64,000 nt of DNA, from the NCBI GenBank assembly GCA_024641505.1, contig JAHECY010000002.1, positions 1 through 64,000 of the forward strand, in the 5' to 3' direction. The notes under the pieces were generated by a model. It was not told where the DNA came from and did not search any database. It was given only the letters and a program-made list of their open reading frames with translations. Positions 1-64,000 of this stretch are shown here, piece after piece; positions within the stretch are counted from its first letter, which is position 1, and every line of letters begins with the position of its first letter. A program made the position numbers and the translations under genes. This DNA is from Gammaproteobacteria bacterium. GTDB taxonomy: Bacteria > Pseudomonadota > Gammaproteobacteria > SG8-11.

Positions 1-256
1 TGACACTGGCATCATGCACACCCAGGGCTTTGGCGGTTTGTCCACATGTCCAGATACCCAGCATGATCGTCGCCAAGGTAACCGCCAGATAGCACCATTG
101 GGGGGTCTGACTCAAGGCGAACTGGATAGGAATCGCGACCAATGTACCCGCGGTTCCTGGTGCCCAGGGACTGAGGCCGCTACCAAAACCCAACGAAATG
201 AGATGTACCGGATGCTTCAACAATACCCGCGCCTGGGCGGGTGTCACCTTTTTCAT
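1..256 (-). CDS. pgpA: Phosphatidylglycerophosphatase A, N-terminal part (cut by window edge)
   Basis: Reading the minus strand from the ATG at 256 gives a protein beginning MKKVTPAQARVLLKHP and continuing through HLISLGFGSGLSPWAPG and GTAGTLVAIP, which is the N-terminal signature of PgpA. This inner-membrane lipid phosphatase removes phosphate from phosphatidylglycerophosphate to make phosphatidylglycerol. About 85 codons are present; the rest lies beyond position 1. The ATG overlaps the thiL stop codon in an ATGA arrangement (253-256), so the two are translationally coupled. The thiL-pgpA order is common in gammaproteobacteria. Confidence 0.9.
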   Translation of the reverse strand, partial: MKKVTPAQARVLLKHPVHLISLGFGSGLSPWAPGTAGTLVAIPIQFALSQTPQWCYLAVTLATIMLGIWTCGQTAKALGVHDASV

Positions 257-1248
257 GAAGATTGCTCAGTTGTGTCGTTGACGGAAAAATGTTGGTACCC
301 GCGCCGACCGAGAACCAGTTCACTGCCGTCGGTACGTATCACCCGTAATCCAGGTTGTTCAGTGATCATGCCGACACAGGTAAGCGGCCAGCCCCGTTGC
401 CGCGCCCGGGCCTCAAATGCCGACACCTGCGTCTGGGGCACGGTCATACAAAGTTCATAATCATCACCACCGGTCAAGGCCAGCATCACCACCTCGTCAT
501 GGCTCACGGTCGCGCAGGCCTGTGCGGAAAGCGGCAGTTGCGCCACCGCGAGCTCGGCGCCGACAGCGCTGGCCGTGAGGATATGTCCCAAGTCCGCCGC
601 CAGACCATCGGAAATATCGATCATGGCGCTGACATACGATGCCGCACCCACACCGATGGCCACGCGTGGGATGGGCCGGCGCAGGCGTTGCAGAAGATAG
701 TCACTGGTTTGCGGAGTCGCCTCAAGTTGGCCCAGCGCGATGCGCAGGCCCACGGCACCATCACCCAGCGTACCGGTGACGTAAATCCGGTCACCCGCCC
801 GGGCGCCCTGACGTGTGCAGGCGCGGCCTCGTGCCACTGTGCCAAAGGCGCACACCGACAGGGACAGGGGCCCGCGGGTGGTATCACCACCCACCAAGGT
901 AATGTCGTAGGTATCGGCGGCCGCGAACAATGAAGTGGCGAATGCTTCCAACCAAGCGGTGTCACTACCGGGCAAACTGAGCGATAAAGTAAAGTAACGC
1001 GGGCTGGCGCCCATGGCGGCAAGATCGCTGAGATTCACCGCCAGGGTTTTCCAGGCGATGTCCGCCGGTGCCGTGTCGACTGGAAAGTGCACCCCGGCGT
1101 TGAGGGTGTCCATGGTAACGACTAATTGCGAGTCCGGGGGAATATCCAGAATCGCGGCATCGTCGCCGATACCCGTGACCACTGCTGCCGGCAAGGCTTG
1201 GCGTCCTTGGAAGAAATGGGCGATGATATCGAATTCATTGTCGGTCAT
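253..1248 (-). CDS. thiL: Thiamine-monophosphate kinase
   Basis: This 331-residue protein matches ThiL in length and motifs. It has GIGDDAAIL near residues 26-34, MDTLNAGVHF near 46-55, the NLSDLAAMGA turn, GGDTTRG, GDRIYVTGTLGDGAVGL, ISDGLAADL and GGDDYELC. ThiL belongs to the AIR synthase/PurM-like superfamily and phosphorylates thiamine monophosphate to the cofactor thiamine pyrophosphate in the cytoplasm. It lies between nusB and pgpA in the usual operon order. The most common form of the second motif is DTLVEGVHF; here it reads DTLNAGVHF, a mild variation that keeps the Asp and His. Confidence 0.95.
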   Translation of the reverse strand: MTDNEFDIIAHFFQGRQALPAAVVTGIGDDAAILDIPPDSQLVVTMDTLNAGVHFPVDTAPADIAWKTLAVNLSDLAAMGASPRYFTLSLSLPGSDTAWLEAFATSLFAAADTYDITLVGGDTTRGPLSLSVCAFGTVARGRACTRQGARAGDRIYVTGTLGDGAVGLRIALGQLEATPQTSDYLLQRLRRPIPRVAIGVGAASYVSAMIDISDGLAADLGHILTASAVGAELAVAQLPLSAQACATVSHDEVVMLALTGGDDYELCMTVPQTQVSAFEARARQRGWPLTCVGMITEQPGLRVIRTDGSELVLGRRGYQHFSVNDTTEQSS

Positions 1249-1287
1249 AACAATACGCGGAGAGCGGCACCCGCCATGCCAACGGTA

Positions 1288-1728
1288 TCAGCGGGAAGAC
1301 CCGGCACGAGCGCTGCATTCGACCGCGCGCAACTTGCGCGCCAGCTTATCCAGCACACCATTGATATATTTGTGGCCGTCTTCCGCGCCGTACTTCTTGG
1401 CCAGCTCCACCGCCTCATTGATCACGACTTTATAGGGTACATCCAGCTGGAACATGAACTCATAAACCCCGATACGCAGCAACGCCAGTTCGATGGGGTC
1501 CACTTGCTGTACTTCGCGATCCACGACCTGGGCCAGTTCGGCGTCGATGACATCCAGTTGCTTCGGCACCCCATGCAATAGCGTACCGAAGTAATCACCA
1601 TCCACCTGTGTCATGTCCTGCTCAGCCATGAACTGGGATTCGATATCTCGAATATTATGTTTGGCGATCTGCCATTGATACAAAGCCTGCATGGCCGCGC
1701 GCCGCGCCCGGCTTCTCGCCTGTGACAT
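1288..1728 (-). CDS. nusB: Transcription antitermination factor NusB
   Basis: The 146-residue protein starts MSQARSRARRAAMQALYQWQ, the basic N-terminal helix typical of NusB, and carries the later conserved stretches AELAQVVDREVQQVDPIELALLRIGVYE (residues roughly 70-100) and VVINEAVELAKKYG near its end. NusB binds boxA RNA together with NusE (ribosomal protein S10) in rRNA antitermination complexes. It follows ribH after a 21-base gap, as in most gammaproteobacteria, so it should be co-transcribed with the riboflavin genes. Confidence 0.95.
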   Translation of the reverse strand: MSQARSRARRAAMQALYQWQIAKHNIRDIESQFMAEQDMTQVDGDYFGTLLHGVPKQLDVIDAELAQVVDREVQQVDPIELALLRIGVYEFMFQLDVPYKVVINEAVELAKKYGAEDGHKYINGVLDKLARKLRAVECSARAGSSR

Positions 1729-1749
1729 AACGTTGTTTCCTACGGGCGA

Positions 1750-2223
1750 TCAGCCCAGTTGCTTCAAGACATTAACCATTTCAATGGCGGACAACGCCGC
1801 TTCCACGCCTTTATTTCCGGCTTTGGTGCCGGCGCGCTCGATAGCTTGCTCGATCGTATCTACGGTGAGCACGCCGAAGGCGAGCGGCAGGTCATACTGG
1901 TGGGAAACCGTAGCGATACCCTTGACGCATTCGCCCGCCACATATTCAAAATGGGGCGTGCCGCCGCGGATCACCGCGCCCAGCACCACGATCGCGTCAT
2001 AGTTACCGCTGGCCGCCATTTTTTTCGCCGCCAGCGGCAATTCGAAGGCGCCGGGGACGCGCACGATTTCCAGATGCTTTTTGTCCGCCCCGTGGCGCAC
2101 CAGGGTATCGACCGCGGCCGCCAGCAGACTGTCGGTGATAAAACTGTTAAAGCGACTCACCAACAGGCCGAACTTTGCGCCTTGGACGATGAGATTGCCT
2201 TCTTTAATTGTTATGTCGTTCAT
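1750..2223 (-). CDS. ribH: 6,7-dimethyl-8-ribityllumazine synthase
   Basis: The 157-residue protein has the lumazine synthase signatures VPGAFELP (near 60-67), [15 protein letters not shown] (near 81-95) and [17 protein letters not shown] (near 115-131), followed by NKGVEAA. It condenses 5-amino-6-ribitylamino-uracil with 3,4-dihydroxybutanone 4-phosphate, the penultimate step of riboflavin synthesis. The substrate loop reads GGTPHF where GETAHF or GSTxHF is more usual. The gene sits between ribBX and nusB on the same strand with short gaps. Confidence 0.95.
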
Positions 2224-2244
2224 GGTTTCAATTCACTCTTGCTA

Positions 2245-3387
2245 TCAATCACATGGTACGTAGTCAACAACTTCCAGGTCGAATCCCGACAGACCATGGA
2301 ATTTCTTGGGTGCGCTCAGCAAGCGCATACGGCGTACGCCCAGATCGCCAAGAATCTGCGCGCCAATGCCGTAGGTGCGCAGATCGGGATTATGTTCACG
2401 TTCCGATTGCGAGGCTCGTTCATCCTGCAGTTGGTAATGCTGTAACCGCTGCTTCATCTCGACGGTATCCTGCGCGGAATGCAGCAAGATGATCACGCCC
2501 TTGCCTTCATCGCCGATGCGGCGCATGGCGCGGCGCAAGGGCCAACCGCAATCTTCCCGATCCGCCTGTAGCACATCGGCGATCAGGTCGTGCATGTGCA
2601 CCCGTACCAGGGTGGCGGATTCGCTGTCAATATTTCCCAAGGTCAAGGCGTGGTGGATATTCCTGGTCAGTTGATCCTGATAGCTGATGACATCGAACTC
2701 GCCGAATTCGTTATTCAACTGCCAGTGCGCCACGCGCTCGATGGTTTTTTCGGTTTTCAACCGATAGCTGATGAGATCGGCGATAGTACCGATCTTGAGC
2801 GTATGCTCCTGGGCGAATTTTTCCAGATCCGGACGTCGCGCCATGGTGCCGTCTTCGTTGAGAATCTCGACGATCACCGCCGCCGGTTCCAAATCCGCCA
2901 GCCGCGCCAGATCGCAACCCGCTTCCGTATGCCCCGCTCGGGTCAGCACCCCGCCGGGACGCGCCATGATCGGAAAAATGTGACCCGGCTGCACGATATC
3001 GGCGGCACCGGCATCCGGGGCCACGGCGGCACGCACGGTCACTGCCCGGTCATAGGCGGAAATACCGGTAGTAACACCTTGCGCCGCCTCGATGGACACG
3101 GTGAAATTGGTGCCGTGCTTGTCATTGGTATCGCTCACCATCAGCGGCAAACGCAATTGCCGACAGCGCTCCTGGGTCAGGGTCAGACAGATCAGACCGC
3201 GGCCATAACGGGCCATGAAGTTGATGTCTTCGGGCCGGACTTTGCTGGCAGCCATGATCAGGTCGCCCTCATTCTCCCGGTCTTCATCGTCCACCAGGAT
3301 CACCATCTTGCCGGCACGGATATCCGCGAGAATTTCCTCGATGGTGTTGAAGCCGCGTTGTGTGTGTTTGGGTGGCAATCCGGTCAT
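2245..3387 (-). CDS. ribB: 3,4-dihydroxy-2-butanone 4-phosphate synthase with degenerate GTP cyclohydrolase II domain (RibBX type)
   Basis: The N-terminal ~200 residues form an intact DHBP synthase: [16 protein letters not shown] near 32-47, [23 protein letters not shown], and [15 protein letters not shown]. This half converts ribulose 5-phosphate to the four-carbon riboflavin precursor. The C-terminal half has the GTP cyclohydrolase II fold ([31 protein letters not shown]). However, the zinc motif is broken: SECLTGD is replaced by MHDLIAD, and only one cysteine of the CDC pair remains (DREDCG). The catalytic RQEGRGIGL stretch is replaced by HSAQDTVEM. It is therefore probably monofunctional, like the RibBX proteins of Pseudomonas, with a separate RibA elsewhere. 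The start overlaps the ribE stop by four bases. Confidence 0.92.
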
Positions 3388-4043
3388 TCCTTCATAAATC
3401 CTTGCTGCATCAATAACTCGTGGGTCACACCCGCCGCTGGCTGGGCTGCCCGATCTCCTAATAATAACCGTTCCAGGTAGCGCGCGATAATATCCACCTC
3501 GATATTCACCTCGGTACCGACCCGGTAAGCACCGCAGATGGTCTCGTCCAGGGTATGAGGCACGATATTCAATTCAAAATCCGCACCGTGGACACCGTTA
3601 ACCGTCAAACTTACTCCATCGACACCAATAGAACCTTTCTCGGCAACGTATTTTGCAAGGTTTGGAGGCAGACGCACCGTGAACTGCACCGAACGACCCA
3701 CCATGCGCCGATCCATTACCTGGGCCACACCGTCCACATGACCGCTGACGAAATGTCCTCCCAATCGGGTACTGGGGGTCACGGCTTTTTCCAGATTCAC
3801 GGGGGCTCCGGGCAGTAACCCGCCCAGTGTCGTTCGTTGCAGGGTTTCTTGCGAAACATCGGCGCTGAATCCCCTGGCCTCCAACGCCACGGCAGTCAAA
3901 CACACGCCATTGACGGCGATACTGTCGCCCAGCACTACATCGGACAGATCCAGCTTACCGGTCTGAATCCGGTAGCGACTGTCGCCGCCCCGGGCTTCGA
4001 TCGCGGCAATGGCACCCACCGCCTGAATAATGCCTGTGAACAT
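3384..4043 (-). CDS. ribE: Riboflavin synthase, alpha subunit
   Basis: The 219-residue protein begins with the invariant MFTGIIQ and consists of two homologous lumazine-binding barrels. The first contains [13 protein letters not shown] (about residues 39-51) and the second [14 protein letters not shown] (about 137-150). It dismutates two molecules of 6,7-dimethyl-8-ribityllumazine to riboflavin. The gene lies between ribD (9-base gap) and ribBX (4-base overlap), so all are read as one unit. Length and motifs are standard for the family. Confidence 0.95.
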
Positions 4044-4052
4044 GGATCACCT

Positions 4053-5150
4053 TTACTTCGGTGTGGCGCTGATACGCCAGTCCGTGCCCACGGCACGCAT
4101 ATCGGTAATTTGCAGAACCAGTTTCTGCGCCATGGTTTCCAGACGCGGCAAATGAAACAGGCCTCGGGCCTGGTCTCCCATGATTACCGGTGCCATATAA
4201 ATCACGAATTCGTCGACCAACCCCGCGTCCACCAAAGCGCCGTTGAGACGCGCGCCAGCCTCCACCAACACCTCATTTACCTGGTATTCCCGGGTCAATG
4301 TGGCAAATACCGCCTCTAAATCAACCCCTTGTTCGGTACCTGGCAAAGCATGCAGAGTAACCCCATTCTCTATCAAGGTTTTGCGGTGGGCCGCGTGGTC
4401 CCCATGGTAACATACCACTGCCTTGCCCGGTGGCGCCAAAACCTTGGCTGACGGGGAAATTTTAAGACCGCTATCGAGCACCACGCGCAACGGTTGGCGC
4501 TTCGGGTCATGGCCCGGCATGCGCACTGTCAGACGCGGATTGTCGGTCACGACCGTACCGATGCCGGTAAGCACGGCACTGGCCCGAGCCCGCAGCAACT
4601 GCACATCGTCGCGCGAGGCTTCCGAGGTTATCCACTTGCTTTCGCCCGAGGCCATGGCGGTACGTCCATCCAGGCTCATGCCCAGCTTGCTGATTACCCA
4701 GGGGCGTCCATGCTCCATGCGGCGGATAAAACCCCGGTTTAACACACGAGCTTGGGCTTCCAACAAGCCGCTGTCGCATTGAATGCCGGCAGCCGTAAGT
4801 TGCGCGTGCCCCCTGCCCGCCACCTGGGGATTGGGATCGGACATGGCGCTCACCACACGGCTGACTCCTGCGGCAATCAGCGCCTCAGTGCAGGGTGGAG
4901 TCTTGCCGGTATGGCAGCAGGGTTCCAGGGTGACATAAGCGGTGGCACCTCGTGCCTGATCGCCGGCCTGACGCAATGCGCCAATCTCCGCATGGAATTC
5001 ACCCGCCCGTTCGTGATACCCCTCGCCGACAATCTGGGAATCCCGTACCAGCACGCAGCCCACGCGCGGATTCGGATGCGGACTGACCGTCGGCATCGCC
5101 GCCAGCTGCAAAGCGCGGTTCATGAAATGAATATCGGTATCAGTAGCCAT
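4053..5150 (-). CDS. ribD: Bifunctional diaminohydroxyphosphoribosylaminopyrimidine deaminase / 5-amino-6-(5-phosphoribosylamino)uracil reductase
   Basis: The 365-residue protein has two domains. The N-terminal deaminase carries the zinc site HAE (53-55) and EPCCHTGKTPPC (76-87, with Cys78 and Cys87 as ligands). The C-terminal NADPH-dependent reductase contains KLGMSLDGRTAM, SKWITSEASRDDVQLLRARASAVLTG and LVEAGARLNGALVDAGLVDE (motif starts near 156, 170 and 296). It performs the second and third steps of riboflavin synthesis. It sits between nrdR and ribE on the minus strand. I see no FMN riboswitch upstream; the 33-base nrdR-ribD gap is too short for one. Confidence 0.95.
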   Translation of the reverse strand: MATDTDIHFMNRALQLAAMPTVSPHPNPRVGCVLVRDSQIVGEGYHERAGEFHAEIGALRQAGDQARGATAYVTLEPCCHTGKTPPCTEALIAAGVSRVVSAMSDPNPQVAGRGHAQLTAAGIQCDSGLLEAQARVLNRGFIRRMEHGRPWVISKLGMSLDGRTAMASGESKWITSEASRDDVQLLRARASAVLTGIGTVVTDNPRLTVRMPGHDPKRQPLRVVLDSGLKISPSAKVLAPPGKAVVCYHGDHAAHRKTLIENGVTLHALPGTEQGVDLEAVFATLTREYQVNEVLVEAGARLNGALVDAGLVDEFVIYMAPVIMGDQARGLFHLPRLETMAQKLVLQITDMRAVGTDWRISATPK

Positions 5151-5183
5151 AATCGTGTGTGAGAAGTCGTGGCAACGTGGGTG

Positions 5184-5690
5184 TTAAGTCTTGTCTTCCG
5201 GTAGTAACGGTATCTGATGGCGCGCGATATCCGGTGGCGGCTGATTCTCCAGGCGTTCTATCTCCTCGCGAAATTCTTTCACATCCTCGAAACTGCGATA
5301 AACGGACGCAAAGCGCACGTATGCCACCTGATCCAGATCCCGCAGTTCCGCCATTACCCACTCACCGACTCGCTGGGTCGTAACCTCCCGGTCGCCGATG
5401 GCGCGTATACGGTGGCGGATACGGTTGATCGCCGCTTCCACGGCATCAACATCCACCGGTCGTTTTTCCAGGGCACGTACGATTCCTGATCGCAATTTAT
5501 CCTCGTGAAAGGGTTCGCGGGTACCATTGTTCTTGATGATTTGCGGCATCACCAGCTCCGCCGTTTCAAAACTGGTAAAACGCTCGCTGCACACGGTACA
5601 TTCCCGACGCCGACGCACCGTAAAGCCTTCATTGGCCAAACGCGAGTCTACAACCTTGGTATCTTCACAATGACAAAATGGGCAGCGCAT
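5184..5690 (-). CDS. nrdR: Transcriptional repressor NrdR
   Basis: The protein begins [17 protein letters not shown] with a zinc ribbon formed by two CxxC pairs (CPFC and CTVC), followed by an ATP-cone domain containing the conserved [11 protein letters not shown] and [18 protein letters not shown] stretches. NrdR senses ATP/dATP and represses ribonucleotide reductase genes. The open frame extends five codons further to a TTG at 5705. The ATG at 5690 is preceded at the right spacing by GGAGGA, so it is chosen, giving 168 residues. It sits between glyA and ribD, the canonical location. Confidence 0.94.
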
Positions 5691-5734
5691 ATTTTCCTCC
5701 GCCAACCGAGCCCCAGCGATTCCGACATCCGTGT

Positions 5735-6988
5735 CTAATGATAAACAGGAAACCGTTTACAAATCGCCAGCACTTGTTCCTTGACGCGCGCGATCACCGA
5801 CGGATTATCGAGATCATCCAGTATGTCACAAATCCAGCCGGTCAATTGCCGAATCTCCGCTTCCTTGAAACCGCGTGTGGTCACGGCCGGGGTACCGATG
5901 CGAATGCCGCTGGTCACAAAGGGGGACTGGGGATCGTTGGGCACCGCGTTCTTGTTCACCGTGATATTGGCGCTGCCCAAGGCGGCATCTGCCGCTTTGC
6001 CGGTAATGCCCTTGTCGATCAGGTCCACCAGAAACAGGTGATTGTCGGTGCCGCCGGAAACGATCTTGTAACCCCGCTCCTGCATTACCGCGACCATGGC
6101 CCGGGCATTGGCGACCACCTGCCCTTGATAAGTTTTGAAATCCGGCCCCATGGCCTCCTTGAATGCCACGGCCTTGGCGGCAATTACATGCATCAGGGGA
6201 CCGCCTTGGGTACCAGGGAACACCAGGGAATTGAATTTCTTTTCAAGATCGGGATTCGCTTTCGCCAGGATGATACCGCCGCGGGGACCGCGCAGCGTTT
6301 TATGCGTGGTCGACGTGGTGACATCGGCGATCTGTACCGGATTGGGGTAGTGGCCGGTGGCCACCAGACCCGCGACATGGGCCATGTCCACCATCAGGTA
6401 AGCACCCACTTCATCCGCGATGGTACGAAATCGCCGCCAATCCACCACCCGTGAATATGCGCTGAACCCCGCGACGATCATCTTCGGCTTGTGCTCACGG
6501 GCGAGATTCTCCACCTGCTGATAGTCGATTTCGCCGGTAGCCTCGTCCAGACCGTACTGCACCGCGTTGAATAATTTGCCGGAAAAGTTCACCTTGGCGC
6601 CATGGGTCAAGTGCCCGCCATGGGCCAGACTCATGCCCAGCACAGTATCGCCCGGTTGCAGCAGGGCCAGGTACACCGCCGCATTGGCCTGTGATCCGGA
6701 ATGGGGTTGCACATTCGCATAGTCCGCGCCGAATAACGCTTTTACCCGATCGATGGCCAGCTGTTCGGCCACATCCACGTTTTCACAACCGCCGTAATAG
6801 CGCTTGCCGGGATAACCTTCGGCATATTTGTTGGTGAGTACCGAGCCCTGGGCCTCCATAACGCGTGGGCTGGCGTAGTTTTCCGACGCAATGAGTTCGA
6901 TATGTTCTTCCTGGCGCGTTTCTTCATCCTTGATAGCGGCCCACAGTTCGTCGTCGAACCCTGCAATTTTCATATCTTTGGTAAACAT
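5735..6988 (-). CDS. glyA: Serine hydroxymethyltransferase
   Basis: The 417-residue enzyme interconverts serine and glycine, charging tetrahydrofolate with a one-carbon unit. The PLP lysine is Lys230 in [14 protein letters not shown]. Other family signatures are ELIASENY (31-38), [13 protein letters not shown] (55-67), [13 protein letters not shown] and [12 protein letters not shown]. It is the first gene of the minus-strand riboflavin/thiamine operon. Its ATG is preceded by AAGGAG at good spacing. Length and composition are normal for the bacterial family. Confidence 0.97.
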
Positions 6989-7477
6989 CGAGACTCCTTA
7001 CATCCGGCAGATGTACGCTGGGAAACTTTATTTGCTGAGCATTGCACCACTGTGCCGGAGCCGGACTACTGCGGCACCGGAACGGTGAAAAAGAGGCGCT
7101 TATTTTACCAGCATGGCCAGCGACTGGCCAATGTAGCATTGAGGTTTTTCCAGAATTTCAGCTTGTTAGAGGCTCTACTATCACTTATTGTGTGGACTAT
7201 TGCACGCATAAGCATATTCAGACACGCATATTCAGGACACCCACCTTGTGCACCCCTATGCAGTCTACACAGAGTCTACACAGGACACCCACCGCTAGCT
7301 GAGCACTAGCTGAGCATATGCAGCACAGATGCAGGACAGCCACTGCCTGCGCTCAATTTCAACACAACTGATTGTGGACACTCACTACCTGAGCCCACTT
7401 CCAATTGTGTAATAATAGTCTGCATGGGTGCAGGTCTTTCGCCTGCCGCCACTTAATATACGGATGACCGTCTCTTG
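6989..7477. other. Divergent intergenic region between glyA and exbB
   Basis: No convincing gene is seen in these 489 bases. The left part should carry the glyA promoter on the minus strand. A small inverted repeat TGGCCAGCGACTGGCCA lies near 7114-7130. The right part (about 7193-7393) is packed with short direct repeats, described separately. TAATAAT around 7411-7417 could be the -10 of an exbB promoter, though no good -35 is visible. The following 5' leader contains a small hairpin GCAGG...CCTGC near 7431-7447. Confidence 0.5.
7193..7393. repeat. Cluster of short tandem and dispersed direct repeats upstream of exbB
   Basis: Several direct repeats are visible. A 14/15-base unit GCATATTCAG(G)ACAC occurs at 7212-7225 and 7226-7240. 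AGTCTACACAG is repeated exactly in tandem at 7262-7272 and 7273-7283. CTAGCTGAGCA is repeated exactly in tandem at 7295-7305 and 7306-7316. A dispersed motif GGACACCCAC-like begins at 7235, 7283, 7334 and 7376, with a weaker GGACTATTGC at 7193. The dispersed copies are spaced 42-51 bases. No protein is encoded. The function is unknown; a regulator-binding array or recent slippage duplications are both possible. Confidence 0.75.
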
Positions 7478-8116
7478 GTGAATATCGATTTACTTGATCT
7501 GTTTAATAAAGGCGGTTTGCTGATTTGGCCGATTCTGTTCTGTTCGGTGCTCGGTACCACGATTTTTTTTGAACGCTTTGCCCTGTATCGCCGGGTCCTG
7601 AAACGTGACCGGGATAACGAAGCGATTTTTCAGTTGGTGTACGCGCGGAATGTCACCACCGCATTGACCCTGCTGGAGCAGGCACCCAATCCGTATGCGA
7701 TTGACAAACGCCTGTTGCGCGAAGTATTGCAACTGGAGCGACCCGATCGGGAAACCGTGGAAATGGTGCTGGAACACGCGGTGGAAAAGGAAGTTTCCAC
7801 CCTCGCCGGCAGACTGAACACGCTGGCGATCCTTGCCAGTGTGGCGCCCCTGCTGGGATTACTGGGCACCGTCATTGGCATGATCAAAGCTTTCTTTGTG
7901 GTCGAAAACATGGGTGGCAGTGTCAACGCCGCGGTTCTGGCCGGGGGCATTTGGGAGGCCATGCTGACCACCGCATTCGGCTTGGTGGCGGCTATACCTC
8001 TGTTATTTTTTCATAATCACCTGGAAACCAAGCTCCACGTGATTCAGGAGGAACTGGAAGAGGTTTCAATCGCCTTTATGAAAGTCTGGGCGAAAACCCA
8101 TACACACGGCGCTTGA
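7478..8116 (+). CDS. exbB: ExbB/TolQ/MotA-family proton channel protein
   Basis: This protein of about 212 residues has an N-terminal membrane segment (GGLLIWPILFCSVLGTTIFF) and two further segments around ILASVAPLLGLLGTVIGMIKAF and the AAVLAGGIWEAMLTTAFGLVAAIPLLFF stretch, the hallmark of ExbB/TolQ proteins. With ExbD it forms the proton-driven stator that energises TonB- or Tol-type envelope machinery. The start is either GTG at 7478, used here, or TTG three bases upstream; no strong ribosome binding site decides. ExbD follows after seven bases. No tonB is adjacent, so the partner is unknown. Confidence 0.9.
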   Translation: MNIDLLDLFNKGGLLIWPILFCSVLGTTIFFERFALYRRVLKRDRDNEAIFQLVYARNVTTALTLLEQAPNPYAIDKRLLREVLQLERPDRETVEMVLEHAVEKEVSTLAGRLNTLAILASVAPLLGLLGTVIGMIKAFFVVENMGGSVNAAVLAGGIWEAMLTTAFGLVAAIPLLFFHNHLETKLHVIQEELEEVSIAFMKVWAKTHTHGA

Positions 8117-8123
8117 TACCTCC

Positions 8124-8540
8124 ATGCGATTCCCCGGCAAGAAAGTCACCCACCCTACCATCCACTTGACCGCACTGATCGATATTGTCTTCCTACTGCT
8201 GATCTTCTTCCTTCTGGCCAGTAATTTTGTCGAACAACAGGGAATATATATCAAAGTTCCTGCCACTCAAAGCTCAGATAAAGACGCGCTACCGGAGTTC
8301 GTGATCAAGATCGACGCTGACGGAGTCATCTACTTTCAAGGCGTAACCGTCAACCAATCCATTCTGTTCAACCAATTACAAAAACATTTCGCGGAAACCG
8401 ACAAATTCTACGTTGCCGTACAAGCAGACCGCCGCGTAAGTTACGACCAGGTTGTCCAGATCATCGACATCGCGAAACTCGCCGGCGCCAAAAGTATTCT
8501 GCTGATCACACAACCCGGAGAAAACAGCGCCGTCCACTGA
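8124..8540 (+). CDS. exbD: ExbD/TolR-family biopolymer transport protein
   Basis: This 138-residue protein has one N-terminal membrane helix, LTALIDIVFLLLIFFLLASN (near residues 14-33), which contains the conserved proton-carrying aspartate of ExbD/TolR. A periplasmic domain follows, ending in QVVQIIDIAKLAGAKSILLIT, typical of the family. It is co-transcribed with exbB and works with it as an ion-driven stator complex. Nothing is truncated. Confidence 0.92.
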   Translation: MRFPGKKVTHPTIHLTALIDIVFLLLIFFLLASNFVEQQGIYIKVPATQSSDKDALPEFVIKIDADGVIYFQGVTVNQSILFNQLQKHFAETDKFYVAVQADRRVSYDQVVQIIDIAKLAGAKSILLITQPGENSAVH

Positions 8541-8783
8541 CTTTGCCGCTGTTAATCACTAATTTGCAACAAAGGCAAAAAAGGGGACGCTCACCTATTT
8601 GCCCACCTATTTGATAACATTGGCAAACGGGGCGAGATGTTACTGGAACGGGTCGAACAGATTTAGTGGACCTCAATCCTATTGGTGCAGGCATCGCACA
8701 ATCGCCTGAGATCTCCCATGATTTTTCAGGTGCATCATGCGTGAATCAGTTGACAATCGTTGCATGGCGGATATCCTCACTTC

Positions 8784-10028
8784 ATGACCTCACACAGCGA
8801 CCCCATCCATTCGTTACTGCTCGGCATTGCCATACTGTTGCTGGGCTCGGGATTTCTCGGAACCCTAATCGCCTTACGCGCCAATCTGGAAGGATATTCG
8901 GACTTCACCGTCGGCTTTATCATGTCCGGTTATTTCCTCGGCTATATTCTCGGTACCTTTTTCATGGCGCGCTTGATATGTCGGGTGGGACATATCCGGA
9001 CTTTTTCCGCCATGGCGGCAATCGCCGCCTGCACGGTCATTTTGCATGGCCTGATCGTAAATCCGATATTCTGGTGGTTACTGCGCGTCATTACCGGCGC
9101 CTGCATGATCGGCATGTATATGGTCATCGAGAGCTGGCTCAGCGGGCAAGCCCGACCGGCGGAGCGCGGCAAGATACTGGCGACCTATATGACGGTCACG
9201 CTGCTCGCCCTGGCGATCAGTCAATTCTTATTGTTGATTTACGGTACCAACCAATTGGCCAGCTTTGCCATCGCCGCCATGTTCATGTGTCTGGCGCTGG
9301 TGCCGATTGCGTTGACCCCCTTATCCGCACCCGTAGCGGCGGTGACGCCACATATCAGCCTGACCAAGTTATTTACCATTTCGCCTTTAGGCGCCACCGG
9401 TTCCTTTGCGACCGGGCTCGGCAATGGCGCGTTTTGGGCGCTGGGACCGGTTTTCGGCCAGAGCCTCGGCATGTCCACGACCGTTATCGCCATTTTCATG
9501 TTCACCGTGGTTTGTGCCGGGGCGCTGCTGCAATACCCCATTGGCCATCAATCGGACCGGCGCGATCGACGTTTGGTGCTGCTTTTGATCTGTTGCGCCG
9601 GCAGTGGCGCCATGACCGCGGGGTATGTTTTGGCTGAAATCTCCAGCCTCAGCTTGATCATCCTCACCGCACTGTGGGGGGGATTCGCGTTCTCCGTGTA
9701 TTCTCTCTGCGTGGCCCACACCAACGATCATCTGACACCATCGGAAGTCCTGGAGGCGACGCGTAATATCCTAATGCTCAATGGCATCGGCGCCACCATT
9801 GGACCGGTCATCGCCGGCCTGCTCATGAACCTTTGGGGCGCGCGCACATTCCTGATTTATCAGGGAACCATTCTGGGTCTGCTGGCGCTGTTTACCCTCT
9901 ACCGCATGCGCCAAAGTCCACCGGTACCCCTAAATGAACAAACGGTCTTTGTGCCGATGGCCCGTACCTCGCCGGTCGCGGTGGAAATGGATCCGCGCAC
10001 CATTGAGGAACCTTCGTCAATCGTATAA
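8784..10028 (+). CDS. MFS transporter, YcaD-like
   Basis: This protein of about 414 residues has twelve predicted membrane helices and an MFS loop motif ARLICRVGHIR after helix 2 (near 56-66). A second copy, GHQSDRRDRR, follows helix 8. The N-terminal GFLGTLIALRANLEGYSD and VIESWLSGQ stretches resemble the YcaD group of major facilitator permeases, whose substrates are not well defined. An upstream TTG start at 8760 is possible; the ATG at 8784 is preferred because it begins right before the first helix. It is convergent with the next gene. Confidence 0.88.
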   Translation: MTSHSDPIHSLLLGIAILLLGSGFLGTLIALRANLEGYSDFTVGFIMSGYFLGYILGTFFMARLICRVGHIRTFSAMAAIAACTVILHGLIVNPIFWWLLRVITGACMIGMYMVIESWLSGQARPAERGKILATYMTVTLLALAISQFLLLIYGTNQLASFAIAAMFMCLALVPIALTPLSAPVAAVTPHISLTKLFTISPLGATGSFATGLGNGAFWALGPVFGQSLGMSTTVIAIFMFTVVCAGALLQYPIGHQSDRRDRRLVLLLICCAGSGAMTAGYVLAEISSLSLIILTALWGGFAFSVYSLCVAHTNDHLTPSEVLEATRNILMLNGIGATIGPVIAGLLMNLWGARTFLIYQGTILGLLALFTLYRMRQSPPVPLNEQTVFVPMARTSPVAVEMDPRTIEEPSSIV

Positions 10029-10153
10029 CTCGTATAGACCGAACACCAGGTCAAGGACTCCCAGCCTGAAAGCGACTGCTCCGTGTAATCCGGAATTTTG
10101 CCAACCGCTTTCCCCGGTACGCTGAAGGTTAACAGTATAGGAATGCCCTGCTG

Positions 10154-10594
10154 TTACAATTCAAACTCACCGACCCATTGGCCCCGGATGTGGTCCAAGC
10201 ACACCCGCCGCGGCCGGATATTTGTCGCGGCATCGGGTTGCAACTGTTGCTGTTCGGGATAATGCCGGGCAAATTCCACAGGATCGCAAGAAGACGCTTG
10301 CACCAGCCGGAATCTGAAATTCAACGGCGACACCACCGGCACATCGTTTGCCGCGGCCGTCTCATGAAACAGCACACGTTTTTTGATCACACAGGAGAAA
10401 TATAATTGAGCTTCCACAACCAGTGGTTGCGTCCGGGCCAGCAAGGTGTCGTTGGCGCGGCTGGTCCATCGCAACATCACCGTGTGTCCATGCATATCGA
10501 CGTTGGCCTGGTGCCGGTAAGGATGCAACCAACGATCAAGCAGCACCAGAGGACGTACCGCGTTTCCCAAGCTGAACATTGTATGTGAAGTCAT
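10154..10594 (-). CDS. Uncharacterised protein
   Basis: The protein has 146 residues, starting MTSHTMFSLGNAVRPLVLLDRW. I do not recognise a family. It looks soluble and beta-rich, with no signal peptide or membrane helix. The open frame extends to 10657, but the ATG at 10594 has GGAG six bases upstream and is chosen. It lies downstream of the TlpA-like gene on the same strand (84-base gap) and may be the last gene of that cluster. The fragments PLVVEAQLYFSCVIKKRV and SPLNFRFRLVQAS could serve as search anchors. Confidence 0.7.
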   Translation of the reverse strand: MTSHTMFSLGNAVRPLVLLDRWLHPYRHQANVDMHGHTVMLRWTSRANDTLLARTQPLVVEAQLYFSCVIKKRVLFHETAAANDVPVVSPLNFRFRLVQASSCDPVEFARHYPEQQQLQPDAATNIRPRRVCLDHIRGQWVGEFEL

Positions 10595-10678
10595 GATTTC
10601 TCCAATACCTTTTTGGTGATATCCGTGACAGGCGCCGGTCACCGGTACGCGACACATTCCATATCAACCAGCCACGGT

Positions 10679-11191
10679 TCAGCGCCGCATTGCGCGCAGC
10701 ATCTGCAGCAGTTCCGGATCGTCCCACGCGCGGCCACCGACGGCCCGGTGCGTTACCAACCCCTTGGGACTGATGATAAAGGTGGTGGGTAATCCGATCA
10801 CTGGAAATTTATTTACGACTTCTCCGCTGCTATCCAGCAACAGCGGAAATGTTACGGGGTATTGGCCGGTAAACTCGAATACGGTAGCGGCGCTCTCCCC
10901 GACATCGACCGCAAGCACGACGACAGCCTCGTTTTTCAGTTGCTCCCAGGCACGCTCCATGGACGGCATTTCCTGGCGGCAGGGCGGACACCACGTGGCC
11001 CAGAAATTCAGCACTACGACCTTTCCGCGATAGTCACTCAGCCGATGAATCTTACCGCCGTCGTCGGGAAGCACGAACTCGGGTGCTTCCATGACCGGCT
11101 CCAATACCGGCAACGTCTGACTTGCCGCGGCGTTGACGACTACAAGCGACTGCAGCAACACCCAAAACAATATTTTCTTGCGCCTGATCAT
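10679..11191 (-). CDS. TlpA/ResA-family periplasmic thiol-disulfide oxidoreductase
   Basis: The 170-residue protein has an N-terminal signal or anchor segment (ILFWVLLQSLVVVNAAAS, about residues 7-24) and a thioredoxin-like domain with the redox motif FWATWCPPCRQEMPS (Cys68 and Cys71) and the cis-proline loop GLPTTFI. Family members reduce or exchange disulfides in periplasmic proteins, often for cytochrome c maturation. Its start overlaps the stop of the upstream exported protein by four bases (ATGA), so the two are translationally coupled and probably act together. Confidence 0.9.
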   Translation of the reverse strand: MIRRKKILFWVLLQSLVVVNAAASQTLPVLEPVMEAPEFVLPDDGGKIHRLSDYRGKVVVLNFWATWCPPCRQEMPSMERAWEQLKNEAVVVLAVDVGESAATVFEFTGQYPVTFPLLLDSSGEVVNKFPVIGLPTTFIISPKGLVTHRAVGGRAWDDPELLQMLRAMRR

Positions 11192-11823
11192 TGACTGTCC
11201 TTTGGCTCCCGTGTCTCATCGGGTGCGCATTCGATGCGATCAATGGTAAATGTGTGGCGTTTGCCCTGCTGATGCCACGACACATCCAGCTGAAACAGCG
11301 ATCCAGGCGACATATCAAAGGTGGTCATCCCCCAATTGTAATCGCCCGCCTGATAACTTTGCTGCGTAGGATACAGGGCCCACTCCAATGCGAGACGCGC
11401 GGCCGGAGAAACTTTCTCACCTGACCATGCATCGCGCCAGTGTTCACGGGTTTTAACGGATCGGGAGTCTCCTTGAAAATTCACGTGCCAATCCCGTAAA
11501 TCATAGCGCAAGACGCCTTCTTGACCTTGGGTGGAGATATTGTGAAACACGGTTTGAAAAAGACAACTATTGGCGATAGCGTCGGCCTGGAGTGCGGTGA
11601 ATCCGCGAGCGAGAAAGAAACCTCGAGTTTGGTCCGGCAAACGCTGCACCAACCGCAGGGTCATAGCTTCAGTGCGCACCTCCCAGAAAGGCAGTTGCGC
11701 TTCTTCGTCCGTTCCGGTTATCAGTTCCGCAGCCACCGCGGCGCGAACGGCGCACAGGATAGCCAGACCCATACCCAACCCCAGCCTAATCAATCCAAGA
11801 CACTGAAAGTCACGCATATTCAT
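11188..11823 (-). CDS. Uncharacterised exported protein coupled to the TlpA-like gene
   Basis: The protein has about 211 residues. It starts with a signal peptide (MNMRDF then a hydrophobic core LGLGMGLAILCAVRAAVA, likely cleaved after VAA). The mature part has no membrane helix and contains two well-separated cysteines (in SCLFQTVFHN and DRIECAPDE), which could be substrates of the coupled thioredoxin-like protein. The frame opens at 11838, but the ATG at 11823 follows GGTGGAG at good spacing. I do not recognise the family. Confidence 0.75.
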   Translation of the reverse strand: MNMRDFQCLGLIRLGLGMGLAILCAVRAAVAAELITGTDEEAQLPFWEVRTEAMTLRLVQRLPDQTRGFFLARGFTALQADAIANSCLFQTVFHNISTQGQEGVLRYDLRDWHVNFQGDSRSVKTREHWRDAWSGEKVSPAARLALEWALYPTQQSYQAGDYNWGMTTFDMSPGSLFQLDVSWHQQGKRHTFTIDRIECAPDETREPKDSQ

Positions 11824-11884
11824 GGCGTGCTCCACCATATGAATCCGCCGACACTACCGATATGCGCCAACCTAGTCGCCATGC

Positions 11885-11998
11885 TCATCCAATCGAAATA
11901 CCAATGACACTTGCTCCCAAACCGAAAGCGTGCGCATTAGCCACGAGCAATACACCGGCTAACAGCCATCCTGGGTAAAAAAACCAAGAATAGCGCAT
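11885..11998 (-). CDS. Possible 37-residue membrane or secreted small protein
   Basis: An ATG at 11998 is preceded by GGGGGGAACGAT, a plausible ribosome binding site. It opens a 37-codon frame: MRYSWFFYPGWLLAGVLLV, then ANAHAFGLGASVIGISIG, ending in TGA at 11885. The hydrophobic core followed by ANAHA looks like a signal peptide with a cleavage site and a very short glycine-rich tail, or a single membrane helix. It lies between the Mut7-C gene and the exported-protein gene on the same strand. It might be a real small protein or a decayed remnant of an exported protein. Confidence 0.45.
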   Translation of the reverse strand: MRYSWFFYPGWLLAGVLLVANAHAFGLGASVIGISIG

Positions 11999-12040
11999 AT
12001 CGTTCCCCCCATTTATCAGCAGAGCCAGCACCAGGCGTCA

Positions 12041-12508
12041 TCAAGTGCGGACTTTCTGCCAACCCGCCAGGCGTTGACGCATGCGCGCCGCATGCCCGCC
12101 GTTCCAATATACTTTATCACAACGGGGGCAATAGTAATTGCCCCCCGGTACCGCACGGAATTCCTGCGGGATGCGCGCCATCGCGGAGTGATCAGCGGCC
12201 ACCAAGGGCGTATTACATTCCAGGCAACGGGTGAAAGGAGCCAGCAGCCAATTCACCGGAATAATTTGCATCAGTTCCCGGACATTGGCCTCAAGACCGT
12301 TACTTTTCAGCAGTAGCACCTGCCCCGAATTAGCGGTCGGTGCCGCCGGAAAAGACCGATCCCGGGTCAGCAAAACTCGATCCTCGTCAATGGCTTGAGC
12401 CAGAATTTCGTGGTCCGGACGGGCCTGCGCCGCAATCACCACATCATAGCCGGCCGCCCGTAACCAACGACCCAGCGCATGCAGCATCTCGTCACACAGA
12501 AAATTCAT
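12041..12508 (-). CDS. Mut7-C domain protein (PIN-like putative RNase with zinc ribbon)
   Basis: From the ATG at 12508 the protein is 155 residues and begins MNFLCDEMLHALGRWLRAAGYD, the start typical of Mut7-C proteins. A PIN-like half contains acidic residues (CDEML, LLTRDRSF), and the C-terminal half has a zinc ribbon with CLEC and CPRC pairs. The family is related to the C-terminal part of eukaryotic Mut-7 exonucleases and is predicted to act on RNA, without an established bacterial role. The frame extends 22 codons further upstream, but family alignment favours this start. It lies just downstream of secF. Confidence 0.82.
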   Translation of the reverse strand: MNFLCDEMLHALGRWLRAAGYDVVIAAQARPDHEILAQAIDEDRVLLTRDRSFPAAPTANSGQVLLLKSNGLEANVRELMQIIPVNWLLAPFTRCLECNTPLVAADHSAMARIPQEFRAVPGGNYYCPRCDKVYWNGGHAARMRQRLAGWQKVRT

Positions 12509-12597
12509 GGCATGTAAAGCACAAGCCGAAATGGCGTGCCCTCTTGGACAAACAAGGCTTCCCGGCGGCAACAACCGCCGGGAAATTTAACCGGAGG

Positions 12598-13608
12598 TCA
12601 GGGCATCATATCCATATCCGCACCTTCCTTTTTAACGGGTGCGAGATCCGCTTTGCTGATGCCAAGCGCGATGGCCGCCGCGGAGGCGACGTAAATGGAG
12701 GAGTAGGTACCAATCACGATACCAACGATCAATGCCAGGGCGAAATTGTGGATCAAATCACCGCCGAAGATGAACAACGCGACCAACACCAATAACGTCG
12801 TCAAGGAAGTCATGATGGTACGCGACAAGGTCTGATTGAGCGAGTTGTTAACCACTTCTTCGGTTGTTCCCTTGCGCATCTTCCGGAAGTTTTCCCGAAT
12901 CCGGTCGAACACCACAATAGTGTCATTGAGGGAATAACCAATAACCGCGAGCAATGCCGCCAACACCGTGAGATCGAAATCCAGCTGAAATATCGAGAAC
13001 AACCCCAGGGTGATGATCACATCATGAATCAATGCCGCGACCGCGCCAAGAGCGAAACGGTATTCGAATCGGAACGCGACATAAATCAAAATCCCGACCA
13101 AGGCATAAATCAGCGCCAAACCGCCGTCTTCCGCCAGCTCGTCCCCGACCTGCGGACCCACGAATTCGACACGCTGCATTTGCACCTGACAATCGACGGG
13201 CGTGGTGGCGCCTTCCGGTAGACATTTCTGGGCTCCGGTGACAGAACTTTCCGCCTGCACTTCATGGTAGGTGGCGCGCAACGCGGCGATTATCTTGTTA
13301 CTGGACTCCGAACTGCTGACACCCTCTTGTGGCGCCACGCGCACCAGCACTTCACTGGTGGTGCCGAAATGCTGCACCACGGTGTCATCGTAGCCTTCCT
13401 GTTGCAGTACACTGCGGACATCACCCAGTTCCACGCTGTCCGCGTATTTTAGCTCAATTAGCGTACCGCCGGTGAAATCCAACCCGAAATTGAGCTGTTG
13501 TACCGCCAGGGACAGAATCGATACCGCCAACAGCGTCCCGGAGAAGATATACGCCAGCTTACGCTTGCCGAGAAAATCGAACTGCGTGCGTTGCGTGAAG
13601 ATTTTCAT
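12598..13608 (-). CDS. secF: Protein translocase subunit SecF
   Basis: This 336-residue inner-membrane protein has an N-terminal helix, a periplasmic domain beginning near LDFTGGTLIELKY (about 44-56) and five C-terminal helices. These include the conserved VIGYSLNDTIVVFDRIREN motif (near 233-251). With SecD and YajC it uses the proton gradient to pull preproteins out of SecYEG. It is separated from secD by 15 bases. Length is close to the usual 310-330 residues. Confidence 0.97.
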   Translation of the reverse strand: MKIFTQRTQFDFLGKRKLAYIFSGTLLAVSILSLAVQQLNFGLDFTGGTLIELKYADSVELGDVRSVLQQEGYDDTVVQHFGTTSEVLVRVAPQEGVSSSESSNKIIAALRATYHEVQAESSVTGAQKCLPEGATTPVDCQVQMQRVEFVGPQVGDELAEDGGLALIYALVGILIYVAFRFEYRFALGAVAALIHDVIITLGLFSIFQLDFDLTVLAALLAVIGYSLNDTIVVFDRIRENFRKMRKGTTEEVVNNSLNQTLSRTIMTSLTTLLVLVALFIFGGDLIHNFALALIVGIVIGTYSSIYVASAAAIALGISKADLAPVKKEGADMDMMP

Positions 13609-13623
13609 AACTCGACCGGCTCC

Positions 13624-15507
13624 TTAAATCGATAACTTCGAAATACGTTTGCCGCCCACCGCCAGATTGACGATGGCACGGGTAAACATGATGGCGGTAA
13701 ACATGGAAGTGAGAATACCGATGGACAGGGTCACGGCGAATCCCTTGATGGGGCCGGTACCGAAACTGAACAATACCAGCGAGGCGATGAGCGTGGTGAT
13801 ATTGGCATCCGCGATAGTGGCGAAGGCGCGCTCATAGCCGGCGTGGATACTGGCCTGGGGAGTATTACCGGTCGCCAATTCCTCGCGTATGCGTTCAAAG
13901 ATCAAGACATTGGCATCCACCGCCATACCCACTGTTAACACGATACCGGCGATACCGGGCAGGGTCAGGGTGGCCTGCAGCATCGAAAGCACCGCCACGA
14001 TCAGGATCACATTGCCCGCCAGCGCCAGATTGGCAACGACACCGAATCCCCGGTAATAGACCACCATGAAAACCAGCACCAGCACGAAGCCAATGATCAC
14101 CGACAGTTGCCCCTGGCTGATATTCTGTTGCCCGAGGCTGGGCCCGATGGTACGTTCTTCCACGATTTCCAAGGGCGCCGCCAGCGCACCGGCGCGCAAC
14201 AACAAAGCGAGATTATGAGCTTCTTCGGTGCTGTCCAGCCCGGTGGTCTGGAAGCGGCGGCTGAACCGCTCGCGTATCGTCGCCAGATTAATGACCTCTT
14301 CCTTGGTCTCTCTTTTCTTCATCGGCTTGCCGTCGGCGCCGATCACTGTCTCCACTTTTCTTTCGATGAACACAACGGCCATGGGCTTACCGACATTTTC
14401 CTTGGTAAACTTGTCCATGAGCTTGGCGCCCTTGCCATCCAGGGTGACGAACACCGCCGGACTGCCATTGCTTTTATCGATACCGGAGGCGGCGTCGGTG
14501 ATCTGGTCACCGGTAACAATTACCTGCCGCTTCAACAATACCGGCTTACCGTCCCGGTCCTTGTAGAGCTTGGAACCGGCGGGAACCCGACCATCCAGCG
14601 CGGCCTGAACATCATGTTCGATATCCTGAGCGCGATATTCCAAGGTTGCGGTGGCACCGAGAATATCCTTGGCGCGCGCGGTATCCTGCACGCCCGGCAA
14701 CTGCACCACGATGCGACTCACGCCCTGTTGCTGAATCACCGGCTCCGCGACTCCCAGTTCATTTACCCGACGCCGCAGCGTCGTGATGTTCTGCTTCACC
14801 GCAAAGCGCTTGGTCTCCAGTTCCTCGGATTCACCAATGACCGCGGTCAGAAAAAACTGCGCCTCGCGTTCATCCTCCTTCAGCACCAGTGATGAATATT
14901 CCTTGGCAATGATTTTTTTGGCTTGGTCGATGGAGGCCTTGTCACGCGAGCGAATTTCCACGCCGGGTCGGTTATCGCCGCTCGGGCGTATTTCGTCGAT
15001 GATCAGCGAGCGCACCTTGTTATCACGCATCAAAGTGCGGATATCGTCGTGGTAGCGGTCGACGGCCTTGTTCAAGGCCGATTCCATATCCACTTCCATC
15101 AAAAAGTGTACCCCGCCGCGCAAATCCAGACCCAGGTACATGGGCATGGCGTTCAATGCGGTCAGCCAGGCGGGAGTGCGGGGCGCCAGATTCAAGGCCA
15201 CGACATGGCTCTTATCCTGTCGATTCAGTTCCGCGGTGATCAGATCCTTGCCCTTCAGCTGTTCTTCCGTGTTCTGAAACCGTATCAGCAAGGTGCCGGA
15301 TTCGTAAACCGCGTCCAGCGTCTTCAAGCCACTACGATCCAGCAATGCGACCATGTCATCGCGCGTGGCTTCGGTAACCCGGGCACTGCGCGTCGACGAG
15401 ATTTGCACCGCCGGATCTTCGCCGAAAACGTTCGGCAGCGCATAGAGCGCACCGACCACGACCGAAACCAGGATGAGTAGATACTTCCAGACAGGATACT
15501 GATTCAT
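13624..15507 (-). CDS. secD: Protein translocase subunit SecD
   Basis: This 627-residue subunit has an N-terminal helix, the LGLDLRGGVHFLMEVD motif (near 124-139), a large periplasmic P1 region and a C-terminal six-helix SecD/SecF domain with GMAVDANVLIFERIREEL. It works with SecF downstream and YajC upstream in the same operon to drive late steps of protein export. Length matches the gammaproteobacterial family. The start ATG follows AGAAAGAGAT. Confidence 0.97.
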   Translation of the reverse strand: MNQYPVWKYLLILVSVVVGALYALPNVFGEDPAVQISSTRSARVTEATRDDMVALLDRSGLKTLDAVYESGTLLIRFQNTEEQLKGKDLITAELNRQDKSHVVALNLAPRTPAWLTALNAMPMYLGLDLRGGVHFLMEVDMESALNKAVDRYHDDIRTLMRDNKVRSLIIDEIRPSGDNRPGVEIRSRDKASIDQAKKIIAKEYSSLVLKEDEREAQFFLTAVIGESEELETKRFAVKQNITTLRRRVNELGVAEPVIQQQGVSRIVVQLPGVQDTARAKDILGATATLEYRAQDIEHDVQAALDGRVPAGSKLYKDRDGKPVLLKRQVIVTGDQITDAASGIDKSNGSPAVFVTLDGKGAKLMDKFTKENVGKPMAVVFIERKVETVIGADGKPMKKRETKEEVINLATIRERFSRRFQTTGLDSTEEAHNLALLLRAGALAAPLEIVEERTIGPSLGQQNISQGQLSVIIGFVLVLVFMVVYYRGFGVVANLALAGNVILIVAVLSMLQATLTLPGIAGIVLTVGMAVDANVLIFERIREELATGNTPQASIHAGYERAFATIADANITTLIASLVLFSFGTGPIKGFAVTLSIGILTSMFTAIMFTRAIVNLAVGGKRISKLSI

Positions 15508-15553
15508 AGCAGCTTGATCTCTTTCTTCTAATGTTAGTTATCGTTGGCTAATA

Positions 15554-15886
15554 TCAACCGGCTTTAACAGTACCTTTGGGTAACAAAGAGGCTACAGCTT
15601 GCCGTTGCACCTTGATCACGACACCGTCCGCCACCTTGAGATTAACGAAATTCTCATCAAGGCTGTCGATTATGCCCAGAACGCCTCCATTGGTGGTGAC
15701 CTCATCGCCTTTGGCCAGCGATTCCACCATCTTCTTGAGTTCTTTGGCCCGTTTGGTCTGCGGGCGGATCAGCAGGAAATAGAACAACACGAAGATGACA
15801 ATAATAGGCAGAAAGCCCGCGATACTGCCTTGCGGCGACGTTGCCGCCGCACCATCGGCGATGGCATCGGTAATAAAGAAACTCAT
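15554..15886 (-). CDS. yajC: Preprotein translocase subunit YajC
   Basis: This 110-residue protein has one membrane helix (FLPIIVIFVLFYFLLIRPQ, near 25-43) ending in the RPQ..R motif typical of YajC, followed by a cytoplasmic domain with KKMVESLAKGDEVTTNGG. It is an accessory component of the SecDF complex. It stands between tgt (134-base gap) and secD, the normal position. Its start is preceded by AAAAGGGTGATTC, a usable ribosome binding site. Confidence 0.96.
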   Translation of the reverse strand: MSFFITDAIADGAAATSPQGSIAGFLPIIVIFVLFYFLLIRPQTKRAKELKKMVESLAKGDEVTTNGGVLGIIDSLDENFVNLKVADGVVIKVQRQAVASLLPKGTVKAG

Positions 15887-16019
15887 GAATCACCCTTTTC
15901 AGCTTTGCTGGACAATCGATTGGCATACTTGAGCTCCAGCGACTGCCGGACTCCCGAAACTCCCTTCCGGCCGTCCTGGACCCTGAAGGTAAAATGCCTG
16001 CTTAAAAAAACGCGTATTA

Positions 16020-18162
<2,143 letters not shown>

Positions 18163-18227
18163 GGCGCGCTAGGGTACCAGAAAGTCATGGATTTTACCCG
18201 TTACCGGGTCGGCGCCATCCGCATGGC

Positions 18228-18255
18228 TTGCTGTTTGGGCCGGATACATTATAAT
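18228..18255 (+). promoter_or_regulatory. Predicted sigma-70 promoter of tRNA-Leu
   Basis: TTGCTG at 18228-18233 and a perfect TATAAT at 18250-18255 are separated by 16 bases. The region following the -10 is GC-rich (GCGCTGC), as in stringently controlled stable-RNA promoters. Transcription would start near 18262, about ten bases before the tRNA. Confidence 0.75.
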
Positions 18256-18272
18256 GCGCTGCTTCGTCCCGT

Positions 18273-18359
18273 GCCGGGATGGCGGAACTGGTAGACGCGC
18301 CAGACTCAAAATCTGGTGAGGGTAACCTCGTGGGAGTTCGATTCTCCCTCTCGGCACCA
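18273..18359 (+). tRNA. tRNA-Leu (anticodon CAA)
   Basis: The acceptor arm GCCGGGA pairs with TCTCGGC, with one G-U pair. The anticodon stem CCAGA/TCTGG encloses the loop CTCAAAA, giving anticodon CAA (reads UUG). A long class II variable arm (GAGGGTAACCTC) and the T-arm loop TTCGATT are present. The CCA end is encoded at 18357-18359. I found no repeat of the 3' end of this gene elsewhere in the window, so there is no sign that it is used as an integration site here. Confidence 0.97.
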
Positions 18360-19084
18360 CACATTTTCACCCATAAGCTCCACCACGACCTCTATGCAAT
18401 TCTTGCCGGACGGCTATCGGCAGCGCTGCCCTGTCGGCGTTAACCTACAGCCCTTGCCTGCGCCCTCAAAGGGATTCCCGTCGCGTGCTATCAGATGATA
18501 GCGTCCGTGTCATCGACCGTGAAAGTAACAGATAAAGATTCGCTGTCGATGCAAGGTTGTTTGCGCACGCCGGGCACCTGCTCTTCATAACCTCAGCTTA
18601 TAAAATTCATTGAATAATTTAATGACCCGGAATTCACAACAAAACAAATCCCTAAAAACTGAAATTACTATGGTCAATACTCACACCGCAAATAATCGGA
18701 ATCCTATCTGATCAGCGTCCCTTACTATATAAAATGATTTGAATGATTTATCACTTGCATTTATAAAATCTACGAAGTAAAAATAGACGAAAATTAAAAT
18801 TCACCATGACAACAAAATAGTTTGATTGAACATAAACAATAAGTCATGGAAAAAATAAGGAGCCACACTCGCGGCCCGCAGTCGTATACGAATTATAAAT
18901 TTTTAGGGACCACCGTCTCGGCGCCAGCGCATAGACTCGCGGGTCCATCAAAGCATTATCTAAATTCTTTTTTGGTTGATTAGGAGCAGTCGGTTCAGGA
19001 GAAGAACGCATTATCGTTCTGCTCTTCTGTTATTTTGACCATTTAGTTGTAACTTCAATAACTCAAACAAGAGGGGTAGTGGCA
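18360..19084. other. Gene-free AT-rich spacer with a leader hairpin
   Basis: About 725 bases separate tRNA-Leu from the permease gene. From about 18590 to 18900 the composition is markedly more AT-rich than its surroundings. A 45-codon frame from the ATG at 18846 lacks a ribosome binding site and resembles nothing I know. Near the permease, an imperfect stem-loop is centred on AGAACG (19003-19008) and CGTTCT (19015-19020), extended by CAGGAGA and TCTTCTG-like flanks. TTGACC at 19035-19040 might be a -35 element, but the matching -10 is poor. The region could be a decayed gene or a long regulatory leader. Confidence 0.5.
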
Positions 19085-20668
19085 ATGATATATACCAAAA
19101 ACTCATCCGCGCTGTTTATTATCGGCGTGATCATGCTGGCGATCTGGTATCTCACGGATGCCGGATTGCTGGCAGGTTATCTTGAACATCTGGGGCACGG
19201 CAAACCCTACGGACATACCAATGAATTAACGACGATGCCGCTTTACTTCGGCGTTATCGCCGCAGTGGTTGGACTCTGGCAATGGTTCGGTAAACATTCC
19301 GCCGGCCATTGGGATTACTATTCGTCGTCAATTGCCGGCGGCATGTTTATTCTGCTCATCGCCATGCTGGTACGCTGGTTCATCGCACCGGAAGTCGCTG
19401 TCGGCAGCATGCTGCTGGGCAAAGTCGGCGATACCGGCGCTTATATCCATACCTTGCTCGGACTCAACTATGTGGTCATGGGCATCGTCACGGGGATCAT
19501 TATCGTCAATGTGTTCAAGGTACCCGCCTGGGCGGAGAACGGTGTCCGCTTGTCGCGCCTCGGCTTGAAAACCGGTGTCATTCTGTTGGGCACGCTTTAT
19601 AGCGCTGCGGAACTGAAAAATCTGGGCGGTCTCTCCATCATCATGATCGGCTTTTTTGTATTGGGTTCCGTCGGCATCGTGTTGTGGATTGGCGCACGGC
19701 GCAATATCTCCAACTCCATGGGCGGCGTACTGTCGGCGGGCATGGGGGTATGCGGGGTATCCGCCACGGTCGCAGCCGCGCCGGTGGTGCAAGCCAAGTC
19801 AGTGGAAATAGCCTATACCATCGGCACCATCCTGCTGTGGGGCGTGGGCTGTATGTTCGTTTTCCCCATCATCGGTAATCTGCTGGGCATGGGCCATGTG
19901 CAATTCGGCGCCTGGGCCGGCACCGGCATCCTGAACTCCGCTCAAGTCGCGGGCGCGGCCCTTGCGTTCCAGCCTGACGGCATCGAAACTCTGAAAGTCG
20001 CGGAAATCTTCAATATCACGCGCGTGTTGATCCTGCCGATCATCGTGCTGTGGCTGGCGGTGTGGTATGTGCGGCGGGAAGGTGAAAACGCCCAAAAGGT
20101 GAATGTTGGCGCGGTAATTTTCGCGAAATTTCCCGTCTTTGTGCTTGGTTTCATCCTCATGTTCGCGCTGTCCACGACCGGTATCTTCGCGCCAGCCAAT
20201 CATTACAAGGGCAAATACTTTGGCAATACCGCGGAACAGGGTTTCAAGGATAAGAGTCTGCTCACTGCCGAACAAAAAGCCACACTGCAAGCGGAAAGCA
20301 GCAAGGTGCAACGCGTAGATCAGCAAGCCGCCCTGAGTCGCCTCATCGAGAATGGTAAAGTCATGAGCATCGATGATGATGATGTGTTGCGGGGTCTGGT
20401 CAATGCCAAAGTGCTGTCCAAGGACGCCGATCACCTTCTGACCGGCGCGCACAAAGCCGTGCGTCATACGGCGAAAAAGGTCAAGGCGTTCAGAAGCTGG
20501 ATTACCTGGTTGTTCGCGTTTGGCTTGGTTGGACTGGGCATGCAGATAACCGTCGGCGCCATGAAACAGGCGGGCGGTCAACCGGCGGTCATCGGCGGTA
20601 TCGTCGGCCTGTTGAAAGCCGTGCTGTCCCTGATTGTTGTTATGATGCTGGTTTCTGAAACCGTTTGA
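19085..20668 (+). CDS. Putative sulfate exporter family (PSE/YeiH-like) permease with a large hydrophilic insertion
   Basis: This polytopic membrane protein of about 527 residues has the YeiH/PSE-family core: LGLKTGVILLGTLYSAAEL, GGVLSAGMGVCGVSATVAAA, a PVVQAKSVEIAYTI stretch and GAWAGTGILNSAQVAGAAL. Members are predicted anion exporters; the sulfate assignment rests on few cases. Unlike the compact 340-residue YeiH, it carries an extra N-terminal region. It also has a charged segment of about 100 residues (around 375-475, including FGNTAEQGFKDKSLLTAEQ and SIDDDDVLRGLVNAKVLSKD) inserted before the last two helices. ATG 19085 follows GAGGGG; a GTG six bases upstream is also open. A small membrane protein follows. 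Confidence 0.85.
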   Translation: MIYTKNSSALFIIGVIMLAIWYLTDAGLLAGYLEHLGHGKPYGHTNELTTMPLYFGVIAAVVGLWQWFGKHSAGHWDYYSSSIAGGMFILLIAMLVRWFIAPEVAVGSMLLGKVGDTGAYIHTLLGLNYVVMGIVTGIIIVNVFKVPAWAENGVRLSRLGLKTGVILLGTLYSAAELKNLGGLSIIMIGFFVLGSVGIVLWIGARRNISNSMGGVLSAGMGVCGVSATVAAAPVVQAKSVEIAYTIGTILLWGVGCMFVFPIIGNLLGMGHVQFGAWAGTGILNSAQVAGAALAFQPDGIETLKVAEIFNITRVLILPIIVLWLAVWYVRREGENAQKVNVGAVIFAKFPVFVLGFILMFALSTTGIFAPANHYKGKYFGNTAEQGFKDKSLLTAEQKATLQAESSKVQRVDQQAALSRLIENGKVMSIDDDDVLRGLVNAKVLSKDADHLLTGAHKAVRHTAKKVKAFRSWITWLFAFGLVGLGMQITVGAMKQAGGQPAVIGGIVGLLKAVLSLIVVMMLVSETV

Positions 20669-20683
20669 TAAGGAGGATTTACC

Positions 20684-20806
20684 ATGAGTGAAGATAAATT
20701 TGACCGCGGCTCCGCCTTATCCATTTTCGGGAGCGACCGCAGAGAGGACCTTATGGCCCTGATATTTTCCCTGGCTATCGCACTGTTCATTTACATGGCG
20801 TACTGA
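20684..20806 (+). CDS. 40-residue membrane protein downstream of the PSE permease
   Basis: An ATG at 20684 follows a near-perfect AAGGAGG and opens a 40-codon frame: MSEDKFDRGSALSIFGSDRR, then EDLMALIFSLAIALFIYMAY. It has a charged N-terminal half and a single C-terminal membrane helix. It starts 15 bases after the permease stop and is followed by a strong terminator, so permease and small protein form a two-gene operon. The architecture recalls the tiny accessory subunits of some secondary transporters, but I know of no named family for this one. Confidence 0.8.
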   Translation: MSEDKFDRGSALSIFGSDRREDLMALIFSLAIALFIYMAY

Positions 20807-20836
20807 ACGCCGATAGCACAACTGTGTAATGTGTTG

Positions 20837-20872
20837 GTGTCCGCGCAAATCGACAAGCGCGGACACTTTTTT
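20837..20872 (+). terminator. Rho-independent terminator of the permease operon
   Basis: A perfect 10-base stem GTGTCCGCGC (20837-20846) / GCGCGGACAC (20857-20866) with a 10-base loop is followed by TTTTTT (20867-20872). It ends the permease and small-protein transcript just before the universal stress protein gene. Confidence 0.93.
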
Positions 20873-20895
20873 CAATCAGAAACCAAGTCTGGACT

Positions 20896-21369
20896 ATGAA
20901 CTCTACCCACAATGTGTTACTTGCCAGTCATGGCACCGAAGGCGCCATCGCCGCCGAAAATGCTGCCTTGGACGTATGCGCTGAGGGCGCGATGCTGAGA
21001 CATTTCATCGTGGTCCCCGATTTCTGGAAAGGCATGACTGGCGATGACTGGCTGAATAACGGCAGCACACGGGATCAGTTCACCCGGTATCTGGAGACCG
21101 AACTGAGCGCCGAGATAGACACCCATCGCGCCCGTGTGCGCGGCAAGGCGGAAGCGCGCAATCTCCGGTACAGCAGCGAAATCGTGCTCGGGGAACCGGA
21201 CAAATGCCTGTTGGCTGCCTGTGACCAGGGTAACTATGATGTCGTCGTCATGGGATCACCCCGCCCCAAAGGCAAACCGGGGCTGCGATCACGCATGGCG
21301 ACAAAATTACTGAACAAGAAATTATGCGTACCGGTAATGGTGGTGCCATACCCTGATGCAGAATCCTGA
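20896..21369 (+). CDS. Universal stress protein (UspA family)
   Basis: This 157-residue single-domain protein has the Usp fold: an N-terminal beta strand with VLLASHGTEGA, then a long helical region, and the C-terminal VVMGSPRPKGKPGLRSRMATKLL followed by VPVMVVPYP. The glycine motif resembles the ATP-binding G-x2-G-x9-G pattern but is not a perfect match (GSPRPKGKPGLRSRM), so nucleotide binding is uncertain. It overlaps the next gene by 14 bases, implying translational coupling. Confidence 0.85.
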   Translation: MNSTHNVLLASHGTEGAIAAENAALDVCAEGAMLRHFIVVPDFWKGMTGDDWLNNGSTRDQFTRYLETELSAEIDTHRARVRGKAEARNLRYSSEIVLGEPDKCLLAACDQGNYDVVVMGSPRPKGKPGLRSRMATKLLNKKLCVPVMVVPYPDAES

Positions 21370-21976
21370 ACCGGGTGCGGCCACCGCAGCATCGGAAGAC
21401 GCAGCCTGGGCAAGCATCAAAACTCCCCTTACCGCCACCCAATTACAGGAGTTCTGCCGGGATATCGAGCGCCTGTATCGCATCAACCCCTTCATAGAAT
21501 TCAGCACCTGGCAACAACTCGATGCGTACCGGTACCGTGTCATCGGGCGTAATCTCAGCCAAACGCCGGGATTCGACTTCGATTATACCCTCACCGCCAG
21601 CGAGCAGGGTGATGCATTGCTGGTCACCTATTCCCAGGGACTGAAGACCTCCACGCGCTTTCAATTCGAAGACGACCCGCTGGGTTCGCGCTTGACCATC
21701 ATCGACGACTACGCCGGAGCATCTCCGGAGGATCGCAAACAACGCCTCGGAGAAGTGGACAAAAGCCTGATCAAGTGGGCCGGTGATCTGCAGCTCTATC
21801 TGGTGATGTGGCGTCGCTGGTCGTGGCTCGCACCCTGGCGCTGGTATATGCGCCGCATCTGGCAACCCCTGAAACCCACCGCCCGGCGCATTCTTTACAT
21901 GTTGTTGTGGATATCACTGGTGGAAGTCGCACTGCTGATATTGGGTTTTACCGTCTACTGGCTTGAGTTCACCTGA
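21356..21976 (+). CDS. Uncharacterised protein with C-terminal membrane helix
   Basis: The protein has 206 residues. The first ~150 look soluble, with alternating strands (DFDYTLTASEQGDALLVTYSQG, FQFEDDPLGSRLTIIDDYAG) that could form an SRPBCC-like alpha/beta fold, but this is only an impression. A tryptophan/arginine-rich stretch (VMWRRWSWLAPWRWYMRRIW, about 143-162) follows. One membrane helix (ILYMLLWISLVEVALLILGF, about 176-195) closes the protein. The start overlaps the universal stress protein gene, so the two are probably co-expressed. I do not recognise a named family. Confidence 0.75.
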   Translation: MQNPEPGAATAASEDAAWASIKTPLTATQLQEFCRDIERLYRINPFIEFSTWQQLDAYRYRVIGRNLSQTPGFDFDYTLTASEQGDALLVTYSQGLKTSTRFQFEDDPLGSRLTIIDDYAGASPEDRKQRLGEVDKSLIKWAGDLQLYLVMWRRWSWLAPWRWYMRRIWQPLKPTARRILYMLLWISLVEVALLILGFTVYWLEFT

Positions 21977-22222
21977 CCAGCGCAGTCCTGCGCCGGTTAC
22001 CGAGTAGTTTCCCCGAATTGCGGCTGTTTGTCTTTGCAAAGATCGCAGGGTGACGCCACTCATGCACCATCGTGCGCCGATTGGCGAACCACCGCGCAAG
22101 TACTTCCGACGCTCCGTTTTAAAGTTCTCGACCTGCCATCCGATGATTAACGTAATTGGGCGCGTTTCCCAAGCATGCATCACTTCGGTGAATTTCTATC
22201 AATTTACTTGTTGGTCCCGCCC

Positions 22223-22393
22223 ATGAAACAACGATTTGCTAAGCTCTTGAAAAATCCTACGTTACACGCACTACTCTGTGGCCTGATCATATACATGTGT
22301 TTCGTTGTTGTGATATTGACGACTATTCAGATACCGCCGGAAGCGGTGCTGGACAGCGGTCTTGAGCAAATTCTTCTGGTGTTCGAGGGTTAA
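22223..22393 (+). CDS. Possible 56-residue membrane protein
   Basis: From the ATG at 22223 an open frame of 56 codons encodes a basic N-terminus (MKQRFAKLLKNP), one hydrophobic helix (LLCGLIIYMCFVVVILTTI, about 18-36) and an acidic tail. This follows the positive-inside rule. No good ribosome binding site is visible and no homologue comes to mind, so it may be spurious. It is convergent with the HPt gene. The 246 bases between 21976 and 22223 show nothing else. Confidence 0.3.
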   Translation: MKQRFAKLLKNPTLHALLCGLIIYMCFVVVILTTIQIPPEAVLDSGLEQILLVFEG

Positions 22394-22425
22394 CCTCCCG
22401 TCATCGCCAGCTTGAGGGTAGGACC

Positions 22426-22767
22426 CTACAGCGCAACCAGGCCAGACAGTATCTCGTCCAGCGCATCTTCGAAACGAATCAGGAGATGATCCAGATCCGG
22501 GGCGCCTCGGTCCAGAGCCATTTCCAACTGGTGGGATTCTTCCTGGAGCCGCAGCGCGCCAAGGCTGCCGGCAACGCCTTTGATCGAGTGCACCGCACGT
22601 TTGGCGTCGTCAATCGCGCAGGCATTTATCAGCTGTTTCAAATCCGCCGTAGCGCCATGATATTGTTCGTAAAATTTCTTTAATAATTTCTCGTAAAGCA
22701 CCATATTGCCGCGCACACTGGCCAAGCCTCTGGCTTGATCGATACCTGGAATATTGGTCTGCATCAT
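22426..22767 (-). CDS. HPt-domain phosphotransfer protein
   Basis: This 113-residue all-helical protein has the histidine phosphotransfer motif AVHSIKGVAGSLGALRLQ (His near residue 60), followed by EESHQLEMAL. It contains no other domain. Its gene starts 29 bases after the stop of the hybrid kinase gene upstream on the same strand. The two should form a phosphorelay: kinase His, receiver Asp, HPt His, and then an unknown response regulator not present in the window. Confidence 0.9.
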   Translation of the reverse strand: MMQTNIPGIDQARGLASVRGNMVLYEKLLKKFYEQYHGATADLKQLINACAIDDAKRAVHSIKGVAGSLGALRLQEESHQLEMALDRGAPDLDHLLIRFEDALDEILSGLVAL

Positions 22768-22796
22768 AGGATCTCCTTACCGCTCGTAATCGAGCT

Positions 22797-24830
22797 TCAG
22801 GCACCGGGTCGGGCCGGAATCCAGCGCACCAGAGCACGATATAATTCTTCAGGATTAATAGGTTTGGTCAGATGATCATTCATTCCCGCGGCCAGACTAC
22901 GATCTCGATCACTTACCATAGCATGCGCGGTCATGGCCAGAATCGGCAAATTCTGAAAACGGTCATCGCTGCGAATACGGCGTGTGGCCTCCAAACCATC
23001 AATTTCCGGCATTTGTACATCCATGAGCACCAGGTCAAATTGATCGCGATCAAGCGCGGCAAAGGCTTCCCGCGCGGAACCCGCCACACTGGCCACCAAG
23101 CCCTGATTTTCCAGTAAATCTACGCCAATCATTTGATTAATATCATTATCGTCAATAAGCAACACCCTGGCACCGGCAACTTTTTGCAGCCCGTGCCGCA
23201 AATAACCTGGCAGATCCGACTCGACCGGCTGCCTCGTTGCGCCGCCAAAGCCGAGCGCTTGCAGTATCGCGTTATACAAGGTCGACGGATTAAACGGTTT
23301 TGCAAGATAGCCGTCAGCGCCCAGAGCCGTGCCTTGCGGGACGATGTTTTCCATGCCGTAGGCGGTAACCAGCACGACTTTAGGTACTTTTATGAGATTC
23401 TCCAGGGCACGCATCTGTTGCAACGTCTGCAACCCATCAAGTCCCGGCATAATCCAGTCCAGCAGCACCAATTCAAACGGCGCGCCACCCCGCGCATTGT
23501 TCTCCGACAGTTTTTCCAGCGCTTCCTTACCACTGGCGGCGGCAATCACCACGAATCCGAATTGATTAAGAGCGTCTTGCATCACCAAACGTGCAGCCTC
23601 ATTATCATCCACCACCAGTATCTTGACCTGTCCAAAGTCAGGAACTCTGGCGCTCATGTTCTGTACCAGCGGCGCACCCAACTCCATGTTGACGGTAAAT
23701 CTAAAGGTGCTGCCGATGCCTAACCGGCTCTCCACGCTAACCTGACCACCCATCAATTCAACCAGGCGCTTGCTGATCGCCAGGCCCAATCCGGTGCCAC
23801 CAAATTCCCTGCTGGTGGAACCGTCCGCCTGTCTGAACGGCTGAAATAAATTTCCGACTTGTTCCTGACTCATGCCAATTCCGGTATCTCGTATTTCGAA
23901 CTGCAACCGATAATTTGAATTCGTGGCGGACACAACGGAAACCACCAGCAGTACATCGCCATGTTCGGTGAATTTGATGGCATTGCTCAGAAAATTCGTC
24001 AATACCTGCCCCAGGCGCAAGGAGTCGCCCATCACATGATGCGGGACATCCACCGCTACGCTGAACATCACTTCGACGTGCCTGGACATGGCACGATTGC
24101 CGACCACCACGGCTAATTGATCCAGCATTTCGTGCATATCAAACACTTGATTCTCGATCGTCAGTTTACCCGCCTCAATTTTTGAAACATCCAGGATATC
24201 GTTGATAATACCCAACAGATTTTTGCCTGCGGTTTCTATTTTCGAGAGATAATTACGGGTCTTGTCGGCAAGCTGGTCTTTTTGCGCCAGGTAAGCAAGA
24301 TTGATTACCGCATTCATGGGGGTACGAATCTCATGACTCATATTGGCAAGAAATTCCGCCTTCGCGCGCGCGGAGTGTTCGGCGGCGTCACGCGCGGCGA
24401 TTATTTCGCGCTCCGCCGCTTTACGTTCAGTGATATCCCGTACGATGCCCGAAAAAAAGTGCACTTCATCGATGACCATTTCGCTCACCGCCAAATCCAG
24501 AGGAAATTGACTGCCGTCTTTACGCTGCCCTTCCACCTCACGGCCAACCCCGATAATATGTGCTACTTTGGTGTCCAGGTATTTGTGGAGATAAGCGTCA
24601 TGCTCGCGCGCGTAGTTGTCGGGCATCAGTATTTTGACATTCCTGCCGACAACTTCCGCCGCCGCATATCCAAACATACGCTCCGCCGCGCGGTTAAAGT
24701 CCTGGATAACACCTTGCGCATCGATGGTAATTATGCCGTCGACCACGTTTTCCAGAACCGTACGCTGTCGGGTTTCCGCCGAACGCAGAGCCTGCTCCAA
24801 TTGATCACGAGATGTGTATTTGTATTTCAT
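22797..24830 (-). CDS. FixL-like PAS hybrid histidine kinase with two receiver domains
   Basis: The 677-residue protein has these domains in order: a PAS domain (about 22-135), a HisKA domain with FLANMSHEIRTPMN (phospho-His166), a HATPase, and two receivers (KILVVDDNE and RVLLIDDND starts; phospho-Asp in LLDWIMPGLDG and LMDVQMPEIDG). The PAS domain aligns without gaps to Bradyrhizobium FixL over the heme region. It retains His77 (FixL His200, the heme ligand), His91 (His214) and Arg97 (Arg220, which contacts bound oxygen). It may therefore be an oxygen or redox sensor. There are no membrane helices. The adjacent HPt gene suggests a four-step phosphorelay. Confidence 0.92.
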   Translation of the reverse strand: MKYKYTSRDQLEQALRSAETRQRTVLENVVDGIITIDAQGVIQDFNRAAERMFGYAAAEVVGRNVKILMPDNYAREHDAYLHKYLDTKVAHIIGVGREVEGQRKDGSQFPLDLAVSEMVIDEVHFFSGIVRDITERKAAEREIIAARDAAEHSARAKAEFLANMSHEIRTPMNAVINLAYLAQKDQLADKTRNYLSKIETAGKNLLGIINDILDVSKIEAGKLTIENQVFDMHEMLDQLAVVVGNRAMSRHVEVMFSVAVDVPHHVMGDSLRLGQVLTNFLSNAIKFTEHGDVLLVVSVVSATNSNYRLQFEIRDTGIGMSQEQVGNLFQPFRQADGSTSREFGGTGLGLAISKRLVELMGGQVSVESRLGIGSTFRFTVNMELGAPLVQNMSARVPDFGQVKILVVDDNEAARLVMQDALNQFGFVVIAAASGKEALEKLSENNARGGAPFELVLLDWIMPGLDGLQTLQQMRALENLIKVPKVVLVTAYGMENIVPQGTALGADGYLAKPFNPSTLYNAILQALGFGGATRQPVESDLPGYLRHGLQKVAGARVLLIDDNDINQMIGVDLLENQGLVASVAGSAREAFAALDRDQFDLVLMDVQMPEIDGLEATRRIRSDDRFQNLPILAMTAHAMVSDRDRSLAAGMNDHLTKPINPEELYRALVRWIPARPGA

Positions 24831-24882
24831 GGGATTTCAAAAGCGTATATTCACGAGCGCCGCACTGATGACGCAATTTGTT

Positions 24883-26040
24883 CTATGCGTGACCACCTTC
24901 AAAAAACGGGCGTTCCTGTTTGACAGGCAACGTCACGGTAAAAACCGTACCTGCGCCTTGCTCACTGGCAACGGAGATATTTCCTCCCATCTGCTCGCAC
25001 AATTGACGGGTAATCATCAAACCCAGGCCGGTACCGGTACCATAGGGCGCACTCCCTGACTTGTCATCTACCTTGCTGAACTCCCGGAACAGCGTATCAA
25101 GCTTGTCACGGGGAATACCGATACCAGTATCCTGCACACTGATGCGCAGCATGGCCTCGGCTTTTTCCTTGATTTTTTCCACAGTCAACGCAACTTCCCC
25201 GCCATGAGTGTATTTTGCGCCATTACTCAACAAATTATCGACTATTTGCCGAAATCGCACCTCATCGATAAGCACCGGACCCAACTCCTTGCCCAACTGT
25301 ACCTTGAGCCTGTTTTGGTTCTTGCGCATCAGTGGCTGCATTTCCGCGACGATGGACTCGACCAATTCCGCTAACGCGACATTTTTATAATTCATCTTCA
25401 ACTTGCCCGATTCGATCTGCGCCAGATCCAACAGGTCACTGGTGATGCTCAGGATGTGCATACCGGCCGATTTGATATGCGCGACATGCTCAAGATAGTC
25501 ATTAATTCCATCCCGTGTCATCACCAGCTCCAGCAAATCACAATAGCCCACGACTGAATTCAACGGACTGCGCAATTCATGGCTGACAAACGACAGAAAA
25601 CGTGACTTTGACACATTGGTGTCTTCCGCTACCTGTCTCATTTTCAGCATTTCCTGTTCCATCTTGCGGCGTTGAAGCTGCATATCGATCCGCACCTTCA
25701 ACACCTCAAATTCAAATGGCTTGTTGATGTAATCAGCTGCTCCAAGCTTAAGCGCGTCAATTACTACCTGGGTGTCGTAGTAACCGGTAACCATGACCAC
25801 CGGCAGGCCTGCCAGCGATGGATTGTTTTTAATATCCACCAGAACTTCCAACCCCGACTTCTCCGGCATAAGATAGTCCAGAAGCACCAGATCGATAGTA
25901 CCCTCGGCAAGTTTCTCCATCGCCCGCTTGCCGCTATTGGCAGCCACCGCTTCATAACCCAACTGCCGGACGGCATTGCACAACAACTCCAAATTGATGG
26001 GCGTGTCATCAACCACCAGTATCTGGGAGGCACTTTCCAT
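24883..26040 (-). CDS. Response-regulator receiver / histidine kinase hybrid
   Basis: From the ATG at 26040 the protein is 385 residues. It has an N-terminal receiver (QILVVDDTPINLEL, phospho-Asp in LVLLDYLMPEKSG, Lys in YINKPFEFE), a short coiled coil, HisKA with FLSFVSHELRSPLNS, and a HATPase with QIVDNLLSNGAKYT, DTGIGIPRDKLD and GTGTGLGLMITRQL. It is cytosolic. The frame extends 32 codons upstream to 26136, but that extension does not look like part of a receiver. It lies just upstream of the FixL-like kinase on the same strand and could feed or receive phosphate from it. Confidence 0.88.
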   Translation of the reverse strand: MESASQILVVDDTPINLELLCNAVRQLGYEAVAANSGKRAMEKLAEGTIDLVLLDYLMPEKSGLEVLVDIKNNPSLAGLPVVMVTGYYDTQVVIDALKLGAADYINKPFEFEVLKVRIDMQLQRRKMEQEMLKMRQVAEDTNVSKSRFLSFVSHELRSPLNSVVGYCDLLELVMTRDGINDYLEHVAHIKSAGMHILSITSDLLDLAQIESGKLKMNYKNVALAELVESIVAEMQPLMRKNQNRLKVQLGKELGPVLIDEVRFRQIVDNLLSNGAKYTHGGEVALTVEKIKEKAEAMLRISVQDTGIGIPRDKLDTLFREFSKVDDKSGSAPYGTGTGLGLMITRQLCEQMGGNISVASEQGAGTVFTVTLPVKQERPFFEGGHA

Positions 26041-26541
26041 TAGTGTCAGCCTTTGTTGAATTGACGTACCTGACTCATTCAGGGCGAAATCACAGCTTCT
26101 AATCCGAAATTCCAGAACTTGTGACAAATGATGCAATAATCGTTTATGTCGTTAATCACGTTTTTTGCGATTCTATGTCAATTCCTTGATTACAACAATA
26201 TATTTAAACCCTAAACCCAATTAAACTACTCAACATTTTATATCCCAAGCCTTCGTGCATGTAAACCTATAATAGTTAAATGTATCGGTTTCAGTGAATT
26301 AAAGGATATTTTTTCTATTGATATGATTTTGTCACAATACATCAACTTCCTTTTGGGCTGTTAAAGTTTCACCTGCCCATGCCGAAACCGACAATATCAA
26401 TTAATACAGCGTAATTTCTTCCATGAAAACCGTGCGCCTTCTTTAAGCCATGAGATACAAATCAAATCTGGATTGGCCGTCTCTGGCACGAAAACAAGTT
26501 ACTGAGCAGCCCACGTTTTCAACACTCACGGCCGCGAAGCA
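26041..26541. other. AT-rich divergent intergenic region
   Basis: These 501 bases separate the minus-strand kinase genes from the plus-strand chemoreceptor. I see no supported gene; the small frames present lack ribosome binding sites. The centre (about 26140-26340) is strongly AT-rich and should hold promoters for both directions, but no -35/-10 pair is clear enough to call. Confidence 0.45.
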
Positions 26542-27714
26542 ATGGGACCCCATGCGATGAAGCCGCATGCAAAACCGCCATTTACGGTGCTGATATTGCC
26601 GATCCTGCTGCTGCTTGCCGGTATCACGGTAATGGTCACTGTTCCCCATATCATTGTCCAGATTGTTACCGTGGTCGTTATTACTGCGGCCTGGGCGGTA
26701 ACTGCGCGCAATTCCTGGAAGCTCCAGTGCAGCGTCGAAGACCGGCTGGAGGCTGAGCTGGCCGCCATGAAAACCGCTCAGCAACAGCAGGCAGTTGCAA
26801 TGCGCGGCGAAGTCGGCGCTACTATGGCCGATTTTGAAGAAAATCTGACCCGGCTTGAAAGCCTGTTGCACAGCGCCGTGCAAAGTCTGCTTGGTGCCTT
26901 TCATGGTCTGGAAGAACAATCGCGTAGCCAGAAAGACTTGCTTTTCGGGTTGGTGAAACGCGTGTCCATGCACGCCACGAATGATCAAGGTGTCAAACAA
27001 TTCACCCAGGAAATGATGCAATTGATCCAGAGTTTTGTCGACAGCATATCCGAGATGGGCAGACACAGCATGAAACTCGTCGAAGCCATGGATACCCTGG
27101 ATCGAAAAATTAAGGAAGTAGAATCACTGCTGCAGGAAATCGGCAGTATTGCATCACAAACGGATCTTCTGGCCCTGAATGCCGCCATTGAATCCGCTCA
27201 TGCGGGCGAAGCCGGCCGGGGTTTCGCGGTCGTCGCCACGGAAGTGCGGGCACTATCCCAACGCAGTCGCGAATTCAGCGATTTGATCCGGGAACGCCAT
27301 GACGAGTCACGCGTAACCATGAACCGCGCCAACTCCATAGTCGGTAAAATGGCATCCCTGGATATCAGTATGTCCTTGTCATCAAAAGACAGACTCTCGG
27401 AACTCATGGGTGAAATCGACGACCTGAATCTGGATTCCGCCCGCAAACTGGAACAAGCCTCGACCATTACCGCGTCAATCCGCGAAAATGTCGCGAACGC
27501 GGTACGGGCGCTGCAGTTTGAAGATATCGCCACGCAATTGATCGGCCACCTGCTGAACATGACGAAATTGATGAAAAATTCCGAACACACCGGCACCTCG
27601 CCCGCGCCTGTGTCGCTCGCTGCCAAGAACTCGGTTCCCGCCTCGGCCGCTGATGCGCTTCACAATCCGGTACGTCAATCCGACGTCGCCAGTGGCGATA
27701 TTGAGCTGTTCTAA
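26542..27714 (+). CDS. Short methyl-accepting chemotaxis protein without a ligand-binding domain
   Basis: The 390-residue protein has two closely spaced hydrophobic segments at the N-terminus (about 15-55) and then a long coiled coil. The signalling hairpin tip reads [20 protein letters not shown], then [20 protein letters not shown] (about 195-235). There is no periplasmic sensor domain, HAMP domain or CheR-binding tail. Asp replaces the usual Asn in the QTNLLALNA motif. It might sense membrane state or work with a partner protein. A second ATG at 26557 is an alternative start. No che genes are in the window. Confidence 0.88.
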
Positions 27715-27836
27715 CAGGACGTCAGACAGGCAAACACCCCGGTCGGTTTTCCACCCAATACGGTGTTGACCAAGTGTCGCGCGCACCCGAAGAGCGCCGT
27801 CAGCGCAGGTATGCTGCCGTGAACTCTGCCGGATTG

Positions 27837-29183
27837 CTACGCTGTCTTTGGTAGTTTGCCGAGGAGAAATCGATATAGAGGCAACGCTACCGGTTGTTTG
27901 GCATACTTGCGTTGCAGATTGCGCCATTGCATCAGCTCTTTGATACTGAGCCGGGATTGTGCGCTCTTTCGTTCCAGCTTCTGTATGATCGCCAGCTCAT
28001 TGCGACGAGTATTCGCCGCCTTGCGCCACGCATCCGCGGTGTTTTTGGACCAAAACATATCCACCACTTTCAGCATCCGATAAAACGCATCACCCAATAA
28101 CGGCACTGCAGCCGAACCTTTGACCAGCTTGATCGGTGTCGTTTTGTCATGACCAAGAACGTCCAAACGCTGGCGTAGATTTGGCATTTTTTCGTAAGCA
28201 AGCAATGACATTTTGTGAACTTCCATCAACCACGATTTCAGATTCACTTTCGGCAGATTACTCTCCAACGTCGGCAACAAGCGCGAACAACCGAAAGGTG
28301 ACATTTTGGGATTTTGTTCAACGACCTGCCGTACTTTTGGCCAATAGTGCGTATCCAGAAAACGCCCCACCAGATACTCCATCTCCAAGGCAAGAACGAT
28401 ATCCTGGTCATTGATGTGATCAAGAGCGCTGCGATCACCACTCAATTCATCCAGTTGCAACGCATATACACCCAGACCGTCGAATACCGGCAGATACAAC
28501 TGAAAAAACATTGCCAGAAATTGGCTGTCCAGTTGCGGATTGCGCACCAACGCCTGGTGGTAGTCTTCCATGATCTGCCGCAGGCAGTACAACCAATTGG
28601 TGAGCAGATTGTGTTTCCGGGAAAATTGCGCCATTTTACGCATCAACAGCACTTTAAAATGATCCAGTGGCAACCCCAACATCAGGGGCAAGCCGATCGA
28701 CAGGGTATTACGTGACCAGACCGGGTAACCCCATAACGGTGTTTTTATAATTTGGATTTCATACCGATCGGTAACGATAATATTGTCGATCTTGAGCCCT
28801 GGATAGTTTTCCTTCAATTGGGCAACCAACGCAAAGATCCGACCGGCATTTTCCTTATCAATTTTCACGCCCATGGGCATCGGTACTTTAACGCAAAACA
28901 CGCGATAGCTCATAAAGCCACCCAACAGCGTGCTCAAACTGGCAATACCGATCACCAGGTAGTCGGGGGAAGTCAGGATGCTGTCTACTATAATATATAC
29001 GCTGCCCAGGGCCAGCGCGGGAAACAGGAAGAACCAGCCATACGCCACGCTACCCAGCAGTGCCATCATTACGGTGTATACCATGGTTTGCCGGCGCGCA
29101 AACCCGGGCTTGCCGGCGACCACGGCTTTATTCGCCGTATCACTCCGCACGTCACTGTTTTTACTGGTTTTTTCTTTGGCCAT
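27837..29183 (-). CDS. M48/HtpX-like membrane pseudopeptidase A
   Basis: This 448-residue protein has two membrane helices near the N-terminus (about 35-95). A region resembling M48 metallopeptidases follows: a strand with DNIIVTDRYEIQIIKTP, then RNTLSIGLPLMLGLPLDHFKVLL (about 158-180). Family members have HELGH at the next position; here residues 182-186 read RKMAQ, so both zinc histidines and the catalytic glutamate are gone. The rest (FSRKHNLLTNWLYCLRQIMEDY and onwards) still follows the family. It is paralogous to the protein at 31707-32978, and the two flank the FtsH-like protease gene. It is probably non-catalytic, perhaps a substrate adaptor or regulator. The family assignment is from memory. 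Confidence 0.75.
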   Translation of the reverse strand: MAKEKTSKNSDVRSDTANKAVVAGKPGFARRQTMVYTVMMALLGSVAYGWFFLFPALALGSVYIIVDSILTSPDYLVIGIASLSTLLGGFMSYRVFCVKVPMPMGVKIDKENAGRIFALVAQLKENYPGLKIDNIIVTDRYEIQIIKTPLWGYPVWSRNTLSIGLPLMLGLPLDHFKVLLMRKMAQFSRKHNLLTNWLYCLRQIMEDYHQALVRNPQLDSQFLAMFFQLYLPVFDGLGVYALQLDELSGDRSALDHINDQDIVLALEMEYLVGRFLDTHYWPKVRQVVEQNPKMSPFGCSRLLPTLESNLPKVNLKSWLMEVHKMSLLAYEKMPNLRQRLDVLGHDKTTPIKLVKGSAAVPLLGDAFYRMLKVVDMFWSKNTADAWRKAANTRRNELAIIQKLERKSAQSRLSIKELMQWRNLQRKYAKQPVALPLYRFLLGKLPKTA

Positions 29184-29820
29184 GCCGTATCTACCACGAT
29201 CAGATAGTGATTCTGTATATACTTATCACAAAAAAAGTATCAGGCATCACGCAGCGTTCATTATGTTGTCTGCTATCGGCCTGAACGCTGAATCCTGTAT
29301 GGTGGCGTATGTTTTCACCATAGCCTGCTGCCCACGGCACTCCCTGGCGGCAGTGCTGATTACCTGTACGTTTCGTTGCACCAGGCCATAGCCGGATAGT
29401 TTGAACGTATTTAAAAGTTTGTTACTTGATAAGTATATAAAGATCGAGCCATTGACAATGCGATGGTGATCACACACCGTAGCGCAGGCGGGTTGTGCCA
29501 GCCTTGGCAAGATTTTGCGAATTTGAACGCCATCCTCCGCAATTGGCTCCGTGCCGCATCGCGCCATCAGGGTGAAAAGACGATAATCCTCTCTCATCAA
29601 GTGCGGAACATCACCGTAACGCAGACAATATGTCGTTATTTGTCACCATGAAAAACAGTTCGCTCATAAATTATCAATTCCGGCTTCCCCATAGCGACAC
29701 TTTCGTTATAATTTGTATATCCATTCATCGCGATCGACATGCACCGGATAATAGTTGCGTGATTTTATCGATATCCACATACCCATAAAGTAGGCAGAAG
29801 CGGAATGCCTGGTTGAAACT
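29184..29820. other. Divergent intergenic region between pseudopeptidase A and the FtsH-like gene
   Basis: These 637 bases contain no gene I can support. A 117-codon frame on the minus strand (29247-29600) begins with TTG/ATG but lacks a ribosome binding site and resembles no family I know. Near the FtsH-like gene there is TATAAT at 29707-29712. CCCCATAG at 29687-29694 resembles the -10 of heat-shock sigma-32 promoters. A four-codon frame ATG-CCT-GGT-TGA at 29805-29816 sits just before the FtsH start. Confidence 0.45.
29685..29712 (+). promoter_or_regulatory. Possible promoter region of the FtsH-like gene
   Basis: TATAAT at 29707-29712 is a good vegetative -10, but the only candidate -35 (TTCCCC at 29685-29690, 16-base spacer) is weak. 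The overlapping CCCCATAG (29687-29694) matches the heat-shock -10 consensus CCCCATNT at seven of eight positions, but no CTTGAA-like -35 is evident at the right distance. Either assignment is tentative. Confidence 0.35.
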
Positions 29821-31704
29821 ATGCCCACTCCACCTAAAAAACGCCCTGCCCCGACCCCCGCCATCAATCTTATCTGGTTGGCGGTTCTATTGTTGGCTAT
29901 CGCCTATTTATTCAGTGGCCGCACGCCTCTCCCCAACGCTGAACACACCGTTCCTTACAGTGTATTTCTGCAGCAATTGACCAACGGTAATGTAGGCAAG
30001 GTTTCGGTACAGGGTCTGGACCTGTATGGCGAGTTGTCGCAACCCGCGCCCATCGGACCCGGCGCGCGGCCTATTTCACGGCTGCGCACCCGCTTGCCGG
30101 CATTCGGAGGCGACCAACTGCATGGTCAATTGTTCGACCATAATGTTGAATTTACGGTACTGGCGGACAACGATTCGACGTTCAGCACCATTCTGATTTC
30201 CGTACTACCCTGGCTGGTCTTTATCGGCATCTGGTTCTGGTTCATGCAACGCGCCTATCGCAATATTGGCGGCGGTCTCGGCGGCGGCCAGTCTGACCTG
30301 AAAAAGTTTCTGGACCCTGACAGCGAAACCGTGCTGGCCATTCCGGATATGCGATTCAGCGATGTGGCGGGACAGGACGGCGCCAAACAGGAAGTCGCGG
30401 AACTTGTGCAATACCTGCGAGATCCCGCAAAATTCACCCGCATGGGTGCCGAAGTACCCCGCGGTGTTTTATTGATGGGACCGCCGGGAACCGGTAAGAC
30501 CCTGATGGCCAAGGCCTTGGCCGGTGAAGCCGGCGTTCCCTTTGCTTCCATCTCCGCTTCGGAGTTTATCGAAGTTTTCGTGGGGGTCGGCGCGGCGCGC
30601 GTACGCAAGCTTTTTGCCACCGCTAAACGCAAAGCGCCCAGCATTATTTTTATCGATGAACTGGACAGTATTGGACGCACCCGCGGCACTGGACTTGGCG
30701 GTGGACACGATGAACGTGAGCAGACCTTAAACCAGATTCTGGCGGAAATGGACGGTTTTACCGGTCACGAAGCGGTCATTATTCTTGCCGCCACCAATCG
30801 ACCGGATGTCCTGGACCCGGCGCTGTTGCGACCCGGCCGCTTTGACCGGCATGTTACCCTGGATTTGCCGGACCGCGATGATCGCATCAAGATTCTGGAC
30901 GTTCACACGCGAAAAGTACCACTGGCCAGCGACGTGGACCTGGCACTCATCGCCAATGGCACTCCGGGATTTTCCGGTGCCGATTTAAAAAATCTGGTGA
31001 ATGAAGCCGCCATCTACGCCGTCCGGGAAAACACGGATCAGGTAAGCATGCGCCATTTCGACCAGGCGCGTGACAAATTGCTGGTAGGCACGGTGCGCAC
31101 GCTGGCCATCCAGCCCGAAGAAAAACATCGCCTGGCCATCCACGAAGCGGGGCATACCGTAGCGGCGTATTATTTACGAAACGCGGACCCCATTTATAAA
31201 GTAACCATCATTCCACGCGGCCACGCCCTGGGAGGAACTTATCAGTTGCCCGATCAGGAACGGCATACCTATCCGGAGGAGTATTTACGCGACCGACTGG
31301 CGGTGATGCTGGCCGGACGATGTGCTGAAAAATTCTTGCTGCACAGCATCAGCTCCGGCGCCGACGATGACATTATGCAGGCGACCTCCCTCGCGCGCTC
31401 CATGGTGACACGCTGGGGCATGGCTGAGGAAATCGGTCCAATGGACCTTCGGGAGAGCAGTGCGCATCCGTTTCTAGGCAAGGAAATCGCGCAACCCCGC
31501 CATTTTTCCGAGCACTCCGCGCAACACGTCGACCAGGCAGTGAAAAAATTACTGCTGACCGCGGAACAAGTCGCCCTGCAGGTATTCGCAGACCACACCG
31601 TCCAACTCAACGAACTGGTTACTGCCTTGCAACGCGAAGAAACCTTGAACCACGCGCAAATCGTCAGTTGTCTGGGTGTCGCCAATATTGGCGTCGGCGA
31701 CTGA
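29821..31704 (+). CDS. ftsH: FtsH-like membrane AAA+ zinc protease (accessory paralogue)
   Basis: The 627-residue protein has the full FtsH layout: a first helix (about 16-33), a periplasmic domain with [10 protein letters not shown], a second helix (about 124-143), and an AAA domain with Walker A GPPGTGKT (220-227), Walker B IIFIDE (275-280), pore loop FVGVGA and second region of homology [20 protein letters not shown]. The active zinc site HEAGH is at 441-445, with the third ligand in [12 protein letters not shown]. It should unfold and degrade membrane proteins. The surroundings (flanking M48-like pseudopeptidases, no rrmJ/folP/glmM) indicate an accessory copy. The loop [11 protein letters not shown] differs slightly from the usual GGALG. 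Confidence 0.93.
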
Positions 31705-31706
31705 CA

Positions 31707-32978
31707 TCATGCCGCTTTGGCACGGCGACGACGCATTACCTGAGAGATCCTGCCTTGCGCAAACATCGACCGGTCGTTTTCTTGCACGGTTGAAACTTGC
31801 CGCTCATGGTGCACACGGTGCTGCGTCCGCCACTGCTCCGCATGCCGATTCAGCCACAGCATATCCACGGTATTGATGACACGATAGTAGTACACGCCCA
31901 GATAATGCTCTGCTGCGGACACCCGGGGAATCACTATCGGCGCAAACCGGTGATACCCGAGGTTGTTGAGACGAGTTACCAGGTTATCCGACCGACCGGA
32001 TCGATGCCGGGCATTCTCCAGCTCCTGTTCGAACCAGCGCATCGGCAGCAAGTCGTGAATGTCCGCACGATAATCCTGTGCCAGCTTGTTATATGCGAAA
32101 GGCGTCAAGCGCGTATGTCGTTTCACTTCGGCTTTGACTCGGGGCCAGTAGCATTCGCGCAAGTACCGATTCAACAGGAACTCGCTTTGCAAGGCGACGC
32201 CGGCCTGGTTCCCGGGCAGTAATGCCGCTGCCCGCACATCCGCATTACGTTGCGCCTGACGTGCCGCCTGCGCACCGATCGCGCGGCAAACGCACACGTA
32301 ATAGTAAAAGATTTGTGCCAGCAATTTACGATAACGTCCCGGCCCAACGCGCATTTGATCGGCATATTGCGACCAGACCACTATCTGATTGGCATGCCAA
32401 TCCGCCAGCGTCGCCGCACTCAGTACCGGTTTAGTGATAACACGCGCCAGTAAAAACCGTACGTGCTCCGGTCCCAGACACTGCAATAGCGGTAAACCAA
32501 TAACCAAAGTGTTCCGAAACCGCAGCGACAATGTCGATACCGGAGTGCGTACCAGGCGTATTTCGGCCGCGCCATCGATAATCACACGATCCAGGCGCAC
32601 CACCGCAATATGGCGTCGCAACTGATCAAACCTGTGGAATAACAAGGGCAGCTTGTCGGCGTCAACCTCTACCCCGGTGGGACGAGTTGATTTGACTTGA
32701 AATACTACCGCGCACCCATAGAGCCCGCCCAGGATCATCGCGGACCCCAACCCGACATTGGCGGTATTCAGGGTAAGCACGGCGGCCTGATACAGCATTA
32801 CCACGCCGTACACGGTGAGCGCGGGAAACATCAGAAAAAAGCCATAACCTACTAATGTGAACAGAGATACCACCAGCAGGTAGATACCTGAGTGATCAAC
32901 GGAAAACCCAACAAGTCTCCGCTCCATTGCCGTTGCCATAGTATTCGTATGTCGTTTTAGTTGCCGTAAGACAGCCAT
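31707..32978 (-). CDS. M48/HtpX-like membrane pseudopeptidase B
   Basis: From the ATG at 32978, preceded by AAGGGG, the protein has 423 residues. It shares the design of the protein at 27837-29183: two N-terminal helices, VEVDADKLPLLFHRFDQL, DRVIIDGAAEIRLVRTP and RFRNTLVIGLPLLQCLGPEHVRFLLA. The position of the M48 HExxH motif reads RVITK (about 179-183), so all catalytic residues are lost. Later stretches (SEFLLNRYLRECYWPRVKAEVKRHTRLTPFAYNKL versus the corresponding DTHYWPKVRQVVEQNPKMSPFGCSRLL of A) confirm the paralogy. It is convergent with the FtsH-like gene, two bases apart. It is probably a non-catalytic partner. Confidence 0.75.
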   Translation of the reverse strand: MAVLRQLKRHTNTMATAMERRLVGFSVDHSGIYLLVVSLFTLVGYGFFLMFPALTVYGVVMLYQAAVLTLNTANVGLGSAMILGGLYGCAVVFQVKSTRPTGVEVDADKLPLLFHRFDQLRRHIAVVRLDRVIIDGAAEIRLVRTPVSTLSLRFRNTLVIGLPLLQCLGPEHVRFLLARVITKPVLSAATLADWHANQIVVWSQYADQMRVGPGRYRKLLAQIFYYYVCVCRAIGAQAARQAQRNADVRAAALLPGNQAGVALQSEFLLNRYLRECYWPRVKAEVKRHTRLTPFAYNKLAQDYRADIHDLLPMRWFEQELENARHRSGRSDNLVTRLNNLGYHRFAPIVIPRVSAAEHYLGVYYYRVINTVDMLWLNRHAEQWRTQHRVHHERQVSTVQENDRSMFAQGRISQVMRRRRAKAA

Positions 32979-33228
32979 TCCCACCCCTTATCCGTGGTAA
33001 TACACACAGTGAAGTTTCAAGATTTAACTCTAGCGCGTTGACGCCGGCAGACTGTGACTACTCTCACAGCAAGCGCCGGGGGTAATGTGTGAAATTCACT
33101 TTTTGACATTCCATATTCCTAAATCCCAACAAAGTCGCGCCGTGTTATCATCAATGCGGAAGAACGCTGATGTGTCTGCCCGACGGGCTTGACCATGAAT
33201 CGTCCATCATTGTGACCCAGGAACTTTT

Positions 33229-34881
33229 ATGACGCATTTAACCCAATCACCGGCGTGGCGAGCCTTGGAACGACATTTTCAGGAGATGCGTGACGTCCAT
33301 ATGCGCGACCTGTTCGCGCGGAATGATCAACGTTTCAAGCAATTTTCGCTCGCCAGTGACACATTGTTTCTTGATTACTCCAAGAACCGTATCAACGACA
33401 CTACCATGCAATTGCTGTTCGCTCTGGCGCGCCAGGGGGATCTCAATGCCTGGATCGAACGCATGTTCCGCGGTGAACCGATAAACAACACGGAACAACG
33501 ATCGGTACTGCACATCGCGCTGCGCAATCGCGCCAACACGCCAATCATGGTGGATGGCACCGACATCATGCCGCTCGTCAACGCCGTACTGGCAAAAATG
33601 CGAATTTTTACCGACAACATACGCAATGGAAGCTGGCGTGGCTTTACGGGACATCCTATCAGCGACGTGGTCAATATCGGCATCGGCGGCTCTGACCTGG
33701 GTCCGGCTATGGTTACCCAAGCCTTGCGCCCCTATGGACGACCGGATCTGCGCGTACACTTTGTGTCCAATATCGACGGCACACATTTGATGGAAACTCT
33801 CAAGCCGCTGAATCCCGCCACCACCCTGTTTATTGTTGCGTCCAAGACTTTCACCACTCAGGAAACCCTGACCAATGCCCGATCCGCTCGCAACTGGTTG
33901 GTCACCGCCGCCGGCGATGACGGCGTTGTGCGCAAACACTTTGTGGCGTTATCGACCAACGCCCAAGCGGTAGCGGAATTTGGCATCGATACCGACAACA
34001 TGTTCGAGTTCTGGGATTGGGTCGGTGGCCGCTATTCACTTTGGTCCGCCGTTGGTCTGGCGATCGCCGTTGGCGTCGGCATGGATTGTTTCGAAGAACT
34101 GTTATCGGGCGCCCACCAGATGGATGTGCATTTCCGCAGCGCGCCGTTGGAACGCAATATGCCGGTCATCATGGGACTGTTGGGGATCTGGTATAACAAC
34201 TTCTTCGGTGCGCAGTCCAGCGCCATCCTGCCTTATGACCAATATTTGCAGCGTTTTCCCGCTTATTTACAGCAGGGTGACATGGAAAGCAATGGCAAGT
34301 CCGTATGCCGTGATGGCACGGTAATAACGGATTATTCAACGGGCCCGGTAATCTGGGGTGAGCCCGGGACCAATGGCCAGCATGCCTTTTATCAGTTGAT
34401 TCACCAGGGCACGAAGCTCATTCCGTGCGATTTCATCGCCCCGGTCCAGACCCATAATCCGGTGGGAAACCATCACAAGATTTTGCTCAGCAATTTCTTT
34501 GCGCAATCTGAAGCGCTTATGAAGGGCAAATCCGCGATTGAGGCCAGTGCCGAATTGACCCGAGCCGGCGTTACCGGCGAGGCCTTGCGGCAGTTACTGC
34601 CGCATAAAATCTTCCCTGGCAATCGTCCCAGCAATTCCATCATGTTTCAGAAACTGGATGCCCGTACCCTGGGCAGTCTGATTGCGCTCTATGAACACAA
34701 GATCTTTACGCAAGGCATTGTCTGGAATATCAACAGTTTCGATCAATGGGGCGTGGAATTGGGAAAACAACTGGCACAGGTGATTTTACCTGAGCTTAAC
34801 AACGATCTGCCGGTGCAAGCCCATGACACCTCGACCAATGGATTGATCAACTATTACAAATCCAAGCGGGGCAGCACCTGA
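33229..34881 (+). CDS. pgi: Glucose-6-phosphate isomerase
   Basis: The 550-residue enzyme interconverts glucose 6-phosphate and fructose 6-phosphate. It carries the family signatures [15 protein letters not shown] (near 147-161), [12 protein letters not shown] (near 265-276) and [13 protein letters not shown] (near 505-517). Length is normal for the proteobacterial enzyme. It stands alone on the plus strand, with CAGGAA upstream of the ATG, and is convergent with a small membrane-protein gene 21 bases downstream. Confidence 0.97.
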
Positions 34882-34902
34882 TAGTCGATAACAACTTGGG
34901 GC

Positions 34903-35214
34903 CTAGCGCACCAACATGCGCATCCGTCCCGCGATGAGCAACAGCGTGGCGATCGCCCAAATCAGGAAGCCGATACTCACCGCCAGCAGAGGGCTGTCGC
35001 CGATCGGAGTATCCATGGAAATCAACACCAAAACGATGGCGGCCACCATCAAGCCAATGTTAATCTTGCTCGCTTTCAACGCCAGCGGCAGGATTTCGCC
35101 GGCGCTCGATTGGGTAACAAACAGCGGGATCACGGTGACCACTCCGCTGATGAGAAACCCGAAGGACAGCAGTATCACGAGCATGCTCAGTACGGTAGGT
35201 AAGAAGTAATCCAT
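34903..35214 (-). CDS. Small four-helix membrane protein, uncharacterised
   Basis: From the ATG at 35214, preceded by AGGGA, the protein has 103 residues. It appears to have three or four hydrophobic segments (VLSMLVILLSFGFLISGVV, INIGLMVAAIVLVLIS, LLAVSIGFLIWAIATLLLI). The frame remains open upstream to 35250, but the extension has no membrane or functional features. I do not recognise the family. It ends 21 bases from pgi in convergent orientation. Confidence 0.7.
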   Translation of the reverse strand: MDYFLPTVLSMLVILLSFGFLISGVVTVIPLFVTQSSAGEILPLALKASKINIGLMVAAIVLVLISMDTPIGDSPLLAVSIGFLIWAIATLLLIAGRMRMLVR

Positions 35215-35415
35215 TAAGTTATCCCTAAAACTATTGAACACTGATGGCAAACGTTAGCCTCTGGTGCCAAACCGGACTGCACCCGACGCTTGGTAGCACC
35301 GCGCACCGCCGGAAAGCGGCAATACGGGCAGATTCTACCCCAGAGCGGCGGCGAAAGACCAAGGCTTTTTACAACTCCGCCCAATCCGCCGTGGGCTCCC
35401 CGGAGGACGCGGATG

Positions 35416-37824
35416 TTATGCCACTTCTCGGGCTATTTGGCCGATAATAGACACTAGTTCTTTCAAAAGTGAATCTCTGGTGACATACGCATAGACATTA
35501 CGGCATGCCAATTCTTCCGGCTGATGGCCTGCGGCATCCCCATAAGCGACAATCCGGGTATTGGCGTGCGTGTCGCGTAACCGGCCCACCAGGCTACCGT
35601 TTCCGAGGGTGGCGAGGTCCCAGTCCACCATCACAAGATCCGGGCGGAAATCGGCCACGATACGCATGGCGGATTTCTCATCCTGTGCCGTAAGCAGTCG
35701 AATATGGGTGTGCCGCGCCAGAACGCGTTCCACTTTGCGTACATTGGCACAGTCCACATCGATATAGAGAACCGTGAGCACGCGTTGCAGCACCGCAGGG
35801 CGTGGCCCTGCGGTGTCAATCGATTGCACAACAAGTCCGGCTGCCATTTGTATTTCGATCCAGAAAGTACTGCCGACCCCCGGTTCGCTGCTGAACCCGA
35901 TATTCCCGCCGATCATCTCCACCAGACGTTTAGTGATCACCAGGCCTATGCCCGTACCTTCAATATCCGTACTCTCCGCACCCAAGCGGTTGAACGGTAC
36001 GAATATCTCACCCGCGCGGTGTGCCGCGATACCTATACCGGTATCGCGAAAGTTGACACGCACGCAATCCTCGCTCAGCGTCACCACCGAGACTTCAACA
36101 TTCCCGCCATGACGGTTGTATTTCACCGCGTTCGACAATAGATTCAGCATAATCTGTTTCAGGCGAATGGCATCGGCACTCACCCGTAAACCAAACATTT
36201 CCGCAGTGTAAAAGCGAATGCTAACCCCGCGCTTATCCGCCATCGGCGTCACCAGACTGATGCACTCGTCGATCACCGCTCCCAGATCAACCGCAGTCAA
36301 ACTAATGTGCACACGACCGGATTCAACCTGCGATAAATCGAGAATTTCCGTAATCAACTCCAACAAATGGTATCCGGCCCGGAGGATTTCATTGATGCTT
36401 TCCTGCTGCCCGGGAAGCAGTGGTGCGCGTAGATCAGTTTGCAGCAACTGCGCAAATCCAAGTACCGCGTTCAACGGCGTACGTAACTCGTGACTCATAC
36501 GCGACAAAAACTCGGACTTGGCCCGGCTCGCGTTTTCCGATTGCTCTTTGGCCACGGACAGCTCGAGCTCGGTGCGCTTTTGCTCGGTCATGTCCCAACA
36601 ATAACCAATATATCCCTCAAATGAACCGTCATCGGTGAATCGGGGCACACCAACAATAGTCACCCAGCCGTAGGTGTTGTTGTGCCGGCGCAAACGGTGC
36701 TCCATACTGAATACGCATTGGTTGCGCCAGGCATCGTCAAATATGCGTTTACACATGGAACGCTCGTCCGGGTGAGTATAATTCAACCATCCCAGATGTT
36801 CATCGGCACTGGTACCGGTATATGCCAACCAGCTTTTATTAAACCACAGCAGATTATTCTGCTCATCCACCAGCCAAATCAGGGATGGCGCGCTGTCGGC
36901 CATACGCCGGAATCGTGACTCACTCTCGAGCAATTGTCCGGTGCGCTGGCGCACCAGCTCTTCCAGATTGTCACGGTGCGCCAGCAGTTCCTGCTCGCGC
37001 TGTTCGAGCTGCAATTTGGTGGCGGTTTGTTCGGTCACATCCGCCAGGGACACCCCAACATATTCCACTCGGGCGGCGTCATCATAGATCGGAATGATCG
37101 ACCAATTACAATAACGGTTTACTACTCCTGCCCTGCCGGGAATGTGCAATTGGTCCGCATTCATATGATGCACCACACCATGCTCGAACACCTGCCGCAG
37201 CAAATCCTGTTTTTCCCGCGGGAAGAATTGCGCGAAGGGTTTGGCGGAAAAAAAATCCACATCACGCTTGAACAAGTCGGCGAATGAGGTATTTACCCGG
37301 GTGAAATTCAAGTTCCCGTCCACCAGAGCAAAACAAGTATGCGAATCCTTGAAAAAGTACTCCAGCAACCGGGACGAACGACGGATCTGATCGATATGGC
37401 GTTTGCGTTCCGCGATATCGCGGATGGTGACAACACCCGCTTCCTGGCCAGCCCATGGCAACACCGATACGGAAAGTTCGACGGGAATTTTTTTGCCGCT
37501 TTTGGAAATAAAACTCGATTCGTAAATCTGGGGCACTGGAATTCCCTGGACACGAAGACGCCAGCGTTCGCTGACCTGGGGTAAAGCATCCGGGTGAATA
37601 ACCGTTTCCAGGGCAGTACCAATCAATTCCCCCGGCGCGTATTCCAGCAGTTCCTCGATACGCCGATTGGCAAAAACATGTTTGCCTTTAATGTTGACCA
37701 GGACGCCATCATTCAGGCCATCGGCGATGGCCTGCCATTGAGCGGAACTGAAGAGTGGTTGCTCTGTATCGTGCATGCAATGATCGACGGTGGTATTACC
37801 TGATTTCCGGAATCTATCTGACAT
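35416..37824 (-). CDS. Multi-PAS histidine kinase with degenerate C-terminal receiver
   Basis: The 802-residue protein has three PAS domains (about 30-150, 155-275 and 310-435, separated by short coiled coils), HisKA with FLSRMSHELRTPLNAVLGF and a HATPase with MLNLLSNAVKYN, DTGIGIAAH and GTGIGLVITKRL. A C-terminal receiver-like domain starts LTVLYIDVD. The receiver keeps a candidate phospho-Asp (LVMVDWDL), but the acidic pair is broken (IDVD rather than VDD) and the conserved Lys is Arg (YVTRDS), so it may not be phosphorylated. No membrane helices are seen. It is likely a cytosolic redox or ligand sensor with no clear partner. Confidence 0.88.
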   Translation of the reverse strand: MSDRFRKSGNTTVDHCMHDTEQPLFSSAQWQAIADGLNDGVLVNIKGKHVFANRRIEELLEYAPGELIGTALETVIHPDALPQVSERWRLRVQGIPVPQIYESSFISKSGKKIPVELSVSVLPWAGQEAGVVTIRDIAERKRHIDQIRRSSRLLEYFFKDSHTCFALVDGNLNFTRVNTSFADLFKRDVDFFSAKPFAQFFPREKQDLLRQVFEHGVVHHMNADQLHIPGRAGVVNRYCNWSIIPIYDDAARVEYVGVSLADVTEQTATKLQLEQREQELLAHRDNLEELVRQRTGQLLESESRFRRMADSAPSLIWLVDEQNNLLWFNKSWLAYTGTSADEHLGWLNYTHPDERSMCKRIFDDAWRNQCVFSMEHRLRRHNNTYGWVTIVGVPRFTDDGSFEGYIGYCWDMTEQKRTELELSVAKEQSENASRAKSEFLSRMSHELRTPLNAVLGFAQLLQTDLRAPLLPGQQESINEILRAGYHLLELITEILDLSQVESGRVHISLTAVDLGAVIDECISLVTPMADKRGVSIRFYTAEMFGLRVSADAIRLKQIMLNLLSNAVKYNRHGGNVEVSVVTLSEDCVRVNFRDTGIGIAAHRAGEIFVPFNRLGAESTDIEGTGIGLVITKRLVEMIGGNIGFSSEPGVGSTFWIEIQMAAGLVVQSIDTAGPRPAVLQRVLTVLYIDVDCANVRKVERVLARHTHIRLLTAQDEKSAMRIVADFRPDLVMVDWDLATLGNGSLVGRLRDTHANTRIVAYGDAAGHQPEELACRNVYAYVTRDSLLKELVSIIGQIAREVA

Positions 37825-38379
37825 GCCATTGCGTCGTCGTGATAAACAAAACGGTCGCTAAACATCCCGTCGGAATGTGCGTTCATTTTTCCAGAAAATT
37901 ATACGCCAATTATTGGCCACGATTTAAAACTTTTTGCCTTTAGGTATCCATTGTTATCCAGTGCCACTCCATCTTACCGTATTTTAACAATGGTATAAAA
38001 CACGCAACAACACCCGAGTCTCGCTGAAACTTCCTGTACTGTGGACAAACATCGGGGAAAGCTGGGCCCATCAAGCCGAAATTCCTGCAATGTCGAGCCA
38101 TTTACAACCCAAAACATATTTATAGAGTTTGATAAATTCGTTTTGGGTTGTAACCCGACATGAATGCGCTGATGTGTATAAATTTCAAAGAAATACAATT
38201 GTCTAAGGTAGCAACTTCTAAGTTTTATCCGACCTGTGCACTTTGATGCGCAGCGGATACCCCCCCGTCGGGCGACCACATCCATTCCCGGAAAAACCTT
38301 GTATCTTGATCAATCATTGCCCATGGTCTATATAAACCAAGCTACACCGACATGTACACGACACTATGGAGGAAGCACT
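37825..38379. other. Intergenic region with a large inverted repeat and a promoter for the 33-residue protein
   Basis: No protein gene is supported in these 555 bases. They contain a long interrupted palindrome at 38090-38161, described separately. Nearer to 38380 lie TTGATC at 38306-38311 and TATAAA at 38331-38336 (19-base spacing), or the offset CTATAT at 16 bases, a plausible but imperfect promoter for the small protein. Confidence 0.5.
38090..38161. repeat. Long interrupted palindrome
   Basis: A perfect 14-base inverted repeat TTACAACCCAAAAC (38102-38115) / GTTTTGGGTTGTAA (38140-38153) encloses an inner repeat ATTTAT (38118-38123) / ATAAAT (38132-38137) with an eight-base loop. Outside it, ATGTCG (38090-38095) and CGACAT (38156-38161) are also complementary. 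There is no following T-run, so it is not a simple terminator. It could be a cruciform, a regulator site, a structured RNA or a tiny mobile-element relic. Confidence 0.8.
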
Positions 38380-38481
38380 ATGGATGCACTCATCACCACC
38401 ATTATCCTTTTTGCCAGTCTCTTTGCGCTTCTGATCTTAGGCCTTGCGGCGGATCCGTCATCCCGCGAATATCGATCCTGA
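38380..38481 (+). CDS. 33-residue membrane protein
   Basis: An ATG at 38380 lies six bases after a strong GGAGGA (38368-38373) and opens a 33-codon frame. The product starts MDALITTIILFASLFALLIL and ends GLAADPSSREYRS. It is almost entirely one membrane helix with a short polar C-terminal tail. It has its own probable promoter and is followed 40 bases later by a good terminator, so it is a complete small transcription unit. I do not recognise it; it does not resemble CydX or KdpF closely. Confidence 0.8.
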   Translation: MDALITTIILFASLFALLILGLAADPSSREYRS

Positions 38482-38520
38482 AAGCTCTCCCCAACACGTC
38501 GTAATCACGCGTTTATTCTC

Positions 38521-38542
38521 GGCCCTTTGGGGCCTTTTTTTT
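38521..38542 (+). terminator. Rho-independent terminator after the 33-residue protein gene
   Basis: GGCCC and GGGCC form a short GC-only stem around a TTTG loop, followed immediately by eight T residues. Confidence 0.88.
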
Positions 38543-38619
38543 GAAAAGACCCCGGTCCCGCAACGGAACACTGGCGGTAACCGGGGTAAAGCCGCAGGGG
38601 TTGGGCGGATTTAATTATT

Positions 38620-38970
38620 TCATGCCAAGTGACGAGAGTGCTCCAGGCTATGTTCAACGTCGTTTTGCGGTATCGGATTCCGTCCTAGTGCCGCATCCAC
38701 TTCATAGGGGAAAGTACCGCATTGGTTGCGCCGGGAAGTATCACAGGTACGAATATTCAGACTATTGTATAGAGGGTCAACGCCGATGATGCCGGTGAGC
38801 AGCGGATAGGCGGCCAGCAACATGGGCAGGAATAACCAGAAACCGGGCTGGTAAAGCTCGATCATATAAACAGGTACACCCAACATCACCCCACTCAACA
38901 TCACGCGCAGAATTCGATCAAACCACCCTAAATTTTGAATGACACCTTCACGTTTTCTAATGAATAACAT
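38620..38970 (-). CDS. DUF2892 (YgaP-type transmembrane domain) protein
   Basis: The 116-residue protein has the DUF2892 pattern. An N-terminal stretch REGVIQNLGWFDRILRVMLSG leads into two membrane helices, and TGIIGVDPLYNSLNIRTC closes the domain. A polar tail of about 35 residues follows. The same membrane domain occurs in YgaP, fused to a rhodanese; here it stands alone. The ATG is preceded by AGGAGG. The role is unknown; sulfur or thiol links are often guessed from YgaP. Confidence 0.82.
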   Translation of the reverse strand: MLFIRKREGVIQNLGWFDRILRVMLSGVMLGVPVYMIELYQPGFWLFLPMLLAAYPLLTGIIGVDPLYNSLNIRTCDTSRRNQCGTFPYEVDAALGRNPIPQNDVEHSLEHSRHLA

Positions 38971-39131
38971 AATATGTCCTCCTACAGGAATTGGCTCAGG
39001 ATTGGACTAAGGTACTGCGGGAGCGTTTTAGAACTCTTTTTCCTACCTACATATTCGGTAATTCTTATAAAATTAATTTTGATCCCATCGGCCATAACAT
39101 ATATGCCCGTCCCCCATGACGCAGATCCGAA

Positions 39132-42100
39132 ATGAATTCAATAAGCTATTCCAATATTTTTTCTCCCGCCTTTAAACCACAGCCAGGCATAAAAACCCGG
39201 TGGGGACGCCTGTATGGCAGCAGCGGTGGCCTGGTACTGCTGAATCTTGCGCGTACCCATGACGGTCCGATCGTGGTGATTACACCGGACAGTGTCAGCG
39301 CCAACCGCCTGGAGTATGAGCTACGTTTCTACACCAATGGGCTCGACGAATTGCCGGTGCATATTTTTCCTGACTGGGAAACGCTGCCATACGACAGCTT
39401 TTCACCGCACCAGGACATCACGTCGGAACGCATCCGCACCTTATATCGATTGCCTGACCTGAAACGCGGCATTTTGCTGGTGCCGGTGACCACCTTGATG
39501 GTGCGGCTGGCTCCGCGCGCATTTCTCGATGCTCACAGCCTGGTGCTCGACGCGGGGCAGAAACTGAACCTTGAACAGATGCGCATGCGCCTGGAAGCAG
39601 CCGGCTACCAGCATGTATCAACAGTCTACGAACACGGTGAATATACCGTACGCGGCAATCTGTTGGACTTGTTCCCCATGGGTAGCAGCCATCCCTTGCG
39701 CATCGACTTGTTCGACGACGAGATCGAGTCGATACGCAGCTTCGACCCCGAGAGCCAGCGCTCCATCGATAAAGTTACCCAAATCAACTTGTTGCCCGCT
39801 CGCGAATTCCCCCTGGACAAAGACGCGATCGCGGCGTTCCGGCAATCTTATCGCGCGCAATTTGAAGGCAATCCACAGGACAGCGTTATCTATCGCGACG
39901 TCAGCGAAGGCATTGCACCTGCCGGCATTGAATACTATCTGCCGCTGTTTTTTCCCCAGACCGCCACTCTGTTTGACTACCTGCCGGATAAATCAGTAAT
40001 GGTCTTCATCGACGACATCACCGCCGCTGCCGACAAGTTCTGGGAATCCGTGAGTTACCGTTATGAGCAGTTCCTTGGCAACCGGGAACGACCCCTGCTG
40101 GCACCGGTAAAGGTGTTTATTCCGACTGATGAAATATTCGGGGCCTGGAAGCGCTTTCCACAAATCGAGTTACAACACTTTGAATGCGCACCCGATCCCG
40201 GCACGCTGAACTTCGCCACCTCCGCGCCCACTCATTTGACCCTGGATGTGCGTGCGCAACATCCGGCCGAAAAAGTGAAAGCGTTTATCAATTCTTTTCC
40301 CGGGCGCATTTTGTTCGCCGCGGAAACCACCGGACGGCGTGAAGCGTTGCTGGATATGCTGCGGGCATGTGACGTCTATCCCAGCCAATGCGCGACCTGG
40401 CAGGCGTTCATAACATCGGATATCAAAGTCGCCGTAACGGTGTCACCGCTGGACCGGGGTCTGTTACTGGACCAGCCCTCGATCGCCGTCATCACCGAAC
40501 CGCAGTTGTATGGTGAACAGGCGATGCAGCGCCGGCGACGTAAACGACGTGGCCGTGACGCCGACGCCATGGTGCGCAATCTTGCGGAGCTTACTCCCGG
40601 CGCGCCGGTGGTCCATGAAGACCATGGCGTAGGCCGGTATCTGGGCCTGCAGAAGCTGACCATCGGCAACCTGGAAACCGAATTTTTGACTCTGGAATAC
40701 GCCGACGGCGACAAGCTCTATGTTCCGGTTTCGTCATTGCACTTGATTGGCCGCTACACCGGCAGCGCGCCGGAAACTGCGCCCCTGCATAAGCTGGGCA
40801 GCGGTCAATGGGAAAAAGCCAAACGTAAAGCCGGTGAGAAAATACGCGATGTAGCGGCGGAACTGCTCGCCATTTACGCACAGCGCGAGGCACGCAAGGG
40901 TTTCCGTTACCAGTTGGACGAGCAGTACGGCGCATTCGTCGCCGGCTTTCCGTTCGAGGAAACACCCGATCAGGAGGAAGCCATCAACGCCGTTATCGGC
41001 GACATGGAATCGGACAAGCCTCTGGACCGTCTGGTATGCGGCGATGTCGGTTTCGGCAAAACCGAAGTCGCCATGCGCGCGGCATTTATCACCGTACAAG
41101 CCGGCAAGCAAGTGGCGATTCTGGTCCCCACCACATTGCTGGCGCAACAGCACTACCAGAATTTCTCGGACCGTTTCGCCAATTGGCCCGTCAAGGTGGA
41201 ATCACTGTCACGGTTCCGTACGCGCAAGGAACAACAGGAAGTTTTGAATGGTCTGGCCAAAGGCGTGGTCGATATCGTCATCGGCACCCACAAGCTCCTG
41301 CAACCCGACATCAAATACAAAGATCTGGGCATGGTGATCATAGACGAGGAACACCGTTTCGGCGTACGTCAGAAAGATCGTTTCAAGGCATTGCGTGCCG
41401 AGGTCGATGTACTCACATTGACCGCCACGCCAATCCCCCGCACATTGAACATGTCACTGTCCGGCATCCGTGACCTGTCCATTATCGCCACCCCACCAGC
41501 GAGGCGCCTGGCGATACGCACCTTCGTGCATCAATGGAACGACGCACTGATTCGCGAAGCCTGCCAACGCGAATTGAAACGCGGTGGTCAAATTTATATC
41601 TTGCACAACAAAGTGGAAGATATCGAGAATTTCGCCGACACAATTGAAAAATTAGTACCCGAAGCAACGGTACGCATCGGGCACGGACAAATGCGGGAGC
41701 GGGATCTGGAACGAGTGATGCTCGATTTTTACCACCAGCGTTTCAACGTCCTGGTGTGTACCACGATTATCGAGACCGGCATCGACGTACCCAATGCCAA
41801 TACCATTGTCATCAATCGGGCGGACTGTTTCGGCTTGGCGCAACTCTACCAGTTACGTGGACGTGTCGGCCGCTCACACCATCAGGCTTATGCCTATTTG
41901 ATGGTACCACCACGCGCGCAGATGACCGACGACGCCTTCAAGCGCCTGGAAGCCATAGAATCGATCCATGACCTGGGCACGGGTTTTACACTCGCCACCC
42001 ATGACCTGGAAATCCGCGGCGCCGGTGAGCTTTTGGGTGACGAGCAAAGCGGGCATATGCATGAAATCGGTTTTTCCCTGTACGCGGAACTGCTGGAACG

Positions 42101-42590
42101 GGCGGTACACGCCCTCAAGGCCGGCAAGCAACCGGAACTGGATCGCCCGCTGGACCACGGCACGGAAATCGACATGGCGGTACCGGCGCTGATCCCGGAA
42201 GATTTTATTCCCGATGTGCATAACCGTCTCATCATGTATAAACGTATCGCCAGCGCCGCCAGTGACGACGAACTGCGTGACTTGCAGGTGGAAATGATCG
42301 ACCGTTTCGGCTTGTTACCGGAACAGACCAAAAACCTGTTTCGATTGGCCGAACTCAAGCTCAAGGCCACGCCGCTGGGAATTCGTAAAATCGAGGCGCA
42401 CCCCGGCGGCGCGCGCTTCGTGTTCGACCCGCAACCCAATATCGATCCCATTAAAATCATCGACCTGATCCAGAAACAACCGCGCCTTTATAAATTGGAC
42501 GGTAACGAAAAACTGCGAGTGATCAAGCCGCTGCCGGATTTGGCGTCCCGCCTGACCGAGGTTGATGCCTTGCTCGCCCGTTTTCAATAA
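39132..42590 (+). CDS. mfd: Transcription-repair coupling factor
   Basis: The 1152-residue protein matches Mfd in length (E. coli 1148). It has the N-terminal UvrB-like region (FPDWETLPYDSFSPHQDITSERI), the RNA-polymerase-interacting domain (VHEDHGVGRYLGLQKL, about 498-513) and the RecG-like translocase. Walker A reads CGDVGFGKTEVAMRA, the DEEH box IIDEEHRFGVRQK, and the relay region ETGIDVPNANTIVINRAD, with QLRGRVGRS. The TRCF C-terminal domain follows. It removes RNA polymerase stalled at DNA lesions and recruits UvrA. It is monocistronic here. Confidence 0.97.
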   Translation: MNSISYSNIFSPAFKPQPGIKTRWGRLYGSSGGLVLLNLARTHDGPIVVITPDSVSANRLEYELRFYTNGLDELPVHIFPDWETLPYDSFSPHQDITSERIRTLYRLPDLKRGILLVPVTTLMVRLAPRAFLDAHSLVLDAGQKLNLEQMRMRLEAAGYQHVSTVYEHGEYTVRGNLLDLFPMGSSHPLRIDLFDDEIESIRSFDPESQRSIDKVTQINLLPAREFPLDKDAIAAFRQSYRAQFEGNPQDSVIYRDVSEGIAPAGIEYYLPLFFPQTATLFDYLPDKSVMVFIDDITAAADKFWESVSYRYEQFLGNRERPLLAPVKVFIPTDEIFGAWKRFPQIELQHFECAPDPGTLNFATSAPTHLTLDVRAQHPAEKVKAFINSFPGRILFAAETTGRREALLDMLRACDVYPSQCATWQAFITSDIKVAVTVSPLDRGLLLDQPSIAVITEPQLYGEQAMQRRRRKRRGRDADAMVRNLAELTPGAPVVHEDHGVGRYLGLQKLTIGNLETEFLTLEYADGDKLYVPVSSLHLIGRYTGSAPETAPLHKLGSGQWEKAKRKAGEKIRDVAAELLAIYAQREARKGFRYQLDEQYGAFVAGFPFEETPDQEEAINAVIGDMESDKPLDRLVCGDVGFGKTEVAMRAAFITVQAGKQVAILVPTTLLAQQHYQNFSDRFANWPVKVESLSRFRTRKEQQEVLNGLAKGVVDIVIGTHKLLQPDIKYKDLGMVIIDEEHRFGVRQKDRFKALRAEVDVLTLTATPIPRTLNMSLSGIRDLSIIATPPARRLAIRTFVHQWNDALIREACQRELKRGGQIYILHNKVEDIENFADTIEKLVPEATVRIGHGQMRERDLERVMLDFYHQRFNVLVCTTIIETGIDVPNANTIVINRADCFGLAQLYQLRGRVGRSHHQAYAYLMVPPRAQMTDDAFKRLEAIESIHDLGTGFTLATHDLEIRGAGELLGDEQSGHMHEIGFSLYAELLERAVHALKAGKQPELDRPLDHGTEIDMAVPALIPEDFIPDVHNRLIMYKRIASAASDDELRDLQVEMIDRFGLLPEQTKNLFRLAELKLKATPLGIRKIEAHPGGARFVFDPQPNIDPIKIIDLIQKQPRLYKLDGNEKLRVIKPLPDLASRLTEVDALLARFQ

Positions 42591-42899
42591 ACCCTGCCCC
42601 CAGGATGGCGGAGATGTCGATGCTGAATGGGGGTATTGTACGGTGGGTAAAACGCCCCCTACGCAGACGAGAAATACCCAATATATTTTTTGCTCCGCCG
42701 GCTGTTCCATACTGGGGTCTTTCCCCCATTGTTGGAAAATCGCCGGCGCTTTAAGCTTGCTTTAACATAACGCGCCCCAATTCCGGTACCATCGCACCAC
42801 CCCGCTCACCCTCCCCCGGAAATAACTCGCTTGGCATGCCTAGCGCCAGGTATATCTGATAACCGTATATTAAAAGCCTGCGGCAGCAGTTGTGGTGAT
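42591..42899. other. Intergenic region between mfd and the ECF sigma factor gene
   Basis: About 309 bases without a supported gene. CCCCC/GGGGG runs after mfd could form a weak hairpin, but there is no T-run. I looked for an autoregulatory ECF-type promoter (GGAA...TCTGA) before the sigma gene. GGAAATAACT at 42818 and TCTGAT at 42855 are too far apart (27 bases) to be convincing. Confidence 0.45.
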
Positions 42900-43451
42900 A
42901 TGAAAAATATTGTGATATTTCCGCGGAAAAAATCCCGTGATAAATTTGAAGAACTCGTCGGCCCCCATCTCGAACATTTGTATCGAGTGGCTTATCGTTT
43001 CTGCGGTACCCGCGATGATGCGGAAGACCTGGTGCAGGATCTGATCATTAAACTGTATGCCACGCGCAAGGAACTGGAAACTGTTGAACAATTGCGCCCC
43101 TGGCTGGCGCGGGCCCTATATAACCTCTACGTGGACAATATCCGGCGCTATCAGCGCTCGCCCATAATGCAAGTGCCACCGAACGAGGAACACTTGCTGG
43201 CGGAAATCACCGATACCGCCAATACTCCGGATCAAGACCACGAACGCCGGCAGAAATTACAGCAGTTGCAACGCATGTTCGACCAATTGAGTGACGAACA
43301 TCGAACCATACTGACTTTGCACGATATGGAAGGCTATAACCTCCCGGAATTAGAGAAGATTATGGGCATACCGGTAGGTACCCTGAAGTCCCGCCTGCAT
43401 CGGGCTCGGGAAAGATTACGGGATCTCGTGCAAAAAGATGGAACCTTTTGA
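42900..43451 (+). CDS. ECF-type RNA polymerase sigma factor
   Basis: From the ATG at 42900 the protein has 183 residues. Region 2 is FEELVGPHLEHLYRVAYRFCGTRDDAEDLVQDLIIKLY, and region 4 is QLSDEHRTILTLHDMEGYNLPELEKIMGIPVGTLKSRLHRARERL, a typical two-domain ECF sigma factor. The frame is open 23 codons further upstream, but the ATG at 42900 fits family length better. An anti-sigma factor gene follows 42 bases later and an acidic exported protein after that, suggesting an envelope-signal-controlled operon. Confidence 0.92.
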   Translation: MKNIVIFPRKKSRDKFEELVGPHLEHLYRVAYRFCGTRDDAEDLVQDLIIKLYATRKELETVEQLRPWLARALYNLYVDNIRRYQRSPIMQVPPNEEHLLAEITDTANTPDQDHERRQKLQQLQRMFDQLSDEHRTILTLHDMEGYNLPELEKIMGIPVGTLKSRLHRARERLRDLVQKDGTF

Positions 43452-43493
43452 GCATCGGATTCGTGTTAACAGACAGACGGGAAGGGTGAAGCG

Positions 43494-44171
43494 ATGACCT
43501 GTAAAGAAATCATGGGGTATTTGGACGACTATCTGGATGGCACGCTGAGCGGGGATCAGCAGGTCATCTTCTCCCAACACCTCGGCACGTGTAAGCAGTG
43601 TCAGGAAGGCCTGAGCAAAGAGCAGGAGTTCCGTCAAAACCTCAAGGACTTACCGGTGTTCCCTCTGTCACCGGCATTTTCCCAGAAGGTTTTTATGGCG
43701 GCTGCGCAGCAGGAGAAAAGGGATTTTCACCGCCGCAGCTTCATCACCGGGTTCGGCAGCGCCATTGCCGCCAGCCTCGCGTTATGGTTGGTGACGGTGG
43801 CCTATTTCAGCAGCGTACCACCCACGTCGGTGGATGTGCTGCCAACGGTGGCCATATCAGTACAGGAAGTACGTAAGGTAAAACTGGTTTTTGACGCCAC
43901 CCACGCGTTACACCAGGCCAAGGTATCCATCTATCTCCCGGAATCCGTGGAGTTGGTGGGTTTTCCGGGGCAACGGGTGGTGTCGTGGCAAGCGAATCTG
44001 GGGCAGGGAAAAAATCTGCTGTCGCTGCCACTCCGCGCGTTACAGGAACAAACGGGTGCATTGGAAGCACACATAGAACACGATGGAAAAATAAAGGTAA
44101 TGCGGCTGAAGTTTGCTGTGGAAAAGCCCGGTATGTCCGGCTACAGCAAGCCACAATTGCCGATGGTTTGA
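43494..44171 (+). CDS. Anti-sigma factor with zinc-finger (zf-HC2) domain
   Basis: The 225-residue protein begins MTCKEIMGYLDDYLDGTLSG and continues to FSQHLGTCKQCQEGL, giving the His-x3-Cys-x2-Cys of the zf-HC2/ZAS anti-sigma fold. A membrane helix follows (SAIAASLALWLVTVAYFSSV, about 86-105), and then a periplasmic domain of about 115 residues rich in beta strands. It should hold the upstream sigma factor inactive until an envelope signal arrives. GGGAAGGG precedes the ATG. Confidence 0.9.
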   Translation: MTCKEIMGYLDDYLDGTLSGDQQVIFSQHLGTCKQCQEGLSKEQEFRQNLKDLPVFPLSPAFSQKVFMAAAQQEKRDFHRRSFITGFGSAIAASLALWLVTVAYFSSVPPTSVDVLPTVAISVQEVRKVKLVFDATHALHQAKVSIYLPESVELVGFPGQRVVSWQANLGQGKNLLSLPLRALQEQTGALEAHIEHDGKIKVMRLKFAVEKPGMSGYSKPQLPMV

Positions 44172-44211
44172 TTCTGACAGGAATCGGTTAATCAATTTTA
44201 GGAGTTTATAG

Positions 44212-44838
44212 ATGAAAGTCACCAATACATTGTGCGCCAGCTTACTCGCACTCACTGCTGTCTCCGGCGTTGCCCAGGCGGTCGAGATCGAGGATCTTGA
44301 TATCACCATTACCGTGATCGAAACGGAAGGCGATGACGCCAACGCCATTACCCAGGAAATCTCACTGCCTGAAGCGGCTACTGACACCGCGCCTGCAACA
44401 CCCGGCGACACCAGCGCCGTAGCGGATGATGACTCCAAAGATGGCAAACCTGAGGTAGAAGACGGTAAGGATGACGATAGCGCGGAACACGCGCAGGAAA
44501 GCAAAGATGCACAGGAACACGGCGATGAAGTGAAAGCCGCTGCCGAACAGGCCAGTGCCGATCACGAAGATGCGCAGGAAGTCGCTGAAGAAGCCCACGC
44601 CGCTGATCATGACGCAGTAGAAGACGCCCAGGAACAATCCAGTGACGCGGCCAGCTCGGATGCCGCCGACGCTGCGAAAGATCAGGCCGATGACAGCAGC
44701 ACCGACAGCACCCCTGAAGCCGGTTCCATGGACGCAACTCCAGACACAGCTTCCGAGCCGATACCGGACATGAGCAGCATGGACCCACAGGACGATAACA
44801 GTCCTGACCAGCAACCTGCTCCGACACCGATTCCCTAG
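44212..44838 (+). CDS. Highly acidic exported protein of low complexity
   Basis: The 208-residue protein has a clear signal peptide (MKVTNTLCASLLALTAVSGV, cleaved near AQA). The mature chain is dominated by Asp, Glu, Ala and Ser, with degenerate repeats such as DDSAEHAQESKDAQEHGDE and SSDAASSDAADAAKDQADD. It has almost no basic or aromatic residues in the second half and a PAPTPIP end. It could bind cations or remain disordered. It is preceded by TAGGAG and lies in the sigma/anti-sigma operon just before the terminator, so it may be a regulated envelope protein. No family recognised. Confidence 0.85.
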   Translation: MKVTNTLCASLLALTAVSGVAQAVEIEDLDITITVIETEGDDANAITQEISLPEAATDTAPATPGDTSAVADDDSKDGKPEVEDGKDDDSAEHAQESKDAQEHGDEVKAAAEQASADHEDAQEVAEEAHAADHDAVEDAQEQSSDAASSDAADAAKDQADDSSTDSTPEAGSMDATPDTASEPIPDMSSMDPQDDNSPDQQPAPTPIP

Positions 44839-44899
44839 GGTCTAGTTGCAAGTAGTTTGTTCTAGCGGAAAATAGCCTTTGATGTTTGAAGGCAGTAAT

Positions 44900-44934
44900 A
44901 CCCCTCCTACGCTGTTTCCGGGAGGGGTTTTTTT
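44900..44934 (+). terminator. Rho-independent terminator of the sigma-factor operon
   Basis: ACCCCTCC and GGGAGGGGT form a stem around TACGCTGTTTCC, followed by a run of T residues (44928-44934). It separates the sigma/anti-sigma/acidic-protein operon from the TPR/beta-barrel gene. Confidence 0.93.
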
Positions 44935-45003
44935 ATAGCGCTCCGTAATTACCGGGTTTGATTGATGCAGGTCAATCTCCCGCCTAACAGTCATAAAGTC
45001 GTG

Positions 45004-45009
45004 TATAAT
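45004..45009 (+). promoter_or_regulatory. Predicted -10 box upstream of the TPR/beta-barrel gene
   Basis: A perfect TATAAT lies just before an in-frame ATG at 45015. Since transcription would start around 45016, that ATG cannot be used and the downstream ATG at 45066 is the likely start. No good -35 hexamer is visible about 17 bases upstream. Confidence 0.5.
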
Positions 45010-45065
45010 CACCCATGCCTCATCAGCAGGCTGCGTTAACTAAAGTTGGATCGGGTACCGGTGTC

Positions 45066-46415
45066 ATGTCTATCAGTAAAATTCCTTTAATCACTCTGTT
45101 CTTTTGCTCTATGGCGTGGTTGGCCGCGCCCACCGCCAACGCCGAAGACGGCAACCAATTTTTCGAACAGGGCGTCACTGCTTTTCAGGCCGGAGATTTT
45201 TCCAAAGCGCTGGAAGATTTCACACAAGCACAGACTGACGGACTGGATACGCCTGCGCTCTGGTACAACCTTGGCGCGACCTATTACAAGTTGGGGCAAT
45301 ACGAGAGTGCCGCCGGCACTTTTGAAAAGCTTGCGGCATTTGACACCATGCGGCAAATTGCTTACTACAATCTCGGCCTGGTGGCGTTCCGTCAGAACCG
45401 TATTGAGGACGCCCGCCACTGGTTTACCCTGAGTCTGATCGGCGGCAACGACAAGATCAAGGATCTCTCAACCACGGCCCTGAAACGACTTGGATCGAAA
45501 CCTGACGGTAACACCGGCAACGCTTGGCACGGATTCGGTCAGATGCGTTATGCCCATGACGACAATGTGGCCCGGGCCAATGAAGACATTAATGGCAACA
45601 TTGCATTGGAAGATTATTATTGGGAACTGCTGGCGGCCGCCGATTATCCGCTGTTGGGGTCCCGCAAGAATGGTCTGGTCATGGGTGCCAGCGTTTACCA
45701 GCAACAATACCGCAATGAAAGCGATTTCGACTTTCTGCACGGCCGATTGTATGCTCAATGGAATTTTCCCATAGGCGCCTGGCCCACACGCCTGTTTGTG
45801 GACACCGACCAGGCCCGATTCGGTGGGAAAGATTTCCAATCCTCCGTGAACGGCGGCGTGCAAACGGAACTTCGAACTCACGGACCGCTTGGCACCCTGC
45901 GCATGCGCTACCGCGCGTCACAGATTCAGTCCGACAACAGCAAATACGATTACCTTCAAGGAACCGTACAACAGATTCGTATCAGCTCCCGTTCCTACAT
46001 GCACAAGAACCGGCTGCATGTCGAATACACCTATGAAGATCACGACCGCGAGGACCTGGTGGTTCATATCCCGGCAAACACCGGCACTAACCGCCCCGCC
46101 TATGACAATTTTTACAGCTATTCTCCCAGCCGCCAGCAGTTACGCACCGCACTCAAAGTGCCTTTCGCCGCGCACTGGTCCGGAGAACTTGATCTGCGCT
46201 ACCGCATCAGCGATTACCATGACGCGCACAGCATCAACGGCACCAGCACCATACGCCATGATGACCGATCCAATGCCAGTCTGGAAATTGTGCGCGATTT
46301 TGGCAGGCAATGGAGCGCCGGTTTGGAGTACAACACCATGCGCAACAATTCCAACATGAATCGCTACGACTACACACGCAACGTCCTATCATTGAACGGT
46401 ATTTACAGTTGGTAG
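45066..46415 (+). CDS. TPR-containing outer-membrane beta-barrel protein (SLAM-like architecture)
   Basis: The 449-residue precursor has a signal peptide (MSISKIPLITLFFCSMAWLA, cleaved near TANA). TPR-like helices follow: GNQFFEQGVTAFQAGDFSKALEDF, then PALWYNLGATYYKLGQYESAAGTF and AYYNLGLVAFRQNRIEDARHWF. After these come about 290 residues of alternating amphipathic strands ending in the aromatic residue Trp, typical of outer-membrane barrels. N-terminal TPRs plus a C-terminal barrel resemble SLAM (DUF560) proteins, which export surface lipoproteins, but I cannot confirm membership. The stop TAG (46413-46415) is the first triplet of a REP-like element. Confidence 0.8.
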   Translation: MSISKIPLITLFFCSMAWLAAPTANAEDGNQFFEQGVTAFQAGDFSKALEDFTQAQTDGLDTPALWYNLGATYYKLGQYESAAGTFEKLAAFDTMRQIAYYNLGLVAFRQNRIEDARHWFTLSLIGGNDKIKDLSTTALKRLGSKPDGNTGNAWHGFGQMRYAHDDNVARANEDINGNIALEDYYWELLAAADYPLLGSRKNGLVMGASVYQQQYRNESDFDFLHGRLYAQWNFPIGAWPTRLFVDTDQARFGGKDFQSSVNGGVQTELRTHGPLGTLRMRYRASQIQSDNSKYDYLQGTVQQIRISSRSYMHKNRLHVEYTYEDHDREDLVVHIPANTGTNRPAYDNFYSYSPSRQQLRTALKVPFAAHWSGELDLRYRISDYHDAHSINGTSTIRHDDRSNASLEIVRDFGRQWSAGLEYNTMRNNSNMNRYDYTRNVLSLNGIYSW

Positions 46416-46496
46416 GGTGCGTATTACGCACCGCTGTTCATTTACGGACCGAAGCCACCCGGCAAGATCAACAAAGGTGCGTCATACGCACCCTAC
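46413..46496. repeat. REP-like palindromic element A, between convergent genes
   Basis: The inverted pair consists of a left palindrome TAGGGTGCGTATTACGCACC (from 46413) and a right palindrome GGTGCGTCATACGCACCCTA (from 46476, end about 46495), separated by about 42 bases. Its left TAG is the stop codon of the beta-barrel gene. On the other strand, its right TAG (46493-46495) is the stop codon of def. The spacer shares blocks (CTGT, ACG, GAAGCC, GATC) with the spacer of the element at 57415. Confidence 0.9.
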
Positions 46497-47041
46497 GCCG
46501 GCGGGTCCTCAATGCGTGGTGGCGGCCCCCCTTTGAACAGTTCTTCTTCATAGCCAAACCGGCTCATATCACGGATACGTTGCGGGTACAGAATGCCATC
46601 CAGGTGGTCGCATTCGTGTTGCACGACGCGCGCATGAAACCCCTGAACTTCGCGGTCTATTAATTCTCCGGAAGGTGTATGGGCTCGGTAACGAATGTGT
46701 TGATAGCGTGGCACCCAACCGCGCATTTTCGGCACGCTTAGACAGCCTTCCCAATCCTCCGCTATTACCTCATTTAACGGGATGATTTTCGGGTTCACCA
46801 ATACCGTGGTCGGCACCGGTTCGCGCTGGGGGTAACGTGGGTTGTCATTGCTGCCGATAATAACAACACGCAGACTGACGCCGATCTGGGGCGCCGCCAG
46901 GCCCGCGCCATCGGCAGCCTGCATGGTGTCAAACAAATCCTGCACGAGCGCATACAGCTCGGGAGTCGCCAATTTCGCGACGGGTTGGGCCATTTTGAGC
47001 AGGGTTTCATCACCTATGCGGAGAATTTTTTTTACTGCCAT
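46493..47041 (-). CDS. def: Peptide deformylase
   Basis: The 182-residue metalloenzyme removes the formyl group from nascent protein N-termini. All three motifs are present: GAGLAAPQIGV (near 45-55), EGCLSVPKMRG (near 98-108) and QHECDHLDG (near 139-147). The tail beyond LYPQRI (EEELFKGGPPPRIEDPPA) is longer than in E. coli Def. The stop TAG comes from the adjacent REP-like element. The gene is divergent from csiV. No fmt is adjacent, so this may be a second, orphan copy. Confidence 0.95.
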   Translation of the reverse strand: MAVKKILRIGDETLLKMAQPVAKLATPELYALVQDLFDTMQAADGAGLAAPQIGVSLRVVIIGSNDNPRYPQREPVPTTVLVNPKIIPLNEVIAEDWEGCLSVPKMRGWVPRYQHIRYRAHTPSGELIDREVQGFHARVVQHECDHLDGILYPQRIRDMSRFGYEEELFKGGPPPRIEDPPA

Positions 47042-47192
47042 GGACCTGATTTCCTACTAGAATATGCCTGTACACGTACCATACCCTCGCCCCTGGCGTC
47101 TGATGACTGCGCGTGGCACAACATCGGACTGTAAGTAAGGTTATGCGACTCGCACCAGTTTACATTCATATCAGTAACTTTCAGAGCACATT

Positions 47193-48047
47193 ATGACAAT
47201 GCAAGCCATACCGCGAAATCTCCTGCTCCTCCTCTCCACCCTCACCCTGAGCATGCCGGCGTGGGCTGCGTCCAAAAACGACGAGCTCTATTGGTACAAA
47301 CTTGAAGTCGTGGTCTTCGCCCGCACCAACCTTGGCGTGTTGGAGCACGAATATTGGCCTGAAGACACCGGCCACGTCCAGCCCTATGAGTCATTGGAGC
47401 TGATTCCCGAAAACGGTGATGCCCGCATGACCGGTGAATTGCGTGTACCTGGCGTGCAGCCACGTACTTCGGTCAGTACGCGTCCGGAGGCATTTCAAAT
47501 TCTGACCCCCAAAGACTATGAGTTAAACCAGAAAGTCTATGCGTTAAGAAAAAATTCCGGCTTTCGCGTACTGGTGCATACCTCCTGGTACCAACCGGCC
47601 TTTGATGTCGGCATGAAACGCGCGGTCTACTTGCACGACAAACTGCCGTTGCCATATGCGGAATCCGGCGACTCCCCGACCATCGCCATTGATACCGTTG
47701 GCCCGGAAGGGCGTTCGCTGTTCGGTACGGTGCGTGTGTATGTGTCCCGGTTTCTGCACGTGGATATCGATCTCGTGTACCGGGTAGCCCAGCAAGTCAC
47801 TTACTACCAAAAGACCGACGAGTTTAAAAACTCCATGTTCCTGGTGCCGCAGGAAGGCAATTACACCACCAGCGGCGAACCGGTGACCACCGTCGCCATG
47901 CACGGTTACCGTTTGCAGGAATCCCGGCGCATCAAGTCCCGGGAATTGCATTACTTCGATCACCCATTGTTTGGCGTTCTGCTCTATGCAACACCCTATG
48001 AAATCGTGGACGAAGGCAGCGATCCAATGAAAACCAGTGGGCGTTAG
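47193..48047 (+). CDS. csiV: CsiV family protein
   Basis: The 284-residue precursor has a signal peptide (LLLLLSTLTLSMPAWA, cleaved near AWA), then YWYKLEVVVFARTN, the hallmark of the CsiV family (PF10972), and an internal VLVHTSWYQPAF. Beta-rich sequence continues to HPLFGVLLYATPY. CsiV of Vibrio cholerae is a periplasmic peptidoglycan-binding protein needed to activate cell-wall synthesis through LpoA. It is usually next to mfd; here a 4.6-kb block separates them. Its stop overlaps the convergent mtiP stop by four bases. Confidence 0.85.
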   Translation: MTMQAIPRNLLLLLSTLTLSMPAWAASKNDELYWYKLEVVVFARTNLGVLEHEYWPEDTGHVQPYESLELIPENGDARMTGELRVPGVQPRTSVSTRPEAFQILTPKDYELNQKVYALRKNSGFRVLVHTSWYQPAFDVGMKRAVYLHDKLPLPYAESGDSPTIAIDTVGPEGRSLFGTVRVYVSRFLHVDIDLVYRVAQQVTYYQKTDEFKNSMFLVPQEGNYTTSGEPVTTVAMHGYRLQESRRIKSRELHYFDHPLFGVLLYATPYEIVDEGSDPMKTSGR

Positions 48048-48784
48048 ATGATACGCAATGCATATTCCAGCAGGGTGCGCACCTGTGCGATGCCGGTTTT
48101 CAGATTTTTTTCGATTTCTTCCATGGTGATAATGTCCTCGGTCTTGCCGGCGGCCCAATTCACGGATAAGGCACAGGTGGCGTAACACAAACCCAGTTCC
48201 CGGGCCAGGGACGCCTCCGGCATGCCGGTCATACCCACCATCGTGCAACCATCCCGTTCCAGACGCACCACTTCCGCCGCAGTTTCCAGACGCGGTCCCT
48301 GGGTAGCACCATAAGTGCCCGCGGTGGCCACCTGCAGTCCGGCGTCGCTGCCGGCGCTGATCAATTGCTCCCGTAACGCTTCGCAATACGGATAGGTGAA
48401 ATCAATATGCACCACATTGCTCTGACCATCTTCGAAAAAAGTGTTTACCCGGGACCATGTATAGTCGATGATCTGATCCGGCACCGCCAGGGCACCCGGC
48501 CCCATGTCCGACCCGATGCCACCCACCGCTGCAACCGCGATTATCTTTTCCACACCTAATTTCTGTAGCGCCCAAAGGTTCGCGCGATAGTTGATTTTAT
48601 GCGGTGGAATCGTATGGCCGGAGCCGTGACGTGGCAGGAATACTACTTCCTTACCTGCAAACAGTCCCCGGGTCACCGGTGCGGAAGCGTCACCGAAAGG
48701 CGTGTTCACCGTTTCCTGTTTGATGATTTCCAAGCCCTTCAAAGAGGTCAGTCCGGTACCACCGATAATCGCGATTGTTGCCAC
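48044..48784 (-). CDS. S-methyl-5'-thioinosine phosphorylase (MTIP)
   Basis: From the GTG at 48784, preceded by AGGA, the protein has 246 residues starting with ATIAIIGGTGLTSLKGLEI. Motifs FLPRHGSGHTIPPHKINYRANLWAL, AVGGIGSDMGPG, TQGPRLETAAE and VGMTGMPEASLARELGLCYA are those of the MTAP/PNP family. They are closest, from memory, to Pseudomonas PA3004, which prefers methylthioinosine. The purine loop reads LSVNWAAGK, with Asn as in 6-oxopurine-specific enzymes rather than the Asp of MTA phosphorylases. It would release hypoxanthine for the adjacent phosphoribosyltransferase. A longer frame to 48844 is less likely. Confidence 0.88.
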   Translation of the reverse strand: MATIAIIGGTGLTSLKGLEIIKQETVNTPFGDASAPVTRGLFAGKEVVFLPRHGSGHTIPPHKINYRANLWALQKLGVEKIIAVAAVGGIGSDMGPGALAVPDQIIDYTWSRVNTFFEDGQSNVVHIDFTYPYCEALREQLISAGSDAGLQVATAGTYGATQGPRLETAAEVVRLERDGCTMVGMTGMPEASLARELGLCYATCALSVNWAAGKTEDIITMEEIEKNLKTGIAQVRTLLEYALRII

Positions 48785-48856
48785 AGCTTGAATCCTGAAG
48801 AAGTTGTTTGAGTCGATGCCGGATGGTAACGCCGACGCACACACCCGGTGGGCGGA

Positions 48857-49408
48857 CTACCCGGAATGCTCGGCGAAAATGGCGTCCAAATTGCGATGAT
48901 AGTCCTTGTAATCCATGCCATAACCAAAGACATAGCGATCCGCTACCTGCAAGCCGACAAAATCGACGGTATAGTCGGTTTTCCGATCATGTACTTTCTC
49001 GACCAGAGCCGCGGTATAGACCTCGGTCGCGCCCTCCTCGCGGCACGCTTGCACCAGGGATGTCAGCGTGATGCCCTCATCATAAATATCATCGACAATA
49101 AGCACGCAACGTTCTTTCAAACTGTGTTGCGGGCGCGCAATCCATACCAGCTCTCCACCACGGGTCTTGCCCGTATAACGGGTCGCGTGCACATAGTCCA
49201 GATGCAAAGGAAAATGCAACCGCGTCAACAACTGCCCGGTGGCTATCACTCCGCCGGTCATAACGCACAACACCAGAGGATTACGGCCTGCCATGGCGGC
49301 CGTGATCTCGCGTGCCATGCGGTCCAGGGCGTGCTCCACGGCGGCTTTGTCATGCAGGCAATCAGCTTTATCCAGTACCTGTTGTGCTTCCTGAGCAGTA
49401 ATTGCCAT
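48857..49408 (-). CDS. hpt: Hypoxanthine-guanine phosphoribosyltransferase
   Basis: The 183-residue enzyme has the PRPP-binding motif CVLIVDDIYDEGITL (near 101-115), the flexible loop region HATRYTGKTRGGEL, and the purine-binding stretch ADRYVFGYGMDYKDYHRNL. It salvages hypoxanthine or guanine to IMP or GMP. It lies just upstream of the MTIP gene, whose reaction yields hypoxanthine, so together they recycle methylthioadenosine-derived purine. AAGGACACAT precedes the ATG. Confidence 0.93.
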   Translation of the reverse strand: MAITAQEAQQVLDKADCLHDKAAVEHALDRMAREITAAMAGRNPLVLCVMTGGVIATGQLLTRLHFPLHLDYVHATRYTGKTRGGELVWIARPQHSLKERCVLIVDDIYDEGITLTSLVQACREEGATEVYTAALVEKVHDRKTDYTVDFVGLQVADRYVFGYGMDYKDYHRNLDAIFAEHSG

Positions 49409-49421
49409 ATGTGTCCTTAGT

Positions 49422-49790
49422 TCAATAGGTAAATATCACGGTATCGTTATCCATGGCTTCGCTGATGATATAAGCGTTACCTACTGTTTCATCGATCGCC
49501 TCAAGGAAACCGTCGCTCCACTCCGTATGGGGCGGGGGACACACCTTGATCTTGACGCCCGCCTCATGGGCCTGGTGCAGCAAATCCGCCACCGTCCTGC
49601 CGTTCTCCGCGGGTAATTCAAGTGAACGTGCCATATTTTCCTTGGCCAGCACCCAGCACTGACCGGTCAACAGCAGTTCCACATCAAACTCCATGGCGGC
49701 GGCCACGGTCGCCTGCGATACGATAGTCACCAGGGTGGTGCCATCGAAAGGGTCGGTATCCACCAGCAGGATCATCAATTTGTCCGCCAT
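49422..49790 (-). CDS. DsrE/DsrF-like family protein
   Basis: The 122-residue protein has the alpha/beta pattern of DsrE-type proteins: an N-terminal strand (KLMILLVDTDPFDGTTLV), a second strand VELLLTGQCWVLAKENMA, then HEAGVKIKVCPPPHTEW and a C-terminal strand. A cysteine sits in KIKVCPPP, where DsrE/TusD-like proteins carry a sulfur-transfer cysteine. A role in sulfur relay is possible but not shown. CAGGAG precedes the start. It is in line with hpt (13-base gap) and mscS. Confidence 0.72.
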   Translation of the reverse strand: MADKLMILLVDTDPFDGTTLVTIVSQATVAAAMEFDVELLLTGQCWVLAKENMARSLELPAENGRTVADLLHQAHEAGVKIKVCPPPHTEWSDGFLEAIDETVGNAYIISEAMDNDTVIFTY

Positions 49791-49853
49791 AGCAAGCTCC
49801 TGAATGAGGCCCCAATTATAGGAGCCCGGAAAGTAAGAAACCAGTACCCACGG

Positions 49854-50954
49854 TCAGCCGGCATGCTGGACGCGCACCGTTTCCGCTATATGCAGCGTCG
49901 ACGTCGGGAACGCGATCTGTGCTCCATGACGGGTAATGATGTCGGTGATCCTCAGCAACACGTCTTGCTTTACTTCATGGAAGTACACCCAATTGGTGGT
50001 TTTGGTGAAAGTATAAACAAAAAAATCCACAGAACTGGGGGCAAACGCATTAAAATTCACAATCAAGGTCTGATCCTGATCGATTTCCGGATGAGTCTGC
50101 AGCATTTGCTTCACATCATCGACGATTTCGCGCATTCGTCCCACATCGTCATAACGAATGCCGATGGTTTCATAGATACGGCGATTGGACATGCGGGAGG
50201 GATTCTCAACCGAGATATTAGCGAACACCGAGTTAGGCACGTATAATGGACGTTTATCGAAGGTGCGAATGCGCGTCAAGCGCCAGCCGATGGTTTCCAC
50301 GGTGCCTTCGATTTCCCGATCCGGGGACCGTACCCAATCACCCACGGAAAACGGGCGATCCAGATAAATCATCAAACCGCCAAAAAAATTCGCCAGCAAA
50401 TCCTTGGCAGCAAAACCCACGGCAACACCGCCGATGCCGCCGAATGCCAGCACCCCGGAAATACTGAAGCCCAGGGTTTGCATGGTTACCAGCACGGCGG
50501 TAATGATAATGGAAATGCGGAACAATTTGGCGATGGCGTCTGCCGTGGTGAGGTCCACGGGTTTACCTTTGCGCTCCCGTTGCTGAATAATATTGCGTTC
50601 CATATTGTTGACCAGCAACGTCAGGAACCACGCGACGCAAATTATAATTCCCACATTTCGCACCGGCTCCACGGCTTTGAAAATTTCCGCCCGGGTTTGC
50701 AATTGCACGATATTGGCCGCGAAGGTAATACCCACGATCCAGATAGCGGCACTCAAGGGTTTGCGTAATGACTGGATCAGCGCCTCATCCCAGGGACCAC
50801 GGGTTTTTTCGGCCTGCAGCAATAATCGTTTCATCACCCGGCGCTGGATAAAATCCAGCAACAAAGCGCCAAATACGACGATAAATACCTGGGTGATCCA
50901 TCCAGCATGGTCACCAAACTTATTGAACCAGCTCACCAGCTCATTGGCATCCAT
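49854..50954 (-). CDS. MscS-family mechanosensitive ion channel
   Basis: The 366-residue protein has about five membrane helices. The pore helix and neck are ISGVLAFGGIGGVAVGFAAKDLLANFFGG (about 165-193), followed by the MscS beta domain (FSVGDWV, EGTVETIGWRLTRIRTFD, YVPNSVFANISVENPSRM) and a cytoplasmic C-terminal domain. Such channels release solutes during osmotic downshock. GGAGG precedes the start. The gene sits between nagZ and the DsrE-like gene on the same strand. Confidence 0.92.
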   Translation of the reverse strand: MDANELVSWFNKFGDHAGWITQVFIVVFGALLLDFIQRRVMKRLLLQAEKTRGPWDEALIQSLRKPLSAAIWIVGITFAANIVQLQTRAEIFKAVEPVRNVGIIICVAWFLTLLVNNMERNIIQQRERKGKPVDLTTADAIAKLFRISIIITAVLVTMQTLGFSISGVLAFGGIGGVAVGFAAKDLLANFFGGLMIYLDRPFSVGDWVRSPDREIEGTVETIGWRLTRIRTFDKRPLYVPNSVFANISVENPSRMSNRRIYETIGIRYDDVGRMREIVDDVKQMLQTHPEIDQDQTLIVNFNAFAPSSVDFFVYTFTKTTNWVYFHEVKQDVLLRITDIITRHGAQIAFPTSTLHIAETVRVQHAG

Positions 50955-51035
50955 AAATATTTCCTCCGTTTTCGCCAGAACTGGTGGTCTCCACCACGAT
51001 CAGGCACTGCCATTTTTCGGTTCAGCCAACATTTC

Positions 51036-52082
51036 TCATAAATCCAGATCCAGGGACGCGTGCTCATTCAGCGTATCCAGCTCGCGCGCGGCCTGCCGCC
51101 AGCGGGGGCTGCTGAGCAATTCGGCGCGACTATGCGATCCCTTGCCGTGCAAGCGAATCAAGCGTATCTGCGCCGCCGGATCATGGTACTCCCCGAGACC
51201 GGCGATCACCTGCCGCGCACCCTCCGGATTATTGCAAATCAGCACCATATCACAGCCCGCGGCCAGCGCTGTGCGCGCCCGATCCACATAAGTGCCGCCG
51301 ACGGTCGCGCCCTCCATGCTTAAATCATCGCTGAATACCACGCCTTGAAAACCCAACCGGTGACGCAGCACCTCAGTCACCCAGATCGGGCTGAAACCGG
51401 CGGGCCGATTATCCACCTTGGGATAAATCACATGCGCCGGCATGATCGCCGCAAGACCGTAGTGAATCATGCGCTCAAACGGCAGGATATCATCCTCCGC
51501 AATGTCCTCGTAACGGCGTTCGTCCACGGGAATCGCCACGTGGGAATCCGCGGCAACATGGCCGTGCCCTGGAAAATGTTTGCCGGTGGCCGCCATCCCC
51601 GCTTCGTTCATGCCGCGCATGAACTCGTGAGCCAAGTCCGCAATGATATGCGGCTTACCATGAAATGCCCGGTTGCCGATAACCGCGCTCACCCCCACGT
51701 CCCGATCCAGCACCGGCGCGAAACTGATATCCACGCCAATAGCGCGCATCTCGCTGGCCATCAACCAGCCGCAGGTATAGCACAAATGCCGCGCTTTTTT
51801 CGGATCTTTGTCGTAGATCTCACCGAACCGGCGCATCGGCGGCAACGCGGTAAATCCCTCCCGGAAGCGCTGCACCCTGCCCCCCTCCTGGTCCACCGCC
51901 ACCAGCAGGCGCGGCTCGCGCAGGGCGTGAATTTCCTGAATCAGGGCCGTCACCTGCTCCGGCGATGCAAAATTACGGCTGAACAGGATCAAGCCGCCGA
52001 CCAGCGGATGGCGCAACACCTCTTTCTCTTCCGCCGTCAGACTCAAGCCGGCCACATCGATCATCAAAGGTCCGAGGGACAT
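51036..52082 (-). CDS. nagZ: Beta-N-acetylhexosaminidase NagZ
   Basis: The 348-residue glycoside hydrolase family 3 enzyme removes N-acetylglucosamine from anhydromuropeptides during cell-wall recycling. It has the conserved AVDQEGGRVQRFREGFT (near 62-78), KHFPGHGHVAADSH (near 172-185, catalytic Asp-His loop) and the nucleophile region VVFSDDLSMEGA. Length and motifs are typical. AAGGAA precedes the ATG. The downstream peptide-transport and L,D-transpeptidase cluster could be linked to the same recycling process, though a repeat region separates them. Confidence 0.95.
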   Translation of the reverse strand: MSLGPLMIDVAGLSLTAEEKEVLRHPLVGGLILFSRNFASPEQVTALIQEIHALREPRLLVAVDQEGGRVQRFREGFTALPPMRRFGEIYDKDPKKARHLCYTCGWLMASEMRAIGVDISFAPVLDRDVGVSAVIGNRAFHGKPHIIADLAHEFMRGMNEAGMAATGKHFPGHGHVAADSHVAIPVDERRYEDIAEDDILPFERMIHYGLAAIMPAHVIYPKVDNRPAGFSPIWVTEVLRHRLGFQGVVFSDDLSMEGATVGGTYVDRARTALAAGCDMVLICNNPEGARQVIAGLGEYHDPAAQIRLIRLHGKGSHSRAELLSSPRWRQAARELDTLNEHASLDLDL

Positions 52083-52610
52083 AGCGTGTTCCTTAATACA
52101 TTAAAACCAATACATTCGCACTTCGTTGCGATCAAAGCCGGTGATTTGCCTACCGACACTTCCCGCCTGTGTAGGGTGCGTATTACGCACCGTTTTGCTC
52201 TTGTCCCGGTGGCTCTGCGCAAAGCAAGAAACCAAGATCAAGAGCGGTGCGTCATACGCACCCTTACAATCTGTGACACAAGCCGACGCGCCATGGTAAG
52301 GTCTGGCAGCAACATCAGCATCGCACGGTGCGTCATACGCACCCTACGCCACTCCGGTTCTGGTGCGTGACATTGACGAACCTGCCGCATCCATAAATTC
52401 CCGCCTGTGTAGGGTGCGTATTACGCACCGTTTTGCTCTTGTCCCGGTGGCTCTGCGCAAAGCAAGAAACCAAGATCAAGAGCGGTGCGTCATACGCACC
52501 CTACAATCTGTGACACAAGCCGGCGCGCCATGGTAAGGTCTGGCAGCAACATCAGCATCGCACGGTGCGTCATCCGCACCATCGGCGCCACAGTGTCATA
52601 TACGGATGTG
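52083..52610. other. Repeat-filled intergenic region
   Basis: These 528 bases between nagZ and the ABC permease gene contain two complete REP-like pairs and two half elements, arranged as a direct duplication (see the repeat entry). No gene is supported. Any nagZ promoter must lie within it. Confidence 0.7.
52161..52580. repeat. Direct duplication of a ~182-base block carrying REP-like palindromes (elements B and C)
   Basis: Copy 1 (52161-52343) and copy 2 (52399-52580) are nearly identical; I see one base inserted in copy 1 and only a few substitutions. Each contains a REP-like pair: TAGGGTGCGTATTACGCACCG, then GGTGCGTCATACGCACC after about 55 bases (pairs at 52172-52266 and 52410-52504). 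After a further ~60 bases comes a lone half palindrome (52327-52347 and 52564-52580, the latter with CATCCGC in place of CATACGC). About 55 bases of unrelated sequence separate the copies. Confidence 0.9.
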
Positions 52611-53429
52611 TCATTCCCGCACCGTGCGTACATCCAGATAATCCCGCAGTCGATCGCCCAGCAGATTCACCGCCAGCACGATCAGCATCAAGGCCACGCT
52701 CGGCGCCAGCACCATGTGCGGCGCCACCAGCATATAGCGGGCACCGTCCCGAATCATACTGCCCCAGGACGCCTCCGGCGGCTGCACCCCCAATCCCAAA
52801 TAGGACAAACCCGCCTCCGCGATCACCACACCCGCGACACCGAATGTCGCCTCGATAATCAACGGTGCCACGATCAACGGCAACAAATGCCGCACCATGA
52901 TGCGTACCGGCCGTGTGCCCAGAGCGATCGCCGCATAAACATGATCCCGCTCCTTGATGCTCAGTACCTGGGCCCGGGACAAACGCGCATAACCAACCCA
53001 ACTGACGATACTCAAGGCGATCACCACGTTATTGATGCCCGGCCCTAATATCCCCGCCAACGCAATCGCCAGCAAAATGCCCGGAAATGCAAGAAAGATA
53101 TCGACAATGCGCACGATCAGTAAATCCCACCAGCCGCCCAGCCAGGCGCTGACCACTCCGATGGCGGTACCCAGCACCACGGAAATGGAAATCACGAAAA
53201 ACGCCACCAGAAACGATGTTTGCGCTCCCATGATCATGCGATCGAGAATCGGTCGTCCCAAATCGTCATAACCAAACCAGGTGCCGGCGCCCGGGCCGTT
53301 GAGGATATGTTGCAGTTGAATTTCATCGGGTGTCAGTGGCAACACCGGCCCCAGCACCGCAAACAGCGCCCACAGCAGACAAACCCCCAAGGGCACCCAG
53401 GTCCGTAATGACAACGACACCGGTAACAT
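52611..53429 (-). CDS. Peptide/nickel-type ABC transporter permease (DppC-like)
   Basis: From the ATG at 53429 the protein has 272 residues. It contains an N-terminal helix, an OppC-type domain and the coupling motif in IALGTRPVRIMVRHLLPLI (EAA loop), with FGYDDLGRPILDRMIMGAQTS typical of DppC/OppC proteins. The start codon overlaps the stop of the DppB-like gene (TAATG). The longer frame to 53465 lies within that gene and is rejected. It forms the inner-membrane channel together with the DppB-like protein. No ATPase gene follows within the window. Confidence 0.9.
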   Translation of the reverse strand: MLPVSLSLRTWVPLGVCLLWALFAVLGPVLPLTPDEIQLQHILNGPGAGTWFGYDDLGRPILDRMIMGAQTSFLVAFFVISISVVLGTAIGVVSAWLGGWWDLLIVRIVDIFLAFPGILLAIALAGILGPGINNVVIALSIVSWVGYARLSRAQVLSIKERDHVYAAIALGTRPVRIMVRHLLPLIVAPLIIEATFGVAGVVIAEAGLSYLGLGVQPPEASWGSMIRDGARYMLVAPHMVLAPSVALMLIVLAVNLLGDRLRDYLDVRTVRE

Positions 53430-54355
53430 TACCGACCCCCCATGCGGATACGCGGATCCAGCCATGCATACATGACATCGGTCAGCGTATTAACGACCAC
53501 ATAAGTGCTACTGATCAGCAATACGCAGGCCTGTACTACTGGATAATCCCGCGTCTGGATCGCCTCGATGGTGAGCAGACCGATACCGGGCCAGGAAAAC
53601 ACGGTTTCGGTAATTACCGCACCCGCCAGCAGAGCGCCCAACTGCAGGCCCAATAGCGTGATTACCGGCAACATCGCGCTGCGCATGCCGTGACGCCACA
53701 CCACTACCCGTTCCGCCAGCCCCTTGGCCCGCGCGGTGCGAATATAATCCTCATTCAACACTTCCAGCAATGACGCGCGCACCATGCGTGACAGCACCGA
53801 TGCCAGCGCCGTCCCCAGGGTGATAGCCGGCAGGATTAACGACGCCGGTCCTTCCCGACCACTGACCGGCAGCAGGTTTGCCCACACCGCGAACACCAGG
53901 ATCAACAGCGGTCCCATCACGAAATTCGGAATCGAGACTCCCAGCAGTGAGACCGTCATGGATCCGCTGTCCCAGGCGCTGTCCTTGCGAATCGCGGCCA
54001 GTATCCCCAAAGGAAACGCCAGCAGCAGAGCGATAACCATTCCGGCGACTGCCAGTTCGATGGTAGCCGGCAGCCGCTCCCCCAACACTTCGGTAATGGC
54101 ACGCTTGGAATGCAATGACATCCCCAGATCCAAGTGCAACAAATTTCCGTAGAAATTCATTAACTGCTCGGCTACCGGCTTGTCCAGCCCCAATTCGTGA
54201 CGCAAGCTGTCACGGTCCGCCGCTTGCGCCGACTCACCCAACATTACTTCCACCGGATCCCCCGGCACCAGGTGAATCAGCAGAAACACCAGGGTCGCCA
54301 CGCCGATGATAACGACGCCGGCACTGAGTAAACGAGACACCAATTGCTGTAGCAT
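53429..54355 (-). CDS. Peptide/nickel-type ABC transporter permease (DppB-like)
   Basis: From the ATG at 54355 the protein has 308 residues, starting MLQQLVSRLLSAGVVIIGVA. VFLLIHLVPGDPVEVMLG and LGLDKPVAEQLMNFYGNLLHLDLGMSL are the standard N-terminal DppB/OppB features. The EAA loop reads YIRTARAKGLAERVVVWRHGMRSAMLPVI. The frame is open upstream to 54439 inside the L,D-transpeptidase gene, which ends at 54358; the chosen start sits just after. It pairs with the DppC-like permease and the binding lipoprotein. Confidence 0.9.
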   Translation of the reverse strand: MLQQLVSRLLSAGVVIIGVATLVFLLIHLVPGDPVEVMLGESAQAADRDSLRHELGLDKPVAEQLMNFYGNLLHLDLGMSLHSKRAITEVLGERLPATIELAVAGMVIALLLAFPLGILAAIRKDSAWDSGSMTVSLLGVSIPNFVMGPLLILVFAVWANLLPVSGREGPASLILPAITLGTALASVLSRMVRASLLEVLNEDYIRTARAKGLAERVVVWRHGMRSAMLPVITLLGLQLGALLAGAVITETVFSWPGIGLLTIEAIQTRDYPVVQACVLLISSTYVVVNTLTDVMYAWLDPRIRMGGR

Positions 54356-54357
54356 GG

Positions 54358-54846
54358 CTAGCCTTCTATCCGTATGCGAATACCCACGGGCACCCGGTTG
54401 AACAAATCGATCACATCGCTGTTGCGCATCTTGATACAACCGTGTGAACTGGCTACGCCCATTGCGTCTTCATCCGGACAACCATGAATGTAGATATAGC
54501 GCGCCATGGTATCCACATCGCCGAAGCGATTGCGCCCCGGCTCCTCGCCGCACAGCCACATGATGCGCGTCAGGATCCAGTCCCGTTGCGGATGGCTGGC
54601 GCGCAATGCCGGTGTATAGATCTCGCCGGTGGCACGTCGGCCCACGAATACGGTATTGGCGGCGCAACCGGCGCCGATCTTGGCACGGATACGGTGCCAG
54701 CCGCGCGGCGTGCATTCACTGTTTTTTTTCTCCCCCGCGCCGTTCTTCGCGGTTGCCACCCGACAATCCAGCAATACCTCACCAGACGCCGCCACCAGCT
54801 GCAAACGCTGCGCGCTGATACCGACTACGATATATGGCGCACTCAT
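54358..54846 (-). CDS. L,D-transpeptidase family (YkuD) protein
   Basis: The 162-residue protein is a bare YkuD domain with the active-site pattern YIYIHGCPDEDAMG, followed by SSHGCIKMRNSDVIDLF (catalytic Cys in HGCIKM, about residue 137). There is no signal peptide or membrane anchor in the chosen reading, which would place it in the cytoplasm and is unusual for enzymes that crosslink peptidoglycan. The start overlaps the binding-protein stop (ATGA). Its position inside a peptide-transporter operon suggests a role in handling murein peptides. Confidence 0.88.
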   Translation of the reverse strand: MSAPYIVVGISAQRLQLVAASGEVLLDCRVATAKNGAGEKKNSECTPRGWHRIRAKIGAGCAANTVFVGRRATGEIYTPALRASHPQRDWILTRIMWLCGEEPGRNRFGDVDTMARYIYIHGCPDEDAMGVASSHGCIKMRNSDVIDLFNRVPVGIRIRIEG

Positions 54847-56423
54847 GGACCGATTCCCGCCAAACGGTCACGATGATCACGTATGGTGGTAATCAATCCG
54901 TCGTAATTGCCGTCCGGCGCCAGCACATAGCCGTGGATATCATTGCGGGTTACCACATAGTGATCCTCATACCACAGCGGCACATAGGGCAGTTCGCGCA
55001 GTAAAATCGCCTGTAACTGCCGATAGTCTTGCGCCATTTTGTCACGATCCGGTTCCACCTGGGCGGCATCGATCAGGTGATCGACTTCAGTATTGCGGAA
55101 CCGACCTCGGTTAGCGCCCTCCGGCGGCATCGACTTGCTGTGAAACGCATAGGAGAATATATCCGGACTCTTGATGCCCACCCAGGACAAACTGTACATC
55201 TGGAAACGCCCGGCCTTGATGTCACCGTAGAATGTGCCCCAGTCATAGCTGCGAATATCCACTTCGATGCCCACTTGACGCAACTGATGCTGAATCACCG
55301 TCGCCAACCGTACCCGAAACGGATCATTGGAAGTCTTGTAGGTGATGCGCGCCGGTTGTGCCGCGCTGAATCCCGCCTGCGCGAGCAACGCCCGGGCCTT
55401 GTCGGGATCGTAAGGTATGGTCTGCAAGCCTGGATTGCCGGCCCAGTGGGTAGGCGGCAAGATGGCGCTGGCGGGGCGGGCGGTTTCGCCCATCACATAT
55501 TTGATGATGGTGGCCCGGTCCAGGGCATAGGCAATGGCCTGACGCACCAACAGCTTGCCCACCACCGGATCCTCGGCATTGAACCCCAGGTAGGAAAAAT
55601 TGATACCCGGACCGGTCGTAACCTGAACGGCACCGGTGTTGCGCAAATAATCCACCAGCTCCGGCAACAGGTCGTTCTGGGTCATGTCGATTTCGCCGTT
55701 GAGCATTTTCAACACACGCACTGTCGGATTGGGAACCTTCAAAAACTCCACCTGTTGCGCGTCCTGCACTCGCTCCAGCACCAGGCGCCCGTCTTCCGGC
55801 CAGGCGATAAACTTAAAGGGACCACTGCCAACCGGATCTTTGTTAAAAGTATGTTCCTGGGCCGCCAGATCCGCCGGCACGATACCCACTACCAGATAAT
55901 TGGGAAACAGCGGATCCGGCTTGTCGATAACAAAATCCACGGTACGGTCATCGACAACGATTATTTCCTTGATCAACGACAGGGTCGCGCGATGCGGCGA
56001 CACATGGCTTTTATCCAGGATATAATCGTAAGTCGCCTTTACGTCATTGGCCGTCAGTGGTTTGCCATGGTGAAAAGTACGTTGTGCCTGTAATGTGAAC
56101 CGGTAATGGGTGGTATCCAGCATTTGCCACCGGGCCAGTGCCGGTACCGGCGCTGATGTCGCATCAAAATCCACCAGACTGTCATACAGCAAACGGTTGA
56201 TGCGCGCGGACGCCGCATCGGTCGCTAAACGTGGATCCAGGGTAACCGGCGCGGATGCCATGCCAAAACGCAGTTTATCGGTAGTTTCCGCCGAGCACGC
56301 CACCAGCAGCGACAACAAACCACAAAGCACAAAAAATCCACGCCACGGAGAACCGCAATCCACCACACGTCCCAGGGCAAGACGCGGGAACGGTACACGT
56401 GGGCAGCGGAGTAAATTATTCAC
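54843..56423 (-). CDS. Peptide ABC transporter substrate-binding lipoprotein
   Basis: From the GTG at 56423, preceded by AAGGA, the protein has 526 residues. A long N-terminus leads to the lipobox LLSLLVACS, followed by an SBP_bac_5 domain: LRFGMASAPVTLDPRLATD, the FHHGKPLTANDVKATYDYI stretch, DPVGSGPFKF, LLVRQAIAYALDR and LPYVPLWYED. It would bind oligopeptides in the periplasm for the DppBC-like permeases. The frame continues upstream to 56528 inside the CYTH gene, which is less likely. The start overlaps the CYTH stop by eight bases. Confidence 0.9.
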   Translation of the reverse strand: MNNLLRCPRVPFPRLALGRVVDCGSPWRGFFVLCGLLSLLVACSAETTDKLRFGMASAPVTLDPRLATDAASARINRLLYDSLVDFDATSAPVPALARWQMLDTTHYRFTLQAQRTFHHGKPLTANDVKATYDYILDKSHVSPHRATLSLIKEIIVVDDRTVDFVIDKPDPLFPNYLVVGIVPADLAAQEHTFNKDPVGSGPFKFIAWPEDGRLVLERVQDAQQVEFLKVPNPTVRVLKMLNGEIDMTQNDLLPELVDYLRNTGAVQVTTGPGINFSYLGFNAEDPVVGKLLVRQAIAYALDRATIIKYVMGETARPASAILPPTHWAGNPGLQTIPYDPDKARALLAQAGFSAAQPARITYKTSNDPFRVRLATVIQHQLRQVGIEVDIRSYDWGTFYGDIKAGRFQMYSLSWVGIKSPDIFSYAFHSKSMPPEGANRGRFRNTEVDHLIDAAQVEPDRDKMAQDYRQLQAILLRELPYVPLWYEDHYVVTRNDIHGYVLAPDGNYDGLITTIRDHRDRLAGIGP

Positions 56424-56889
56424 GCCATTCCTTATAGGGATGCTGGGCAAGACAGACATTGTAATAACGCTTATCGTGGGAAACCTCGCGACCCAGCCAA
56501 GCGGGTCTGACGAAGACTTCGTTTTCATGATCCAATTCGATTTCCGCCACTACCAGACCGGCATTTTCCCCTTCAAACACATCCAGTTCCCAGCGGTGCT
56601 GGCCTACCTGCACATGATAACGGGTTTTTTCCACCAGCGGCCCTTCCGCCAGGTTGTCTAGCATTTCCTGTGCCTCTTCTATTGGGATCTCATATTCGTA
56701 CTCTTGGCGTCGAATGCCCAATGTTGCGCTTTTTATATTAAGGTTCGCATTTTTGCCTTCAATCCTTATACGTACTGAGGATTTCTCCGTGCCTGCCAAG
56801 TAGCCCTGTCGCATGCGTATCGCCGGTGGATTACCGTCTCGCCAAGTGTCGTTGAGGACCAGGAATTTTTTCTCGATTTCTGTCGGCAT
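56416..56889 (-). CDS. CYTH domain protein (inorganic triphosphatase-like)
   Basis: The 157-residue single-domain protein begins with EIEKKFLV, the CYTH signature. Charged strands along the tunnel follow (AIRMRQGYLAG, SSVRIRIEGKNANLNIKSAT, QEYEYEIPIEEAQEML, VEKTRYHV, WELDVFEGENAGLVVAEIEL), as in the triphosphate tunnel enzymes. Bacterial relatives such as NE1496 hydrolyse inorganic triphosphate. It is the first gene of the peptide-transporter operon and is divergent from the gamma-glutamylcyclotransferase-like gene. Confidence 0.92.
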   Translation of the reverse strand: MPTEIEKKFLVLNDTWRDGNPPAIRMRQGYLAGTEKSSVRIRIEGKNANLNIKSATLGIRRQEYEYEIPIEEAQEMLDNLAEGPLVEKTRYHVQVGQHRWELDVFEGENAGLVVAEIELDHENEVFVRPAWLGREVSHDKRYYNVCLAQHPYKEWRE

Positions 56890-56982
56890 CGCGAAGGAAT
56901 GTTTAGGTTAGGATTTGCGTATAATACGACTTCCCGATGAAATCCTGAAACCATGATCAATATTTAGACAAACCAGCCCGGC

Positions 56983-57417
56983 ATGACCTCGTATTTGTTC
57001 ATCTATGGCACGCTGCTCACCGGTACCGGCAACCCCGGTCTTGATCGCCTGGTGCGGCAACACCTGGAGCCCTTGGGTGAGGCGACGATTCAGGGAAAAC
57101 TCTATGACTTGGGCCACTATCCAGGGGCCGTGCCCAGCCACCGGACCACGGATCGTATCTCGGGCATCCTCTGCTTAGTTCGCCAATTTGACGTCTGCAT
57201 CCCGAAACTGGACCGCTACGAAGGCTGCGATCGCCAGGATCCCGCACGGGGTGATTACCGCCGGCAGACCACCGATGCCATCTTGCAGGTCAGCGCCCAG
57301 ACAGTCACCACCTGGGTATACTTTTACCAAAAAAAGCTGTCCTTCAAGCCCCGTATTCGGCACGGCGATTACCGGCGCTTCAGACCCGGACGCCAGACAC
57401 TGCTCCGGGAATCATAG
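56983..57417 (+). CDS. Gamma-glutamylcyclotransferase-like family protein
   Basis: The 144-residue protein starts MTSYLFIYGTLLTGTGNP with the YGTL substrate loop of the GGCT/AIG2 fold. It also contains EATIQGKLYDLGHYPGAVPS and the conserved acidic LDRYEGCD (catalytic Glu). Relatives cleave gamma-glutamyl peptides to 5-oxoproline, but specificity cannot be read from sequence. TATAAT at 56920-56925 may be its promoter. The stop TAG is the first triplet of a REP-like element. Confidence 0.85.
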   Translation: MTSYLFIYGTLLTGTGNPGLDRLVRQHLEPLGEATIQGKLYDLGHYPGAVPSHRTTDRISGILCLVRQFDVCIPKLDRYEGCDRQDPARGDYRRQTTDAILQVSAQTVTTWVYFYQKKLSFKPRIRHGDYRRFRPGRQTLLRES

Positions 57418-57505
57418 GGTGCGAATTACGCACCGCTGTCTTTTCCACGAACGAAGCCTTGCTTTGATCTTGTAGTAAAAGCCGGTGCGTAATACGCACC
57501 CTTAC
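57415..57505. repeat. REP-like palindromic element D
   Basis: The pair consists of TAGGGTGCGAATTACGCACC (from 57415) and GGTGCGTAATACGCACCCTT (from 57484), with a ~48-base spacer. It differs from element A by single bases at the palindrome centres and shares spacer blocks with it. Its TAG provides the stop codon of the preceding gene. Confidence 0.9.
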
Positions 57506-57732
57506 AGTCAGTGACGTGGCATAATGAGCGGGGGCGTGTTTACACAGGCTCACACCCCACGCGCCGCAATATGATACGCAGGCAGCTTGTCACACCAGTT
57601 CGCAGCAGCCCGTCTATCGGTAATTTTACACTGGCACAATCCACCTGGTTTTGATCAAATACCAACATTCGCTCGCCCCAAATACGTCGTGGACCTGCGG
57701 GTGTTAACCCAGCCATCACATCCTGTAACGCT
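57418..57732. other. Intergenic region before the RND transporter gene
   Basis: Of these 315 bases the first ~90 are REP-like element D. In the rest I see no gene. A promoter for the RND transporter must lie here, but no clear -35/-10 pair is visible. Confidence 0.5.
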
Positions 57733-60700
57733 ATGGAAAAGTTTTTCAGGTTTTTCGCTGCCCGTAACCTGCTCGCCTACATCATCACCCTGATGGCGTT
57801 GCTGCTGGGCGCCACCACCTTGCTGAACATCAAACGCGACAGTTTTCCGGAAGTGGATTTCGGAGAAATCCTCATTACCACCCGCTATCCCGGCGCATCG
57901 CCGGAAGACGTGGAACTCAAGGTCACCAATAACATCGAAAAACAACTCAAGGACGTTGCCGGCTTGCAGCGCTATGTTTCCTGGTCCATGGAAAACATGT
58001 CGATTGTCGATGCGATTCTGGATCCGGATGAAAAAGATCAGGAGAAAGTGGCACGCGAAGTCCGCGAAGCGATCGCCGGTGTTACCGGGTTACCGGAAGA
58101 AGTAACGGAATCACCCCTGGTCACGGAACTTGATACCAGCGTGTTCCCGGTGATTGAAGTCGGAATTACCGGCAATTTGCCGTATGGAGAACTGCGGGAA
58201 ATAGCCCGTCAATTTGAAAAGAAACTGGAAAACGTTGCCGGTGTTTCCAAAATTGAACGCATAGGCTATCGGGCCCGTGAAATCAAGGTCGAAGTTTCAC
58301 CCAAGGAAATCAAGAAATATCAGATATCCCTGCAGGAAATCATCCGCGCCGTCGCCGCGCGCAACGTTCGCGCCACCGGCGGCTCCTTCGAATCCTATAC
58401 CAGTGAACGCAATATCGTTACCCTGGCGCAGTTCCACGATCCACTGGAAGTCGGCGACGTCATCGTCAAATCTCAATTTTCCGGTCCATTGATTAAAATC
58501 AAGGATCTGGCCATTGTCAAAGACGACTTCGCGGAAGAAAAAGTCATGTCCCGGGTGGAAGGACAATCCGCAATCTCCCTGATCCCCCACAAGACCTCAT
58601 CCGCCGATATCATTCGCGTCGTCGATGCAATTTCACTTTTAGTGCAGGAAGAATCCACGCGGCTGCCGGCAGGCGTCAACATGCTGTTGTCGGACGATCG
58701 CTCCAAATACGTTAAAAATCGCATTGCCATCGTCAATTCCAATGGATTGATCGGACTCGCGTTCGTGCTCGTGGTGCTGACCCTTTCATTGAATCTGCGC
58801 ATTGCGTTTTGGGTGGCGCTGGGTATTCCGGTGGCGATTCTCGGCGTTATTTTTCTGCTACCTATGTTTGACACTTTTCTCGACAGCATCACGTTGACCG
58901 CCATGGTGCTGGTACTGGGGATTATTGTCGATGATGCCATCATCATCGCGGAAAGCATCTACCAGAAATTCGAGCAGGGCTTGAGTGCACTCGACGCCGC
59001 CGTGCAGGGCGTAAGCGAGGTGTTCCACCCCGTGTTAACCACCATATTGACCACATTCGCAGCCTTCGCACCGTTGTTTTTCATGCCCGGCATGCTCGGC
59101 AAATTCGTCTACGTCATTCCGCTGGTCATCACCCTGGCGCTTTGCGTTTCCCTGGTGGAATCCACCCTGGCGCTGCCGGCGCATCTCGCGGCCGGCTTGC
59201 GCCAGCGCCCCGTCCGCAACGGTGAACGCGATCAAAACACGCATATTCACCGGGTGCGGGAACGCTACCGAAAGCTGTTGCGGCGGTTGTTGCACTGGCG
59301 TTACTACATCATCGCGCTATTCAGCCTGGTGTTGGCCGGGGCCATCTATGCGGCCTTTGTCCATATGGACTTTATTCTGTTCCCCTCGTCCACCGCGGAT
59401 CGCTTCATCATCCAGGTGAAAACGCCCGTTGGTTCCTCATTACAAGCGACTTCCGACCGAGTACGGGAGGTGGAAGCGCTGGTTGCCGCCCTGGATAAAA
59501 CCGAACTGGACTCCTACATGACGCGTATCGGCAGTTACGGGGACATTGGGTCCAGTGAACGGGAGGATAATGCCGCCGTGCTGGTAAATCTCACACCCTT
59601 CGCCGCCCGGACACGCAGTGCCGACGCCATCATCGAGCAACTGCGCCTGCAAACCGGCAAACTCGCAGGCCTTGAAAAAGTCACTTACATCGTCGATGCC
59701 GGCGGTCCACCGGTGGGACGTCCCATCACGATGCGTGTCATCGGTTCCGATGACGCGCTACGCAAGAAGCTGGCGGACGATCTAAGCGATTTTTTACGGG
59801 CGTTCCATGGCGCCAAGGATATCGATCGGGATGACAAACCCGGCAAACAACAGCTTTTGATCAAGCTCGATTATGAGAAATTGTCGCGCGTAGGCATTAG
59901 CGTGGCCGACGTTGCCCGCAACGTTCGCATCGCTTATGACGGTGAAGTGGTAACCAATGTGCGCTATGGCGAGGAAGACGTCGATTTCCGGGTGATATTC
60001 TCCACCGCGGTGCGCAAGCATCCCGACAACCTGCGGGACCTGCAGCTACCTAACAGCAACGGTTTGCTCACACCGCTGGGCTTGGTGGCTAAATTCGAAA
60101 ATGCCCCGGGACCGGCAACCTATGTACATTACAAAGGCGTACGCACGATCGTGATCACGGGGGATATCGACACCGCGATCACCACACCCCTGAAAATTTC
60201 CGAAGCGGTCACAAAACATTTTGATGTCAACCGGGACTATCCCGGTATCCGTCTGGAGATGGGAGGTGAAGCCGAGGAAAGTGCGAAATCCCTGACCCAA
60301 TTATTTGTTATTCTGGCGATCGCCGCCATCGGCATCTATTTTCTGTTGGTGCTGTTGTTCGATTCCCTGTGGCAACCCTTGCTGGTGATGACCGCAATCC
60401 CCTTCGGCATCGTCGGTGTCATTGTGGGATTCTTCATCCACGGCGAACCACTGGGTTTCCTGGCCATGACCGGTATCATCGGACTGGCTGGCGTCGTGGT
60501 CAACGATTCTCTGGTTCTGGTCAGTCATGTCAACGCCTTGCGTCAGCGCCATGCAGCCGCGACGATCACCGACCTGATTGCCACAGGCGCCGCGGATCGC
60601 TTGCGCGCCATCGTTATTACCACCATGTCCACTGTCGCCGGATTGTTACCGCTGGCCTACGGCATCGGCGGCTCTGATCCGTACATGAGCCCCATGGCCC

Positions 60701-60816
60701 TGGCGTTGGGCTGGGGTTTACTGTTCGCCACACCCCTGACCCTGCTGTTGGTTCCCTGCCTGTACCATGTGGGTATGGATTTCAGCCGGCTTCGTGCCCG
60801 GTCCGCTCATGTTTGA
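57733..60816 (+). CDS. RND-family efflux transporter (AcrB/HAE1-like), orphan
   Basis: The 1027-residue protein has the RND duplication: a first helix (NLLAYIITLMALLLGATTLL), a large periplasmic loop, helices 2-6 with the proton-relay motif GIIVDDAIIIAES, then a second loop and helices 8-12 with GIIGLAGVVVNDSLVLVSHVNALRQR. It should export hydrophobic or amphipathic compounds using the proton gradient. No membrane-fusion or outer-membrane gene is adjacent, unlike most RND operons. In helix 10 an acidic residue (NDS) replaces the more common NNA. GC content and codon use look like the neighbours. Confidence 0.92.
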   Translation: MEKFFRFFAARNLLAYIITLMALLLGATTLLNIKRDSFPEVDFGEILITTRYPGASPEDVELKVTNNIEKQLKDVAGLQRYVSWSMENMSIVDAILDPDEKDQEKVAREVREAIAGVTGLPEEVTESPLVTELDTSVFPVIEVGITGNLPYGELREIARQFEKKLENVAGVSKIERIGYRAREIKVEVSPKEIKKYQISLQEIIRAVAARNVRATGGSFESYTSERNIVTLAQFHDPLEVGDVIVKSQFSGPLIKIKDLAIVKDDFAEEKVMSRVEGQSAISLIPHKTSSADIIRVVDAISLLVQEESTRLPAGVNMLLSDDRSKYVKNRIAIVNSNGLIGLAFVLVVLTLSLNLRIAFWVALGIPVAILGVIFLLPMFDTFLDSITLTAMVLVLGIIVDDAIIIAESIYQKFEQGLSALDAAVQGVSEVFHPVLTTILTTFAAFAPLFFMPGMLGKFVYVIPLVITLALCVSLVESTLALPAHLAAGLRQRPVRNGERDQNTHIHRVRERYRKLLRRLLHWRYYIIALFSLVLAGAIYAAFVHMDFILFPSSTADRFIIQVKTPVGSSLQATSDRVREVEALVAALDKTELDSYMTRIGSYGDIGSSEREDNAAVLVNLTPFAARTRSADAIIEQLRLQTGKLAGLEKVTYIVDAGGPPVGRPITMRVIGSDDALRKKLADDLSDFLRAFHGAKDIDRDDKPGKQQLLIKLDYEKLSRVGISVADVARNVRIAYDGEVVTNVRYGEEDVDFRVIFSTAVRKHPDNLRDLQLPNSNGLLTPLGLVAKFENAPGPATYVHYKGVRTIVITGDIDTAITTPLKISEAVTKHFDVNRDYPGIRLEMGGEAEESAKSLTQLFVILAIAAIGIYFLLVLLFDSLWQPLLVMTAIPFGIVGVIVGFFIHGEPLGFLAMTGIIGLAGVVVNDSLVLVSHVNALRQRHAAATITDLIATGAADRLRAIVITTMSTVAGLLPLAYGIGGSDPYMSPMALALGWGLLFATPLTLLLVPCLYHVGMDFSRLRARSAHV

Positions 60817-61088
60817 ACACCGCGGCCCAGCGTTTGGCAAGCTCCATCGTTAACCCGACACCCCTTTCTGTCAGGGTCAGCAGTTATGCCCGCCCCCTTA
60901 ATTACCCTTGTTGAACAATAAGTTACCATATCCCGCACCCCCGAGCCGATTTTCATCGGTATACCTGACAATTATATTCAACAATATTTATACAATCCCC
61001 TATGGAGGGAATTTATTTTTCCGATAATAGCCTGGAAGACTAACTCGTTAAGTTTGTCTGGTTTTCGACAAAGTTGCTACATAATGTA

Positions 61089-62978
61089 ATGACATTAAGC
61101 ACCACATTTGTTTCGATACGTCGCGGATTGTCAGGGGTAGGCTTACCCGGCGGCATCATCCTCGCGACCGCTGTTATCTTCATTCTGGGTCTGATAATTC
61201 AATGTCGGTATGTCATTGGTGAATATCAGAAGGAGTTTTATGCCGCGGAAAAACACAAAGCGGCACTCAACGCACAAGCCATCACCAACCGCTTAACCCA
61301 GCTCTATCAAGGACTGCGAACCATCGCCCGACTACCGGGCACCCGACGCCTCGATCTCGAATCCGGCCATGTGGACCCCAATACCATCGAAACCATTCAG
61401 GAAATCTACAATAACCTTTACAGCAACATACGCCTGTCCGAGGTATACCTGGTAGCTCGTGATTTCGATCCGAATCATCGCGACCCGCATACCGGCAGGT
61501 TATCAACGCCACTCTATACCTTCGACGAATTTATCGTGGGCCGCACCGCCGTCAATGATGACGATTCCGCAAACTCAATCGTGCTTCCGGAAATTGAAAG
61601 TTACGAGTACCGTCTCATGCATCGGCATATGGCCTGGTTCGCCAGTAACTTTCCCGATGAAAGAACCGTCGCGGAACTCGCCTATCCGGCACTGGCGGGC
61701 GAAGAAATCATTACCTGCGACAATTCACTGGTATCTCCAAAACATTTCGACGATGCCGACCGTTCCGGTATCGTTTATTCGTTACCGTTTTATGATCTCC
61801 ACGGCGCTATCAAAGGGATGGTCAGCGGTATCCTGCTGACCAATGTACTGCGCAGTTTTCTCGACAGTGACAGCTACATGCTGGTCAGTGCCGACCACCA
61901 CTACGTGGTGGCCAAATCCAAGTCATTAGTCACGCTGCAATCACGGGATTTCGCAGTGCGCGGTGTTAGTGATCCGGCACTGATATATTCCGAGGTATTG
62001 CCGCTCCCCGTGGTTGATTACAGCGGCAGATGGCAGCTGTGGACCAGCACGCCAAACGACACATTCTGGGGATTGCCCCAAGTTCACATGGAATTGTATC
62101 TCCTGGTTATCGCCATCATGTTCGTTGGCACGATAACCTGCGGACTGCTGGTGATGATTTATTTGCAACGGCAACAACAGGCGACGAACCAGCAGGTAAA
62201 TCGCAGCAAGTCCGAATTTCTGGCGCGTATGAGCCATGAGCTCAGGACTCCATTGAACTCCATCATCGGTTACAGCGATATCATTCTTGACGATGCCGGT
62301 AACCAGGGTTACACCCAAGTCGTGAAGGATGTGACCAATATCCGAAACGCAGGCTACCATTTACTGGCCCTGGTAAATGAAGTATTGGACCTGTCAAAAA
62401 TCTCCGCCGGCCGCATGGAGCTGGATATTCAATTCTTTGCTATTGACGCCATGGTCGATACCATTCAAGAAACCATCACACCGTTAATGCAACAAAGGCA
62501 AAATACCTTGCGGACAGAATATGCTGCCGACATTGGCATGATGCACTCTGATGAAAAGCGCGTGCGTCAAATCCTGCTTAATCTGCTGAGCAACGCGGCG
62601 AAATTTTCGGAACAAGGCACGGTAACGCTGAAGATCCACCGACTGACTGATGTCGCCGGGGATCTGATTTGTTGCCAGGTGGAGGATACGGGCATCGGCA
62701 TGACCGAAGCCCAGGTGCAAAAACTCTTTCAGGAATATACCCAAGCCGAAGCGGCAATCGGCAGCACTTATGGCGGCACGGGTCTGGGACTGGCCATTTC
62801 CCGCACGCTGTGCGAATTCATGGGGGGCACGATCAGCGTCCAAAGCACTCCTGGTTGCGGCACCCGATTTAAGGTTCTGCTGCCTGCCGATACCTCAAAC
62901 ACCATTAATAAAACAGTATCAGAGCCAAAACATGACACGAAAATTTCCGCCATTCTCCTGCACCACTCAAAACCATGA
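61089..62978 (+). CDS. Membrane histidine kinase with periplasmic (Cache-like) sensor
   Basis: From the ATG at 61089 the protein has about 629 residues. A membrane helix (about 21-40) is followed by a periplasmic domain of ~275 residues resembling double-Cache sensors (LSEVYLVARDFDPNHRDP, SGIVYSLPFYDLHGAIKGMVSGILL). A second helix (LLVIAIMFVGTITCGLLVMIYL) leads to HisKA with FLARMSHELRTPLNSIIGY and a HATPase with ILLNLLSNAAKFS, DTGIGMTEAQ and GGTGLGLAISRTL. There is no receiver domain. A TTG at 61074 is an alternative start. The response regulator is not nearby. Confidence 0.9.
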   Translation: MTLSTTFVSIRRGLSGVGLPGGIILATAVIFILGLIIQCRYVIGEYQKEFYAAEKHKAALNAQAITNRLTQLYQGLRTIARLPGTRRLDLESGHVDPNTIETIQEIYNNLYSNIRLSEVYLVARDFDPNHRDPHTGRLSTPLYTFDEFIVGRTAVNDDDSANSIVLPEIESYEYRLMHRHMAWFASNFPDERTVAELAYPALAGEEIITCDNSLVSPKHFDDADRSGIVYSLPFYDLHGAIKGMVSGILLTNVLRSFLDSDSYMLVSADHHYVVAKSKSLVTLQSRDFAVRGVSDPALIYSEVLPLPVVDYSGRWQLWTSTPNDTFWGLPQVHMELYLLVIAIMFVGTITCGLLVMIYLQRQQQATNQQVNRSKSEFLARMSHELRTPLNSIIGYSDIILDDAGNQGYTQVVKDVTNIRNAGYHLLALVNEVLDLSKISAGRMELDIQFFAIDAMVDTIQETITPLMQQRQNTLRTEYAADIGMMHSDEKRVRQILLNLLSNAAKFSEQGTVTLKIHRLTDVAGDLICCQVEDTGIGMTEAQVQKLFQEYTQAEAAIGSTYGGTGLGLAISRTLCEFMGGTISVQSTPGCGTRFKVLLPADTSNTINKTVSEPKHDTKISAILLHHSKP

Positions 62979-63194
62979 CCGGAATATCAATACTGATTTA
63001 TTTGTCCGGTATACGACTGTGATGAATATTGTATTCAAAATTCGTTAATGTCCGCTAAAGGTACCCGGACTAGCCTTTGGATCTACGGACCACAGGACCA
63101 GTAACTACCTGGGACGGGCAGAACCCCCGAGGAGTTGTCATTCCCAAACACCGGGAACATCAACACCATGCGGGATAGCATCAAGGAGCAGGAT

Positions 63195-63575
63195 ATGACA
63201 GACATACTCATCAAACATTTTTTTGAACTCGATAAATATGAGGGCGAGTTCTCGAATGAACAGCAAATCTACTTCGCGGGTAAAAGCATGGGAATATCCG
63301 CGTGGGACATGAATATCATAAAGATGCCGCCAAACTGGCTGGGGTATCAGGAACATGATCATAAACATTCGGGTCAGGAAGAGGTGTACCTGGTATTGGA
63401 TGGTCATGGGGTGATCCAGGCCAACGGTTACAATTGGCAGGTGGGTCCCGGTATGTTGATCCGCGTCGGTCCAGAGCAAAAACGGAAATTCGTTCCCGGC
63501 ATCAAAGGATTGACCCTGCTAACCCTGGGTGGCATACCGGCCAAGGCTTTCGCCGCCAGCGCACAGATGCAGTAA
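63195..63575 (+). CDS. Cupin-domain protein
   Basis: From the ATG at 63195, well spaced after AAGGAG, the protein has 126 residues. It carries a single cupin fold with motif 1 HDHKHSGQEEVYLVLDGHGVI (two His and a Glu as metal ligands) and motif 2 around GPGMLIRVGPEQKRKF. Motif 2 lacks the usual His, so metal binding may be altered. The frame is open back to 63135, but the ribosome binding site decides. The substrate is unknown. Confidence 0.82.
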   Translation: MTDILIKHFFELDKYEGEFSNEQQIYFAGKSMGISAWDMNIIKMPPNWLGYQEHDHKHSGQEEVYLVLDGHGVIQANGYNWQVGPGMLIRVGPEQKRKFVPGIKGLTLLTLGGIPAKAFAASAQMQ

Positions 63576-63791
63576 CATGCCCGGCGCAACACCAGCATCA
63601 TGCGGCACCGACAGCACCAGCGAGTGACTGCCCACCGGCAGCGAATCAGTGTTAAAATCCCCTATGGCCAGACCCTCCCCAACCCGCTACTGGGGTCGGC
63701 TGATTGATGTAAGCTGGCAGGTCGCGACACCCGGGATCCAGGTGCCGCGCCGACGCCAGCTCCACGCTTATCCCATCATTTTGGAATATTC

Positions 63792-64000
63792 ATGCCTGAC
63801 GTCGAACGTGACAAACTCAACCTTGAAACCGCCCGTATTCAATGGTCCGAACTGCAAACCCAATTTGCCGGCGGCCGGCTGATTTATGTCGCTCCGGAGC
63901 TCGACTTGGTGGCTGTCGCCTTGAGCTGCGCGCGCGACGACATTTCCCAGGTACAGCAGTGGATGGACCACGGCCAGGTCGCCAATGTCAGCGATGACCA
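63792..64000 (+). CDS. DUF2288 domain protein, N-terminal part (cut by window edge)
   Basis: The frame from ATG at 63792 runs off the window end. It reads MPDVERDKLNLETARIQWSEL, then QTQFAGGRLIYVAPELDLVAVA and DDISQVQQWMDHGQV, which matches the DUF2288 pattern (ARI-W-EL, FA-G, LDLV-VA, DD--V--W). About 69 codons are visible. The family is short and of unknown function. Confidence 0.78.
   Translation, partial: MPDVERDKLNLETARIQWSELQTQFAGGRLIYVAPELDLVAVALSCARDDISQVQQWMDHGQVANVSDD

Follow-up and report, generated by a model that had tools for sequence, protein, structure and literature searches.

A conserved 40-residue membrane protein encoded behind one branch of PSE-family permeases, very probably as their dedicated partner

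Gene organization of the permease locus

The window, meaning the whole stretch of 64,000 nucleotides analysed here, contains on its forward strand a gene for a PSE-family permease of 527 residues (19085-20668). Its assignment to the family, and within it to clade A, comes from a PF03601 match, a permease tree and the helices of an AlphaFold model. PF03601 is matched with an E value of 3.8e-43 and 148 bits, well over the cut-off of 24.5. Unlike YeiH, the permease stays below the cut-off of TIGR00698 (67.5 bits against 232.6) and carries a long insertion around residues 363-463. By these profile scores it is a PSE member, yet not a YeiH protein according to the NCBIfam cut-off. PSE members with 9 and with 11 helices are described in excerpts of PMC8396727. 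A PSE permease was present in 182 of the 398 phylum-sample genomes, and a plasmid search for the permease gave one distant match in 72,556 records. The genome of the window has a second PF03601 match, located outside the window, and a tRNA gene, the sole Rfam find, lies upstream of the permease on the + strand (18273-18356).

After the permease stop codon (TGA, 20666-20668) and a gap of 15 nt, a small ORF begins on the + strand in the same frame (20684-20806). Its translation, MSEDKFDRGSALSIFGSDRREDLMALIFSLAIALFIYMAY followed by a stop, is a protein of 40 residues with a charged N-terminal half, a conserved RGSALSIFxSDRxED core and one hydrophobic C-terminal TM helix; the mean Kyte-Doolittle value of residues 23-40 is 2.33. 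In the sequence, a Shine-Dalgarno AAGGAGG (20670-20676, + strand) lies 7 nt before the ATG. The initial annotation had proposed a 40-residue membrane protein with this ribosome binding site and a 15-base spacing behind the permease, and all three features were confirmed. Of 91 homologous loci, 78 have a GGAG, GAGG or AGGA core ahead of the start and 13 have none. Profile searches of Pfam and NCBIfam found no family that covers the small protein.

An intrinsic terminator, formed by a hairpin and a T run, separates the small ORF from the following gene (about 20836-20872, + strand). The hairpin, GGTGTCCGCGC-N10-GCGCGGACACT and then TTTTT, is found 29 nt after the small-ORF stop, and the 89-nt stretch that includes it folds at a z score of -2.88. 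A simple hairpin scan did not list it because the scan limited loops to 8 nt and the loop here has 10. Similar structures occur in 35 of 90 loci, compared with 0.2 in shuffled sequences, and a second criterion gave 27/83 loci against 2/83. Several of the stems share a GGTGCCCGC-like core. The recurrence of the terminator suggests that the two halves of the cassette may differ in expression level. The strong terminator claimed to follow the small gene immediately does exist as a hairpin with a T run, but it does not close the gene cluster, which continues past it with two further genes.

The first of these encodes a Usp-like protein of 157 residues (20896-21369, + strand; PF00582 E value 2.2e-4), whose 22.2 bits fall just under the PF00582 cut-off of 24. 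The second encodes a protein of 206 residues with a START/SRPBCC fold (21356-21976, + strand), identified by AlphaFold and Foldseek. Its model has a mean pLDDT of 93.0 and shows the helix-grip fold, and Foldseek retrieved START-like entries (best E value 9.7e-6; 116 matches at E up to 0.001). At the level of sequence families, Pfam gave no relevant match for it. The START-fold protein appears to have a C-terminal hydrophobic membrane helix of its own.

This arrangement recurs in other genomes. Among 65 loci that carry the small gene and at least 1300 nt of downstream sequence, a Usp-like gene follows in 60 and a START gene in 59. The usual order is permease, small protein and Usp-like protein, to which the START-fold protein is added in the long clade (A). 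Six genomes lack an adjacent START gene; four of them have it elsewhere and two gave no match. No further neighbour gene is common to more than 10 of 80 loci. The initial annotation described an operon of permease and small protein. The adjacency stands, but the unit is usually larger, since it also holds the Usp-like and START-fold genes.

Conservation of the small gene and its linkage to the permease

To see whether homologous permeases are accompanied by the frame, genome contigs were scanned with the permease. The scan kept 80 loci, 4 of which are truncated at the permease end or shortly beyond it, leaving 76 readable. A homologous small ORF was found 8 to 384 nt downstream of the permease in 73 of these. 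The exceptions are two Marithrix loci (L086 and L087) and L104, where the permease match spans residues 1-404 only. All three genomes have the small gene elsewhere, that of L104 behind a second permease match. A lack of such conservation, which the initial annotation had named as grounds for rejecting its claim, was thus looked for and not found. In a class sample of 369 genomes, the 18 readable clade-A loci, window included, all have the small ORF. In the phylum sample the small protein was detected in 10 genomes (E up to 0.01), in each case with an adjoining permease. Many carriers are sulfur- and ammonia-oxidising bacteria, Nitrosomonas included. When the 40-residue protein served as a single query among 36 relatives, its own genome alone matched, apart from three hits at E 0.18 to 0.58 that are probably fortuitous. 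In genome G218, where the permease runs off the contig, the genome search gave no small-protein match.

The small proteins of clade A have 39 to 55 residues, according to the starts used, and a hydrophobic C-terminal helix. We aligned 83 distinct sequences, without L090, whose start is ambiguous. Of their 3403 pairs, 3402 had pN below pS, and the median dN/dS over the 637 less saturated pairs was 0.22, which indicates purifying selection and supports the translation of the small ORF claimed for the window. Both this result and the adjacency to the permease make a chance ORF unlikely. M1, G9, L12, F15, D18, R19, E21, D22 and L26 are invariant in the 83 sequences. The RGSALSIFxSDRxED motif is near-invariant and has the lowest pN/pS of the protein (0.156), compared with 0.404 in the TM part and 0.486 in the N-terminus. 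Conservation along residues 16-40 follows one face of a helix (peak at 95 degrees, p 0.0002), and this periodicity is also found in the TM part alone (residues 23-40, p 0.0016). Packing of the helix against a partner would be expected to produce such one-sided conservation.

The small ORF is almost certainly a real, conserved gene. As its place behind the permease and one strict motif are kept in many bacteria, we consider it very probably a gene of easily overlooked size and the dedicated partner of a putative anion exporter.

A diverged small protein in a sister clade of permeases

The profile search also hit a 49-residue ORF behind a PSE permease of 398 residues that has no insertion (L119, E 7.0e-5). 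In the clade to which this short permease belongs (B), a small protein of the LFxDDRxED-TM type and a Usp gene are present in 9/9 loci, and the Usp neighbour matches PF00582 with 44.2 bits, above the cut-off. A nine-row alignment shows F15, D18, R19, E21, D22 and A25 in common between clade B and the window protein. Clade B reaches the genus of the window itself (locus L025), where genome G001 has the clade-B version. The small proteins of two clade-B loci (L199 and L200) have 80 residues, the TM helix being followed by a Pro/Ala-rich tail, and start 27-28 nt after the permease stop.

Elsewhere in the family, a pattern scan found a small ORF of the LFxDDRxED type in 0 of 61 other PSE loci, a count that strongly diverged or other-strand versions would escape. 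The negative set was composed of the 30 best matches of the phylum PSE search and 30 genomes with weaker matches, intermediate scores being left out. In the permease tree, clades A (25 rows) and B (9 rows) fall on one branch with an SH-aLRT of 80, a moderate support for which the program warned of long branches. A Fisher test of the 34 rows bearing the small protein against the 61 other rows was dropped, because the 34 had partly been picked for that protein and one of them, L086, has none next door. The association of the small protein with a PSE ancestor probably dates from a single event that preceded the insertion, an order that we infer.

The insertion in the permease does not account for the pairing: the short clade-B permeases have no insertion and still come with a diverged version, which indicates that the partner is the permease clade and not the insertion. 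The functional tie to the permease that had been claimed is itself supported by the restriction of the small protein to one PSE branch, and the two may form a physical complex.

Possible role of the small protein

The permease probably transports anions, given that its relative YeiH is required for sulfite resistance in Salmonella (excerpts of PMC12880088), a finding that favours a sulfur oxyanion as substrate. RuBisCO was found in 18 of 20 clade-A genomes (the match in G048 being weak) against 164 of the 349 others of the class sample (Fisher p 1.3e-4, uncorrected for kinship). Of 50 further cassette genomes, however, 36 have it, and among the sampled alphaproteobacterial-type genomes of the phylum search only 1 of 7 does. 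For dsrA, 24 of 32 cassette genomes compare with 15 of 24 RuBisCO-bearing controls that lack the permease (p 0.38), and none of five Nitrosomonas has it; soxB exceeded its cut-off in 18/32 cassette genomes and in 19/24 controls. Autotrophy or sulfur oxidation as sole explanation was rejected, since neither RuBisCO nor dsrA covers all carriers. Bicarbonate and sulfite/sulfate both remain candidate substrates.

We propose that the small protein, with its single membrane pass, serves the neighbouring PSE permease as an accessory subunit or regulator, a reading to which we give a probability of roughly 0.6. It is based on the link to one permease branch, on the one-sided conservation of the helix and on the precedents AcrZ and MgtS, small proteins that modulate transporters (excerpts of PMC10710835). 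The initial annotation had likewise drawn a comparison with small subunits of other transporters. The protein resembles them in being short with one TM helix, and in its conserved genetic link to one transporter family: 73/76 clade-A loci and 9/9 clade-B loci against 0/61 other PSE loci.

The charged N-terminal part would be cytoplasmic, and the helix would cross the membrane to end on the periplasmic side. This topology is suggested by the charges and by the Pro/Ala-rich tail behind the helix in the two long clade-B versions. The conserved helix face may pack against a permease helix, and the invariant DRxED, at the cytoplasmic border of the membrane, could steady or gate an elevator-type transporter. 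Alternatively, DRxED may pass on a signal from the Usp-like protein. In an AlphaFold pseudo-fusion of both proteins, the permease had a mean pLDDT of 71.5 and the small part, at 28-51, was left unplaced on its short linker. The C-terminus of YeiH is predicted to be periplasmic (excerpts of PMC12880088); with a like permease C-terminus and a cytoplasmic N-terminus of the small protein, a short linker would force a wrong geometry, so that the model speaks neither for nor against binding. A fold search with the fusion model returned nothing at E up to 0.001. Its best match was CitS of the 2HCT family (E 0.12), in keeping with the kinship stated in excerpts of PMC8396727.

The presence of a Usp-like neighbour points to a possible regulatory input, by analogy with TeaD, a Usp-superfamily protein encoded beside the ectoine transporter TeaABC and said to modulate it (excerpts of PMC9006882). 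The likeness lies in a Usp-superfamily gene beside a transporter. As a TRAP transporter, TeaABC has no relation to PSE, and those excerpts mention no DRxED or START counterpart. It is tempting, if tentative, to propose an adaptor whose helix rides on the PSE permease while DRxED receives the Usp-like protein, joined in the long clade by the membrane-anchored START protein; anion flux would then be opened or locked according to the state of the cell. Since the small protein is found in the short clade as well, such a system would predate the permease insertion. As a regulated elevator transporter of a new kind, it would parallel SbtA-SbtB with three or four parts. SbtA-SbtB is similar in pairing an anion transporter of the CPA/AT clan with a dedicated regulator (excerpts of PMC8396727 and PMC10710835). 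It differs in that SbtB is a soluble PII-like protein, whereas the protein described here is a membrane helix, and transport of bicarbonate is hypothetical.

The main rival to the subunit or regulator reading holds that the small protein serves mainly to anchor or dock the Usp-like (and START-fold) protein at the membrane, its contact with the permease being indirect. We regard this as rather unlikely, but several observations speak for it, the first two of which also weigh against direct action on the permease. In the two Marithrix genomes the small gene lies away from the permease and yet beside a START-fold gene in 3/3 copies and a Usp-like gene in 2/3. The presumed cytoplasmic motif is more conserved than the TM part, and what clades A and B have in common is permease, small protein and Usp. 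The union of A and B, with its moderate support and long-branch warning, likewise weakens the subunit or regulator reading. Against a mere anchor, 5/65 clade-A loci keep the small gene by the permease with no detectable downstream Usp-like gene, the conserved terminator often parts the small gene from the Usp-like gene, and the START protein appears to bring its own membrane helix. In Marithrix, the START-fold genes near the moved small genes are multiple (L121, L123, L130, L131 and L133-L135), some of them in pieces or with an internal stop, as if decaying.

Quite unlikely, in our opinion, is a stability factor that shields the permease from membrane proteolysis, as MgtS and MgtU do, or aids its insertion into the membrane, and takes no part in transport itself. 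There are precedents for such small proteins (excerpts of PMC10710835), and the small size, the 15 nt between stop and start and the one conserved helical face would fit. Nothing specific speaks against this reading, but the Usp-like partner would be left unexplained. Finally, short hydrophobic peptides behind genes can be chance ORFs or toxins and this one adjoins a terminator, but that the ORF has no transporter tie, being a leader or coupling peptide that serves expression, a small toxin or a product of chance, is very improbable in view of the purifying selection in 3402 of 3403 pairs, the invariant residues from G9 to L26, the retention of the gene after separation from the permease and the lack of any Pfam or NCBIfam match of note; chance is already ruled out by the selection, the conserved residues and the retention.

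Small TM partners of transporters are a known kind of protein; AcrZ, MgtS and MgtU share with the present one a length below 60 residues, one TM helix and the tie to a transporter (excerpts of PMC10710835 and PMC7267776). The Pfam and NCBIfam searches found no sequence relation to them, their transporters belong to other families, and the small protein here differs by its operon-like cassette with Usp-like and START proteins. Nor is this company typical of PSE/YeiH, as 60 other PSE loci lack the small protein. Among the matches listed in a search of open-licence PMC papers, none described a small protein associated with PSE permeases. Within the reach of these searches, the family is new, as are its PSE partner and its company of Usp-like and START proteins.

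PSE/YeiH permeases are widespread and poorly understood, and a conserved, unnamed subunit or regulator of one branch provides a way into their workings in sulfur and ammonia oxidisers. The functional unit has so far been read too narrowly, and reconstitution of the permease alone might fail in these organisms if the small protein is left out. Being absent from Pfam and NCBIfam, the family could be added to annotation models.

Other PSE types have neighbours of their own. A third type (L027, a frame of 477 residues) has a Usp-like gene 57 nt after its stop and no DRxED small protein. In a subfamily with frames of 512-579 residues (L188, L189, L190 and L192), the stop is overlapped (start at -4) by a cysteine-rich ORF of about 71-74 residues, pieces of which also occur in L191 and L193. 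The L189 copy has no Pfam match, and this ORF is possibly another small partner.
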